Shown here: in pieces, positions 1-43,588 of the stretch | How positions within the stretch are numbered: position 1 is the first letter of the stretch | Layout of the letters: each line of letters opens with the position of its first letter | Origin: Bacteroidales bacterium | GTDB lineage: Bacteria; Bacteroidota; Bacteroidia; Bacteroidales; UBA7960 | DNA length: 43,588 bases | Assembly (NCBI GenBank): GCA_007125585.1 | Contig: SLCY01000086.1 | Span: 1 to 43,588, forward strand | Direction: 5' to 3' | Notes under the pieces: generated by a model | The model's input: only the letters and a program-made list of their open reading frames with translations | Told to the model about the DNA's origin: nothing | The model's database searches: none | Program-made: the position numbers and the translations under genes

Positions 1-66
1 CTTAACCCCAACCTTAATCTTAACCTCAACCTCAACCTCAATCTCAACCTTAACCTTAACCTCAAC
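1..66. repeat. Degenerate period-6 tandem repeat, CT(T/C)AA(C/T)
   Basis: Eleven consecutive six-base units of the form CTTAAC, CTCAAC or CTTAAT/CTCAAT (one unit is CCCAAC) run in unbroken phase from the window edge to four bases before the porU stop codon. The array may continue outside the window. It carries no open frame of note. It resembles a microsatellite that grows by slippage. Its position just past the 3' end of porU would leave it transcribed as part of that mRNA unless termination comes first. Confidence 0.85.
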
Positions 67-70
67 CTCC

Positions 71-3000
71 CTACCTGAATATCACCAGCTTTTCAGTCAT
101 TCGCGAACGCTTTCCATCCGGTGTTTCCATGGTGAGACGATAGAGATAGATCCCATTACCCAGCGGCCGGCCGTCATTGCTGAACCCATCCCAGTGTATG
201 GGTTCAGATCGATAACCGGCAGAAGAGACGACCCTGGATATTGTGTTTACCAGCCGTCCCTGCAAGTCATAAATATCTATCCGCACATCCATCTCATTGA
301 AAGCCTGGTTGTGTTTAAACGTGAACCAGGTATCGTACGAAAACGGATTCGGATAATTCATCAGGTCTCCCAGGACGATCGACCCGGTACTGCTGACGAT
401 GAACTCGATGGTGGCACTGGACGGGTTATTGTGCGTATCCCATGCACGTAGAGACAAAGAATGATGCCCGTCCTCGAGGCCATAGAATGGATATACGACC
501 CTTCCGCTCTGAAAGTTATCCAGATCGGCCTCATAGTAGTTGGTCAAACGAATGGGGTCATTATGGTTTTCGTTCAGATAAGCCACGATGTTGCGGCCTA
601 TGCTTCCTGTCATATTGATACCGCTCTCATCATGGAGGAAAGCAAGCAATATCGGGTTTTCACTGGTATGGTCGCCCGATACAAAAGTGGTGTCATTCAT
701 GTACAGTTCAATGACAGGCCCTTCCGTGTCGGGCAGAAAGGAATCAAGGGTGCCGCCGATCACAAAGTCCTGATGATAGCCATGTCCGTCGGTATTCCCA
801 TCATCCATGTAATAGCTTATTTTTCCATTCCCAAAATTGTAAGCGATGTCGCGTGGCACGTTAAAGGTAAAGCTAAACTCACCATTGATGATGCTTGCCT
901 TTCCTTTGTAGAGGATCGCGTTGCGCATTGTAAAGTCGGCGGGGATACTGCCGGGGTTGTTTCCGAGGGTGCGGTAATCCATCTCCTTGTCATATATGGT
1001 AGGAAAGAGAACACCGTTGTAATTATCAAGCCTATTCCCCGAGGCATCGGTCACGTAACCTGTCACTGTTACGTTTTGATATGCCTTGATCGTATCGGGC
1101 ATCGTTTCCGTGACCACCCGGTGTTCAGGATATGCCATCTGCATGGAGGGGTCGCCCAGCAGCACAAAATTCCTGAGCTGCATCGGTATGCTGGCGCCGC
1201 TGCTGTTTCTTTTTGCAATACGGATAAGGTCTCCCATGCGAAGATTGTTGTCCTCCTGATCCTTTTCAAACGCCACATCCATGAAATTACGGTTCAACGT
1301 CATGTTGTTCCCTGACCATGCCAGGCGGGTGGTGGTGAAAAGCGCTGCCGTGCCGCCCAACGGTTTCAGCACGATGCGCACACCTGCGGAAAGCTCCTCA
1401 GGATCGGGCTGGTCGAAGCTGCTGAACTCACAGGTGGCCGTCATAAATACCGGCATGTTGTATTTATTGTTCCAGACGCCAATGTCGTCAAAGGTGAGTA
1501 TCCGCTGGTGGGCAAGGCCACGAGGTCCGCCATGCCCAATATAGTTGATCATCAAGGCACCCTGGTTTACAACTTCGTTAATGGCTTTGTTCACATCAGG
1601 GTAACGCGCCCCACCGGCCATGGTCATCTGCTGGTAAGCATCCAGGTAGATCTTTTTCACGTTATACCGGGGATGGTCCTCAGCAAGCCTGTTTGCCAGT
1701 ATCTCTGAATCATTGAAATGCCTGTTGCCATCACCGTCATCGGCAATAAAAACAACCCTGTTTCGCCAGTCGGCATAGTTGGAAACCACACCAGTAAATT
1801 CCAGGTTGTCTTCCCCCGGTTCCATCCCCGGCACACGCTGATTATACCTTATGATCTTATTCACCAGGTCTTCCGCCTCTTCCGGCGTGCGCACCGGAAG
1901 GCGCCCGATGCCGATATCCACAACGCCAAAGGCGTCCTCTCCTTCATGATCACCCAGCAACCCGTAATAATCATCTGTCATGTAAGAACTCCTCGGAGCA
2001 AGGGAAGCATAACTCTGGTATGTGGGTATGAGGTTGCCCCCATAACCAAGCAAATCTTTGTTGTCATAGGTGCCATTACCAAATAAAAGCAAATAGCGCG
2101 GCATCTCATCGGGGGTTTCCGCCCTGTCAAAAAACATCTTCATGAAGTTGCGAATGGCAGAAATATCCCTGGTGCCCGAGGAAAATTCATTGTATACCTG
2201 TTGCGTGGTAACCACCCCGATGGTGAGTCCATCATTCCCGGCCCGGAAATCAGCCAAACGCCCGGCCTGTGTCAACATCTCCTCAGGACTCACAATGATC
2301 ATGTCCTTTGGTCCCATGGCGTGAAGGTTCTGATTGTGTACTTCACCATTAAGCGAAGGGGCCAAAAAGGAAGTACCGTCAAACGCGACAAATTCCCTCA
2401 GGGTGTCTCCGGGAAGGATAAACTGCATGCTGCCCCCTTGTTGCGACATCTGCTGTTCGCTGATATTAAGATGGTCAGTAACATCCCAGACCTTCAGGTC
2501 ATTGCCTGCATCTTCTAGGATATACGCCACCACTTTGCCCTGTCCTATGTGTTCGACCTGCCTGAAAGCCATCTGCCCCTCCGTAAAACGGAGCTGCCGG
2601 TCTGCATTGATCACAAGATAGTTCAACCAGCCCCTTGAACCAACTCCGGGCCTGTTATACGTAAGGTTTATGGTAACATGGTCCGGGCTGTCCGGGGTAA
2701 AATCCATGAAGTCATTAACCGTCCTGACATATTCGCTGTTGTGGGCAGCCGGGTTGATGGCCAGGATGTTCATCTGTTTCTGCTGACCTCCAGCATTCAC
2801 CGTGAAGCTGCTGGGCAGCGGCGACCTGGCAGCCAGATAGGCTTCCACAGTAGCCGGCATACCCATGTCAAGGTGTGGAAAATCAAAGGTGAACTGCCGG
2901 CTGGTGGTGGCATCGAAGACCTCACCGAACCATATACGTCCGGATCCCAGGAGATTGCTCAGGTCGCGCTGGTGCGCAGCATAATCCCTGAAAGAAGTTA

Positions 3001-3970
3001 CCTGGTGGGTAACTGCCTCCGATGCTTCCGGCTGCTGTCCGATACGCTTTCCCTGGCCCTGATCTGTGGTCAAAAAATAACAGGCCTCAGTGTCGTAAAG
3101 GTGGACCCTGCGACGGAACAACCATTTGGAGTCAGCCCCCTCATCATCGGGGCCATGCTGCTCCAAATACCAGCGGTCAGGCGAACGTCCATAAAACAAA
3201 AGATAATCATCCTGGCCAAAGGAACCCGTTGGAGAACCTGAAACGTAGATTGCGTTCTCATGCAGGTCGTCATAAACAAACGCATCATTGGCCTCTGGAA
3301 GCATGCCGCTGCCATTGCCAAACAAACGAAGGTTTTGTTTTTGAACAGAAGAGATGTCAACGCCCAATGCCTCCAGGTCCTGCGCCCCCAGACGGTAGAC
3401 ACCCGTTTCGTCAACACACAGCTTATACCACGACCCCGAAGCCAGCACCGAGTTTTCCACGTATCGATCCACCCTGCCATATTGCAACGCCGGGTCGTAG
3501 GCATGCTCCATCTCCAGGGTGAAAGAAGCCAGCTTTTCATAACGGTCTGCATACGTATCGTAACGGAAAGGATAAAAACTCACAACGTCATAACGCTCTT
3601 TCCGTGCACTTTGCATTTCACTGTGCAACAAGATGCTTCCCTGGCGAAAACCTGCCTCACGCAAAATCGCATCTTCAACATCCGTGACAGCTGTGAACTG
3701 CTTGTCAGTCAACTGGAAATGATAAGAAAAATGGGGAACCGGACTGCGGACCCTGTGATGATATACAGGAAGGGTGGGCAGTGAGTCAGCAAACAACGCC
3801 TTCTCAAAATATAATGCTTCCCTGTATTCCTCATCGTTTATATAATACCGGTGTGGTTGCTCCCACGAAAGGGACACAAACTGACCCTTTGTGTCTGCCA
3901 TCCCCGGCAGGGCAGCAAAAAACAAGAGCCCGGCAAGAAATGAAAAAAATGTTCGCCGATAGATCAGCAT
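71..3970 (-). CDS. porU: Type IX secretion system C25-family signal peptidase/sortase PorU
   Basis: About 1299 residues. PorU is the outer-membrane-associated C25 (gingipain-type) cysteine peptidase that removes the C-terminal signal of type IX cargo and helps attach it to the cell surface. The start at MLIYRRTFFS gives a basic N-terminus, a hydrophobic core and an alanine-rich cleavage region, which is a good signal peptide. An in-frame start further upstream (4096) lies inside the predicted promoter and is unlikely. The peptidase core shows the histidine motif NYIGHGGPRG and, about 40 residues later, the cysteine motif MTATCEFSSFDQP, as expected for a C25 His-Cys pair. The C-terminus holds a FlgD-like Ig domain starting NYPNPFSYDTWF and ending in a GNGIYLYRL-type strand. 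It is divergent from a porP/sprF-like gene and a gldJ-like gene, a grouping typical of Bacteroidota. Confidence 0.92.
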   Translation of the reverse strand: MLIYRRTFFSFLAGLLFFAALPGMADTKGQFVSLSWEQPHRYYINDEEYREALYFEKALFADSLPTLPVYHHRVRSPVPHFSYHFQLTDKQFTAVTDVEDAILREAGFRQGSILLHSEMQSARKERYDVVSFYPFRYDTYADRYEKLASFTLEMEHAYDPALQYGRVDRYVENSVLASGSWYKLCVDETGVYRLGAQDLEALGVDISSVQKQNLRLFGNGSGMLPEANDAFVYDDLHENAIYVSGSPTGSFGQDDYLLFYGRSPDRWYLEQHGPDDEGADSKWLFRRRVHLYDTEACYFLTTDQGQGKRIGQQPEASEAVTHQVTSFRDYAAHQRDLSNLLGSGRIWFGEVFDATTSRQFTFDFPHLDMGMPATVEAYLAARSPLPSSFTVNAGGQQKQMNILAINPAAHNSEYVRTVNDFMDFTPDSPDHVTINLTYNRPGVGSRGWLNYLVINADRQLRFTEGQMAFRQVEHIGQGKVVAYILEDAGNDLKVWDVTDHLNISEQQMSQQGGSMQFILPGDTLREFVAFDGTSFLAPSLNGEVHNQNLHAMGPKDMIIVSPEEMLTQAGRLADFRAGNDGLTIGVVTTQQVYNEFSSGTRDISAIRNFMKMFFDRAETPDEMPRYLLLFGNGTYDNKDLLGYGGNLIPTYQSYASLAPRSSYMTDDYYGLLGDHEGEDAFGVVDIGIGRLPVRTPEEAEDLVNKIIRYNQRVPGMEPGEDNLEFTGVVSNYADWRNRVVFIADDGDGNRHFNDSEILANRLAEDHPRYNVKKIYLDAYQQMTMAGGARYPDVNKAINEVVNQGALMINYIGHGGPRGLAHQRILTFDDIGVWNNKYNMPVFMTATCEFSSFDQPDPEELSAGVRIVLKPLGGTAALFTTTRLAWSGNNMTLNRNFMDVAFEKDQEDNNLRMGDLIRIAKRNSSGASIPMQLRNFVLLGDPSMQMAYPEHRVVTETMPDTIKAYQNVTVTGYVTDASGNRLDNYNGVLFPTIYDKEMDYRTLGNNPGSIPADFTMRNAILYKGKASIINGEFSFTFNVPRDIAYNFGNGKISYYMDDGNTDGHGYHQDFVIGGTLDSFLPDTEGPVIELYMNDTTFVSGDHTSENPILLAFLHDESGINMTGSIGRNIVAYLNENHNDPIRLTNYYEADLDNFQSGRVVYPFYGLEDGHHSLSLRAWDTHNNPSSATIEFIVSSTGSIVLGDLMNYPNPFSYDTWFTFKHNQAFNEMDVRIDIYDLQGRLVNTISRVVSSAGYRSEPIHWDGFSNDGRPLGNGIYLYRLTMETPDGKRSRMTEKLVIFR

Positions 3971-4093
3971 TGTGCAGTCAAAAAAAACCATGTTCTGAAA
4001 AACCATTAAAACACCAATATGAATAACAATGGACAGGGGTGATGGTTCGATACCTGTAAAAAACGGAAAACCCCTGGCAGATATTTTGCACGT

Positions 4094-4101
4094 CAAAGAT
4101 A
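4094..4101 (-). promoter_or_regulatory. Bacteroidota-type -7 box for porU
   Basis: The minus strand reads TATCTTTG, an exact match to TAnnTTTG. Transcription would start near 4088. This rules out the upstream in-frame start at 4096 and supports 3970. A convincing -33 TTG at consensus spacing is not visible. Confidence 0.5.
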
Positions 4102-4131
4102 AAGGTGATAAACAAAATAAATGAATTGCTT

Positions 4132-4139
4132 TATATTTG
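4132..4139 (+). promoter_or_regulatory. Bacteroidota-type -7 box for the porP/sprF-like gene
   Basis: TATATTTG matches TAnnTTTG exactly and lies about 37 bases before the ATG at 4176. The earlier in-frame start at 4137 falls inside this box, so 4176 is preferred. With the box at 4094-4101 it forms a compact divergent promoter pair. Confidence 0.5.
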
Positions 4140-4175
4140 TACGTTCAAATTCTTCGTTATATTGATCAGGTGTTC

Positions 4176-5195
4176 ATGAACCCATTTCTTGTCATGCTGC
4201 GCGCAAAACTTGCCATTCTTGTAATACTGACGGTGACGATTGGCTTTATCAATACGGTCCGGGCCCATGAACCTGTATTGTTCTCCCAGTTTTATTCCGC
4301 ACCCATTTACCTGAACCCGGCTTTTGCCGGATCTACAAAATGCTCACGTATTGCGATGAATTACAGACAGTTGAGAATGAGCGCAGACAACATGTTTACC
4401 ATTAATTTTTCCTACGACAGGTATACGGAAGCCCTCCAGGGTGGTTTTGGTGTCATGGTCACCAGCGACATGACCAACATGGTCATGATGCGCAGCAGCA
4501 TCGGGGCAATGTATGCCTACCATCTGAATGTTACGAGGGATTTTGATGTACATTTCGGGTTGCAGGCGAGTTATATCCGCAACGATTTGAGGTGGAACAG
4601 GTTTGAGTTTGCCGATCCGGGTGAACCCCCGCCCGATATAACCTGGACCCATGATTTGGATTTCTCTGCAGGCATTTTGTTTTTCTCTGATGCCATTTAT
4701 GGTGGCGTGGCCGTACACCATTTGAACAAACCAAACATGAGCCTTTATTCGTGGGATAATAATGGCAACGAGGGCCGTGATCCGGGCAGGCTGAACAGAA
4801 AATATACGGGGCACCTGGGAATCTATATTGAGCCTGCACAGAGGAGGCCTGTGCCAGGCCAAAGTCCCGGTTTCTTTATTTCTCCAAACATCATTTACCA
4901 GCACCAGGGTTACAGCACACACGTAAGTGCCGGACTCTATACAGGGGTGAGCCCTGTTATGGCAGGTGTCTGGTACCGTCACTGGCTGGAAACCCCCGGC
5001 CACACAAACAATAACACGCTGACCTTCCTGCTGGGAGTCAATATGGATGAATACCGGATCGGGTATAGCTATGACTGGTCTTTGTCAGGATTTTCTGATA
5101 TAAATCATGCCATCCATGAACTGAGTATCGCATTTCGCTTTAATTGCGCAGAAAGAAATATTAACCGACGTATAATAAACTATCCAAGTTTTTAG
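4176..5195 (+). CDS. PorP/SprF family type IX secretion membrane protein
   Basis: About 339 residues. PorP/SprF proteins are outer-membrane beta-barrels of about 300-350 residues that anchor or help export T9SS components and surface adhesins in Bacteroidota. The start MNPFLVMLRAK is followed by a hydrophobic signal segment ending near TVRA. The mature protein then opens with PVLFSQFYSAPIYLNPAFAG, the family hallmark of barrel entry with the LNPAFAG motif. Alternating aromatic strands and a terminal strand ending in HELSIAFRF fit a barrel. It lies divergent to porU and directly upstream of a gldJ-like gene. Many genomes carry several paralogues, so the exact role (core PorP or an accessory, cargo-linked SprF) cannot be decided here. 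Confidence 0.88.
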   Translation: MNPFLVMLRAKLAILVILTVTIGFINTVRAHEPVLFSQFYSAPIYLNPAFAGSTKCSRIAMNYRQLRMSADNMFTINFSYDRYTEALQGGFGVMVTSDMTNMVMMRSSIGAMYAYHLNVTRDFDVHFGLQASYIRNDLRWNRFEFADPGEPPPDITWTHDLDFSAGILFFSDAIYGGVAVHHLNKPNMSLYSWDNNGNEGRDPGRLNRKYTGHLGIYIEPAQRRPVPGQSPGFFISPNIIYQHQGYSTHVSAGLYTGVSPVMAGVWYRHWLETPGHTNNNTLTFLLGVNMDEYRIGYSYDWSLSGFSDINHAIHELSIAFRFNCAERNINRRIINYPSF

Positions 5196-5196
5196 T

Positions 5197-5204
5197 TATT
5201 TTTG
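5197..5204 (+). promoter_or_regulatory. Bacteroidota-type -7 box for the gldJ-like gene
   Basis: TATTTTTG begins one base after the preceding stop codon and matches TAnnTTTG. It would give the gldJ-like gene its own transcript with a leader of roughly 120 bases (5210-5329), in which I see no ORF or recognised structure. Confidence 0.4.
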
Positions 5205-5329
5205 TGACCAAAGCATTTTTAACATATCTGCACATGCACCGGGCCAATACGGTAACCGGACACACAGTCAGAGGGTCATTGCATGGCGAACCCCATGCGA
5301 CCGAAATATGAAAGAAAAAATTTTTACAC

Positions 5330-6781
5330 ATGAAAAAGAACTTTAGGAGCAGGATTCCGGTTCTTCTCTCTATTTTCGTTTCCACCATGTTTTTTACCGC
5401 ATGTGGGTTATTTCAGCAGGATACCTCAAACACAACCGGGTGGACTTACAACGATCCGGAAACGGGTGGATTTCAGGTTGTTGATTTCCAAAGACAAGAA
5501 AAAGGACCCGGCCTGGTGTTTGTCGAAGGCGGCACCTTTGTCATGGGACGGACAGACCAGGATGTGATGCTTGACTGGAACAACATCCCGCGCCGTGTAA
5601 CGGTATCTTCGTTTTTTATGGATGAGACAGAGATCAGGAACCTCGACTATCTGGAATACCTGCACTGGACCAACCGGATCTTCAGGCAGACAAGTCCGCA
5701 AAAATACTTTGACGCCCTCCCTGACACGCTTGTATGGCGTGATCCCCTGGCCTATAATGAGCCATACGTGGAGAACTACCTGAGGCATCCTGCCTACCGT
5801 GAGTATCCTGTTGTGGGTGTCAGCTGGTTACAGGCATCAGATTATGCCAGATGGCGTACCGACAGGGTCAATGAGATGCTCCTTGTCCGGCATGGTATCC
5901 TTGACTGGAACCTTGATGAACAGGAAGGTGCGAACCATTTCCGCACGCAAGCCTATCTTGCGGGAGAATACGAAGGGCTTGTCCTCAGGAATATTGAAGA
6001 CCTCGACCCCAGGGGCACCGGTGAGCGGCGCGTACGCTGGGAAGACGGCATCCTGCTGCCCCGCTACAGGCTTCCCACAGAGGCAGAATGGGAGTATGCA
6101 GCCCTTGGCCTTGTTGGAAGCACAGAAGAGGAACAGATCCTCGACAGAAGGATCTATCCGTGGGAGACACGCCATGTAAGAAGCAGCGAACGAAGGACAA
6201 GGGGGCAGTTCAAAGCCAACTTCCAGCGCGGTGCAGGCGACCTGACAGGAGTTGCCGGATACCCAAACCCGGGTGGAGACATCACCATGGCCGTAAAATC
6301 TTTCTGGCCAAACGACTTTGGACTATATGATATGGCAGGGAATGTAAATGAATGGGTAAAGGATGTGTACCGCCCGCTTTCATTCGAACAAGTGGCAGAC
6401 TTTCGCCCCTTCCGGGGAAATGTATTTCAGGTACCTGTCCGGGATGAAGACGGGAACATCCTCTTCGACGAAGAAGATGGCTCCATGATCATGCAGCCCC
6501 TCGAGGAAGACAACAATCAAACACGCCGCAACTACAGGGAAGCCAATTATATCAACTTCCGGGATGGTGACCCCGCATCAGCCATCGCAGAAGGCATGGA
6601 TGTCTATGTTGACGAAATAACCCTTATTACAGATTCAGTAAGGGTGTTTAAAGGGGGGAGCTGGAGAGACCGCGTCTACTGGTTGTCACCCGGCACCAGG
6701 AGGTACCTGGATGAACGGGAAGCCACCAACGACATCGGTTTCCGCTGCGCCATGGACCTGATTGGCCCCGCACCAAATTAA
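5330..6781 (+). CDS. gldJ: GldJ-like gliding/type IX secretion lipoprotein
   Basis: 483 residues. GldJ is an outer-membrane lipoprotein needed for gliding and for stability of the T9SS ring protein GldK in Flavobacterium. Homologues occur in non-gliding Bacteroidota. The N-terminus is a lipoprotein signal with lipobox FTAC and acyl-cysteine Cys25. The opening of the mature chain, with TGW and ND followed by a GGF element, is GldJ-like. The body is a sulfatase-modifying-factor (FGE/SUMF1) fold: PGLVFVEGGTFVMG, then RLPTEAEWEYAA, YDMAGNVNEWV, FKGGSWRD and a terminal DIGFRCA. The formylglycine-generating cysteines are not evident, so the fold is probably structural. GldK/PorK shares the fold, but the N-terminal signature and the gene order next to porU and murF favour GldJ. 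Confidence 0.8.
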   Translation: MKKNFRSRIPVLLSIFVSTMFFTACGLFQQDTSNTTGWTYNDPETGGFQVVDFQRQEKGPGLVFVEGGTFVMGRTDQDVMLDWNNIPRRVTVSSFFMDETEIRNLDYLEYLHWTNRIFRQTSPQKYFDALPDTLVWRDPLAYNEPYVENYLRHPAYREYPVVGVSWLQASDYARWRTDRVNEMLLVRHGILDWNLDEQEGANHFRTQAYLAGEYEGLVLRNIEDLDPRGTGERRVRWEDGILLPRYRLPTEAEWEYAALGLVGSTEEEQILDRRIYPWETRHVRSSERRTRGQFKANFQRGAGDLTGVAGYPNPGGDITMAVKSFWPNDFGLYDMAGNVNEWVKDVYRPLSFEQVADFRPFRGNVFQVPVRDEDGNILFDEEDGSMIMQPLEEDNNQTRRNYREANYINFRDGDPASAIAEGMDVYVDEITLITDSVRVFKGGSWRDRVYWLSPGTRRYLDEREATNDIGFRCAMDLIGPAPN

Positions 6782-6802
6782 TCATCCCGGCACAACCTGT
6801 CC

Positions 6803-6838
6803 AAAAACCCCGTTTGCAGTGGTAAATGGGGTTTTTTT
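6803..6838 (+). terminator. Rho-independent terminator after the gldJ-like gene
   Basis: AAAAACCCC, a 16-base loop, then GGGGTTTTTTT gives a stem ending in a T tract, 22 bases after the stop codon. The A-tract on the other side would let it work in both directions. It suggests murF, 18 bases further on, is not simply co-transcribed. Confidence 0.75.
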
Positions 6839-6855
6839 AGTACAAAGCAACCACC

Positions 6856-8181
6856 ATGAACCAGGCCGCCATCCAAAAGATTATCTCCCTCCTTGCCAAA
6901 GGAAGCAAGCCCTGCACCGACTCCCGGATTGCCGGCGAGGACGATATCTTCTTTGCCCTGAAAGGTGAACAGTTTGACGGGAACAACTTTGCAGAAAAAG
7001 CCCTGGAGGCCGGCTGTAAACTCGCCGTCGTCGACAGGGCAGAACATGTTAAAGGCGAACAGTACATCCTGGTTGATGACGTCCTCACCTTCCTGCAAAA
7101 ACTCGGGTACTTAACCCGGAAACGTATGGATATTCCCGTGGTCGGGATCACCGGAAGCAATGGCAAAACCACCACCAAAGAGCTGTTGCAGGGCATCTTC
7201 AAAAAATCTTTCGCGTCAACAGCCACCCGCAACAACCTCAACAACCATATCGGCGTACCCCTCACTTTGTTGTCGTTTAAAAAACCGCTGGATGTCGCTA
7301 TTGTTGAAATGGGGGCCAACCATAAGGGTGAAATTGACGCACTTTGCCAACTGGCAATGCCTACCCACGGGTTGATAACCAATATCGGCAAAGCCCACCT
7401 GGAAGGTTTTGGAAACATCGCAAACATCACCGCAGCAAAAGCAGAACTGTTCCGGTATCTTGAAAGGAACAACGGTACCATCTTTCTCAACAGCGATGAT
7501 GCACGACTTGAAAAACTGACAACCTCTTCTGATACCATAAATTATGGCAACAAAAGGACAAACCATTGCAGGGGAGAGATCATCCGGTCATCTCCCTATC
7601 TTGAGGTGGGGTTCAGCGTAACCAAAGATTTCGGAAAAGCTGTGAAAGGCATGGAAGGACGGGCAAATAGCAGACTCGCCGGAAGATACAATTTCGAGAA
7701 CATCATGGCAGCCATCACCACAGGCCTGTTTTTTGGCGTCCCGCCCAAAGCCGCCATTGAAGCCATTGAGTCATACCAGCCTAAAAACCATCGCTCACAG
7801 ATTATCCGGACCAGGCACAACACGGTGTTGATGGATGCATACAACGCCAATCCAACCAGCATGGGCGCCGCACTGGAAGATTTCAGCCGCTTGGAGGTAC
7901 CCTGCAAGGCCGTGATGCTGGGAGACATGCTGGAACTCGGGAAAGAAACAGAAAAGGAACACGAAAAAGTACTGGCACTTGTCAAAGAAAAAGGCTTCGA
8001 CTTCCAGCTGTTTGTCGGCAGTCACTTCCAGTCGGCATGCCGTCCTGACAGGAACATTCAAGTTTTTGTCAGTGTGGATGAGGCTGCACGATGGTTGTCA
8101 GAAAACCAGCTCAGCGACTGCCATATCCTGGTCAAAGGCTCTCGCGGGATAAAGATGGAGAACCTGCTGAAGTATTTGTGA
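6856..8181 (+). CDS. murF: UDP-N-acetylmuramoyl-tripeptide--D-alanyl-D-alanine ligase MurF
   Basis: 441 residues, normal length for the family. MurF adds D-Ala-D-Ala to UDP-MurNAc-tripeptide in the cytoplasm, the last soluble step of peptidoglycan precursor synthesis. The N-terminal UDP-binding domain contains TDSRIAGEDDIFFALKG. The central Mur-ligase ATPase domain has the P-loop GITGSNGKTTTKELL (about residues 97-111), then ATRNNLNNHIGVPLTLL and EMGANHKGEID. The C-terminal domain begins near DAYNANPTSM and contains VMLGDMLELGKETE. All of these are MurF hallmarks. The gldJ-murF arrangement recurs in Bacteroidota. Expression past the preceding terminator probably depends on read-through or an unrecognised promoter. 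Confidence 0.97.
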   Translation: MNQAAIQKIISLLAKGSKPCTDSRIAGEDDIFFALKGEQFDGNNFAEKALEAGCKLAVVDRAEHVKGEQYILVDDVLTFLQKLGYLTRKRMDIPVVGITGSNGKTTTKELLQGIFKKSFASTATRNNLNNHIGVPLTLLSFKKPLDVAIVEMGANHKGEIDALCQLAMPTHGLITNIGKAHLEGFGNIANITAAKAELFRYLERNNGTIFLNSDDARLEKLTTSSDTINYGNKRTNHCRGEIIRSSPYLEVGFSVTKDFGKAVKGMEGRANSRLAGRYNFENIMAAITTGLFFGVPPKAAIEAIESYQPKNHRSQIIRTRHNTVLMDAYNANPTSMGAALEDFSRLEVPCKAVMLGDMLELGKETEKEHEKVLALVKEKGFDFQLFVGSHFQSACRPDRNIQVFVSVDEAARWLSENQLSDCHILVKGSRGIKMENLLKYL

Positions 8182-8203
8182 ATGATTGGCAGCGGATGTT
8201 AAT

Positions 8204-8236
8204 GCTTTTGGCCAGGGGGCTTCCTGCCCCAAAAGC
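8204..8236. terminator. Hairpin between the convergent murF and thiolase genes
   Basis: GCTTTTGG pairs with CCAAAAGC, and inside it CAGG pairs with CCTG. The result is a long interrupted stem exactly in the 56-base gap between two converging stop codons. There is no strong T-tract on either side, so it may be a transcript-stabilising hairpin rather than a classic terminator. Confidence 0.55.
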
Positions 8237-8237
8237 C

Positions 8238-9440
8238 TCACAGCTTTTCAATGACCATGGCGATGCCCTGACCCACGCCTATGCACATGGTACAAAGCGC
8301 CCTTTTAGCATTTTTACGTTGCAGCTGATAGAATGCGGTGGTTGCCAGCCGGGCACCGCTCATGCCCAGTGGATGGCCCAGTGCGATGGCCCCACCCAGG
8401 GGGTTGATGCGCGGATCATCGTCCTCCAGGCCAAGTGTGCGGATACATCCCAGCGCCTGTGCGGCGAAGGCTTCGTTAAGCTCTATGATATCCATCTGGT
8501 CAAGCCTTAAGCCCAGGCGCTTCAGAAGGGCATTGGTGGCAGGCACAGGTCCCATCCCCATAATACGGGGGGCCACACCGGCTACCGCCATCCCCAGGAT
8601 CCTTGCCTTCGGCGTCAGGCCATATTCGTTTACGGCATAACCGGAGGCAATCAAAAGGGCTGCAGCACCGTCATTAACGCCCGAGGCATTTCCGGCGGTT
8701 ATCGTCCCATTGCTGCGGGTGACCGGCTTTAATGACGCCAGTTTTTCCAGGGAGGTCTTCCTGGGATGTTCATCGGTGCTTACACTCACCGGATCACCCT
8801 TTCGCTGGGGGATGATCACCGGGACAATCTCTTCAAACAACAATCCATCCTCCTGCGCCTCAAAAGCTTTTACCTGGCTCCAGTTCGCAAAGATATCCTG
8901 GTCTTCACGGCTGACCTTAAGGTCTTTTGCAATGTTCTCGGCCGTCTCCATCATGGATTCAGTACCGTACTCTTTGTCCATCTTCTTATTGACAAAGCGC
9001 CATCCGATGGTGGTATCGTACATCTTCACCGCCCGGGAAAAGGCCTTGTCAGCCTTGTCGATGACAAAAGGGGAACGCGACATGCTTTCAACGCCGCCGG
9101 CGATGATGATCTCCGCCTCCCCCGCCTTGATGGCACGGGCTGCAGTACCGATGGCATCCATCCCTGAGCCACACAACCTGTTGATGGTCACCCCCGGTAT
9201 ATGTTCCGGCAGTCCGGCAAGCAACAACGCCATCCTCGCTACATTCCGGTTATCCTCCCCGGCCTGGTTGGCACACCCCATCATCACATCGTCCACAGGC
9301 AAACGCTCCACAGACGGGAGCCTGTCCATGATGGCTTTTACCGGTATCGCTGCCAGGTCATCCGTCCTGACAGAAGAAAGACTGCCCCCATAACGGCCAA
9401 CCGGGGTGCGCACGGCATCACAGATAAATACTTCTCTCAT
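8238..9440 (-). CDS. Thiolase, closest in character to 3-oxoadipyl-CoA thiolase (PcaF/PaaJ type)
   Basis: 400 residues, the normal length for a degradative thiolase. It cleaves a 3-oxoacyl-CoA with CoA to acetyl-CoA and a shortened acyl-CoA. Catalytic residues are visible: Cys90 in INRLCGSG, His356 in IALGHPLG and Cys386 in CIGVGQG. The N-terminal pattern (AVRTPVGRYGGSLSSVRTDD, GCANQAGEDNRNVARM, TTIGWRFVN) matches what I know of PcaF/PaaJ beta-ketoadipyl-CoA thiolases better than AtoB/PhaA acetoacetyl-CoA thiolases. Its start overlaps the aminotransferase stop by four bases (ATGA), which suggests translational coupling. It is the last gene of a five-gene operon. By inference it performs the final carbon-carbon cleavage of the beta-amino acid route. 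For 3-oxoadipyl-CoA the products would be succinyl-CoA and acetyl-CoA. Confidence 0.9.
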   Translation of the reverse strand: MREVFICDAVRTPVGRYGGSLSSVRTDDLAAIPVKAIMDRLPSVERLPVDDVMMGCANQAGEDNRNVARMALLLAGLPEHIPGVTINRLCGSGMDAIGTAARAIKAGEAEIIIAGGVESMSRSPFVIDKADKAFSRAVKMYDTTIGWRFVNKKMDKEYGTESMMETAENIAKDLKVSREDQDIFANWSQVKAFEAQEDGLLFEEIVPVIIPQRKGDPVSVSTDEHPRKTSLEKLASLKPVTRSNGTITAGNASGVNDGAAALLIASGYAVNEYGLTPKARILGMAVAGVAPRIMGMGPVPATNALLKRLGLRLDQMDIIELNEAFAAQALGCIRTLGLEDDDPRINPLGGAIALGHPLGMSGARLATTAFYQLQRKNAKRALCTMCIGVGQGIAMVIEKL

Positions 9441-10810
9441 GGCAATTGAAAATTATCCTGGTGAATCTTCTCAAGCTTGGGCTTGATGAATTTGAACCCG
9501 TTCAACATGGCTTCTGTAAGTTTATCCACTTCCTTCTGTGAAATGGCCGTCGAAAACATACAGGCACAGGTGTTGATCATCATGATGCGTTCGTGGATGT
9601 AAAAATAGTCCAACAATTCGTTGACCAATGCCACGACTTCTTTCGGCTGATAGGCTTCACGATAGGTCTTCGGGGGGGTTGCCCTGAGATGAACCCGGAA
9701 CATGGATCCGGCACCGGTCAGCGAAACGGGGACATCGGCAATTTTTATGGCTTCTTCAATCTGCTTGATGGCGATTTGTGTCAGGGCGTTCAGCCGGAGG
9801 ACCGCTTCTCTGTCGAACAGCTCCATGGCCACACGGCCTGCCGTTGTGGTGACCGGGTTGGCTGAAAAAGTGCCCGAATGGGGAAAAAGGATCTTTTTTT
9901 CGCGCGGGTCGAGCACGCGCATCACGTCTGTGCGGCCGGCCAGTGCACCCACAGGGAATCCTCCGCCGATGATCTTGCCCAGCGCAGTCATATCAGGGCG
10001 CACAGAATATTTCTCCTGGGCTCCCCCGTAATGCACACGCAAGGTGACCACTTCATCAAACACCAGCAAAGCACCGTTCTTGCGCGTCCAGTCATACAAT
10101 GCCTCAACAAACCCGTTGGTGCCCGGAACAAGTCCTACACGATGCGGCACCGGGTCGATGATCACGCAGGCGATCTTGTCTGCCTGCCGATCCAGAATGG
10201 CAATGGTCTTTTCAATATCATTGAAGGGAAAAACGACCACATCGTCAAGCACCCCCTGGGGTGTACCGTGTGCCAGTGGCACGCTGTTGGGCTGATGTAT
10301 GTCTCCCCACTGCGACGGGGCTGACGTCTGGCTGATCTCCGCAAAATCATATGTCCCGTGGTAAGCTCCCTCGGCCTTGGCAATCTTGGGGCGGCCGGTG
10401 TACGCCCTCGATGCCTTGATCATCGTCATCACGGCCTCGGTACCCGAGTTCACAAAACGTACCTTCTCAAATCCGGGGACCCTGTCACAGAGCAACTGTG
10501 CAAACAACACCTCAGCCTCGGTAGCCATGGTGTAGGCTGTCCCTTTTTGCAACTGTTCGATGACGGCATTGACAATGTCAGGATGGGCGTGCCCATGGAT
10601 AAGGGATGCCATGTTGTTGGCAAAGTCAAGACGCCGGATGCCGTCAACATCGGTAACATAGCATCCTGACGCACCGGCCGCATAAAATGGATGGGGCCTG
10701 CGAAACACCGTGTTGCGGCTCACTCCGCCGGTAATGACCTCACAGGCCTGCTTGTATATCTCTTCGCCGCTGCGCTTCGGCTTCATAGATTCTGTCACCT
10801 TGATGTTCAT
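9437..10810 (-). CDS. Class III PLP aminotransferase, GSA/beta-amino-acid type
   Basis: 457 residues of the class III (fold type I) family related to glutamate-1-semialdehyde aminomutase and to beta-phenylalanine aminotransferases. Visible elements are GGVSRNT near residue 30 (the region that in beta-amino-acid transaminases carries a substrate-binding Arg), NSGTEAV (121-127), AYHG (149-152), FDEV with Asp252, and PLP lysine Lys279 in ALGKIIGGGFPVGA. The loop that usually reads EPVxGN is DPVPHRVG here, placing an extra His-Arg pair near the active site. HemL is unlikely given this change and the catabolic operon. By context it would transaminate the beta-amino acid made by the upstream aminomutase to a beta-keto acid. 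A 121-base gap separates it from the CoA-transferase B gene, whereas its 3' end overlaps the thiolase. Substrate is inference. Confidence 0.85.
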   Translation of the reverse strand: MNIKVTESMKPKRSGEEIYKQACEVITGGVSRNTVFRRPHPFYAAGASGCYVTDVDGIRRLDFANNMASLIHGHAHPDIVNAVIEQLQKGTAYTMATEAEVLFAQLLCDRVPGFEKVRFVNSGTEAVMTMIKASRAYTGRPKIAKAEGAYHGTYDFAEISQTSAPSQWGDIHQPNSVPLAHGTPQGVLDDVVVFPFNDIEKTIAILDRQADKIACVIIDPVPHRVGLVPGTNGFVEALYDWTRKNGALLVFDEVVTLRVHYGGAQEKYSVRPDMTALGKIIGGGFPVGALAGRTDVMRVLDPREKKILFPHSGTFSANPVTTTAGRVAMELFDREAVLRLNALTQIAIKQIEEAIKIADVPVSLTGAGSMFRVHLRATPPKTYREAYQPKEVVALVNELLDYFYIHERIMMINTCACMFSTAISQKEVDKLTEAMLNGFKFIKPKLEKIHQDNFQLP

Positions 10811-10875
10811 GAATGATATATATGTTGTCTCTGGGAAATGTTATTGTTTGCATTGTGATGGTGGCTGAATAACTA

Positions 10876-10888
10876 ATATGATTCATAT
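10876..10888. promoter_or_regulatory. Perfect 13-base dyad inside the operon gap
   Basis: ATATGA-T-TCATAT is a perfect inverted repeat about 66 bases before the aminotransferase start, in the only long gap (10811-10931) among the last four genes. It could be an operator or part of an internal 5' structure. No TAnnTTTG box was found beside it, so function is a guess. Confidence 0.3.
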
Positions 10889-10931
10889 ATGAGCCATTTG
10901 CACCCCATGGGCACCTCTGTCAGGGCTGCTT

Positions 10932-11585
10932 TCATTGATTCAACCTGGCTTCCGTCTGCCCTTGCAGGTATTCAAAAGATACCCCGGGTGCAAGTTCTTT
11001 CACAAAAAGGCCTTCGCCGGCGACATCAATGATGGCCAAGTCGGTGTATATCCTGTCTACCACACCTTTCCCCGTGAGCGGGTAGGTGCATTGTTTCACA
11101 ATTTTCGGCATGCCGGTCTTGGTGACATGCTTGCTGATCACGTAAATGGTCTTCACGCCCGCCACCAGGTCCATCGCACCCCCAACAGCAGGGATGGCAC
11201 CGGGCTCGCCGGTCGACCAGTTGGCCAGGTCGCCGCTTTCCGACACCTGCAATGCCCCCAGGACACAGATGTCAATATGCTTTCCGCGTATCATCGTGAA
11301 ACTGTCGGCATGATGAAAATAACAGGCACCGGGGACAGCCGTGACACATTTCTTGCCTGCATTGATCAGCTCAGGGTTTTCTTTTCCGGGCTCAGGAGCA
11401 GGCCCCATGCCCAGCAAGCCGTTCTCGGTATGATAAATGACCTCCCGCCCCTCCGGCACAAGACCTGAAACAAGCTCCGGGATGCCTATCCCAAGGTTTA
11501 CATAAGCTCCATTGGGAATGTCCAAGGCAACCTTTCTTGCCATCTCATGAACATCCCAGCCCGTTTTTTTCTTGTTATCTACCAT
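10932..11585 (-). CDS. 3-oxoacid CoA-transferase subunit B, PcaJ-like
   Basis: 217 residues. The beta subunit of a family I CoA-transferase carries the catalytic glutamate that forms the CoA thioester intermediate: Glu54 in TENGLLGMG. GAYVNLGIGIPELV is the standard N-terminal motif. Several stretches read as PcaJ (3-oxoadipate:succinyl-CoA transferase) rather than ScoB/AtoA: FHHADSFTMIRG, GDLANWSTGEPGAIPAVGG, HVTKTG and CTYPLTG followed by RIYTDLA. The start overlaps the stop of subunit A by seven bases, so the two are almost certainly translated together. In the proposed pathway it activates the beta-keto acid, using succinyl-CoA as donor, for the thiolase encoded downstream. Activity on acetoacetate cannot be excluded from sequence alone. 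Confidence 0.9.
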   Translation of the reverse strand: MVDNKKKTGWDVHEMARKVALDIPNGAYVNLGIGIPELVSGLVPEGREVIYHTENGLLGMGPAPEPGKENPELINAGKKCVTAVPGACYFHHADSFTMIRGKHIDICVLGALQVSESGDLANWSTGEPGAIPAVGGAMDLVAGVKTIYVISKHVTKTGMPKIVKQCTYPLTGKGVVDRIYTDLAIIDVAGEGLFVKELAPGVSFEYLQGQTEARLNQ

Positions 11586-12292
11586 GGGTACCTCCTGTCT
11601 TCTGCAACAAGCGTTGACTCATCCATTGGGTCCTTCACCCCGACGACCCTGTTTACAAAAATGCCCGGCGTAACAACCGCTTCAGGGTCTATCCCGCCCA
11701 GCTCCACAATCTTCGCGGCCTGAACAATGGTCTTTTCCGCAGCAGTGCACATGACCGGGCCAAAATTCCTGGCCGTCTTGTTGTAGACCAAATTCCCGTA
11801 CCTGTCTGCCATCCTGCACTTCACCAACGAAAAGTCTGCCCGTATCGCATGTTCCAGCACAAATGTCTGCCCGTTAAAGACCCTGGTCTCTTTTCCCTCA
11901 GCAAGCGGCGTGTTTACCCCGGTGGGAGTAAAAAAGGCAGGGATGCCGGCACCCCCCGCACGTATTCGCTCGGCAAGGGTCCCCTGGGGAACCAGCTCCA
12001 GCTCTATCTCACCACGATGGAACAATTCGGGAAACACCTTTGAATTGGTCGTCCTCGGAAAAGAACAGACCATCTTTTTTACCTGCCTGTTCCCGATCAG
12101 CGCCGCAAGCCCTACATGGCCACTGCCCGTATTGTTGCTTACCACCGTGAGGTCTTTCGCACCATGATCTATCAGTGCATGCAGCAACTCTATGGGACTG
12201 CCTGCCTCACCAAACCCGCTGACCATCACAAGAGCACCATCAAAAATATCAGCAACCGCTTCAGCAGGTGAAGGGACAATTTTGTTTATCAT
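11579..12292 (-). CDS. 3-oxoacid CoA-transferase subunit A, PcaI-like
   Basis: 237 residues, the alpha subunit that builds the CoA pocket with subunit B. Typical elements are VSGFGEAGSPIELL near residues 24-37, DLTVVSNNTGSGHVGLAALI, ELVPQGTLAERIRAGGAGIP, LAEGKETR and PGIFVNRVV near the end. The segment VCSFPRTTNSKVFPELFHRG is closer to PcaI (CSFPR...VFDEL) than to ScoA/AtoD, where this region differs. That again points to a dicarboxylic beta-keto acid such as 3-oxoadipate. It follows the aminomutase gene after a 77-base spacer that contains only a small GGCCG/CGGCC hairpin (12330-12345), and it overlaps subunit B. Confidence 0.9.
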   Translation of the reverse strand: MINKIVPSPAEAVADIFDGALVMVSGFGEAGSPIELLHALIDHGAKDLTVVSNNTGSGHVGLAALIGNRQVKKMVCSFPRTTNSKVFPELFHRGEIELELVPQGTLAERIRAGGAGIPAFFTPTGVNTPLAEGKETRVFNGQTFVLEHAIRADFSLVKCRMADRYGNLVYNKTARNFGPVMCTAAEKTIVQAAKIVELGGIDPEAVVTPGIFVNRVVGVKDPMDESTLVAEDRRYPW

Positions 12293-12369
12293 CTTTTTTG
12301 AAACTTAAAGGTTGATCCGTTGACAAATGGGCCGGCTTAGCGGCCTGATCATCGCTTCCCCCGTGTGGG

Positions 12370-13992
12370 TCATTCCGTTTTGTCCATCCTTTTTTCCAGG
12401 TTTTCGGCAAGGGTCCTTTCAATCTCTGCAAGCTCATCCTCATAGAAATACTTGTCTGAATCAAAAGGTTCAAGCTTTTCAATGGCATTTTGTTTCTCAT
12501 CGTACTTTGCCAGATAAACCTCATCCAGCCACTCCATATTCCGCCCTTCGTTGAACTTCAATGCAAACACCTTCTCCCCTTTCACCTCAAGGGTGCCAAG
12601 CAAAGATACCTTGCCCGCCGAAGAGGTCATGGTGATATACCTTGATGGGCGGTTGATGGATGCCAATGACCGGTAAACCTTGCTGAAAACCTTATGGATA
12701 TCCGCCAGTGATGCCGTAAAATAATGGTGTTCTCCGGTGGGACGGGCACAATACATTGAATGAAAGCCAACCGACAGCATGGCCAGAATGTTGCCCAGGT
12801 CGATCCAGTTCCGGGCAGAACGGTCCACATCAACCTTTCCGCTGTCGTCAGTAAACAGGCTGATATGGTTCATTACAGGACTCTGGCTCTTCACCACGAC
12901 GCCATGATCCTTTAGCCGGCGTATGGCAGCGATGGTAGAAGGATTCAGGACCTCCCTGGGGGTTGAAAAGTGCGACATCATCACAACCTGGACCCCATGA
13001 TCATTGAGTTTCCGGTACAAGGCCAGGAACCTGTCATAATCCCTGCCCAGTATCATTTCAGGATGATAGGTAAGCACCCTGGTGCCAAGACGCAATGTTT
13101 TAATATGCAAAAACCCGTCGTCCTCAATGAACGGAAGAACGTATTTCTCAAGTCTGTCAAATGGCATATAAGCTGCATCTCCACCGGTAATCAACACATC
13201 GCTGACCTCTTTATGCCTCTTCAGATAACCCAGAATCTGGCCGATGTCTTCCTGAACAAACATGTCTTCATCTCCCCTGACCTGGGCATGGCGAAAGCAG
13301 TAGGTGCAAAAAGTAAAACAGTTCTGGGTCGTTTTATCAAAAACCAGATGGCATTGGGGATATTTGTGCTGGCTGCCCCTGAGGATCTCCAACTCCCCTT
13401 CCTCGTTCACAAACCATGGTTTGTTCAACAATTGTTTGCCGTCATGGGGATTGGTTTGTCGCTGATATTCCTTAACAATCCTTTCCCTTTCCCCTGCAGA
13501 CTCTGCCTCACTGTAAGCCTTCACAACATCATCCCTGATCATACCCGGCTGCGGGAACACCAACTGAAACAATGAATCTTTTGCAAAATCATTCCAGTCG
13601 ATTTTGTTAAGGACATGCTTTGTCGCCAGGAAACGGTAAACCTCAATGAAGAGTTCGCGCTCCCTGATAAAGCCGATCTCGATACCATTCTTTTCCAACA
13701 CCTCAACGATCTCCCTGAATCCCTGCAAACCGGCATAACGTTCTTTCCCGGTAAATAAAAACGGGGCCGATTCCATGATCCCGGAATACTGCGGATAACA
13801 CGATTGCAACCTTGAAAGCAGTCCGCCAGGCAACAGGTTTTCTTCCCTGATCACCTCCCGGACATCATCAGCATAATGATAACGATCCATTATTTTCTGA
13901 ATCACATCCTGCTGGATCAGGTCCTTCGCCCCTGACCCCCGCCTTCCATGTTGCTCGCTTACCGATGGTTTAAAAGTGCCTGATTGAGCCAT
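12370..13992 (-). CDS. KamA-family radical SAM/PLP aminomutase with non-lysine pocket
   Basis: 540 residues, longer than the roughly 416-residue clostridial lysine 2,3-aminomutase because of an N-terminal extension. The family shifts an amino group from C2 to C3 using a [4Fe-4S]-SAM radical and PLP. The cluster motif is C225-x3-C229-x2-C232. Arg234 sits where KamA Arg134 holds the substrate carboxylate. VLITGGDAAYMPFDRL is the usual GGD region. Lys461 in SSAGKVSLLG aligns with the PLP lysine of GGGGK (KamA Lys337). The two aspartates that bind the lysine epsilon-amine (KamA Asp293, Asp330) align with Ala416 (next to Arg417) and Thr454. A lysine substrate is therefore unlikely. The glutamate enzyme's reported Lys/Asn pair is also absent. 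First gene of the operon, with its own predicted promoter. Substrate unknown; 2-aminoadipate is proposed. Confidence 0.88.
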   Translation of the reverse strand: MAQSGTFKPSVSEQHGRRGSGAKDLIQQDVIQKIMDRYHYADDVREVIREENLLPGGLLSRLQSCYPQYSGIMESAPFLFTGKERYAGLQGFREIVEVLEKNGIEIGFIRERELFIEVYRFLATKHVLNKIDWNDFAKDSLFQLVFPQPGMIRDDVVKAYSEAESAGERERIVKEYQRQTNPHDGKQLLNKPWFVNEEGELEILRGSQHKYPQCHLVFDKTTQNCFTFCTYCFRHAQVRGDEDMFVQEDIGQILGYLKRHKEVSDVLITGGDAAYMPFDRLEKYVLPFIEDDGFLHIKTLRLGTRVLTYHPEMILGRDYDRFLALYRKLNDHGVQVVMMSHFSTPREVLNPSTIAAIRRLKDHGVVVKSQSPVMNHISLFTDDSGKVDVDRSARNWIDLGNILAMLSVGFHSMYCARPTGEHHYFTASLADIHKVFSKVYRSLASINRPSRYITMTSSAGKVSLLGTLEVKGEKVFALKFNEGRNMEWLDEVYLAKYDEKQNAIEKLEPFDSDKYFYEDELAEIERTLAENLEKRMDKTE

Positions 13993-14056
13993 TGTTATTA
14001 TATTTAGCTGTTTTACAAACTATTAGATACAGTTTATTGTGCTGTTAAACTACATG

Positions 14057-14064
14057 CAAAGGTA
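14057..14064 (-). promoter_or_regulatory. Bacteroidota-type -7 box for the aminomutase operon
   Basis: The minus strand reads TACCTTTG, matching TAnnTTTG, giving a leader of about 60 bases before the aminomutase ATG. The 13993-14192 interval contains no gene that I recognise. No -33 element at consensus spacing is clear. Confidence 0.45.
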
Positions 14065-14192
14065 ATTGAATCCACTGACATTAACCAGCAAGAATTTGAA
14101 AATTATACGCCTTGTCCGAAACAATTTGTAACGAAACCGGAAAGCAGAACATACAAACAGTAAAAGAAAAATGCAACCCGCTGCCCCGCATA

Positions 14193-15083
14193 TCATACCA
14201 TTTGCTCCAGGGCATCCCTCAATGTCTCTATTCCTGCTTTTCTGGCAGGATCGCCACTATGCTCATAGGCTGCCACAAGGTTGTTCAGCATTCGCAAAAC
14301 GATCTCTTTGTTGCTGCACGGTTCAAAGAAAGTGGGTATGGGATCAAGGTCAAGTTTACGGAGGAAGTCATTGATCTCCTTCTCTGAAAACAACGCACCG
14401 TCGCTGAAAGCATTGATATAGAAAAGTGGCTTATCATCACGCATCAGCAGGGTTTCTGTGTCGATCGTCTCACCCATGTAAGCCAGGACAAAGTGTTCAG
14501 GCAAATTGACCCCCATGATGGGCAGATTCACCCTCCGGGCCACCGTCATATACAGGATGCCAATACTCAGCGGGTTGCCTTGACGGCTCTGCAACACCCT
14601 GTTGATAAATGAATTGTCCGGGTGATGATAATCTTCAATATTCCCCCTGAAGCGGTGCATTCTGTAAAAAACATGGTTAAAAACCTTCACCTGCTCCAAA
14701 GCCGTCAGATTGTCGTTCATCTCCAACCACACATCCTTCCGGATCCTGTCGATCTCCTTCCTGATGTTTTCTTCCTGCACATCAGGATAGTGATGTTTGG
14801 TCACCAGCAACCAGGCGTTCAAAAGATCATCCTGTTCATTGCTTGCAGCATAGGCTGTCAACGCATGCAAAATCGTCTCGTTACGGATCTGCTGCACCAG
14901 CAACCCAACACGACTGCGCAAATTTTCGTCTGTAATATGCGCCAACTCCTGTTCAAGAAAAGGGATGGCATCATGGCCATGGTGACGTATCTTGCCTGCA
15001 ATGTCCCTGAAAATATCCGGATCGGGCTCATCGATCATGCTCACCAATGCCTGTATTTCCCTGTTTGTCGTCCTGTTGGCCAT
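14193..15083 (-). CDS. SirB1-type transglutaminase-like family protein
   Basis: 296 residues. The SirB1 family has a transglutaminase-like core and, in proteobacteria, often sits near prmC and kdsA. Its biochemical role is not established. Visible features are a helical N-terminal region of about 90 residues, then the core with YHHPDNSFINRVLQSRQGNPLSIGILYM (about 147-174; the GNPLSI segment is a family signature), RVNLPIMGVNLPEHFVLAY, and a C-terminal DPIPTFFEPCSNKEIVLRML. The expected cysteine of an active transglutaminase is not evident at GNPLSIG, as is usual in SirB1 proteins, so enzymatic activity is doubtful. It lies 24 bases after the nucleoside phosphorylase gene and is probably co-transcribed with it. 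The aminomutase operon has its own promoter. Confidence 0.75.
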   Translation of the reverse strand: MANRTTNREIQALVSMIDEPDPDIFRDIAGKIRHHGHDAIPFLEQELAHITDENLRSRVGLLVQQIRNETILHALTAYAASNEQDDLLNAWLLVTKHHYPDVQEENIRKEIDRIRKDVWLEMNDNLTALEQVKVFNHVFYRMHRFRGNIEDYHHPDNSFINRVLQSRQGNPLSIGILYMTVARRVNLPIMGVNLPEHFVLAYMGETIDTETLLMRDDKPLFYINAFSDGALFSEKEINDFLRKLDLDPIPTFFEPCSNKEIVLRMLNNLVAAYEHSGDPARKAGIETLRDALEQMV

Positions 15084-15107
15084 GTGGTTTCGTTTAACGT
15101 TTTACGG

Positions 15108-15995
15108 TTAGGAGCCGACGAGCCTGTCCAGCACATAACGTATCATTTCATCCACAGATTTTTTATAATCCTTGCTGTATTCTTTTCTTGACCTGTTGGC
15201 GATCACATCGCATACCGTCAAGGTATGATGTCCGAGTATTTTCCCCAGCGCATACAAGGCAGAGGTCTCCATCTCAAAATTGATGATCCGCTGGTTCTCA
15301 TAACGGAAACTTTCAATTTTTTGATTCATTTCCGGAAAAGCAAGCGGTATGCGCAACTCCCTTCCCTGTGGCCCGAAAAACCCATTGGCTGTTGCCGTGA
15401 TCCCCTGGCGCAATTCAGGAGCTATCTTGTCCAGCAGCGATTTGGATGCAGGCACAATATATGGCGCGGACAACTTGTCGCTCCATGCGGTATGTTTTAC
15501 AAATGCTTCTGCCATGGCTCCCTCTGTAAGTGCATCGTCATGGCGGTAAAAATGCAACAGGCCGTCAAAACCCAAACCAAAACGGGAAGCGACAAAAGAA
15601 TCTACGGGAATATCAGGCTGAAGGGCCCCCGATGTGCCCAGCCGGATGATATTCAAAGAAGTATGCTTTTCTTTTGGAATGCGCTTTTCCAGGTCAATAT
15701 TCACCGCGGCATCCAGCTCATTCAGTACGATATCAATGTTGTCTGTCCCGATACCGGTCGAGAGCACCGTGATGCGCTCATTTTTACAATATCCCGTATG
15801 GGTGCGGAACTCCCTGTTGATTATCTCATGCTCTATCTTGTCGAAATAGCCCGATATCATGGAAACCCTCTGCTGATCTCCCACCACAATCACGGTCCCG
15901 GCAATGTGTTCAGGCCGCAGATTCAAATGATAGAGGCTTCCGTCCGGATTGATGATAAGCTCCGATTCTTTAAACTTTCTCATGGCTTGTGTCAT
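15108..15995 (-). CDS. Nucleoside phosphorylase (uridine phosphorylase-like)
   Basis: 295 residues of the PNP/UDP phosphorylase family (hexameric type I), which cleaves nucleosides with phosphate to base and pentose-1-phosphate in salvage. Seen: VIVVGDQQRVSMIS near the N-terminus (the GDPxR phosphate-site equivalent reads GDQQR), STGIGTDNIDIVLNEL, RLGTSGALQPDIPVD, and NFEMETSALYALGKILGH with the family Glu-Met-Glu motif binding ribose. The C-terminal CDVIANRSRKEY follows. The overall pattern is nearer to uridine phosphorylase than to purine nucleoside phosphorylase. I cannot assign the base preference. The start MTQAMRKFKE has a second methionine five codons later that could equally be used. 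Confidence 0.85.
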   Translation of the reverse strand: MTQAMRKFKESELIINPDGSLYHLNLRPEHIAGTVIVVGDQQRVSMISGYFDKIEHEIINREFRTHTGYCKNERITVLSTGIGTDNIDIVLNELDAAVNIDLEKRIPKEKHTSLNIIRLGTSGALQPDIPVDSFVASRFGLGFDGLLHFYRHDDALTEGAMAEAFVKHTAWSDKLSAPYIVPASKSLLDKIAPELRQGITATANGFFGPQGRELRIPLAFPEMNQKIESFRYENQRIINFEMETSALYALGKILGHHTLTVCDVIANRSRKEYSKDYKKSVDEMIRYVLDRLVGS

Positions 15996-16017
15996 TTATA
16001 CCTGCTCCAAAAACGGA

Positions 16018-16025
16018 CAAAAATA
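16018..16025 (-). promoter_or_regulatory. Bacteroidota-type -7 box for the nucleoside phosphorylase gene
   Basis: The minus strand reads TATTTTTG (TAnnTTTG), 22 bases before the ATG at 15995. It faces the cinA box at 16075-16082, forming a divergent promoter region of about 100 AT-rich bases. Confidence 0.45.
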
Positions 16026-16074
16026 TCAATAATTAAAATAATTACCTAATTGCCCTCGCATAGCTTATAATCAT

Positions 16075-16082
16075 TAATTTTG
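16075..16082 (+). promoter_or_regulatory. Bacteroidota-type -7 box for cinA
   Basis: TAATTTTG matches TAnnTTTG. A TTG lies 22 bases upstream (16050-16052), close to the expected -33 position. The ATG at 16096 would follow only about 8 bases of leader. Confidence 0.5.
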
Positions 16083-16095
16083 ACAAAAATCATAC

Positions 16096-17337
16096 ATGGG
16101 GGCAATCATTGTATCTATCGGGGAAGAGTTGCTGACCGGCCAGAAGGTCAACACCAATGCTGTGTGGATTGCTTCACAACTAAACCTTGCGGGGATTGAG
16201 GTTTTGGAGATCAGGGTGGTCACTGACCACTGGCAGGAGATCATGCGCACACTGCAGGAAGCCTATGCGCTTGCTTCGCTGGTGTTGATCACCGGGGGAC
16301 TGGGGCCCACGAACGATGATATGACCAGGGACGTTTTGTGCCGGTTTTTTGACGCCAGACTGGTACTGAACGAGCAGGTGCTCGACGACATAAAAGGTTA
16401 CCTCGGTAAACGAGGGCGCAGCGTCACGGAGCTCAACCGCGACCAGGCAATGGTACCTGACAAGGCGGATATCATCCGGAATATCTGTGGCACAGCTCCC
16501 GGCATGTGGTTCAAAAAAGACGGCAAAGACTTTATCGCTTTGCCTGGCGTGCCATATGAGATGAAAGAAATGGTTCGTGGTCATGTCTTGCCCGCCCTGA
16601 TGATACGACCCCGCAAACAATACATCATTCACAAAACCGTTTTGACACATGGGATCGGAGAGTCCCAGCTGGCAGAACACGTTGCCGGCTGGGAAAAGGC
16701 GCTTCCAAAAACAATGCAGCTGGCTTATCTCCCCTCCACAGGCATAGTTAAACTTCGCCTTACAGCAAGGGGGCCGGAGGAAGGGTCATTGCACGAAGCC
16801 ATTGCCGCGCAAGTTAAACAACTGGCACACCTCATCCCACGATATATATGGGGCTTTGATGACGACACCCTGGAAGGACTTACCGGCCGCCTGTTAAAAG
16901 AGCAGGGCAAAACGGTTTCTGCTGCAGAAAGTTGCACGGGTGGAACCATTTCACATAAGATCACCAGCGTGCCGGGCAGCTCAGCCTATTTTAAAGGGTC
17001 CATCGTGGCCTATGACAACCAGGTAAAGGAAAGCCTGCTGGGTGTCCCCTTCAAGACACTTGAAGCACAAGGTGCGGTGAGCCGCGAAGTGGCAGAGGCC
17101 ATGGCCCTGGGTGCCCGGAACGTGTTCCGGACAGACTATGCCATCGGTGTGACAGGGATAGCAGGCCCGGCCGGGGGAACAAAAACAAAGCCGGTAGGTA
17201 CAACATGGATCGCTGTCGCCGGAAAGCATAAAGTCACCAGCCGGCATTTTGTTTTCGGCGACAACAGGGAACGCAATACCATCATGGCGGCAAACGCTGC
17301 ACTGGCCATGCTGAAATCATTCATCACCGGCGAATAA
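16096..17337 (+). CDS. cinA: CinA family protein / nicotinamide-nucleotide amidohydrolase
   Basis: 413 residues, the usual two-domain CinA length. The N-terminal half is the MoaB-like (COG1058) domain, with SIGEELLTGQKVNTNA and LITGGLGPTNDDMTRD, associated with NMN or ADP-ribose pyrophosphatase activity. The C-terminal half is the PncC amidohydrolase domain, with SAAESCTGGTISHKITSVPGS and GVTGIAGPAGG. Such proteins deamidate nicotinamide mononucleotide to nicotinic acid mononucleotide in the pyridine nucleotide cycle. The competence link in the gene name does not carry over outside Firmicutes. It has its own promoter-like box and is followed by a 169-base gap containing the fbp-like remnant. 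Confidence 0.93.
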   Translation: MGAIIVSIGEELLTGQKVNTNAVWIASQLNLAGIEVLEIRVVTDHWQEIMRTLQEAYALASLVLITGGLGPTNDDMTRDVLCRFFDARLVLNEQVLDDIKGYLGKRGRSVTELNRDQAMVPDKADIIRNICGTAPGMWFKKDGKDFIALPGVPYEMKEMVRGHVLPALMIRPRKQYIIHKTVLTHGIGESQLAEHVAGWEKALPKTMQLAYLPSTGIVKLRLTARGPEEGSLHEAIAAQVKQLAHLIPRYIWGFDDDTLEGLTGRLLKEQGKTVSAAESCTGGTISHKITSVPGSSAYFKGSIVAYDNQVKESLLGVPFKTLEAQGAVSREVAEAMALGARNVFRTDYAIGVTGIAGPAGGTKTKPVGTTWIAVAGKHKVTSRHFVFGDNRERNTIMAANAALAMLKSFITGE

Positions 17338-17406
17338 CCTTACAGAAAACCCGTGCCTGACAACAACCACCATACAACCAAGTTGTGAACCCACAATCGC
17401 AACACC

Positions 17407-17517
17407 ATGATGCAAAAAAACAAGATCACTACCCTGACAGGGTTTATCATTCAACGGCAGTCGGAATACCTGTCTGCAGGGGCAACCAGAAAAACAATGA
17501 AAGACTGTGTTGAATAA
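17407..17517 (+). pseudogene. 36-codon frame resembling the N-terminus of class I fructose-1,6-bisphosphatase
   Basis: The frame starts ATG ATG and reads MMQKNKITTLTGFIIQRQSE, then YLSA, followed by unrelated residues and a stop. The block KITTL...FII.(K/R)Q followed by an aromatic and an alanine looks like the conserved opening of bacterial class I FBPases (typically ITTL..FIIEKQ..FPYATGE). The similarity ends after about 25 residues and no other part of the enzyme is nearby. The stop overlaps the mfd start region by about ten bases in a different frame. It could be a decayed fbp fragment left by a deletion, or a short leader peptide that couples translation into mfd. The match is short and made by eye. 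Confidence 0.35.
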
Positions 17518-20500
17518 GAAAGCTTTTATCCACCTTTTCTTTGAACCGGCGAAAGGGCTGACCACGTTCCTGAAAAAACCGGGCAAGCAAGCTGCATTAC
17601 TGGAGGGGCTTTCCGGATCCTCCCCGGCTGTAATGGCATCGGTATGCCTGCACCAGATCAACAAATCGTTTCTTTTCCTTCTGTCCGACAAGGAATCGGC
17701 CGCGTATTTCTTTAACGACCTCGAACGTCTCATGGATGAAGAGGGGATGGCCAGCGAAAACCGCAGCATATTCTTCTTCCCCTCTTCATACAAGAAACCG
17801 GCCCGTTCGAATGAAAAGGATAAAGCCGGCAGCCTGCTGCGTTCCGAAGTGGTGAACCGCCTGGCAACCGATCCGAAACGTACCATTGTCGTAAGCTACC
17901 CCGAAGCCGCAGCGGAAAAAGTGATACCCCGCAGGTCACTCAAAAAACACATCCTCTCCATGACGACAGGAGAAAACCTGTCGGTCGACTTCCTGATGGA
18001 AGTGCTCACCGAATATGGCTTCGAAAGGGTGGACTTTGTTGCAGAGCCCGGTCACTTTTCTGTAAGGGGAAGCATCGTGGATATTTATTCTTTTTCAAAC
18101 GATTACCCGTTCCGCATAGAAATTTTTGACGACAAGATAGAAAGCATCCGGACATTTCAACCCGACACCCAGCTGTCGGTCGCCATAAAGGAACAGGCAA
18201 GCATCCTTCCGGACATTGACGACCTGGAACAAAAAGATGTTTCAAAAGAAACCATTATCGAGTCGATGGCTGCAAATACCCTCATATGGTCGGAGAATAC
18301 GGCTTTCTGCGAAGAGGTCATTCGCAAGGGGTTCGATGATGGGTTTTTTATGGAAGAAGCCTACATGTCCCCCGGATCTTTTCTTGACCTATTAAGTCAG
18401 CGCCGGCTTATTGAATTCGGCAGGCCTTATCTGGCCAGGGATAAAGGCGAACGTTTCATGTTCGATAATGCGCCACAACCCAGTTTTAACAAACAGTTCG
18501 AATTGCTGTTCAACACCCTCGAACAAAATATCCTTAACGGATTCCGCAATATCATCCTTTTTGATAACCAACGTCAGGAACAGCGTATCCGGGAAATTTT
18601 CGGCACCCTGCAAGAGGCCGGTTCCCGGGAGCCGAAGCTTCCGTACGACGCACTGCTCCTGAGTCTTCACGAAGGATTTGTCGATCATGTTAACCGGATC
18701 GCCTGTTATACCGACCACCAAATCTTTGACCGGTATCACCGGTACCGGCTGCGCGACAAGTTTCCCGGCAAAGAAGCCCTCAGCATCAAAGATCTTTATG
18801 CTTTGAAACCGGGTGATTACGTCACCCACATTGACCATGGGGTCGGCATTTTCAGCGGGCTGGAAAAGATTGAGGTGATGGGAAGGATGCAGGAAGCCAT
18901 ACGCCTCATATACAAGAACCATGACATCCTGTACATAAGCATCCATAGCCTCCACCGTATTTCCAAATTTACAGGCAAAGAGGGTGTTACACCCTCCCTG
19001 CACCGCCTGGGCTCCAATACGTGGAACAGGCTCAAAGAAAAGACAAAAAAACGGGTCAAGGACATCGCCCAGGACCTTATCCGGCTCTACGCAATAAGAA
19101 AAGCCCAGGAAGGGTTTGCTTTTGAGCCGGACAGCTATCTGCAACATGAACTTGAAGCCTCGTTCATCTTTGAGGACACACCCGACCAGGAAAAGGCGAC
19201 CATGGATGTGAAAAACGACATGGAGTCACCCACCCCCATGGACAGACTCATTTGCGGTGATGTAGGGTTCGGCAAAACAGAGGTGGCCATCCGTGCTGCC
19301 TTCAAAGCCGTGAACGACTCAAAACAGGTCGCCGTATTGGTCCCCACAACCATCCTTGCCCTGCAGCATTATTATACTTTCGGTGAGAGACTGAAGGACT
19401 TCCCATGCAGGGTAGACTATATGAGCCGCTTCAGGACCTCCAAAGAGAAGAAACAGGTGCTGGAGGGGACCAAAAACGGCAGGGTGGATATTTTGATCGG
19501 CACCCACAGGCTCCTGAGCAAGGATATCCTATTCAAAGACCTTGGCCTGCTTATCATTGATGAGGAGCAAAAGTTTGGCGTAGCTGCCAAGGAAAAGCTC
19601 AAACAGCTTCGCCACAACGTTGACACCCTGACCCTCACCGCCACACCCATCCCGCGCACGCTACAGTTTTCGCTGATGGGGGCCAGGGACCTTTCCTACC
19701 TCAACACGCCACCCCTAAACAGGTATCCTATCATCACCGAAGTACATGTTTTCAATGAAACCCTCATTAAAGAGGCCATTGACTATGAAGTGTCGAGAGG
19801 CGGACAGGTGTTCTTTGTACACAACCGCGTACAAAACATTGCTGAAGTGGCAACCATCGTTCAACGTGCCTGTCCGGATGTCAAAACAGCAGTGGCCCAC
19901 GGCCAGCTTGAGGGCAGCCAGCTTGAAAGCATCATGGTAGACTTCATCCACGGCGAATACGATGTGCTGGTCTCAACCACCATTATTGAATCAGGACTGG
20001 ATATCCCGAATGCCAACACCATCATCATCAACAATGCCCATCATTTCGGACTGAGCGACCTTCACCAGATGCGTGGCCGGGTAGGCCGCACCAACAAAAA
20101 AGCTTTCTGTTACCTGCTGGCGCCACCACTGAGCACGTTGACCGAAGAGGCACGTAAACGATTAAAGTCGATAGAGGAGTTCTCAGAACTGGGCAGTGGC
20201 TTCAATATCGCCCTGCGGGACCTTGACATCAGGGGGGCAGGGAACCTTCTGGGAGCAGAACAAAGCGGGTTTATCTCAGAGGTTGGGCTGAACACATACC
20301 ACAAAATACTGGACGAGGCCATCGCCGAACTGAAAGAACAAGAGTTCAAAGAATTGTTTGCAGAAAAGGAGGCCAGCCATGAACCGCGCCGGCATGTCAG
20401 CGACTGTTACCTGGAGACCGACCTCGAACTGATGATCCCCAGCGATTATGTCGCCAATACTGAAGAAAGGCTAAAGCTCTACAAAGAGCTGGACAGCATA

Positions 20501-20854
20501 TCCGATACAGGACAGCTTGAGGCATTTTCGCAAGGTCTGAACGACCGCTTTGGTCCCCTTCCCGAACCTGTTACCGGCCTGTTAAAAGCTGTCAGGCTTC
20601 GCTGGATGGCACAGGAAACTGGTTTCTGGAAAATGATCCTTAAAGCGGACAAGATCATTGCACACCTGCCGGATAGCAAAAAAACAGCCTATTACCAGAG
20701 TGAAGCTTTTGGCAGGGTGCTTCAATATGCACAAAACAATGCACGAAGGTCGAAAATAAGAGAAACGAACAGCCACCTTGTGATCACCATCAGCAACGTA
20801 CCATCCATCGATGAGGCGCTGGAGATCCTTACAGCTCTTTCAACACCTCACTGA
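17507..20854 (+). CDS. mfd: Transcription-repair coupling factor Mfd
   Basis: About 1115 residues, full length. Mfd removes RNA polymerase stalled at DNA lesions and recruits UvrA. Domain order is as expected. A UvrB-like N-terminal region (about 1-350) contains FVAEPGHFSVRGSIVDIYSF. The RNA-polymerase-interacting CarD-like domain has GDYVTHIDHGVGIFSGLEKI (about 431-450). The RecG-like translocase carries Walker A GDVGFGKTEVAIRA, LLIIDEEQKFGV (DEEQ box), TLTATPIPRTLQFSLMG and GLDIPNANTIIIN, then QMRGRVGR. The C-terminal TRCF domain ends near the stop. No ATG lies near the start: the frame opens with GTG (17507) or TTG (17510), and the next in-frame ATG would remove over 40 residues. The 3' end overlaps the convergent glmM by 26 bases. 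Confidence 0.96.
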   Translation: MLNKKAFIHLFFEPAKGLTTFLKKPGKQAALLEGLSGSSPAVMASVCLHQINKSFLFLLSDKESAAYFFNDLERLMDEEGMASENRSIFFFPSSYKKPARSNEKDKAGSLLRSEVVNRLATDPKRTIVVSYPEAAAEKVIPRRSLKKHILSMTTGENLSVDFLMEVLTEYGFERVDFVAEPGHFSVRGSIVDIYSFSNDYPFRIEIFDDKIESIRTFQPDTQLSVAIKEQASILPDIDDLEQKDVSKETIIESMAANTLIWSENTAFCEEVIRKGFDDGFFMEEAYMSPGSFLDLLSQRRLIEFGRPYLARDKGERFMFDNAPQPSFNKQFELLFNTLEQNILNGFRNIILFDNQRQEQRIREIFGTLQEAGSREPKLPYDALLLSLHEGFVDHVNRIACYTDHQIFDRYHRYRLRDKFPGKEALSIKDLYALKPGDYVTHIDHGVGIFSGLEKIEVMGRMQEAIRLIYKNHDILYISIHSLHRISKFTGKEGVTPSLHRLGSNTWNRLKEKTKKRVKDIAQDLIRLYAIRKAQEGFAFEPDSYLQHELEASFIFEDTPDQEKATMDVKNDMESPTPMDRLICGDVGFGKTEVAIRAAFKAVNDSKQVAVLVPTTILALQHYYTFGERLKDFPCRVDYMSRFRTSKEKKQVLEGTKNGRVDILIGTHRLLSKDILFKDLGLLIIDEEQKFGVAAKEKLKQLRHNVDTLTLTATPIPRTLQFSLMGARDLSYLNTPPLNRYPIITEVHVFNETLIKEAIDYEVSRGGQVFFVHNRVQNIAEVATIVQRACPDVKTAVAHGQLEGSQLESIMVDFIHGEYDVLVSTTIIESGLDIPNANTIIINNAHHFGLSDLHQMRGRVGRTNKKAFCYLLAPPLSTLTEEARKRLKSIEEFSELGSGFNIALRDLDIRGAGNLLGAEQSGFISEVGLNTYHKILDEAIAELKEQEFKELFAEKEASHEPRRHVSDCYLETDLELMIPSDYVANTEERLKLYKELDSISDTGQLEAFSQGLNDRFGPLPEPVTGLLKAVRLRWMAQETGFWKMILKADKIIAHLPDSKKTAYYQSEAFGRVLQYAQNNARRSKIRETNSHLVITISNVPSIDEALEILTALSTPH

Positions 20855-22223
20855 TGTCTCCCATGACCTTCCTGGCCAGATGATCGGCCTGCAAAGCACT
20901 CCCGCTTTCCGCATATAGACGAATAACAGGTTCCGTATTGGATGACCGCAGATGAAACCACTCCTTATCAAAAAATATCTTCAGGCCATCCGTACGATCC
21001 GTTGAGTACCTGACATATTTCTCAGCCATCCTGTCTAACACCCGTCCTGTATTGATGTCAGCCGGCAACTCGATCTTGTTTTTGGAGATATGGTATTGGG
21101 GATAGGATCTTTTCAACTGGCTGCATGACATGTTGTTAATCGCCAGGTTCGTCAGAAACAGTGCAATGCCAACCAGGGCATCCCTGCCATAATGCAACTC
21201 AGGATAAATAACGCCGCCATTGCCCTCGCCACCAATCACTGCGTTGTGCTTCTTCATGGCCGCCACCACATTTGCTTCCCCCACAGCAGAAAAATAATGA
21301 TCACACCCATGTTTGCGCGTCACATCGGCCAATGCCTGGGAAGAGGACAGGTTGCTGACGGTGTTTCCGGGTGTCCGAGACAACACATAATCGGCTGCAG
21401 CCACCAGGGTATACTCCTCACCAAACATCTCACCATCTTCACTGACGATGGCCAGACGGTCAACATCCGGGTCAACAGCTATTCCCAGGTGGGCCTTGGT
21501 TTTAATCACTTCAGATGACAGCTGCAACAAGTTCTCGGGCAATGGCTCAGGGTTGTGCAGGAAGACACCCGTTGGCTCACAATGCAACTTGACAACGCTA
21601 CGCACACCCAAAGCCTCCAAAAGCCTCGGCACCGCAATTCCACCGACAGAATTGATCCCGTCAACCACTGCCTTAAACCCTGAACGACGTATCGCCTCCG
21701 CATCGACAAGGTGCAAGCCGAGGATCTTTTCAATATGCATTTCCAGCAACGTATCATCGACAATGTATTTGCCATACTTGTCGGAAGAAACGAAAGCAAA
21801 AGCGCTGCTGTCCATAAAAGCCTGCATCTCCCCACCCTGTGCATGCGTCATGAACTCGCCCTCGCCATTGAGCAGCTTCAGCGCATTCCAGTTCTTTGGA
21901 TTATGGCTGGCAGTAATGACCACTCCCCCCTGCGCCCGGTGGTGTATCACCCCCATTTCAACCGTCGGTGTTGTGGAAAGCCCGGCATCAATAACATCAA
22001 TACCCATGGCTTGCAGGGTGGAAACAACCACATGGCTGACCACTGGCCCGGAAGTACGCGCATCCCGGCCTGTCACCACCTTTATGCGTCCATTCTGATG
22101 ATTGGCCCGCAACCACATGCCATAAGCGCCAGCAAATGTCATCACATCAACAGGCGACAACCCCTCGCCCGGACGGCCGCCGATGGTTCCCCTTATGCCT
22201 GATATAGACTGAATCAGCGTCAT
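20829..22223 (-). CDS. glmM: Phosphoglucosamine mutase (alpha-D-phosphohexomutase family)
   Basis: About 464 residues. GlmM converts glucosamine-6-phosphate to glucosamine-1-phosphate for UDP-GlcNAc, the precursor of peptidoglycan and lipid A. The start MTLIQSISGIRGT is the usual N-terminus. The 22 residues of open frame upstream do not belong. Seen: the phosphoserine loop VVITASHNPKNWNALK, the metal loop AVDPDVDRLAIV (Asp-x-Asp-x-Asp), the sugar loop GGEGNGGVIYPE, and the phosphate-binding loop RSSNTEPVIRLYAES near the C-terminus. A phosphomannomutase/phosphoglucomutase call is possible because the family overlaps, but the pattern is that of Bacteroidota GlmM. It converges on mfd, with coding overlap at 20829-20854. 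Confidence 0.88.
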   Translation of the reverse strand: MTLIQSISGIRGTIGGRPGEGLSPVDVMTFAGAYGMWLRANHQNGRIKVVTGRDARTSGPVVSHVVVSTLQAMGIDVIDAGLSTTPTVEMGVIHHRAQGGVVITASHNPKNWNALKLLNGEGEFMTHAQGGEMQAFMDSSAFAFVSSDKYGKYIVDDTLLEMHIEKILGLHLVDAEAIRRSGFKAVVDGINSVGGIAVPRLLEALGVRSVVKLHCEPTGVFLHNPEPLPENLLQLSSEVIKTKAHLGIAVDPDVDRLAIVSEDGEMFGEEYTLVAAADYVLSRTPGNTVSNLSSSQALADVTRKHGCDHYFSAVGEANVVAAMKKHNAVIGGEGNGGVIYPELHYGRDALVGIALFLTNLAINNMSCSQLKRSYPQYHISKNKIELPADINTGRVLDRMAEKYVRYSTDRTDGLKIFFDKEWFHLRSSNTEPVIRLYAESGSALQADHLARKVMGDISEVLKEL

Positions 22224-22310
22224 AAAAAAAATCTTACCAGACAAAACTAATAAAATAAAATGTAACCCGTCTCCGATATGAGGGGACACTCAAAATCCGG
22301 AGTTTTTGGT

Positions 22311-22318
22311 TAATTTTG
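22311..22318 (+). promoter_or_regulatory. -7 box abutting the annotated tamL start
   Basis: TAATTTTG matches TAnnTTTG but ends only four bases before the ATG at 22323. Transcription would begin at about 22324-22326, inside or after that codon. Either the mRNA is leaderless or nearly so, or the true start is the GTG at 22344, or the box is fortuitous. Confidence 0.4.
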
Positions 22319-22322
22319 CACC

Positions 22323-24689
22323 ATGGTATCCAGGGGACAGTCGGTGAGTCGCAAAAACAAATATATCCTGTTGTTTCTGGCGTCGTTGAGCTTGCTCTTT
22401 TCAGCATGTATGCCCGCGCGCCGCATTCCGGAGGGCCAATACCTGCTTAACCGCAACCGGCTCGTTGTGGAAGATGCCGGGGTGGATGCCCATGAGCTTC
22501 GCAACTACTACAGGCAATCCCCCAACCGGCGGATCCTGGGTCTTTATCGCCTGCAGCTCAATGTATACCAACTTGCCGACAGGGGGGAGGAAAACCGGCT
22601 GAAAAGGTGGATAAAGAACACCATTGGGGAGCCTCCCGTAATCTTTGATCCGGCACTTGCAGACCATACCAGCAGACAACTTGGGTTATACCTTCAAAAC
22701 AAGGGCTACTTCAATGCAGAAGTTGACTACGACGTAACCCTTCGCGGGAAAAGAGCGGTGGTAACCTATACCGTTCAAGGGAACAAACCCTATACCATCC
22801 GCAATGTGGACTACAGCATCCAGGACAATCACCTGGCCAGGTATGTATATGCCGACACGGTGGCATCACTGATCTCCCGCGGGGACCGCTACGATGCCGA
22901 TGTGCTTCACCAGGAAAGGCAAAGGCTCACAAGACACCTTAAAGATCAGGGTTTTTTTAATTTTTCCAGGGATTATATTTTTTTCCAGGTCGACAGCACC
23001 TTCAGCCAGCACCAGGTAGACCTGGAGCTTATTATCAACAGCCCACGTGAACGTCATGCCAGACATCCTGACAGCATCCGGGTCAGGCCGCACAAAAAAT
23101 ACCTTATCAACGAAGTTTTTATATCCCCGGAAAATGCAAGGACCTCTCCCGGTCAACCCTTTGCTGACACAACCCTGTTCAGGGCAGCCGATGACAAAGA
23201 CGTCGTTTTCACCTTTCTGCACGACAGCCCGATGCAGATACGGCCCAAAACCATTGCCGGCAACATATTTATTGAACCTGGTGAATTATATTCCATCAAC
23301 CGCGTGGAGCAAACCCATTATGCGCTTGCCGGCCTTAGAAACTACCGTTTTGTCAATCTGCAGTTCAGGGAAACAGAAGATCCGCCGAAGACACGGAACG
23401 ACACAATCGGGTTGCTCGATGTAATGGTTGAACTCACCCGGTCGCCATCCAATGCTTTCACCGTCGAAGCCGAAGGGCTGAATACAGGAGGTAACCTGGG
23501 CGTTGCAAGCAACTTCCTGTATCAGAACAGAAATGTGTTTCGTGGGGCAGAAATATTCAACCTCAGGTTCAAAGGGGCTTTGGAAGTATCCGGAGAGTCG
23601 GCCGATGAACAGATCTTTCAAAGGCTTCCCTTTAACACCATGGAACTGGGTACAGACATATCCATCGATGTCCCGAAACTGCTGCTCCCCTCGCGCCTGC
23701 AAACGATATCTCAAACTGCCCGTCCGAAAACAACCATCCAAACGGGTATCAACTATCGCCAACGTCCCGACTATACGCGATACATCCTGAATGTCAGCTA
23801 TGGCTTCCGGTGGAACCCCGACAACCGCAGACAACATCAATTCACCCCTTTTGAGATCAGCTCCATCAAAATTTTTAACGACTCCATACTCCAGTCCAGG
23901 ATCCCGGACGCCAATCCCTTAATTCTCAGCCGCTACCGTGATCACCTGATCGGGGGGATGAAATACGATTATACCTACAGCACCCAACATTTTGACAGAA
24001 AAACAGACTTCTTTTATTTCAGGAGCAACCTGGAATCATCGGGCAACCTGATGTACCTTGCTGCCAACCGTTTCGGACTTTCGAGGAATGAAGACAACAA
24101 CTACACCATCCGGGACATCCCTTTTGCCCAATATATAAAAGCTGATGCGGATTTCAGGTACTACCGCGTGTATGATGAAAAAAACACCCTGGTATTTCGT
24201 CTCATGGGGGGCATAGGCGTGCCATATGGGAACCTTGAAGTAATGCCATTCATCAAGAGCTATTATGGTGGCGGGGCAAATAGTGTCAGGGCCTGGAGCA
24301 TCTATAATCTCGGCCCCGGAGGATACCAGGAACCTGATGCATTGCGTTTTGACAAATACGGTGACATAAAACTGGAAGCCAACCTAGAGTATCGTTTCCC
24401 TGTTTACCGTTACTGGCATGGCGCACTCTTTGTGGACGCCGGCAATGTATGGTTCCTGGAAAAAAATGACCAGTTTCCCCGGGGCAATTTCGCAGTCAAT
24501 CGTTTTTACAGGGAAGTCGCAATAGGAGCAGGCGCCGGTGTGCGGCTCGACTTCAACTTCTTTCTTGTAAGGCTCGATGCAGCCTTCCCCCTGAGAAATC
24601 CGGCAATGCCGTCCGGTGAAAGATGGATGGAAGGATGGCCTGGCTTTAACCAATGGAACTTTAACCTGGGGATCGGCTATCCGTTCTAA
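22323..24689 (+). CDS. TamL-type BamA/TamA superfamily outer-membrane lipoprotein
   Basis: 788 residues. In Bacteroidota, TamL is a lipidated relative of TamA that works with a TamB-like protein in outer-membrane assembly. The N-terminus is a lipoprotein signal with lipobox FSAC (Cys29 from the ATG). The next residues, IPEGQYLLNRNRL, recur in this family. POTRA-like repeats span roughly residues 40-400 (for example GYFNAEVDYDVTLRGKRAVV and GFFNFSRDYIFFQVD). The C-terminal Omp85 barrel includes EAEGLNTGGNLGVASNFLYQ, GGANSVRAWSIYNLGPGGYQ and a terminal strand NLGIGYPF. The GxRxW-like element of the barrel is SVRAW. A GTG at 22344 (giving SRKNKYILLF after fMet) is a credible alternative start because the -7 box abuts the ATG. 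The helicase gene follows after six bases. Confidence 0.87.
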   Translation: MVSRGQSVSRKNKYILLFLASLSLLFSACMPARRIPEGQYLLNRNRLVVEDAGVDAHELRNYYRQSPNRRILGLYRLQLNVYQLADRGEENRLKRWIKNTIGEPPVIFDPALADHTSRQLGLYLQNKGYFNAEVDYDVTLRGKRAVVTYTVQGNKPYTIRNVDYSIQDNHLARYVYADTVASLISRGDRYDADVLHQERQRLTRHLKDQGFFNFSRDYIFFQVDSTFSQHQVDLELIINSPRERHARHPDSIRVRPHKKYLINEVFISPENARTSPGQPFADTTLFRAADDKDVVFTFLHDSPMQIRPKTIAGNIFIEPGELYSINRVEQTHYALAGLRNYRFVNLQFRETEDPPKTRNDTIGLLDVMVELTRSPSNAFTVEAEGLNTGGNLGVASNFLYQNRNVFRGAEIFNLRFKGALEVSGESADEQIFQRLPFNTMELGTDISIDVPKLLLPSRLQTISQTARPKTTIQTGINYRQRPDYTRYILNVSYGFRWNPDNRRQHQFTPFEISSIKIFNDSILQSRIPDANPLILSRYRDHLIGGMKYDYTYSTQHFDRKTDFFYFRSNLESSGNLMYLAANRFGLSRNEDNNYTIRDIPFAQYIKADADFRYYRVYDEKNTLVFRLMGGIGVPYGNLEVMPFIKSYYGGGANSVRAWSIYNLGPGGYQEPDALRFDKYGDIKLEANLEYRFPVYRYWHGALFVDAGNVWFLEKNDQFPRGNFAVNRFYREVAIGAGAGVRLDFNFFLVRLDAAFPLRNPAMPSGERWMEGWPGFNQWNFNLGIGYPF

Positions 24690-24695
24690 CCCGTT

Positions 24696-26132
24696 ATGAG
24701 AGAAACCAGCATCATTCAGGCCATTAAAAATCAATTTCCCTACCGGCCAACACGAGACCAGGAAGCACTCATCATTGAACTGTCTGCTTTCCTCAGAGAG
24801 GAAGACCCTGCTTCCCTTTTTATCCTGAGAGGCTATGCCGGCACAGGGAAAACGACCATTGTCAGCAGCCTGGTGAAAATGCTCCCCGCCCTAAACACCA
24901 ATGCCGTATTGCTGGCCCCTACCGGGAGGGCTGCAAAGGTGCTCTCCGGATATTCAGGGAAGCCGGCATTCACCATCCATAAAAAAATTTATCGCCTGCA
25001 AACATCGGGCGACGGGTCCTTGCACATCGTGTTGCAGACCAACAAGCATGCCGACACGGTCTTTATCATTGATGAAGCCTCGATGATCCCATGGAGCACA
25101 AACACAGACCAGGGAAGCCTTTTCGGCGGGACCAGCCTTCTTGATGACCTGATAAACTATGTCTACAACCGTAAAAACTGCCGGCTGATCTTTATCGGAG
25201 ACACCGCCCAGCTCCCCCCGGTGATGTCTGCAGAAAGCCCTGCCCTGAACAAAGCCTTCCTTGAAAAACGTTTCCGTGTAAACGTCAGAGAGTACGAACT
25301 GCAGGAGGTGGTCCGCCAGGCCCACGATAGCGGCATTCTTTTCAATGCCACCCTGATCAGGCAAATGGTCCAGAAAATGTCCAATGGCTTCCCTGCATTG
25401 CACCTGGAAGGGTTTCCCGACGTGATAAGGGTGCAGGGCCATGAAGCTGCCGAAGAAGTGGAAAGTGCCTTCCTGGACCATGGAAAGGAGGAAGCACTGA
25501 TGATCTGCCGTTCAAACAAAAGGGCGAATATGTACAATCACCATATCCGCCAAAGAGTGCTTTTTATGGAAGGTGAGATCAATGCAGGCGACTTGCTCAT
25601 GGTTGTCAAAAACAATTACTTCTGGCTTCCGGGCGACCCGGCCGCAGGCTTTATCGCCAACGGCGATATCGTTGAGCTGAAACGGATACGGCGCACAGAA
25701 TCATTATATGGCTTCCGGTTCGCCGATGTTACACTGCGGCTTACTGACTATCCCGACACGCCCGACCTTGACGTAAAACTTTTGCTCGACACCCTCGATG
25801 TGGCAGGGCCGTCACTCTCAAGAGAAGACTCCATCAGGCTGTATGAAGAAATATCCGACGACTACAGAGACATCCCCAACAAAAGGACAAAAATGGCTGC
25901 CATCAGGAACAACCCTTACCTTCATGCATTGCAGGTTAAATACGCCTATGCCATGACCTGTCATAAAGCCCAGGGCGGACAATGGAAACATGTTTTTGTT
26001 GAGATGGGCATTCTGCGCGACAAGACACCAGATACCGAATACATCCGGTGGCTCTACACCGCGATCACAAGAGCCACCAAAAAAGTGTTTTTGTTGAACT
26101 TTACGGATGACTTCTTCCGGCAAAACCCATAA
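24696..26132 (+). CDS. RecD-like ATP-dependent DNA helicase (superfamily 1)
   Basis: 478 residues. A compact RecD/Dda-type SF1 helicase without RecD2's long N-terminal domain, common in Bacteroidota. Seen: Walker A RGYAGTGKTTIVSSL (about residues 44-58), motif Ia LLAPTGRAAKVL, Walker B VFIIDEASM, motif III FIGDTAQLPPV, and the C-terminal UvrD-like motifs YAMTCHKAQGGQWKHVFVEM and WLYTAITRA. It likely unwinds DNA 5'-to-3' during repair or recombination, but I cannot name the pathway. It begins six bases after tamL and is probably co-transcribed with it. Confidence 0.9.
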   Translation: MRETSIIQAIKNQFPYRPTRDQEALIIELSAFLREEDPASLFILRGYAGTGKTTIVSSLVKMLPALNTNAVLLAPTGRAAKVLSGYSGKPAFTIHKKIYRLQTSGDGSLHIVLQTNKHADTVFIIDEASMIPWSTNTDQGSLFGGTSLLDDLINYVYNRKNCRLIFIGDTAQLPPVMSAESPALNKAFLEKRFRVNVREYELQEVVRQAHDSGILFNATLIRQMVQKMSNGFPALHLEGFPDVIRVQGHEAAEEVESAFLDHGKEEALMICRSNKRANMYNHHIRQRVLFMEGEINAGDLLMVVKNNYFWLPGDPAAGFIANGDIVELKRIRRTESLYGFRFADVTLRLTDYPDTPDLDVKLLLDTLDVAGPSLSREDSIRLYEEISDDYRDIPNKRTKMAAIRNNPYLHALQVKYAYAMTCHKAQGGQWKHVFVEMGILRDKTPDTEYIRWLYTAITRATKKVFLLNFTDDFFRQNP

Positions 26133-26191
26133 CAAATTTATTTTTTTAGGTCTTTTAACGAATAAAAGGATACGCTGTTTTAAATAATGAT

Positions 26192-26199
26192 TATTTTTG
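26192..26199 (+). promoter_or_regulatory. Bacteroidota-type -7 box for the DUF4168 gene
   Basis: TATTTTTG matches TAnnTTTG and lies about 50 bases before the chosen start, in the AT-rich gap after the helicase gene. The gap also holds a run of seven T (26140-26147) that could help end the upstream transcript. Confidence 0.45.
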
Positions 26200-26248
26200 C
26201 ACGATATTGATCACAGTTCCAAAACCGAAATTGAGTATGATGAATTGC

Positions 26249-26848
26249 ATGAAGAAAAAAATGTATACGACAACAAAATTCTTTGCGGCATTTCTTGTTG
26301 CCACAGGCCTGCTTTTTAGTTTTCCCGCGAATGTCTCAGCCCAGGAGCCAGAGAAAGAAGAAGAGGAAGACCCATGGGCAGACAAGGATTTTCCATATGA
26401 AGACGAGTTGTTGCTTGCTTTCTTTGACACCAACCAGGAAGTAAGTTCTTTGCAGCGCAGCACCCAGGAAAGGATCGTTGAGGCCGTTGAACAGTATGGT
26501 TTGACAAAAGAGCGTTTTGACCAGATCGGCCGGGCTGTCCAGATTGGTGCTTTGCAAGAAGGGGCCTTTTCCGGTGAAGAGATTGAAGCTTTCAACCAGG
26601 CTGCACCGCAGGTAACTCAAATACAGCGTGAGATGCAGGGGATGGTTCAGGTAATCGTCGAGGACCATGATTTGTCAATGAACAAATATCGTGATATCCT
26701 CAACAGCTTCCGCCAGGACGAAGAGTTAAGGGAATATGTGTCTCATCTTGCCAGGGAGAGAGCCAGGGAGAAAATACTGGAAGAAAGAAGAAGGGAGGCC
26801 AAAAAGAAACTGGAGGAAGAAAAAAGGATGCAGGAGGAAGAAAACTAA
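26249..26848 (+). CDS. Secreted DUF4168-like protein with charged helical tail
   Basis: About 199 residues from MKKKMYTTTKFF; methionines at 26237 and 26240 are possible too. The signal peptide ends at NVSAQ. A run of glutamates (EKEEEEDPWADKD) follows. The middle is helical and matches the DUF4168 pattern: a hydrophobic heptad region, then QVIVEDHDLSMNKYRDILNSF and DEELREYV, where DUF4168 typically reads GLS..Y..I.....D..L. The last 45 residues are almost entirely Arg, Glu and Lys (ARERAREKILEERRREAKKK), a probable single charged helix or coiled coil. Function is unknown. Predicted to be periplasmic. It stands alone, convergent with folC. Confidence 0.7.
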   Translation: MKKKMYTTTKFFAAFLVATGLLFSFPANVSAQEPEKEEEEDPWADKDFPYEDELLLAFFDTNQEVSSLQRSTQERIVEAVEQYGLTKERFDQIGRAVQIGALQEGAFSGEEIEAFNQAAPQVTQIQREMQGMVQVIVEDHDLSMNKYRDILNSFRQDEELREYVSHLARERAREKILEERRREAKKKLEEEKRMQEEEN

Positions 26849-26884
26849 GCAGAGCGCGAGTCCTGCCGGCCCAGGTTCACTGGT

Positions 26885-28180
26885 TCACAGTACTTCTGCA
26901 ACGACGAACGTACTCCCTCCAACAAATATAAGGTCGTTGGCCGACGCATCTTTTTTAGCCGCGTTCAATGCCTCTGCGACACTATCATATACCTTTCCGC
27001 AGAGGCCCCGGATGCTGGCATCCTTTGCCAGCATTTTTGCGTCCAGCCCCCTCGGTACATGAGGTTTGCAAAAATAATAACTTGCCTCTGCAGACAACTG
27101 TTTCAAGATCGCTGCACGGTTTTTGTCATCAACCATCCCGAACACCACCAACAATTTATTGCGGGGTATGCCTGCAAGCTGTTGCATTGCTTGTTTAATG
27201 CCGTCTTCATTATGCCCTGCATCACAGATGATCAGTGGCCGCTTGCCGATCCGTTGCCATCGCCCTTTCAGGCCCGTGTTCTTGACGACATGCAACAGTC
27301 CCCTGCGAATGGCATCATTGCCCACCAACAGTTTTCCCGATCTGTTCAGCACATCGAATGCCGCCAGGACGGTGATCATATTGTCAAGCTGATAAAGTCC
27401 GTGCAGCCCCAGACAATAACCTGACAGATTGCCCCGGTGGAGGGTGCTCACCCATAGACAAGGGGATCCGTTTTTTACTTCCGTCCGGTGATCCATTACC
27501 GCAAAAAGATCGCCGGCCATCGACAGGGGGGCTTTAAGCCGGGCAGCTGTCCTGTCAAACACTTCCTGCACCTCGGGCTGTCGCTTCCCAATGATCACAG
27601 GCACCCCGGGCTTGATGATCCCTGCCTTCTCCTTTGCAATAAGAGGCAGTTCGTGCCCCAGGAACTGCGCATGGTCATATCCGATATTGGTGATCACCGA
27701 CAACTCAGGCGTGATGATATTCGACGAGTCAAGCCGGCCACCCATTCCCGTTTCAATCACCGCAATATCTGTCTTTTGCCTCGCAAACCAGTCGAAGGTC
27801 ATGGCCATCGTCATCTCGAAGAAGGATGGTTTGATTCTTTCAAAAAGCGTTTTGTGTTCACTCACAAAACGGATCACTTCACTTTTGGGGATGAGGTCTC
27901 CGTTGACCTTGATCCGTTCCCTGAAGTCTTTGAGATGGGGAGATGTTGCCAGCCCGGTCTTATATCCTTGTTCCTGCATTACCGATGCCATCATGTGGGC
28001 CACTGACCCTTTGCCGTTGGTCCCGGCAATATGGATGCTTCGAAAACTTTTTTCCGGATGACCGAGGTGATGACTCAGTGCAAGAATGTTGTCGAGGCTT
28101 GCTTTATAGGCTGCAGGGCCGATGCGCTGAAACATGGGCAATTGACTATACAGATAGTCAAGGGTTTCCTGGTAGCTCAT
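26885..28180 (-). CDS. folC: Bifunctional folylpolyglutamate/dihydrofolate synthase FolC
   Basis: 431 residues, normal for FolC. It adds glutamate to dihydropteroate and to folates in the cytoplasm. Seen: an N-terminal helix YQETLDYLYSQLPMFQRIG, the P-loop AGTNGKGSVAHMMASVM (about 51-67), GLATSPHLKDFRERI, IAVIETGMGGRLDSSNI, the lysine-containing loop FLGHELPLIAKEKAGIIKPG, and DAGHNEDGIKQAMQQL in the C-terminal domain. The start codon directly follows the tonB stop (TAG ATG), so it is read as the last gene of the exbB-exbD-tonB-folC operon, an order often seen in Bacteroidota. Confidence 0.95.
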   Translation of the reverse strand: MSYQETLDYLYSQLPMFQRIGPAAYKASLDNILALSHHLGHPEKSFRSIHIAGTNGKGSVAHMMASVMQEQGYKTGLATSPHLKDFRERIKVNGDLIPKSEVIRFVSEHKTLFERIKPSFFEMTMAMTFDWFARQKTDIAVIETGMGGRLDSSNIITPELSVITNIGYDHAQFLGHELPLIAKEKAGIIKPGVPVIIGKRQPEVQEVFDRTAARLKAPLSMAGDLFAVMDHRTEVKNGSPCLWVSTLHRGNLSGYCLGLHGLYQLDNMITVLAAFDVLNRSGKLLVGNDAIRRGLLHVVKNTGLKGRWQRIGKRPLIICDAGHNEDGIKQAMQQLAGIPRNKLLVVFGMVDDKNRAAILKQLSAEASYYFCKPHVPRGLDAKMLAKDASIRGLCGKVYDSVAEALNAAKKDASANDLIFVGGSTFVVAEVL

Positions 28181-28999
28181 CTAGTTGAGACGGATAAAGT
28201 TGTAGGTGATGGTGCCTGTTTGTTCTTCCGGGGCATCGGCCTGGAGGTCAAAGCGTGCTCTGCGGGCCGCCTCTTCGGCCAGGCGGTGCAATGTCTGGTT
28301 GGTAGTGGTTGTCCCACGGCCCCCGGCAGAAGCTCTGATCACCTGCCCGCGCCTGTTCACGGTGATACGGACCACCACCCTCCCGGTGGCCTGGGTGGTG
28401 TAGTCGGGGAGCGGCAGATAATTGGCCTGGCGGCCATCGAGGCTGTATTCAATGCCATCGCCCGGTCCTGTTCCCTCAAAGTCTTCTGCATCGGTAGCCC
28501 CCTCAGGCCTGCCTTCATCACCGCGCTCCTCCGCTTCGCCCTGGTCCTGCCGGTCAGTGCTTCTTTGGTCGCGACCGGGAAACAATGCCCGGGGATCCAC
28601 CTCAGGCAGAGGCTCCTCTTCCGGCTCCTCCTCGGCAGCTTCTTCAGGCTCAGGGGCCGGATCGGGGATCTCCGCTTCAGGTTGCTCCTGCTCTTCCTGT
28701 TGCTCAGCAGCTTCATCGGGCAAGGGCACAGACTCTTCTGTATCCTGGGTGACCACCTCCTCGGGATCCGCTTCAGGCAGCGAAGTCGCCGGACGTGGCT
28801 CAGGCGGCGGGGCAGCCAGCGGCTGCCGTTCACCTACCCCCTCTTCCGTATAACCCAACATAACAAGCACCCCGTGCTCCTCCGGCAAAGGCAATGGTGT
28901 AGACAACCCAAACAAAAGAAAGCTCACCAGCAGCACGGCATGAAAAACCACGGTGCCGGCAAATGCACGGGACTTGTCTTTTTTGCTGAACGATTCCAT
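28181..28999 (-). CDS. TonB-family energy transducer with acidic spacer
   Basis: 272 residues. TonB links the ExbB/ExbD motor in the inner membrane to outer-membrane receptors. One N-terminal membrane helix follows a basic stretch (SKKDKSR, then VVFHAVLLVSFLLFGL). The periplasmic spacer (about residues 50-165) is rich in Glu, Pro and Asp with very little Lys, unlike the Lys-Pro spacer of E. coli TonB. The C-terminal domain contains YTTQATGRVVVRITVNRRGQ and ends in GTITYNFIRLN, the TonB beta-alpha-beta fold. The start overlaps the exbD stop by one base (TAATG). Bacteroidota usually carry several TonBs, so the partner receptors are unknown. Confidence 0.88.
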   Translation of the reverse strand: MESFSKKDKSRAFAGTVVFHAVLLVSFLLFGLSTPLPLPEEHGVLVMLGYTEEGVGERQPLAAPPPEPRPATSLPEADPEEVVTQDTEESVPLPDEAAEQQEEQEQPEAEIPDPAPEPEEAAEEEPEEEPLPEVDPRALFPGRDQRSTDRQDQGEAEERGDEGRPEGATDAEDFEGTGPGDGIEYSLDGRQANYLPLPDYTTQATGRVVVRITVNRRGQVIRASAGGRGTTTTNQTLHRLAEEAARRARFDLQADAPEEQTGTITYNFIRLN

Positions 29000-29412
29000 T
29001 ACCTGCGTGGTTGTGTTGCCAGGATAACCCTGTGTTTTACCTGGTGCCTGCTGTTGATGTTTTCTACTACGTCAATAACATTTACAACGAACTGAACAGG
29101 GACTGTATGATCAGCCCTGAGGACAACGGTGCCGTCCTGCAAACCGCCCAACACGTCAATCAAACCCTCCTGGAGTCCATCAATATCAACAGGCTGGTCC
29201 TCCAAAAACAATTGTCGTTCCGCATTGATGTGAACATTTACTGTTTGCGGGACCATGGTCCTGCTGTCGCTCGAAGGCAGGAGCAGGTTGATGGCGCTGG
29301 GGGCCACAAGGGTCGAGGTGAGCATAAAAAAGATCAGCAACAGGAATACAAGGTCAGACATGGAAACCATGCTGAACTGTAAGTTGCGTGTATTTCTTGC
29401 TTTGATTGCCAT
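28999..29412 (-). CDS. exbD: ExbD/TolR family biopolymer transport protein
   Basis: About 137 residues from MAIKARNTRN; a TTG 24 bases upstream (29436), preceded by AGGAG, would add eight residues. ExbD supplies the proton-path aspartate for TonB energisation. Here it is the Asp in MVSMSDLVFLLLIFFMLTST, the single membrane helix. The periplasmic part contains LPSSDSRTM, NVHINAERQLFLEDQPVD and VVLRADHTVPVQFVVNVIDV, typical of the family. It sits between exbB and tonB. The last residues read VKHRVILATQPRR. Confidence 0.92.
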   Translation of the reverse strand: MAIKARNTRNLQFSMVSMSDLVFLLLIFFMLTSTLVAPSAINLLLPSSDSRTMVPQTVNVHINAERQLFLEDQPVDIDGLQEGLIDVLGGLQDGTVVLRADHTVPVQFVVNVIDVVENINSRHQVKHRVILATQPRR

Positions 29413-29471
29413 GGTATACTGATTTGTTTTTTCCAAAAACCCCCATCTCCTTAAACACCATCAGGCAGCCA

Positions 29472-30182
29472 TTAAGATGCCGGCTCGTGCAACAGGTCCA
29501 TAAACTCAGTGGCGCGGGCCTCCAGCATGAAGACCACTTTCTCTATGCGGGCCACGAGGATATTGTAACAGATGAAAGCAATGATACCTACTGTCAGGCC
29601 GGTGATCGTGGTGATCATGGCTTCATAGATCCCACCCGCCAACAGGCTGATGTCAATATTCGGGCCGGCCATGGACATGTTGTAAAAGGCACGGACCATC
29701 CCCATGACAGTGCCCAGAAAGCCGAGCATCGGCGCAGCTCCCGCTACGGTAGCCAAAACCGCAATGTTCTTTTCCAGCTTGGCAATCTCCAGCTTGCCGA
29801 CATTCTCAATGGCAGCATTTATATCGCCAAGCGGACGACCAATACGAACAATGCCCTTGGCAATCATTCGCGCTATGGGCGACTGGTTGTTGCGGCACAA
29901 CGATTTGGCCGAATCTATCCGGCCGTTATGTATGAAATCGCGGATGTTGTTCATGAAATTGATCTCTTCATTGGAAGCACGGCTGATGGCAAAATACCGC
30001 TCAATAAAGATGTATATTGCCACAATGGAAAGAACCGCCAGGGGAATCATCACAATGCCCCCTTTGAGGGCAAGGCTCCAAAAAGTCATGGTCTCATGCT
30101 CCGCACCAGGCACCTGGGCAAGGGTGTCAGCAAGCTCTACCTGAGCTCCGTTCTGAACCTGAAATAACAAGGAAAGTAACAT
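29472..30182 (-). CDS. exbB: ExbB/TolQ family proton channel protein (MotA/TolQ/ExbB)
   Basis: 236 residues, the typical length. ExbB forms the pentameric inner-membrane channel that drives TonB. The N-terminus has a hydrophobic leader (MLLSLLFQVQNG) and then a first helix GGIVMIPLAVLSIVAIYIFIERYF. A cytoplasmic loop contains PIARMIAKGIVRIGRP. Two C-terminal helices contain AVLATVAGAAPMLGFLGTVMGM and AMITTITGLTVGIIAFICYN, which are the family signatures, including the conserved Thr/Gly pore residues. First gene of the four-gene operon, with a good -7 box about 70 bases upstream. Confidence 0.94.
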   Translation of the reverse strand: MLLSLLFQVQNGAQVELADTLAQVPGAEHETMTFWSLALKGGIVMIPLAVLSIVAIYIFIERYFAISRASNEEINFMNNIRDFIHNGRIDSAKSLCRNNQSPIARMIAKGIVRIGRPLGDINAAIENVGKLEIAKLEKNIAVLATVAGAAPMLGFLGTVMGMVRAFYNMSMAGPNIDISLLAGGIYEAMITTITGLTVGIIAFICYNILVARIEKVVFMLEARATEFMDLLHEPAS

Positions 30183-30251
30183 CGGCAGTTAAATTACTGA
30201 ATTGTTTTATAGTGTAATAACTGAAGTGAAAAACTTTTATTTTATCCAGGA

Positions 30252-30259
30252 CAAAGATA
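30252..30259 (-). promoter_or_regulatory. Bacteroidota-type -7 box for exbB-exbD-tonB-folC
   Basis: The minus strand reads TATCTTTG (TAnnTTTG), about 70 bases before the exbB ATG. It lies in a 190-base divergent gap (30183-30372) shared with gap. Confidence 0.5.
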
Positions 30260-30328
30260 CATGAACTTTTTTTATTCGATAATCCAAACAGCCAAAAGCC
30301 AACCATTAACCATTTGAGCATTATTTAC

Positions 30329-30336
30329 TATCTTTA
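30329..30336 (+). promoter_or_regulatory. Likely -7 box for gap
   Basis: TATCTTTA matches TAnnTTT and misses only the last G. It lies about 36 bases before the ATG at 30373. A TTTG at 30313-30316 is nearby, but the 12-base spacing is shorter than the expected 19. Confidence 0.4.
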
Positions 30337-30372
30337 CACTCCTTTATTTCAAAAATTAAAAATGTAGTGATT

Positions 30373-31377
30373 ATGAAGAAGATTAAAGTAGCGATCAATG
30401 GATTTGGCCGTATTGGCCGGTTGACACTAAAGGCTGTCATGGATAGGGAAAACGTTGAGGTCATTGCCGTAAATGATCTGACAGATAGTAACACCCTGGC
30501 GCATTTGCTGAAATATGATTCCGTTCACGGGAAATTTCCCGGTGAGGTGTTTGCCAGGGGCAATGAGCTGGTCGTTAACGGCAAAAACATTAAAGTGTAT
30601 GATAAGAAAGACCCGTCAGATCTTCCATGGAAAGAGCTGGGCATTGACGTTGTTGTTGAGTCAACAGGTGTTTTTCGTGACAGGAAGAATATAAGCAAGC
30701 ATTTGCAGGCCGGAGCCAGGAAGGTCGTTCTTTGTGTGCCTTCCAAGTCGGCAGATGATGTGGATGCAACCGTGGTGCTGGGTGTGAACGACCATGATCT
30801 GAAACCGGACCATCAGATATTCTCCAACGCATCATGCACTACCAATTGCCTGGCGCCGGTGGCAAAGGTATTGAACGACAACTTTGGCATCAAGCAAGGG
30901 CTGATGAATACCATCCACTCCTATACCAATGATCAGATCATTCTTGACGCGCCACACAAAGACCTGCGTCGTGCACGTGCCGCAGCAATGTCCATCATCC
31001 CAACAACAACAGGGGCGGCAAAAGCTGTAGGACTGGTGATCCCGGAACTGAAAGGCAAAATGGATGGCTTCGCAATGCGCGTCCCCACACCCGATGGCTC
31101 TGTGGTAGACCTGACCTGCGAACTGGCAAAAGAGGTGACCAGGGATGACATCAACAATGCGATGAAAAAAGCAGCCGAAGGACCGATGAAAGGTATCATG
31201 GAGTTCTGCGATGAACCCATCGTTTCAGCCGACATCATCGGCAACAAACACTCCTCCATCGTTGACTCCCTGTTGACACAGGTGATCAATGGCAGATTCA
31301 TCAAAGTGGTTTCCTGGTATGACAATGAATACGGGTACGCCTGCCGCGTGGCCGACATGATAGGAAAGATCGCATGA
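30373..31377 (+). CDS. gap: Glyceraldehyde-3-phosphate dehydrogenase (type I)
   Basis: 334 residues. It oxidises glyceraldehyde-3-phosphate to 1,3-bisphosphoglycerate with NAD and phosphate. The N-terminal Rossmann motif is VAINGFGRIGRLTLKAV. The catalytic cysteine lies in NASCTTNCLAPVAKVL, with the general-base histidine in TIHSYTNDQ. RRARAAAMSIIPTTTGAAKAV and VSWYDNEYGYACRVADMI are standard. VNDLTDSNTLAHLLKYDSVHG near the cofactor site suggests NAD preference. A GTG two codons earlier (30367) is in frame, but the ATG gives the canonical MKKIKVAING. Single-gene transcript followed by a strong hairpin. Confidence 0.97.
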   Translation: MKKIKVAINGFGRIGRLTLKAVMDRENVEVIAVNDLTDSNTLAHLLKYDSVHGKFPGEVFARGNELVVNGKNIKVYDKKDPSDLPWKELGIDVVVESTGVFRDRKNISKHLQAGARKVVLCVPSKSADDVDATVVLGVNDHDLKPDHQIFSNASCTTNCLAPVAKVLNDNFGIKQGLMNTIHSYTNDQIILDAPHKDLRRARAAAMSIIPTTTGAAKAVGLVIPELKGKMDGFAMRVPTPDGSVVDLTCELAKEVTRDDINNAMKKAAEGPMKGIMEFCDEPIVSADIIGNKHSSIVDSLLTQVINGRFIKVVSWYDNEYGYACRVADMIGKIA

Positions 31378-31380
31378 TGC

Positions 31381-31407
31381 CCTTTGTGTGAATGATCCAC
31401 ACAAAGG
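31381..31407 (+). terminator. Ten-base perfect hairpin after gap
   Basis: CCTTTGTGTG and CACACAAAGG pair perfectly around a seven-base loop, four bases after the gap stop codon. No T-tract follows, so it may protect the 3' end of an abundant mRNA more than terminate it. The rest of the gap to 31531 holds nothing that I recognise. Confidence 0.6.
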
Positions 31408-31531
31408 ATACCTGTTCAGGGTTTGGTGTTCACTATTTTGTGTTCCGGCAAAGTCTTCCGGAAACATATCATACGGATCGCTGAACCCTGAACTGATTAA
31501 ACAAACCCGCCTGCTGCAACATGATCAACCC

Positions 31532-32098
31532 CTAACCCCTGAACCTTTGTTCAAAGCGCCGGTAGCTGCGGAAAAACTTCTTTCTCTTTTCGGAATCGAA
31601 CAGCAGGTTGAATTGCATCGGGAACGCCTTCCATCCCAAATGCTTGTAATCCACAATGACTGGTTTCCACGTCTTCTCCGTCAATCTTTGGACGAAGATA
31701 TTTGTCCCCACCTGAAAGGTGTCAAAAAACCATATTTTGTTCTTGTCGAGCAACCGGACAATGTTTTCCACATCATCCCAGAATGCCTCATTGGCAATCT
31801 TCCCATAATCCCTGACAGGTTTCGAGTGGATACCGTCATGGTCGAGCGGCCTGGCCGTCAACAGATATTCCCTTTTGGCATCCAGAATGGGATTAAAATA
31901 GGGTTTTAGCTCTTCAGGCAAATTGTTATAAGTATTCAGCTCTTCCTGGTTCATCCGGCGACGCAGCACAATCACCTGAAGGCGCTGCAGAAAGCCAAGG
32001 CCGGGCTTAAGACGCTTGATACACAATCCCGGCTCGCCCTTGACAGCAAAACACTCACGGAAATTACCCTCGCCAATTTTTTCTGCCAGCTCAAACAT
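31532..32098 (-). CDS. YrbL-like (PhoP-regulatory-network) kinase-fold protein
   Basis: 188 residues, close to the roughly 200 of E. coli YrbL. The family has a reduced protein-kinase-like fold and an unclear biochemical role. Seen: a glycine-rich opening KIGEGNFRECFAV followed by GLCIKRLKPG, where the lysine takes the place of the ATP-contacting lysine; then EELNTYNNL, and near the end the acidic motif PVIVDYKHLGW. The catalytic HRD loop of true kinases is not evident: the region reads LDKNKIWFFDTFQVGTNIFV, comparable to YrbL's loop ending in N-I. It is transcribed alone, convergent with gap and divergent from the peptidase E gene. Identification is by pattern only. Confidence 0.6.
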   Translation of the reverse strand: MFELAEKIGEGNFRECFAVKGEPGLCIKRLKPGLGFLQRLQVIVLRRRMNQEELNTYNNLPEELKPYFNPILDAKREYLLTARPLDHDGIHSKPVRDYGKIANEAFWDDVENIVRLLDKNKIWFFDTFQVGTNIFVQRLTEKTWKPVIVDYKHLGWKAFPMQFNLLFDSEKRKKFFRSYRRFEQRFRG

Positions 32099-32229
32099 GC
32101 TTGAACTCCCTCTTGGTTTGAAAGATCAAAAATAATGTTTTTCTCCGGTTTGCTGATTGACACAAAACCTCAATCCGTTATCCTTTGAGAAAAACCACCG
32201 GATTTGCACCACCATCAACAAATTTTATT

Positions 32230-32248
32230 ATAACTTTGAAAAAGTTAT
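32230..32248. promoter_or_regulatory. Perfect inverted repeat overlapping a -7 box upstream of the peptidase E gene
   Basis: ATAACTTT-GAA-AAAGTTAT is a perfect eight-base inverted repeat. Its left arm contains TAACTTTG (32231-32238), an exact TAnnTTTG box. A repressor bound here would cover the transcription start. The ATG at 32376 would follow a leader of about 130 bases with no evident ORF. Confidence 0.45.
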
Positions 32249-32375
32249 GGCGGGTCATTCTGCGAAAAGATGAATAGCCCGTGTGTTTTTCAGATTGAAC
32301 CCATGGCACATTAATCCACATTGGTTTGGCAACAACCATTCGGGCAGATTTCAAATCATTAAATATTTCATCATC

Positions 32376-33086
32376 ATGGCCAAGAGACTGTTACTGATCA
32401 GCAATTCAACAAATTACGGAGAAGAATATTTGGAATACACGAAGCCGCACATCAAAAGCTTTCTTGGTGACACGGTCAGGGAAGTATTGTTCGTTCCTTA
32501 TGCCGGTGTTACCATGTCGTATGATGAATATGCCGTCAAGGTAGAAAACGTGTTCATGAAACTGGGATACGGACTTCTTTCCGTTCACCGGGCAAAAGAC
32601 CCTGTTGCAGCCGTTGAGGGAGCCGAAGCAATCGTTATTGGTGGTGGCAACACCTTTCATTTGGTGCACATGATGCATGAAACAGGGTTGATGGATCCCA
32701 TCCGTAAAAAGGCTGAATCGGGCACTCCCTTCATTGGATGGAGTGCAGGCAGCAATGTTGCATGTCCATCGATGAAAACCACCAACGACATGCCCATCGT
32801 CGAGCCGGCCAGTTTTGATACCCTCGGACTGGTGCCTTTCCAGATCAACCCGCATTACACCGATGCCATCATCCCCAACCACAATGGCGAAACCAGGGAA
32901 GAACGCATCCGCGAGTTCCTGGTGGCAAACCCGGAAACAATCGTTGTGGGAATCAAAGAAGGGTGTATTCTGCGCATTGAAGGAGATGAGATCAACCATA
33001 TCGGTTCGAAAACAATAAAGGTGTTCCGCAAGGATCAACCCACACTGGAGTATGATAAGAATGCCAGCCTCGACTTCCTTCCGTAA
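32376..33086 (+). CDS. pepE: Dipeptidase E (peptidase family S51)
   Basis: 236 residues. PepE hydrolyses dipeptides with N-terminal aspartate (Asp-X) in the cytoplasm. The start MAKRLLLISNSTNYGEEYL matches family N-termini; the 31 upstream in-frame residues do not. Seen: FVPYAGVTMSYDEYA, IVIGGGNTFHLVHMM, and the nucleophile elbow GWSAGSNVACP with the catalytic Ser. PFQINPHYTDAIIP and GIKEGCILRIEG follow, where the His of NPHY is the likely catalytic partner. It precedes the DUF4831 lipoprotein gene by 20 bases and is probably in one transcript with it. Confidence 0.93.
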   Translation: MAKRLLLISNSTNYGEEYLEYTKPHIKSFLGDTVREVLFVPYAGVTMSYDEYAVKVENVFMKLGYGLLSVHRAKDPVAAVEGAEAIVIGGGNTFHLVHMMHETGLMDPIRKKAESGTPFIGWSAGSNVACPSMKTTNDMPIVEPASFDTLGLVPFQINPHYTDAIIPNHNGETREERIREFLVANPETIVVGIKEGCILRIEGDEINHIGSKTIKVFRKDQPTLEYDKNASLDFLP

Positions 33087-33106
33087 CATGATAAAATAAA
33101 CACCCC

Positions 33107-34291
33107 ATGCACAGACACCATTTCCTTGCACTGCTGGCAATAATGTTGTTATTGTCGGCATGCAGCAGCCCCAGGCCACTCACCTCAGAAAGGATTACCG
33201 GGATGGAACCTGGTTTTTACGGCAATGTATCTTATTATGCATTGCCACGTACTGTGATCGTCATTGATGTGGAAGTACAACGGTCCACGAAAACCCCCGG
33301 CCCTTATGCAGAATATGCCAAAACATACCTCGGGCTAAACGACGTGATCTTCTCCCCTTCCCATCATTATGAGATCACCACCGTATCTGTCAACGGGTTT
33401 GCCGAACCCGATCCTGAACATGTCTATGCCATTTTCTTTCCGGAAGAAAATGCACAAGGGTTCCGTTTTTCCCTGAATGAAGCTGGGCTGTTGCACAGTG
33501 TGAACAAAAAAGTTGACGCCCCGGAAAACCAAACAGCATTTGTGGAAAGCAAAGATTATGGGGTCTATCACACCAATGCAACCTTTAACTATTTTATGGA
33601 CAGCATCCTGAAAGAACAGGTCGACACCATCATTGAAACCGTCCCTTTAGACACCATTACCTTGCAAAGGCAAACACTCAGAAGAAGCTGGGTGGAAAAG
33701 AGCAAGGATTTGCGTGCCAAAGAGGTTGCCGATTATATCCTCGAGATGAGGGAAAAAAAGTTCGACCTGATCAGTGGGTTCCAGGAAATCAATTATTCAA
33801 AGGAAGCGCTGGAATACATGTACACGGAGATGGATAACATGGAGAGCGATTACCTGGACCTTTTCACCGGCATCACTTCGGAAGAAACCATCCACTACAG
33901 ATTTGTCCACAGGCCTGACAAGGAAGATATTGTAAGAAGACATGCCTTGTTTCGCTTCTCAAGCAAGGGGGGTGTAAAGCCTGTCGATGCAGATGAGGGG
34001 TTTGCGGCAACCATCGCATACAACAGAAGCAAGGCCACTGACAAGATCCTCGAACAAAATACCAGGCATGCCCCGGCGAGGCGACAAAGCGAAAAAGGCA
34101 TACACTATCGCATCCCTGAATACGCCGACATGTTTTTTTATATCGGTGAAGAGAAAAGGGCCGAAGCCAGGACGCTGGTCAGCCAGTTTGGCATCGTCAC
34201 CCATCTCCCGGCAAAAGACCTGGAAATAGAGCTCCATCCAATGTCAGGCTCCATTAAGTCTGCAGGGATAATCACTGAAGAAGATGAATAA
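33107..34291 (+). CDS. DUF4831 family lipoprotein
   Basis: 394 residues. The N-terminus is a lipoprotein signal with lipobox LSAC and acyl-cysteine Cys19. The mature chain begins GFYGNVSYYALPRTVIVIDVEV, then GPYAEYAKTYLGL and an SHHYEITTVSV strand, the characteristic DUF4831 opening (self-folding beta strands with a TYLGL element). The C-terminal part has GFAATIAYNRS, HYRIPEYADMFFYIG and a GIVTHLPAKDLEIEL ending. Function is not known. The family is confined largely to Bacteroidota and is predicted to sit in the envelope. Likely co-transcribed with the peptidase E gene. Confidence 0.85.
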   Translation: MHRHHFLALLAIMLLLSACSSPRPLTSERITGMEPGFYGNVSYYALPRTVIVIDVEVQRSTKTPGPYAEYAKTYLGLNDVIFSPSHHYEITTVSVNGFAEPDPEHVYAIFFPEENAQGFRFSLNEAGLLHSVNKKVDAPENQTAFVESKDYGVYHTNATFNYFMDSILKEQVDTIIETVPLDTITLQRQTLRRSWVEKSKDLRAKEVADYILEMREKKFDLISGFQEINYSKEALEYMYTEMDNMESDYLDLFTGITSEETIHYRFVHRPDKEDIVRRHALFRFSSKGGVKPVDADEGFAATIAYNRSKATDKILEQNTRHAPARRQSEKGIHYRIPEYADMFFYIGEEKRAEARTLVSQFGIVTHLPAKDLEIELHPMSGSIKSAGIITEEDE

Positions 34292-34303
34292 ACATCCTGC
34301 TCA

Positions 34304-34362
34304 ACCCTTAAACCATTAAACCATTAAACCATTAAACTTAAAAACCCTTAAACCCTTAAACC
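34304..34362. repeat. Period-8 tandem repeat (TTAAACCA / TTAAACCC)
   Basis: Units of TTAAACCA repeat three times, then the array passes through TTAAACTTAAAAACCC to TTAAACCC units. It fills the gap between the DUF4831 and dehydrogenase genes. The composition (TTAA, AACC) resembles the repeat at 1-66. Confidence 0.85.
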
Positions 34363-34399
34363 TATTTGACATTTCGATCTTTTGACAAATGATAAACAA

Positions 34400-35146
34400 A
34401 TGAAATACTTTATCATAACAGGCGCCAGCAAAGGGTTGGGCGAAGGCCTTGCCCTGGAGTTGATCAACGAGGACCATTATCTGCTCTGCATATCCCGCAG
34501 CGAGAGCCAGAAACTAAAAAAGATGGCAGCGGCAAAAAACTGTCCGCTGGATTTTTTTCTTTTCGACCTTGCCGTGAGCCATGACATCCCTGATCTTGCC
34601 GACCAGGTTTTTAAGAAGATAGACAAGCAGCATGCTGACGGCATTTACCTGGTCAACAATGCCGGGGTCATCCAGCCGGTGGGCCGTGTTGAGGATTGTC
34701 CTGCTGAAGCTGTTGAGATGCACATGCAGGTGAACCTGATCGCCCCCATGCTGCTCACCGCTGCTTTCATCCGGCATACCACCGGTATGCGAACAGAAAA
34801 GCGCATCCTGAACATTTCTTCCGGGGCTGCCCAGAACCCCTACTACGGATGGGGCTGCTACTGTACAGCGAAAGCGGGGCTGGACATGTTTGGCCGCTGC
34901 GTGTCGGAAGAACAGAGGAACGAGCCCTACCCGGCAGAGACCATGGCGGTAGCCCCGGGCATCATCGACACGGAAATGCAAACCACCATCAGAGGGACTT
35001 CCGAACGTGATTTTATTCACCGCCAAAAGTTTATTGAACTCAAGGACAAAGGGGAGCTGGTGGCCCCCAATCTGGCGGGCAGACAACTTGCACACCTGCT
35101 GCTCTCATCAGATTTCAGGGATGGGGAGACAACCGACCTGCGATAA
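34400..35146 (+). CDS. Short-chain dehydrogenase/reductase, YueD/sepiapterin-reductase-like
   Basis: 248 residues. An NAD(P)H-dependent reductase of the classical SDR superfamily. The cofactor motif is ITGASKGLGEGLAL (TGxxxGxG). Other landmarks are YLVNNAGVIQPVG, the catalytic serine in LNISSGAAQNPYYGW, the catalytic YxxxK as YCTAKAG, and PGIIDTEMQ. The arrangement, with the C-terminal LKDKGELVAPN, recalls Bacillus YueD (benzil reductase) and sepiapterin reductases. I cannot name the substrate. The start MKYFIITGAS is preceded in frame by a weaker TTG (34382). A hairpin follows the gene. Confidence 0.85.
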   Translation: MKYFIITGASKGLGEGLALELINEDHYLLCISRSESQKLKKMAAAKNCPLDFFLFDLAVSHDIPDLADQVFKKIDKQHADGIYLVNNAGVIQPVGRVEDCPAEAVEMHMQVNLIAPMLLTAAFIRHTTGMRTEKRILNISSGAAQNPYYGWGCYCTAKAGLDMFGRCVSEEQRNEPYPAETMAVAPGIIDTEMQTTIRGTSERDFIHRQKFIELKDKGELVAPNLAGRQLAHLLLSSDFRDGETTDLR

Positions 35147-35202
35147 TAAACGCACATATCAAAAAGGCAGGCCCACAGGCTTATCCGGGCATCCGTTATT
35201 GA

Positions 35203-35226
35203 AAACAGACCAATGCAGGTCTGTTT
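35203..35226 (+). terminator. Hairpin terminator after the dehydrogenase gene
   Basis: AAACAGACC pairs perfectly with GGTCTGTTT around a six-base loop, 57 bases after the stop codon. It ends in three T and has an A-rich left flank. The rest of the gap (35227-35345) shows no gene. Confidence 0.55.
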
Positions 35227-35345
35227 GCCCCCGACCGGCAGCCCAATCATTTCCTGAAGAACAAAAACCGCCTGTTGACTGTTAAAAGTAATTGTAAAAA
35301 ATACAAGGAAGCATCATGGTCTAATCATTTTTAAAACAAAAAAAC

Positions 35346-35819
35346 ATGAAACAACCCACACCCGCCGAAAACAAAGCATACCAGTGGATGGCAAGACACG
35401 GGGTCATCCTTTTGCGCATCAGCATCGGTATCGTATTCTTCTGGTTTGGGATCCAGAAGTTCTTTCCGGGAATCAGCTCTGCAGAGGATCTGGCCACCCG
35501 CACCATAGAAGTGATGACATTTGGCATCGTCAAACAATCGGTAGGGATGCCTTTACTGGCGGCCTGGGAGGTCATCATCGGACTTACCTTTATCTTCGGC
35601 CGCTTTATGCGCATTGCCATTCCGTTGCTTTTTCTGCAAATGATCGGCACGATAACCCCACTGTTCTTTTTCCCGGCAGAAACATTCACCCGGGTGCCTT
35701 TTATCCCGAATATCGTCGGTCAATATATCATCAAGAACATCATCCTGATAACAGCCGCCATGGTCATCGGCGCCTACCATTCCGGATTTACCATCCGCAG
35801 GAAAGAGAAAGAAGGTTAA
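35346..35819 (+). CDS. DoxX-like integral membrane protein
   Basis: 157 residues with four predicted membrane helices: ILLRISIGIVFFWFGIQKFF, then a helix at PLLAAWEVIIGLTFIFG, one at IAIPLLFLQMIGTITPLFFF, and one at NIILITAAMVIGAY. The first helix with its WFGIQKF ending and the GLTFIFG element suggest the DoxX/YkgB group, small membrane proteins of unclear function, sometimes tied to quinone or thiosulfate oxidation. The C-terminus is basic (RRKEKEG). It converges with the following minus-strand gene and overlaps it by four bases. No partner enzyme sits beside it. Confidence 0.75.
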   Translation: MKQPTPAENKAYQWMARHGVILLRISIGIVFFWFGIQKFFPGISSAEDLATRTIEVMTFGIVKQSVGMPLLAAWEVIIGLTFIFGRFMRIAIPLLFLQMIGTITPLFFFPAETFTRVPFIPNIVGQYIIKNIILITAAMVIGAYHSGFTIRRKEKEG

Positions 35820-37618
35820 CGTCGCCAGTTGTCAATAAATGATTGGGCGAAAATTTGAAACCAGGGGTCTCCGCCGGTCAACTCATTGACCAGTGCCTCT
35901 GGTTTTTCTGTTTCTGCACGGCTTTTTCTGTAATGTCCGGCTGCCTTTGCCCCGGCGACCCTTTGATGATAGGCTACTGTGGATGACGCCACACCAAGGC
36001 TTTTCAGCAATTTCAACATGGATATGCTCTCCCTGGTCATCCCCGCCGCTGCATAGTTGAGTACCCCGGCCTGCAGGTCATCGACATTGCCTGTCGTGGA
36101 TACATGGTCGAATAGCATTGGATGATTGTGCGCTATTTCTTTAGCTGCCGCAAGATGCCGTTGAGCACCGCCGGATTCACCCAGCACGCCGAACAGATCG
36201 GCAAGCACCCTGTTCCTTGTAAAAACCCGGAAAAGGAGTTCAAGGGCTTCTTCAGGATGATCAACATAGGCCTGCTTGACAAGACGATACTCAAGCGCAC
36301 TCTGGATATACGTCACCGCAAAGTCAAGGTCATCGTTTTGCAGCGCCCTGCCGGCAACCACCAGGAAAGAATTGTATATGCCCTGATGGCTTTCCGACAC
36401 TAACAGGTGCAGCTGGTGCGGACACGGGAATAGTGACCCGGCTTCATCACAGAAATCCTCCACATGCTGTAACAGCGACAGCGATTGTGTATACCTGCTT
36501 TCATCAATCAATGCGCGCGCTGCTTCAAAGAACATGGTCAGCAGGGTGTCTGACAACAGGTCTGAACCATCCCGGTGATGACCAATGGGGTTCATTACCG
36601 AGTATACCCGGCCCAGCCTTTTCAATGCCGCCACCTTATTGCCATCCCGCATGTCAACCTTTGTCAGTGCCAGGTGCGAGGGTATATGAAAAGGATTGTA
36701 GGCGATGGCAGACAAAAAATGATCCCGGCCATCTGCCAGGGAGTCCCCAGCAGCCAGATCTATACCGACATGATAATACATTGAATCGATGTGGACGATT
36801 GCATGGTTAAAGGCTTCGCGCAAAGAGTCTGTTTGGAGGCGCAAGGCCTCATATCCCCGAAGCACTCCTTCAGGATCATTCCCTGCCAGATTCAACCAAC
36901 GATTGAAGGCGGCAAAATGGATCTTGCCCAAAATACCTTCTGCCTCACAAAGCCGGAACTCCCCCAATAGCAATTGCTCCACATTATCCGGATCAAGATC
37001 CCCAATCAGGTCCCTGGCCGCTTCAAGTTGCCGCGGTGCCGCATAATATGTTTCCAATGCCTGTCCCCATCGCCTGATCCGTCCAAGGGTGCGGTCATCA
37101 TAATAAAAGCTGGCATCATGGAACTCAACCCTCAGGTTGTCAGCTGCATCATCGTACGGAACATCTAGTTCGAACCATACGTCACCGGCTAAAGGCATTT
37201 CGATCCCTTCATAGATGCCGGAGTAAATCATCGTATGGTCAGGAGAAAAGACCCTGATCATAAAATCCGCCTTGTTTGGAATCAGCAAATGCGAAAGGTC
37301 AAAATCATGGTAGTAGGTATCACCGGTTACCATCATGCTTTCGGGGACGACAAAAAGTTTTGTTTTGCCCGCCTTTTCCACAAAAAAATCCGTTTGCAGA
37401 TCCATTTGAAAGTTGTAGGAGGTAAACACGCGCAGCTTCCCGCTACCCTCGGCGATGGTCTGCAAAATGGTGTTTGTAATTTTTTTCCCGTCATCGGGAT
37501 AAGGGGAAAAGAAAAAAGATTGCTCAAGCGTCACCGGCAGTTTATCCTGTGAATAAGCTGTGCCGGCAATCCCCACCAGAAAAAGGAATGGCAGAATACC
37601 AGGGCTGATCCAACGCAT
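35816..37618 (-). CDS. Large secreted helical-repeat protein of unknown function
   Basis: 600 residues. I do not recognise a named family. The signal peptide is MRWISPGILPFLFLVGIAGTAYSQ. Residues 25-170 look like beta-rich domains (LRVFTSYNFQMDLQTDFFVE and the acidic VWFELDVPYDDAADN). From about 180 onward the chain is helical with TPR-like spacing, for example HFLSAIAYNPFHIPSHLALT, FEAARALIDESRYTQSLSLLQHV and QNDDLDFAVTYIQSALEYR. It ends in DPWFQIFAQSFIDNWRR. Predicted periplasmic or surface scaffold. It has its own -7 box and is divergent from the Sua5/TsaC-type gene. Confidence 0.6.
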   Translation of the reverse strand: MRWISPGILPFLFLVGIAGTAYSQDKLPVTLEQSFFFSPYPDDGKKITNTILQTIAEGSGKLRVFTSYNFQMDLQTDFFVEKAGKTKLFVVPESMMVTGDTYYHDFDLSHLLIPNKADFMIRVFSPDHTMIYSGIYEGIEMPLAGDVWFELDVPYDDAADNLRVEFHDASFYYDDRTLGRIRRWGQALETYYAAPRQLEAARDLIGDLDPDNVEQLLLGEFRLCEAEGILGKIHFAAFNRWLNLAGNDPEGVLRGYEALRLQTDSLREAFNHAIVHIDSMYYHVGIDLAAGDSLADGRDHFLSAIAYNPFHIPSHLALTKVDMRDGNKVAALKRLGRVYSVMNPIGHHRDGSDLLSDTLLTMFFEAARALIDESRYTQSLSLLQHVEDFCDEAGSLFPCPHQLHLLVSESHQGIYNSFLVVAGRALQNDDLDFAVTYIQSALEYRLVKQAYVDHPEEALELLFRVFTRNRVLADLFGVLGESGGAQRHLAAAKEIAHNHPMLFDHVSTTGNVDDLQAGVLNYAAAGMTRESISMLKLLKSLGVASSTVAYHQRVAGAKAAGHYRKSRAETEKPEALVNELTGGDPWFQIFAQSFIDNWRR

Positions 37619-37656
37619 CTATTCGGAATATTTCGCACAAACAATATTGGTCCCGG

Positions 37657-37664
37657 CAAAGGTA
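37657..37664 (-). promoter_or_regulatory. Bacteroidota-type -7 box for the helical-repeat protein
   Basis: The minus strand reads TACCTTTG (TAnnTTTG), about 39 bases before the ATG at 37618. Confidence 0.45.
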
Positions 37665-37735
37665 GTATTTTCCTGCTTTTTTAGGATGCAGGGGGAATAT
37701 CTTCAAAAAACGGGGACAATCAACACAATTAAATG

Positions 37736-37743
37736 TAACTTTG
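37736..37743 (+). promoter_or_regulatory. Bacteroidota-type -7 box for the Sua5/TsaC-type gene
   Basis: TAACTTTG matches TAnnTTTG, 29 bases before the ATG at 37773. With the box at 37657-37664 it forms another divergent pair. Confidence 0.5.
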
Positions 37744-37772
37744 TGATGGTTCAACCATAAAAACCATACATC

Positions 37773-38393
37773 ATGCTGATTAAAATACATCCGGAAAATC
37801 CGAGCCTGCGTCTGATCAGGATTGTGGCAGACTGTCTCCGAAACGGTGGTGTGATCATTTATCCCACAGATACTGTATATGCCATTGGTTGTGATATTCA
37901 TCAGCCCAAGGCGGTTCAACGGGTTGCGCAGATAAAAAACATCAAGCCTGAAAAGGCAAACTTTTCTTTGATATGCTATGACCTCAGTCATATCTCGGAT
38001 CTCACCAAGCCTTTTACCACCAGCATTTATAAATCAATGAAAAAAGGGTTGCCCGGCCCGTTCACCTTCATTCTGAATGCCAACAACAACGTGCCAAAAC
38101 TTTTTCAGAGCCGCAAGAAGACCGTTGGTATCAGGGTGCCGGATAACAAGATAGCTCGTGAAATCGTAAAGGAGTTAGGCAACCCGGTCATCTCCACTTC
38201 GGTTTATGACGATGATGAGATCATTGAATACACCACCGACCCTGAGTTGATCCATGAGAACTACGAACATCTTGTAGACATTGTGGTGGCCGGAGGCAAT
38301 GGCAGCAACCAGGCATCCACGGTGATTGATTGTACAGGCGATGAGATGGAGGTGATCCGTGAAGGGAAGGGTGCCATAGAAGATATCCTGTAA
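37773..38393 (+). CDS. L-threonylcarbamoyladenylate synthase (Sua5/YrdC/TsaC type)
   Basis: 206 residues, the short form without the extra Sua5 C-terminal domain. It makes threonylcarbamoyl-AMP from threonine, bicarbonate and ATP, for the t6A modification of tRNAs reading ANN codons. Seen: GGVIIYPTDTVYAIGCDI near residues 26-43 (the KxR/SxN-type ATP site begins here), the RVAQIKNIKPEKANFSLIC segment, LPGPFTFILNAN, and KTVGIRVPDNKIAREIVKEL followed by GNPVISTSV. These are standard YrdC-domain features. Confidence 0.93.
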   Translation: MLIKIHPENPSLRLIRIVADCLRNGGVIIYPTDTVYAIGCDIHQPKAVQRVAQIKNIKPEKANFSLICYDLSHISDLTKPFTTSIYKSMKKGLPGPFTFILNANNNVPKLFQSRKKTVGIRVPDNKIAREIVKELGNPVISTSVYDDDEIIEYTTDPELIHENYEHLVDIVVAGGNGSNQASTVIDCTGDEMEVIREGKGAIEDIL

Positions 38394-38475
38394 AAAGCCG
38401 GGAATGCCAGGCGCGACGCGCATGAAGCATTGCCGCACAATACAATCTTTAATCTTTACTGGAATTCATAAACGC

Positions 38476-39297
38476 ATGACACATTCTTCACTGAATCATA
38501 TTTTTCACATCCCGGGCACACCAATGGCCTCTTTTTTTCTGATAGCCGGGCCGTGTGTGCTGGAAGATGAAGAGATGGGTTTCCGGATCGCTGAAGAGGT
38601 GATCAAGATCACAGGCAACCTTGGCATTCCTTATCTCTTCAAGGCATCTTACAAGAAAGCCAACAGGAGCCGCCTCGACAGCTTCACGGGGATTGGCGAT
38701 GAAAAGGCAATGCAGCTGCTTGGCGCTATTGGCAGGGATTATAATATCCCGGTAGTAACGGATGTTCATACCGTTGAGGAAGCACAGATGGCCGCTGAGC
38801 ATGTTGATGTTTTACAGATCCCTGCATTTCTGTGCCGGCAAACAGAGTTATTGGTGGCAGCAGGGAAGACTGAAAAAAGTGTTAACATCAAGAAAGGACA
38901 GTTTTTGTCGCCCGGGGCCATGCAGTTTGCCGTGGAGAAGGTCCGGTCGGCGGGGAACCATTCAGTGATGGTCACCGAACGGGGCACCACCTTCGGCTAT
39001 GGAGACCTGGTGGTTGATTTCCGGGGGATCCCGGAGATGCAAAAGTTACAGGTACCTGTTGTGCTCGACATCACCCATTCACTGCAACAGCCAAACAAAA
39101 ACTCAGGTGTTTCCGGTGGCCTTCCACAACTGATTGAGACGATCGCCAGGGCAGGCGTTGCAGTCGGGGTTGACGGCATCTTCATCGAGACCCATCCCGA
39201 ACCCGAAAAAGCTAAGTCTGACGGTGCCAACATGCTGCGTCTTGACAAGCTGGAAGACCTGCTGGTGAAACTATTGAGAATAAGACAGGCCATCTGA
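38476..39297 (+). CDS. kdsA: 3-deoxy-8-phosphooctulonate synthase KdsA, metal-dependent type
   Basis: 273 residues. It condenses arabinose-5-phosphate and phosphoenolpyruvate to Kdo-8-phosphate for the lipopolysaccharide core. The start MTHSSLNHIF gives the normal length; the MASFF at 38524 is an alternative. Seen: FFLIAGPCVLEDEEMGF, FKASYKKANRSRLDSFTG, VVTDVHTVEEAQMAAEHVDV and the C-terminal GVDGIFIETHPEPEKAKSDG. The Cys in GPCVLED aligns with the metal-binding Cys11 of Aquifex KdsA, where the E. coli metal-independent enzyme has Asn. This one should therefore be the metal-dependent class. Confidence 0.94.
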   Translation: MTHSSLNHIFHIPGTPMASFFLIAGPCVLEDEEMGFRIAEEVIKITGNLGIPYLFKASYKKANRSRLDSFTGIGDEKAMQLLGAIGRDYNIPVVTDVHTVEEAQMAAEHVDVLQIPAFLCRQTELLVAAGKTEKSVNIKKGQFLSPGAMQFAVEKVRSAGNHSVMVTERGTTFGYGDLVVDFRGIPEMQKLQVPVVLDITHSLQQPNKNSGVSGGLPQLIETIARAGVAVGVDGIFIETHPEPEKAKSDGANMLRLDKLEDLLVKLLRIRQAI

Positions 39298-39331
39298 GTG
39301 GTGAATGGCGGGTGATGAACGGAGAAAAACG

Positions 39332-40612
39332 TTATATGGCAGGCTCCTCTTCAAAGACAATGTTGTCCAGCTTACTTTTCAGGAGTTCTTTTCGGCGCAC
39401 GAATGCATCCATATATTCTTCAGGCAAAGGGTCCCCGCTGGGGAATTCCAGCCGGAGATGGTCCACCTGCCTGCCGTTTTTCCAAAAACGGAAGCAGACG
39501 TGCGGACCTGTGGCAATCCCTGTGCTGCCGACATAGCCGATCACATCGCCCTGCGACACGCTTACACCAGGCCGGATACCGCTGGCAAAACGTGACATGT
39601 GCAAATACTGGGTCTCATATACCGAATTGTGGCGTATGCGCACATAATTGCCATTGCCCCTGGTGTAGGACGCCCTGGTCACCTCACCATCCCCTACCGC
39701 CAGGATAGGCGTACCGTGTGGTGCAGCATAATCGGTGCCAAGATGGGGCCGCCTGTCACCATGTACGGGATGTAACCGGCTGTGCGAATAGCGCGAAGAG
39801 ATCCGGACAAACTCAAGTGGTGCACGCAAAAAAACCTTACGCAAATTGTTGCCGTCCGGATCAAAATATCCTTTGATGGTATCCGCCTCAAAACGATATC
39901 CTTCAATCTCCCTGCCCCGGTGTAAAAAATACACAGCATCCACATGGGAAACCCCTACCGGCCTGTCGCCGACATATTGTTCGGAATACAACACTTTGAA
40001 ACGGTCACCCGGATATATGCGATAAAAATCCACCGACCATGCAAGAATACGCGACATATGCATGACAAGCTCCGGGTGTAAGTCATTATCCATTAATGTG
40101 TTCCATAACGATGACGAGATAATGCCTGAGGTTGCTCCCGGGATGACGGATACCTGCTTTTGTGACCGCAAGACCCTGATGGAGTCCCGAAAATCGATCC
40201 TCACAAATTCCAGGTCCGATATTTCGTAAATGAAAAAGCTCAACGCCGCACTGCCATCCATGGCATAATAAGCATAATAATTGTTTCCCCGCCTTATCCT
40301 TCGCGGATTGAAAACATCTTTCATTTCACGGGCGACCCTGTCGGTATCGGCCTGATTGAACCCAAGGCGGGAAAAGATGTGGGACAACGTTTGACGGGCC
40401 TCAACCACCCCATTTTCAATCCGGTAAACATCCCTGGGAATACCGAACACATCCTTGTCGATGACAGTATCCCGCGGTTCCTGTAAGGTTATTTCTGCCT
40501 GCCCGCCATATTCACCATGATTGTCACGCCTCAAAACCACCGAGGCCACCAGCAGGATCAATAAACTGGCGACCAGAAACACCGGAAACTTCAGATCACT
40601 TTTTAACGACAT
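39332..40612 (-). CDS. M23 family metallopeptidase with HxC variant motif
   Basis: About 426 residues. The predicted product is a membrane-anchored peptidoglycan endopeptidase or its regulator. The start MSLKSDLKFPVFLVASLLIL gives one N-terminal membrane anchor; the 59 upstream in-frame residues are not credible. The middle region contains LSHIFSRLGFNQADTDRVA (OapA/LysM-like) and YRIYPGDRFKVLYSEQYVG. The LytM domain has HLGTDYAAPHGTPILAVGDG (H-x3-D), GNGNYVRIRHNSVYETQYLHMSR, and GYVGSTGIATGPHVCFRFW. The last motif normally reads HxH; here it is His-Val-Cys, so a cysteine replaces one zinc histidine. I believe this occurs in other Bacteroidota homologues, but could not check. Confidence 0.9.
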   Translation of the reverse strand: MSLKSDLKFPVFLVASLLILLVASVVLRRDNHGEYGGQAEITLQEPRDTVIDKDVFGIPRDVYRIENGVVEARQTLSHIFSRLGFNQADTDRVAREMKDVFNPRRIRRGNNYYAYYAMDGSAALSFFIYEISDLEFVRIDFRDSIRVLRSQKQVSVIPGATSGIISSSLWNTLMDNDLHPELVMHMSRILAWSVDFYRIYPGDRFKVLYSEQYVGDRPVGVSHVDAVYFLHRGREIEGYRFEADTIKGYFDPDGNNLRKVFLRAPLEFVRISSRYSHSRLHPVHGDRRPHLGTDYAAPHGTPILAVGDGEVTRASYTRGNGNYVRIRHNSVYETQYLHMSRFASGIRPGVSVSQGDVIGYVGSTGIATGPHVCFRFWKNGRQVDHLRLEFPSGDPLPEEYMDAFVRRKELLKSKLDNIVFEEEPAI

Positions 40613-40631
40613 AACACAAGAATGGTTGCTG

Positions 40632-41213
40632 CTACGAGGCCCCAAAGATAAACAATGCCGACAAAACAAGGATGGTGATAAAGGATATCCCAAACAACAC
40701 AAAAAATCCCAAAATGGTAAAGCCCAATGCCTTTTGTGCCGGCGTGTCAAGCAACGGTCCGAGGCCCTTGCCAAAGAGGAAGACAGCATATATCAGCCCC
40801 AGCAGGGAGATGGGTTCCATGGCGGTGTTTATTGCGGCCAGGGGCTGGGCAAGCATGAATGGGGTGTAGGCTGCTATGCAAAGCAACAAGGCATGATCCC
40901 TGTCTGGCCTGCTTCTGAACGCCCTGGCCAGCCTGGCAATGATCTGTGTACCAAGCCAAACCGACAGCAAATAGCCGCATAGGCTTATCAGAAACACACC
41001 CGATAACTGGTCCCACCTGAGGGCCATCCCTTCCAGGGCATGCTGATTCATTACACGCACCATACGGCCCGCAGCTCCCAATACCATCAACGGCATCCCA
41101 TAGGAAACAAAAAAAACCCTTGCATCCTGATCATTCGCTGAAACCTCTCTGAAAAAACGAGCCGGATGAAAGAGAACATGATGTATGATCTTCAGATTGT
41201 TGCTTTTTTTCAT
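40632..41213 (-). CDS. Yip1-domain integral membrane protein
   Basis: 193 residues from MKKSNNLKIIHHVLFHPARF. The N-terminal motif (I...L..P..FF) and the five hydrophobic helices that follow fit the bacterial YIP1 domain. Examples are QLSGVFLISLCGYLLSVWLG, LLLCIAAYTPFMLAQPLA, LLGLIYAVFLFGKGLGPLL and ALGFTILGFFVLFGISFITILVL. The role of these proteins in bacteria is not known. The 47 residues of open frame upstream lack a matching pattern. The M23 gene's own -7 box lies within its 3' end, so the pair may be only partly co-transcribed. Confidence 0.75.
   Translation of the reverse strand: MKKSNNLKIIHHVLFHPARFFREVSANDQDARVFFVSYGMPLMVLGAAGRMVRVMNQHALEGMALRWDQLSGVFLISLCGYLLSVWLGTQIIARLARAFRSRPDRDHALLLCIAAYTPFMLAQPLAAINTAMEPISLLGLIYAVFLFGKGLGPLLDTPAQKALGFTILGFFVLFGISFITILVLSALFIFGAS
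40643..40650 (-). promoter_or_regulatory. -7 box for the M23 gene, inside the Yip1 gene
   Basis: The minus strand reads TATCTTTG (TAnnTTTG), 31 bases before the M23 ATG at 40612 and within the last codons of the Yip1 gene. Confidence 0.4.
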
Positions 41214-41291
41214 ACCCAAAATATTTGATCCATCCCCAGTATGGGAGCCCATATTGATCGTCATGTTCGCATGTGAAGGGTTTCCCGGTGT

Positions 41292-41299
41292 CAAAAATA
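41292..41299 (-). promoter_or_regulatory. Bacteroidota-type -7 box for the Yip1 gene
   Basis: The minus strand reads TATTTTTG (TAnnTTTG), about 79 bases before the ATG at 41213. It supports that start over the longer frame beginning at 41354. Confidence 0.4.
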
Positions 41300-41363
41300 A
41301 AGAATTCTGCATTGGGGTTGTCTTACAAATCCGGAAAAAACCTTCTTGTTTCAATTCAGATGC

Positions 41364-41371
41364 TACCTTTG
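41364..41371 (+). promoter_or_regulatory. Bacteroidota-type -7 box for xerD
   Basis: TACCTTTG matches TAnnTTTG, 36 bases before the ATG at 41408. A TTG at 41346-41348 lies upstream at shorter than consensus spacing. Confidence 0.5.
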
Positions 41372-41407
41372 TGATAACCGATCAAACCCATCGGGGGTAT
41401 CATACAC

Positions 41408-42313
41408 ATGAGCTGGGACACCTGGATACGGGGTTTTACTGATTATTTGAGGCTGGAACGGTCTTTGTCCGACCATTCGATCTCGGCCTATTCGGGTGAT
41501 GTGGAAAAACTCGCATCCTATTTATCTGAAGAAGGGCGCCGGATCCCTCCTCAAGAAGTGAGGCAGGCTGAGTTGATCGGTTTTTTACATTGGCTGCATT
41601 CCCTGGGTATCGGAGAGCGCACACAGGCCAGGATCATTTCCGGTGTTCGTGCTTTTTTCAAATATCTCATCATGGAGGATGTGATCCGCAATGATCCGTC
41701 CCTGACGCTGGATTCGCCGCGCATCGGGCGAAAGCTGCCCGATGTATTGTCGGTGCATGAAATAGGACAGATGATTGCTGCCATCGACATGAGCAAGCCG
41801 CAAAGTCAGCGAAACAGGGCCATCATAGAAACCCTCTACGGCTGCGGGCTCAGGGTTTCTGAGCTGTTGCAGTTGAAGGTATCGGATGTGTTCCAGAAGG
41901 AAGAGTACATTAAGGTTACAGGCAAAGGCATGAAACAACGGTTTGTACCCGTTGGCAGGGAAGCATTAAAGCACATTGGCTTGTACCTGCAGGGAAGCCG
42001 AAATCAAACACCTGCAGCGCGGGGCTTTGAAGACCATCTCTTTTTAAACCGAAGGGGGCGTGCTTTAAGCAGGGAGATGATATTCATCATGATCAGGGAA
42101 CTGTGCCGCTCGGCCGGGATCAAAAAAAAGGTCAGCCCGCATACCCTGCGGCACAGCTTCGCCACACACCTTGTGGAAGGGGGTGCCGACCTTCGGGCCG
42201 TGCAGGATATGCTGGGACACGAATCGATCACCACCACTGAGATCTACACCCACCTGAGCCGGGAATACCTGCGCGAGAACCTGCTTTCGTTCCACCCGCG
42301 CGGGCGCGGTTAA
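41408..42313 (+). CDS. xerD: Site-specific tyrosine recombinase XerD
   Basis: 301 residues, exactly the Xer size. XerC/D resolve chromosome dimers at dif during division. The N-terminal SAM-like DNA-binding domain contains FTDYLRLERSLSDHSISAYS and RTQARIISGVRAFFKYLI. The catalytic domain shows the first Arg in YGCGLRVSELLQLKVSDV, the lysine in KVTGKGMKQRFVPVG, HTLRHSFATHLVEGGADLRA (His-x2-Arg), MLGHESITTTEIYTH with the final His and the nucleophile Tyr. Sequence details fit XerD better than a phage or ICE integrase, and no att-like repeats are seen. Convergent with hemW, with a 9-base gap. Confidence 0.9.
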   Translation: MSWDTWIRGFTDYLRLERSLSDHSISAYSGDVEKLASYLSEEGRRIPPQEVRQAELIGFLHWLHSLGIGERTQARIISGVRAFFKYLIMEDVIRNDPSLTLDSPRIGRKLPDVLSVHEIGQMIAAIDMSKPQSQRNRAIIETLYGCGLRVSELLQLKVSDVFQKEEYIKVTGKGMKQRFVPVGREALKHIGLYLQGSRNQTPAARGFEDHLFLNRRGRALSREMIFIMIRELCRSAGIKKKVSPHTLRHSFATHLVEGGADLRAVQDMLGHESITTTEIYTHLSREYLRENLLSFHPRGRG

Positions 42314-42322
42314 AAGCAGTGA

Positions 42323-43474
42323 CTACAAATCAACAAAGAGCTCCGCGGCAATACCATCGGCGAAGTATTTTCCTTTTCCGGTAAGCACCAGGTGGCGGTC
42401 GTTTATTGTCATCAACTCATTGTCAAGGAACCGGGACGCCCTTTTCTCCAGGTCCGACATCCATTTTTCTCCCCAGCCGTCACGCACCTTTTCGAGGTCA
42501 CACCCCCACATGGTACGCAATGAGGTCATCACATACTCGTTAAAGACCTGCACCGGTGTTAATGTTTCCTGTTCACGTGCAAGCATGCCTTTTTCGATGG
42601 AAGCAATGAAATGAGCGGTATTGGACACATTCCATGAACGCTGTCCGTTTTTATAACTGTGTGCCGACGGGCCAAGCCCGAGATAAGGAACCCCCGTCCA
42701 GTAGCCAAGATTGTGTTGCGAAAAATACCCCGGCAAAGCAAAGTTGGACACCTCATAATGTTGGTATCCGTGCTTTTCCATGGTCGCGCACAATATATCA
42801 AACTGTTGCGCACACTGTTCATCACTCACGTCCGGGACCCTGCCTTTTCTTACCAGGTATTCAAGGACCGTCTTTTTCTCCACAGTCAAGGCATAGGCCG
42901 ATACATGGGGCACCCCCATCTCCAGCACCTGCCTGAGATTGTCACCCCACATGGCATCAGACATCCCCGGTATACCATATATAAGGTCAACGGTTATATT
43001 TTCAAAACCAGCCTTGCGGGAGTTGCTCACACTCTCACGGGCCTGCACGGGTGAATGCACCCTGTTCAGGTAATGCAAATCATGATGGTGAAAACTCTGA
43101 ATGCCTATGCTTAATCGATTTACCGGCAACCGGTTCAAAGAGGATAGCTTGTCGCCGGTAAGATCATCCGGGTTCGCTTCGAGCGTCACCTCAATGGGAT
43201 TTTCAACAGGAAAACATTTTGCCAGTTCTTCAAATATCCTGGCCAGATCGGATGGTTCAAGAACCGAGGGGGTCCCCCCGCCAATATAAATGGTTTTAAT
43301 ATCCAGTCCGCCTCCACCCTCAACCGGTTCATCAAAAAAATTTTTTTGCAGATGAATCTCCTTCAACAGCGCCCTGACAAACGCATCTTTATTGCTCCGC
43401 GAAACCGAAAAATGAAAGTTGCAATAATGACAGGCCTGACGGCAGTAAGGGATATGTATATAAATACCAGCCAT
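42323..43474 (-). CDS. hemW: Radical SAM heme chaperone HemW (coproporphyrinogen III oxidase-like)
   Basis: About 383 residues from MAGIYIHIPYCRQACHYCNF. The 34 upstream in-frame residues do not match the family. HemW binds heme and a [4Fe-4S] cluster and is thought to deliver heme to respiratory enzymes. It is often misannotated as HemN. The cluster motif is C-x3-C-x2-C followed by NF; the extra fourth cysteine of HemN is absent, which favours HemW. Also seen: IYIGGGTPSVLEPSDLARIF, EVTLEANPDDLT, RLSIGIQSFHHHDL, DLIYGIPGM, and HYEVSNFALPGYFSQHNLGYW with GLGPSAHSY. Confidence 0.9.
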   Translation of the reverse strand: MAGIYIHIPYCRQACHYCNFHFSVSRSNKDAFVRALLKEIHLQKNFFDEPVEGGGGLDIKTIYIGGGTPSVLEPSDLARIFEELAKCFPVENPIEVTLEANPDDLTGDKLSSLNRLPVNRLSIGIQSFHHHDLHYLNRVHSPVQARESVSNSRKAGFENITVDLIYGIPGMSDAMWGDNLRQVLEMGVPHVSAYALTVEKKTVLEYLVRKGRVPDVSDEQCAQQFDILCATMEKHGYQHYEVSNFALPGYFSQHNLGYWTGVPYLGLGPSAHSYKNGQRSWNVSNTAHFIASIEKGMLAREQETLTPVQVFNEYVMTSLRTMWGCDLEKVRDGWGEKWMSDLEKRASRFLDNELMTINDRHLVLTGKGKYFADGIAAELFVDL

Positions 43475-43573
43475 GGTTCGATAGGGGATCAATGCCCTGA
43501 AGGTGCACGTGCAATGATGCGGCACCGCAACCGAAGCACCAATTTCGCAAATAAACAGACAAAAGCTCAGGCA

Positions 43574-43581
43574 CAAAAGTA
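43574..43581 (-). promoter_or_regulatory. Bacteroidota-type -7 box for hemW
   Basis: The minus strand reads TACTTTTG (TAnnTTTG), about 100 bases before the chosen ATG at 43474, close to the window edge. It overlaps the codon at 43576, which argues against that upstream start. Confidence 0.35.
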
Positions 43582-43588
43582 AAAAAAA

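Follow-up and report, generated by a model that had tools for sequence, protein, structure and literature searches.

We propose that five adjacent genes of a Bacteroidales bacterium encode the lower part of a lysine catabolism that runs via 2-aminoadipate and needs no oxygen, an assignment that we consider probable and in which the enzymatic activities are inferred. We also lean toward the view that the pathway as a whole is undescribed and that a new 2-aminoadipate 2,3-aminomutase channels lysine carbon to the last steps of the beta-ketoadipate pathway, all six carbons ending up in acetyl-CoA and succinate without the use of O2. In the proposed pathway, the saccharopine enzymes, namely lysine-ketoglutarate reductase (LKR) and saccharopine dehydrogenase (SDH), would turn lysine into 2-aminoadipate semialdehyde, which would then be oxidized to 2-aminoadipate. 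A radical SAM/PLP aminomutase (KAM) would shift the alpha-amino group to C3, yielding 3-aminoadipate, and an aminotransferase (AT) would pass the amino group to 2-oxoglutarate, yielding 3-oxoadipate. The two subunits of a CoA-transferase (CTA and CTB) would activate 3-oxoadipate with succinyl-CoA, and a thiolase (THL) would cleave the product, with lysine C1-C2 leaving as acetyl-CoA and C3-C6 as succinyl-CoA. The net reaction would be 2-aminoadipate + 2-oxoglutarate + CoA to glutamate + acetyl-CoA + succinate, involving neither O2 nor decarboxylation. Every substrate and activity in this scheme, as well as the order and direction of the reactions, is inferred.

The genes lie within the window, i.e., the whole analysed stretch of 43,588 nucleotides, and the ORF calls place all of them on the minus strand in the transcription order KAM-CTA-CTB-AT-THL. 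KAM, the putative 2-aminoadipate 2,3-aminomutase (13992-12370, 540 aa), rests on its ORF, weak KamA-family matches and fold; it is followed by the PcaI-like subunit A (CTA, 12292-11579, 237 aa) and the PcaJ-like subunit B (CTB, 11585-10932, 217 aa) of a 3-oxoacid CoA-transferase, proposed to be a 3-oxoadipate:succinyl-CoA CoA-transferase. A class III (GSA-like) aminotransferase, proposed to act as a 3-aminoadipate:2-oxoglutarate transaminase (AT, 10810-9437, 457 aa), and a PcaF/PaaJ-type 3-oxoadipyl-CoA thiolase (THL, 9440-8238, 400 aa) complete the set. The initial annotation had described five same-strand genes with three of the four junctions tight or short; all five were recovered, and the gaps from KAM to THL of 77, -7, 121, and -4 bases make that a fair description. 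Upstream on the same strand are a transglutaminase-like gene (14193-15083) and a nucleoside-phosphorylase-like gene (15108-15995). They adjoin the operon in close relatives only (the transglutaminase-like gene in 8 of 80 loci), and we therefore left them out of it. Downstream of THL, a Mur ligase family gene (6856-8181) is found on the opposite strand. A scan for promoters and terminators gave counts within about 1.5 standard deviations of shuffled sequence and no usable signal.

The grouping of the five genes is more than chance. Among 80 related loci, the arrangement KAM-CTA-CTB-AT-THL on a single strand is seen in 57, a contig end interrupts 17 too early for the complete order to be followed, and six differ, i.e., the order is kept in 57 of the 63 uncut loci. 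Co-occurrence of the five families had been put forward with the initial annotation as a check on the route, and the cluster is indeed kept together across phyla, being scattered over eight or more (phyla taken from record names). Many of the carriers are sediment, digester, and marine bacteria, and most are MAGs of unstated completeness.

KAM is only distantly recognized by existing family models. The KamA models match its radical SAM part alone (70.7 bits against a cut-off of 199.2 for TIGR00238), it barely reaches Pfam Radical_SAM (29.7 against 29.5), and it does not meet the cut-offs for lysine 2,3-aminomutase, AblA (TIGR03820, 64 bits against 525.4), or glutamate 2,3-aminomutase (TIGR04368, 60.4 bits against 650). 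Its AlphaFold2 model (pLDDT 85.7) matches lysine 2,3-aminomutase 2a5h with a Z score of 30.1 (3.4 A over 325 residues), the next fold scoring 12.3, and the predicted fold is that of KamA. The CX3CX2C cysteines (C225, C229, and C232), the PLP lysine K461, and the carboxylate-binding Arg R234 are kept in 44 of 44 KAM orthologues. Judged by these residues, KAM meets the motif criteria of KamA-type radical SAM/PLP aminomutases, and a 2,3-aminomutase activity is inferred. The other KamA-like protein of the source genome was set aside, being distant, 741 aa long, and without a Pfam match. In a tree, KAM joins actinobacterial relatives, apart from AblA and EpmB.

A further feature of KAM concerns the side chain of its substrate. 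In lysine 2,3-aminomutase (LAM), lysine is bound by an Asp pair which we take to be D293 and D330. In the MAFFT alignment, R417 of KAM stands opposite D293, and this Arg is invariant in all 44 orthologues, while the D330 position holds Thr/Ser454. A profile-profile alignment (hhalign) is shifted by one residue, placing Ala416 rather than Arg417 opposite the Asp; the register is fixed by the Arg that occupies the R417 column in all eight paralogues examined and in two actinobacterial relatives as well. As far as alignment can tell, the lysine-binding Asp is lost in KAM and an invariant Arg sits at or next to its place. An Arg at the specificity position points to 2-aminoadipate.

The same residues bear on two other candidate substrates. 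Lysine itself could be used as in the Bacillus yod operon, through beta-lysine followed by acetylation, transamination, CoA activation, and cleavage, and yod-type operons hold similar kinds of genes (an aminotransferase, CoA-transferase A and B subunits, and ablA). We find this very unlikely, since KAM has lost both lysine-binding Asp residues and since three AblB and two YodQ-type queries, which do recover each other's loci, revealed neither an ablB acetyltransferase nor a YodQ-type peptidase/deacetylase at E <= 1e-5 across the 80 loci. Further, the CoA-transferase subunits share just 38-42% identity with those of the yod operon and fall in a different clade, the yod aminotransferase matches another family (PRK06917), and Draconibacterium orientale possesses a separate AblA above the lysine 2,3-aminomutase cut-off. 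Action of the aminomutase on lysine had been named as an outcome that would refute the route; the lost Asp pair and a score far below the AblA cut-off speak against it, on sequence evidence alone. The other candidate is a neutral amino acid, for example leucine, which might be routed via beta-leucine and a branched 3-oxoacid to isobutyryl-CoA and acetyl-CoA; a leucine 2,3-aminomutase was claimed in the past. Degradative PcaF-type thiolases have a long tunnel and may take several chains (PMC7337054), which would allow for such a substrate. However, we infer that an invariant Arg would be unexpected opposite a neutral side chain, and lysine genes recur beside the operon, leaving little to recommend leucine.

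The CoA-transferase and the thiolase favour 3-oxoadipate as the intermediate. CTA and CTB meet the cut-offs of the pcaI/scoA model (TIGR02429, 342 bits against 128.5) and the pcaJ/scoB model (TIGR02428, 290 bits against 243.6), both of which also cover ScoAB. In a tree of the combined subunits they form a clade with 100/100 support with a Sphingobium pair from a cat/pca cluster and a Rhizobium pair adjoining pcaF, away from AtoDA and YodSR; a fused Hymenobacter enzyme from a pca cluster falls outside this clade. The best plasmid-borne CoA-transferase pair found (66%) lies near a 2-aminoadipate-semialdehyde dehydrogenase on a Tistrella plasmid. THL meets the pcaF cut-off (TIGR02430, 672 bits against 597), shares 65% identity with PaaJ of E. 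coli and 68.5% with a protein annotated as pcaF, groups with PcaF/PaaJ rather than AtoB, and is the only pcaF-type match in the source genome at E <= 1e-120. C90, H356, C386, T144, G146, and R148 are invariant in 20 aligned operon thiolases; C90, H356, and C386 are catalytic and the residues around 143-148 form a covering loop (PMC7337054). The initial reading of these genes as PcaIJ- and PcaF-like is thus upheld by subfamily cut-offs and trees alike. The accompanying proposal to place them among characterized enzymes was met in part, in that they group with PcaIJ-type enzymes and PcaF and not with AtoDA or AtoB, while ScoAB was outside the tree.

Aromatic ring cleavage had been named as a source of PcaIJF-like genes that would undo the proposal. 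No intradiol ring-cleavage dioxygenase, the only type searched for, was found in the source genome, and such enzymes turned up in 5 of the 52 carrier genomes; as far as intradiol enzymes are concerned, the objection finds little support. Three carriers with incomplete operons (G441, G433, and G443) each have an intradiol dioxygenase match. The idea that such carriers pass 3-oxoadipate to a separate pca pathway was nevertheless not retained, since G441 and G443 lack a pcaF-type thiolase at E <= 1e-120, an absence that also counts against the proposed route. All steps are reversible in principle, and the operon might instead make 3- or 2-aminoadipate from succinyl-CoA and acetyl-CoA. Thiolase condensation is unfavourable, and the operon is linked to enzymes leading from lysine to 2-aminoadipate. 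PcaF thiolases are also classed as degradative (PMC7337054), and we can hardly credit operation in this direction.

AT belongs to Aminotran_3 (PF00202) and reaches the cut-off of none of the 25 NCBIfam models listed for it; for glutamate-1-semialdehyde aminomutase (HemL) it scores 335 bits against 527. Its nearest solved chains are 6k8h and ForI, followed by GSA aminomutases and beta-transaminases. It is conceivable that, with the same starting substrate, the CoA-transferase makes 3-aminoadipyl-CoA and AT acts on the CoA ester, and the gene order KAM-CTA-CTB-AT-THL would fit that order of steps. To our knowledge, however, the known substrates of 3-oxoacid-type CoA-transferases, to which the operon enzyme belongs, carry a 3-oxo group. 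A precedent for the ester is Kat of lysine-fermenting digester bacteria, which acts on 3-aminobutyryl-CoA; Kat is likewise a HemL-like class III aminotransferase encoded beside lysine genes and is described as using CoA esters only (PMC3149608). We regard this reversed order as unlikely and retain transamination of free 3-aminoadipate.

Genomic links to lysine degradation provide further evidence for 2-aminoadipate. Ten of the 80 loci have a gene of the 2-aminoadipate-semialdehyde (piperidine-6-carboxylate) dehydrogenase family next to the operon; nine of these genes were scanned and are above the curated cut-off, and the tenth is truncated where its contig stops. Because eight of the ten come from one Bacteroidota group, the independent linkages number three: this group, a Geobacter MAG, and a Hyphomicrobiales MAG. 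Saccharopine dehydrogenase is beside the operon in 8 of 80 loci, and the recurring metabolic neighbours that were identified are lysine genes, although not all neighbours were identified. In the source genome, LKR adjoins SDH at a site away from the operon. Across the order sample, LKR is present in 15 of 18 genomes with KAM and in 70 of the 277 without it (p about 1e-6) at a strict cut chosen after a gap in the scores had been seen; a looser cut gives 17 of 18 vs. 140 of 277 (p about 1e-4), with related genomes not being independent. The saccharopine enzymes in the source genome and the dehydrogenase linkage point to 2-aminoadipate, and together with the Arg of KAM they support the route first suggested by the initial annotation, with substrate and activities remaining inferred.

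The semialdehyde step is less well supported. The dehydrogenase family model NF050084 has no match in the source genome at E <= 1e-150; the genome has just two aldehyde dehydrogenases at E <= 1e-20, one of them succinate-semialdehyde-dehydrogenase-like and below cut-off, and the gene neighbourhood of the aldehyde dehydrogenase on contig C87 is uninformative. Because the usual dehydrogenase is missing, oxidation of the semialdehyde in this organism stays inferred. Nor does NF050084 co-occur with KAM across the order (5 of 18 vs. 70 of 277, p 0.5), against a background of 195 of 395 in the phylum sample. We discarded genome-level co-occurrence as evidence for this family, and physical linkage alone counts.

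Among 52 carrier genomes, six lack both NF050084 and Sacchrp_dh_C at the cuts used, including two Shewanella and Pseudoalteromonas denitrificans, and no source of 2-aminoadipate was seen in three of the five gammaproteobacterial carriers tested. An aldehyde dehydrogenase beside the Shewanella operons, suggested by clustering to be the 2-aminoadipate-semialdehyde enzyme, was ruled out on scanning. Such carriers leave room for glutamate as substrate, converted to beta-glutamate, 3-oxoglutarate, and its CoA ester, which would be split into acetyl-CoA and malonyl-CoA; an Arg in the specificity position would suit any acidic amino acid. Moreover, the gene context of a Streptomyces relative of KAM resembles that of the incednine enzyme IdnL4, held to be a likely glutamate 2,3-aminomutase on in vivo evidence only, according to a review (PMC11284099). 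The similar context was seen for one of the two actinobacterial relatives, and the IdnL4 sequence itself was outside the comparison. Against glutamate, the thiolase and the transferase belong to the type that handles six-carbon 3-oxoadipate, lysine genes recur among the identified neighbours, and KAM scores 60 bits where the glutamate 2,3-aminomutase model demands 650; we think glutamate quite unlikely and favour 2-aminoadipate.

We found no published description of a 2-aminoadipate aminomutase route, which is weak evidence of absence since only open-licence literature was covered. If correct, the proposal would give bacteria a lysine route that proceeds without oxygen and avoids both decarboxylations of the glutaryl-CoA route, a single new radical enzyme joining the well-known saccharopine and beta-ketoadipate halves. 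It would also provide a substrate for an aminomutase clade that family models see only as distantly lysine 2,3-aminomutase-like, and account for PcaIJF-like genes in bacteria that do not cleave aromatic rings. A way of converting lysine into 3-aminoadipate and into the adipate precursor 3-oxoadipate would be of biotechnological interest.

Compared with known systems, the operon resembles the Bacillus yod/abl operon in combining an aminomutase, a class III aminotransferase, and a 3-oxoacid CoA-transferase, but the latter has a true lysine 2,3-aminomutase, an acetyltransferase, and a peptidase/deacetylase, with no thiolase in the yod cluster. AblA (2a5h) shares with KAM the fold, cluster cysteines, PLP lysine, and carboxylate Arg, whereas identity is below 29% over the radical SAM part only, the N-terminus of KAM is longer, and the side-chain Asp pair of AblA is replaced by Arg and Thr/Ser. 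Two actinobacterial proteins (29-33% identity to KAM), one of them in an IdnL4-like gene context, share the Arg and an RxTG motif, but IdnL4-type enzymes serve antibiotic (macrolactam) biosynthesis, in which beta-glutamate is decarboxylated. Lysine fermentation (kam/kdd/kce) is likewise an aminomutase-initiated anaerobic use of lysine, with a HemL-like aminotransferase in its Kat variant (PMC3149608), yet it employs beta-lysine 5,6-aminomutase and a cleavage enzyme and yields butyrate and acetate. The CoA-transferase and thiolase families are common to the lower beta-ketoadipate pathway (PcaIJ, PcaF/PaaJ), although here 3-oxoadipate is proposed to arise from an amino acid, in a genome without an intradiol dioxygenase. 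Finally, the upper steps to 2-aminoadipate semialdehyde would be those of the saccharopine/2-oxoadipate/glutaryl-CoA route, from which the proposed pathway would depart by skipping 2-oxoadipate and glutaryl-CoA, with no loss of CO2.

The five same-strand open reading frames that the initial annotation placed at 8238-13992 are present on the minus strand, and are transcribed in the order KAM (aminomutase), CTA and CTB (CoA-transferase subunits), AT (aminotransferase) and THL (thiolase), with intergenic gaps of 77, -7, 121 and -4 bases. Family models identify THL as a 3-oxoadipyl-CoA thiolase (TIGR02430, 672 bits vs. a cut-off of 597); CTA and CTB exceed the subfamily cut-offs of 3-oxoacid CoA-transferase subunits, AT is a class III aminotransferase akin to glutamate-1-semialdehyde aminomutase that scores below the cut-off of that model, and the likeness of KAM to the KamA family is confined to its radical SAM part. 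Among solved structures, 2a5h (lysine 2,3-aminomutase) is the sole sequence match of KAM.

Our best reading, in which substrates and activities are inferred, is lysine catabolism via saccharopine, 2-aminoadipate, 3-aminoadipate and 3-oxoadipate. Lysine would be converted through saccharopine to 2-aminoadipate semialdehyde, and the latter to 2-aminoadipate by an enzyme that could not be assigned in this genome. KAM would then form 3-aminoadipate, AT 3-oxoadipate and CTA/CTB 3-oxoadipyl-CoA, which THL would cleave to acetyl-CoA and succinyl-CoA. Such a route would neither use O2 nor lose CO2.

A scan of genome contigs for KAM found 83 loci, of which 80 were analysed (identity 56 to 83%). The records, mostly MAGs with possibly wrong titles, name Bacteroidales and other Bacteroidota, Balneolales, Rhodothermaceae, Ignavibacteriae, Acidobacteria, Sumerlaeota, Eisenbacteria, Neomarinimicrobiota, Elusimicrobia, Chlorobiota, Actinobacteria, and Pseudomonadota and relatives (Shewanella, Photobacterium, Pseudoalteromonas, Geobacter, Rhodospirillales, and Hyphomicrobiales). 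The order KAM-CTA-CTB-AT-THL on one strand is kept in 57/80 loci, 17 end too early to judge, and six deviate: THL is absent nearby in L050, L067, and L076, in L063 the thiolase is a different one and lies on the opposite strand, L064 is without a recognisable AT, and L073 has KAM and AT only. The complete order occurs in eight phyla by NCBI names (Bacteroidota, Balneolota, Ignavibacteriota, Acidobacteriota, Sumerlaeota, Eisenbacteria, Neomarinimicrobiota, and Pseudomonadota), and thus the five families, read earlier as one operon, do co-occur in relatives. The module is patchy, since KAM (E ≤ 1e-100) is present in only 18/295 sampled genomes of the window's order and missing in two of three congeners in the sample. 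One MAG titled Elusimicrobia has, immediately upstream of KAM, an additional and more distant CoA-transferase pair (43-49% identity; L025, 5060-6750). An XRE-cupin-like regulator is found upstream of KAM in 9/80 loci (e.g., L034, 8392-8946), and a LysR-type regulator upstream of the operon in seven marine gammaproteobacterial loci (domain scan of one each); both are candidate sensors of the inducer.

The AlphaFold2 model of KAM, built on 44 sequences (pLDDT 85.7, pTM 0.88), resembles 2a5h much more closely than any other structure (Foldseek E 1e-12; VIA-align Z 30.1, 3.4 Å over 325 residues, next Z 12.3). Residues C225, C229, and C232 (cluster cysteines), R234 and K461 are invariant (44/44), and align with residues of plasmid AblA proteins whose roles follow from the literature on 2a5h: the cysteines of the cluster, the Arg that binds the substrate carboxylate, and the lysine that carries PLP. 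In AblA, two Asp residues hold the lysine side-chain ammonium, and their columns are occupied in KAM by Arg417 (44/44) and Thr/Ser454. One profile-profile alignment moves the first column by one residue, onto Ala416. We prefer the Arg417 register because eight Bacteroidota paralogues (31 to 36% identical) and two actinobacterial relatives bridge both motifs, sharing PYY with AblA and RxTG...(Y/F)F with KAM, and their Arg falls ungapped on the Asp column. Under either register, the lysine-binding Asp is lost. Further, D. orientale encodes an AblA that exceeds the model cut-off (770 bits vs. 525) alongside the five-gene operon, the only such case among 52 carriers (genomes with KAM), which argues that KAM has another function. 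Both observations speak against KAM being a lysine enzyme, and the side-chain Arg is compatible with an acidic amino acid substrate.

A midpoint-rooted tree separates KAM from AblA and EpmB and joins it to the actinobacterial relatives. The Streptomyces relative is encoded within a polyketide cluster, together with genes for a PLP enzyme and an AMP ligase, a gene context like that of IdnL4 of incednine synthesis, with which no sequence comparison was made. According to a review, IdnL4 is the likely glutamate 2,3-aminomutase on the basis of gene disruption, without in vitro activity (PMC11284099). Rhodococcus plasmid pDK3 (L157, 6929-13723) carries a KAM relative in an apparent natural-product cluster, together with monooxygenases, ATP-grasp proteins and a protein containing a saccharopine-dehydrogenase domain. 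Besides KAM itself, one related protein was found in the own genome; it is 741 aa long, has a KamA-like core and matches no Pfam family (L002, 463-2688, contig C85). A further family of KamA-like proteins, with 32-38% identity to KAM, is present in 37/395 genomes of the phylum Bacteroidota (E ≤ 1e-60). It has the same specificity-position Arg in 8/8 inspected, and includes the stretches L177-L184 (from genomes G326, G263, G110, G005, G070, G116, G236, and G037), no more than three of which share any neighbour gene; one may speculate that this family acts alone as a glutamate 2,3-aminomutase and supplies beta-glutamate as an osmolyte.

Pairwise identity of THL is 65% with E. coli PaaJ, between 58 and 69% with the products of four genes annotated as pcaF, and 46% with AtoB. 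In a 27-row tree 19/20 operon thiolases (not that of L063) fall in the PcaF/PaaJ group with AtoB outside (100/100). THL retains residues described for P. putida PcaF (PMC7337054), namely C90, H356, and C386 as well as T144, G146, and R148 of the covering loop. The joined CTA+CTB are 56% identical to a Sphingobium ring-cleavage-cluster pair and 54% to a Rhizobium pair adjoining pcaF, with which they share one 100/100 clade, and 39% to AtoDA and 38 to 42% to Bacillus yod pairs; a fused Hymenobacter pca-cluster enzyme lies outside on a long branch. The suggested PcaIJ and PcaF character is therefore supported over AtoDA/AtoB, in trees without ScoAB. Aromatic ring cleavage might explain these genes, and intradiol dioxygenases occur in 5/52 carriers; none was found in the own genome, where THL is the sole pcaF-type match (extradiol and phenylacetate pathways were outside the search). 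Counting against the proposed route, a pcaF-type thiolase is missing (E ≤ 1e-120) from two carriers whose operons are incomplete. It is open whether AT acts on a CoA ester instead of the free acid, as Kat does (PMC3149608).

A link of the operon to lysine is supported by gene neighbourhoods. The L-piperidine-6-carboxylate (2-aminoadipate-semialdehyde) dehydrogenase family is encoded beside the operon in 10/80 loci (799 to 807 bits vs. a cut-off of 730 in the nine scanned), vs. ~0.2 expected by chance in our own arithmetic, which assumed that half of all genomes, at 4 Mb each, have about one such gene, and took 80 stretches of 15 kb. Eight come from a single group of Bacteroidota, either titled Prolixibacteraceae or grouping with that family; a Geobacter MAG has copies on both operon sides, and in a Hyphomicrobiales MAG the contig ends within the gene. 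Saccharopine dehydrogenase adjoins the operon in 8/80 loci (Pfam check on three proteins from two loci). The best plasmid CoA-transferase pair found (Tistrella, 66%) has a dehydrogenase of this semialdehyde family (798 bits vs. 730) 3.5 kb away and a DUF1338 gene 2.2 kb away; this stretch of Tistrella mobilis pTM2 (L086, 2961-9391), which also holds an aminotransferase, is perhaps another lysine-linked cluster. On contig C115 of the own genome, a lysine-ketoglutarate reductase of 435 aa, whose top hit among solved structures is human alpha-aminoadipic semialdehyde synthase (E 2e-75), adjoins a saccharopine dehydrogenase (452 aa). Across the 295 order genomes, the reductase is found at E ≤ 1e-75 in 15/18 KAM genomes vs. 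70/277 others (p 1.1e-6), and at E ≤ 1e-40 in 17/18 vs. 140/277 (p 1.4e-4), the single exception being 70%-complete. The strict cut-off was set at a visible score gap, and genomes of the same family are not independent.

Other results weigh against the lysine link. In the order sample, KAM genomes show no enrichment of the semialdehyde dehydrogenase family (5/18 vs. 70/277), and a family search did not find it in the own genome, which has just two aldehyde dehydrogenases, one succinate-semialdehyde-dehydrogenase-like but below cut-off and the other untyped, so the step to 2-aminoadipate has no assigned enzyme there. Among carriers, counted for the genomes of 50/80 loci, the family occurs in 30/53 entries (29/52 without a duplicate), and Sacchrp_dh_C, a model that also catches carboxynorspermidine enzymes, matches in 42/52. 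Six of 52 (G417, G419, G421, G427, G432, and G441) have neither at the cuts used, although the G441 dehydrogenase is cut by its contig end; of five gammaproteobacterial carriers, three match neither model and two Sacchrp_dh_C only.

Our search of open-licence literature found no paper that names 3-aminoadipate, and none that connects an aminomutase to both aminoadipate and oxoadipate. The nearest architecture is the Bacillus yod-type operon, which differs in having a true AblA, ablB, a peptidase/deacetylase and an aminotransferase from another family than AT, and no thiolase; neither ablB nor the yod-type peptidase/deacetylase was found in any of the 80 KAM loci. Amino acid catabolism started by an aminomutase is a known kind, whereas the proposed enzyme and its junction to the beta-ketoadipate pathway would be new.
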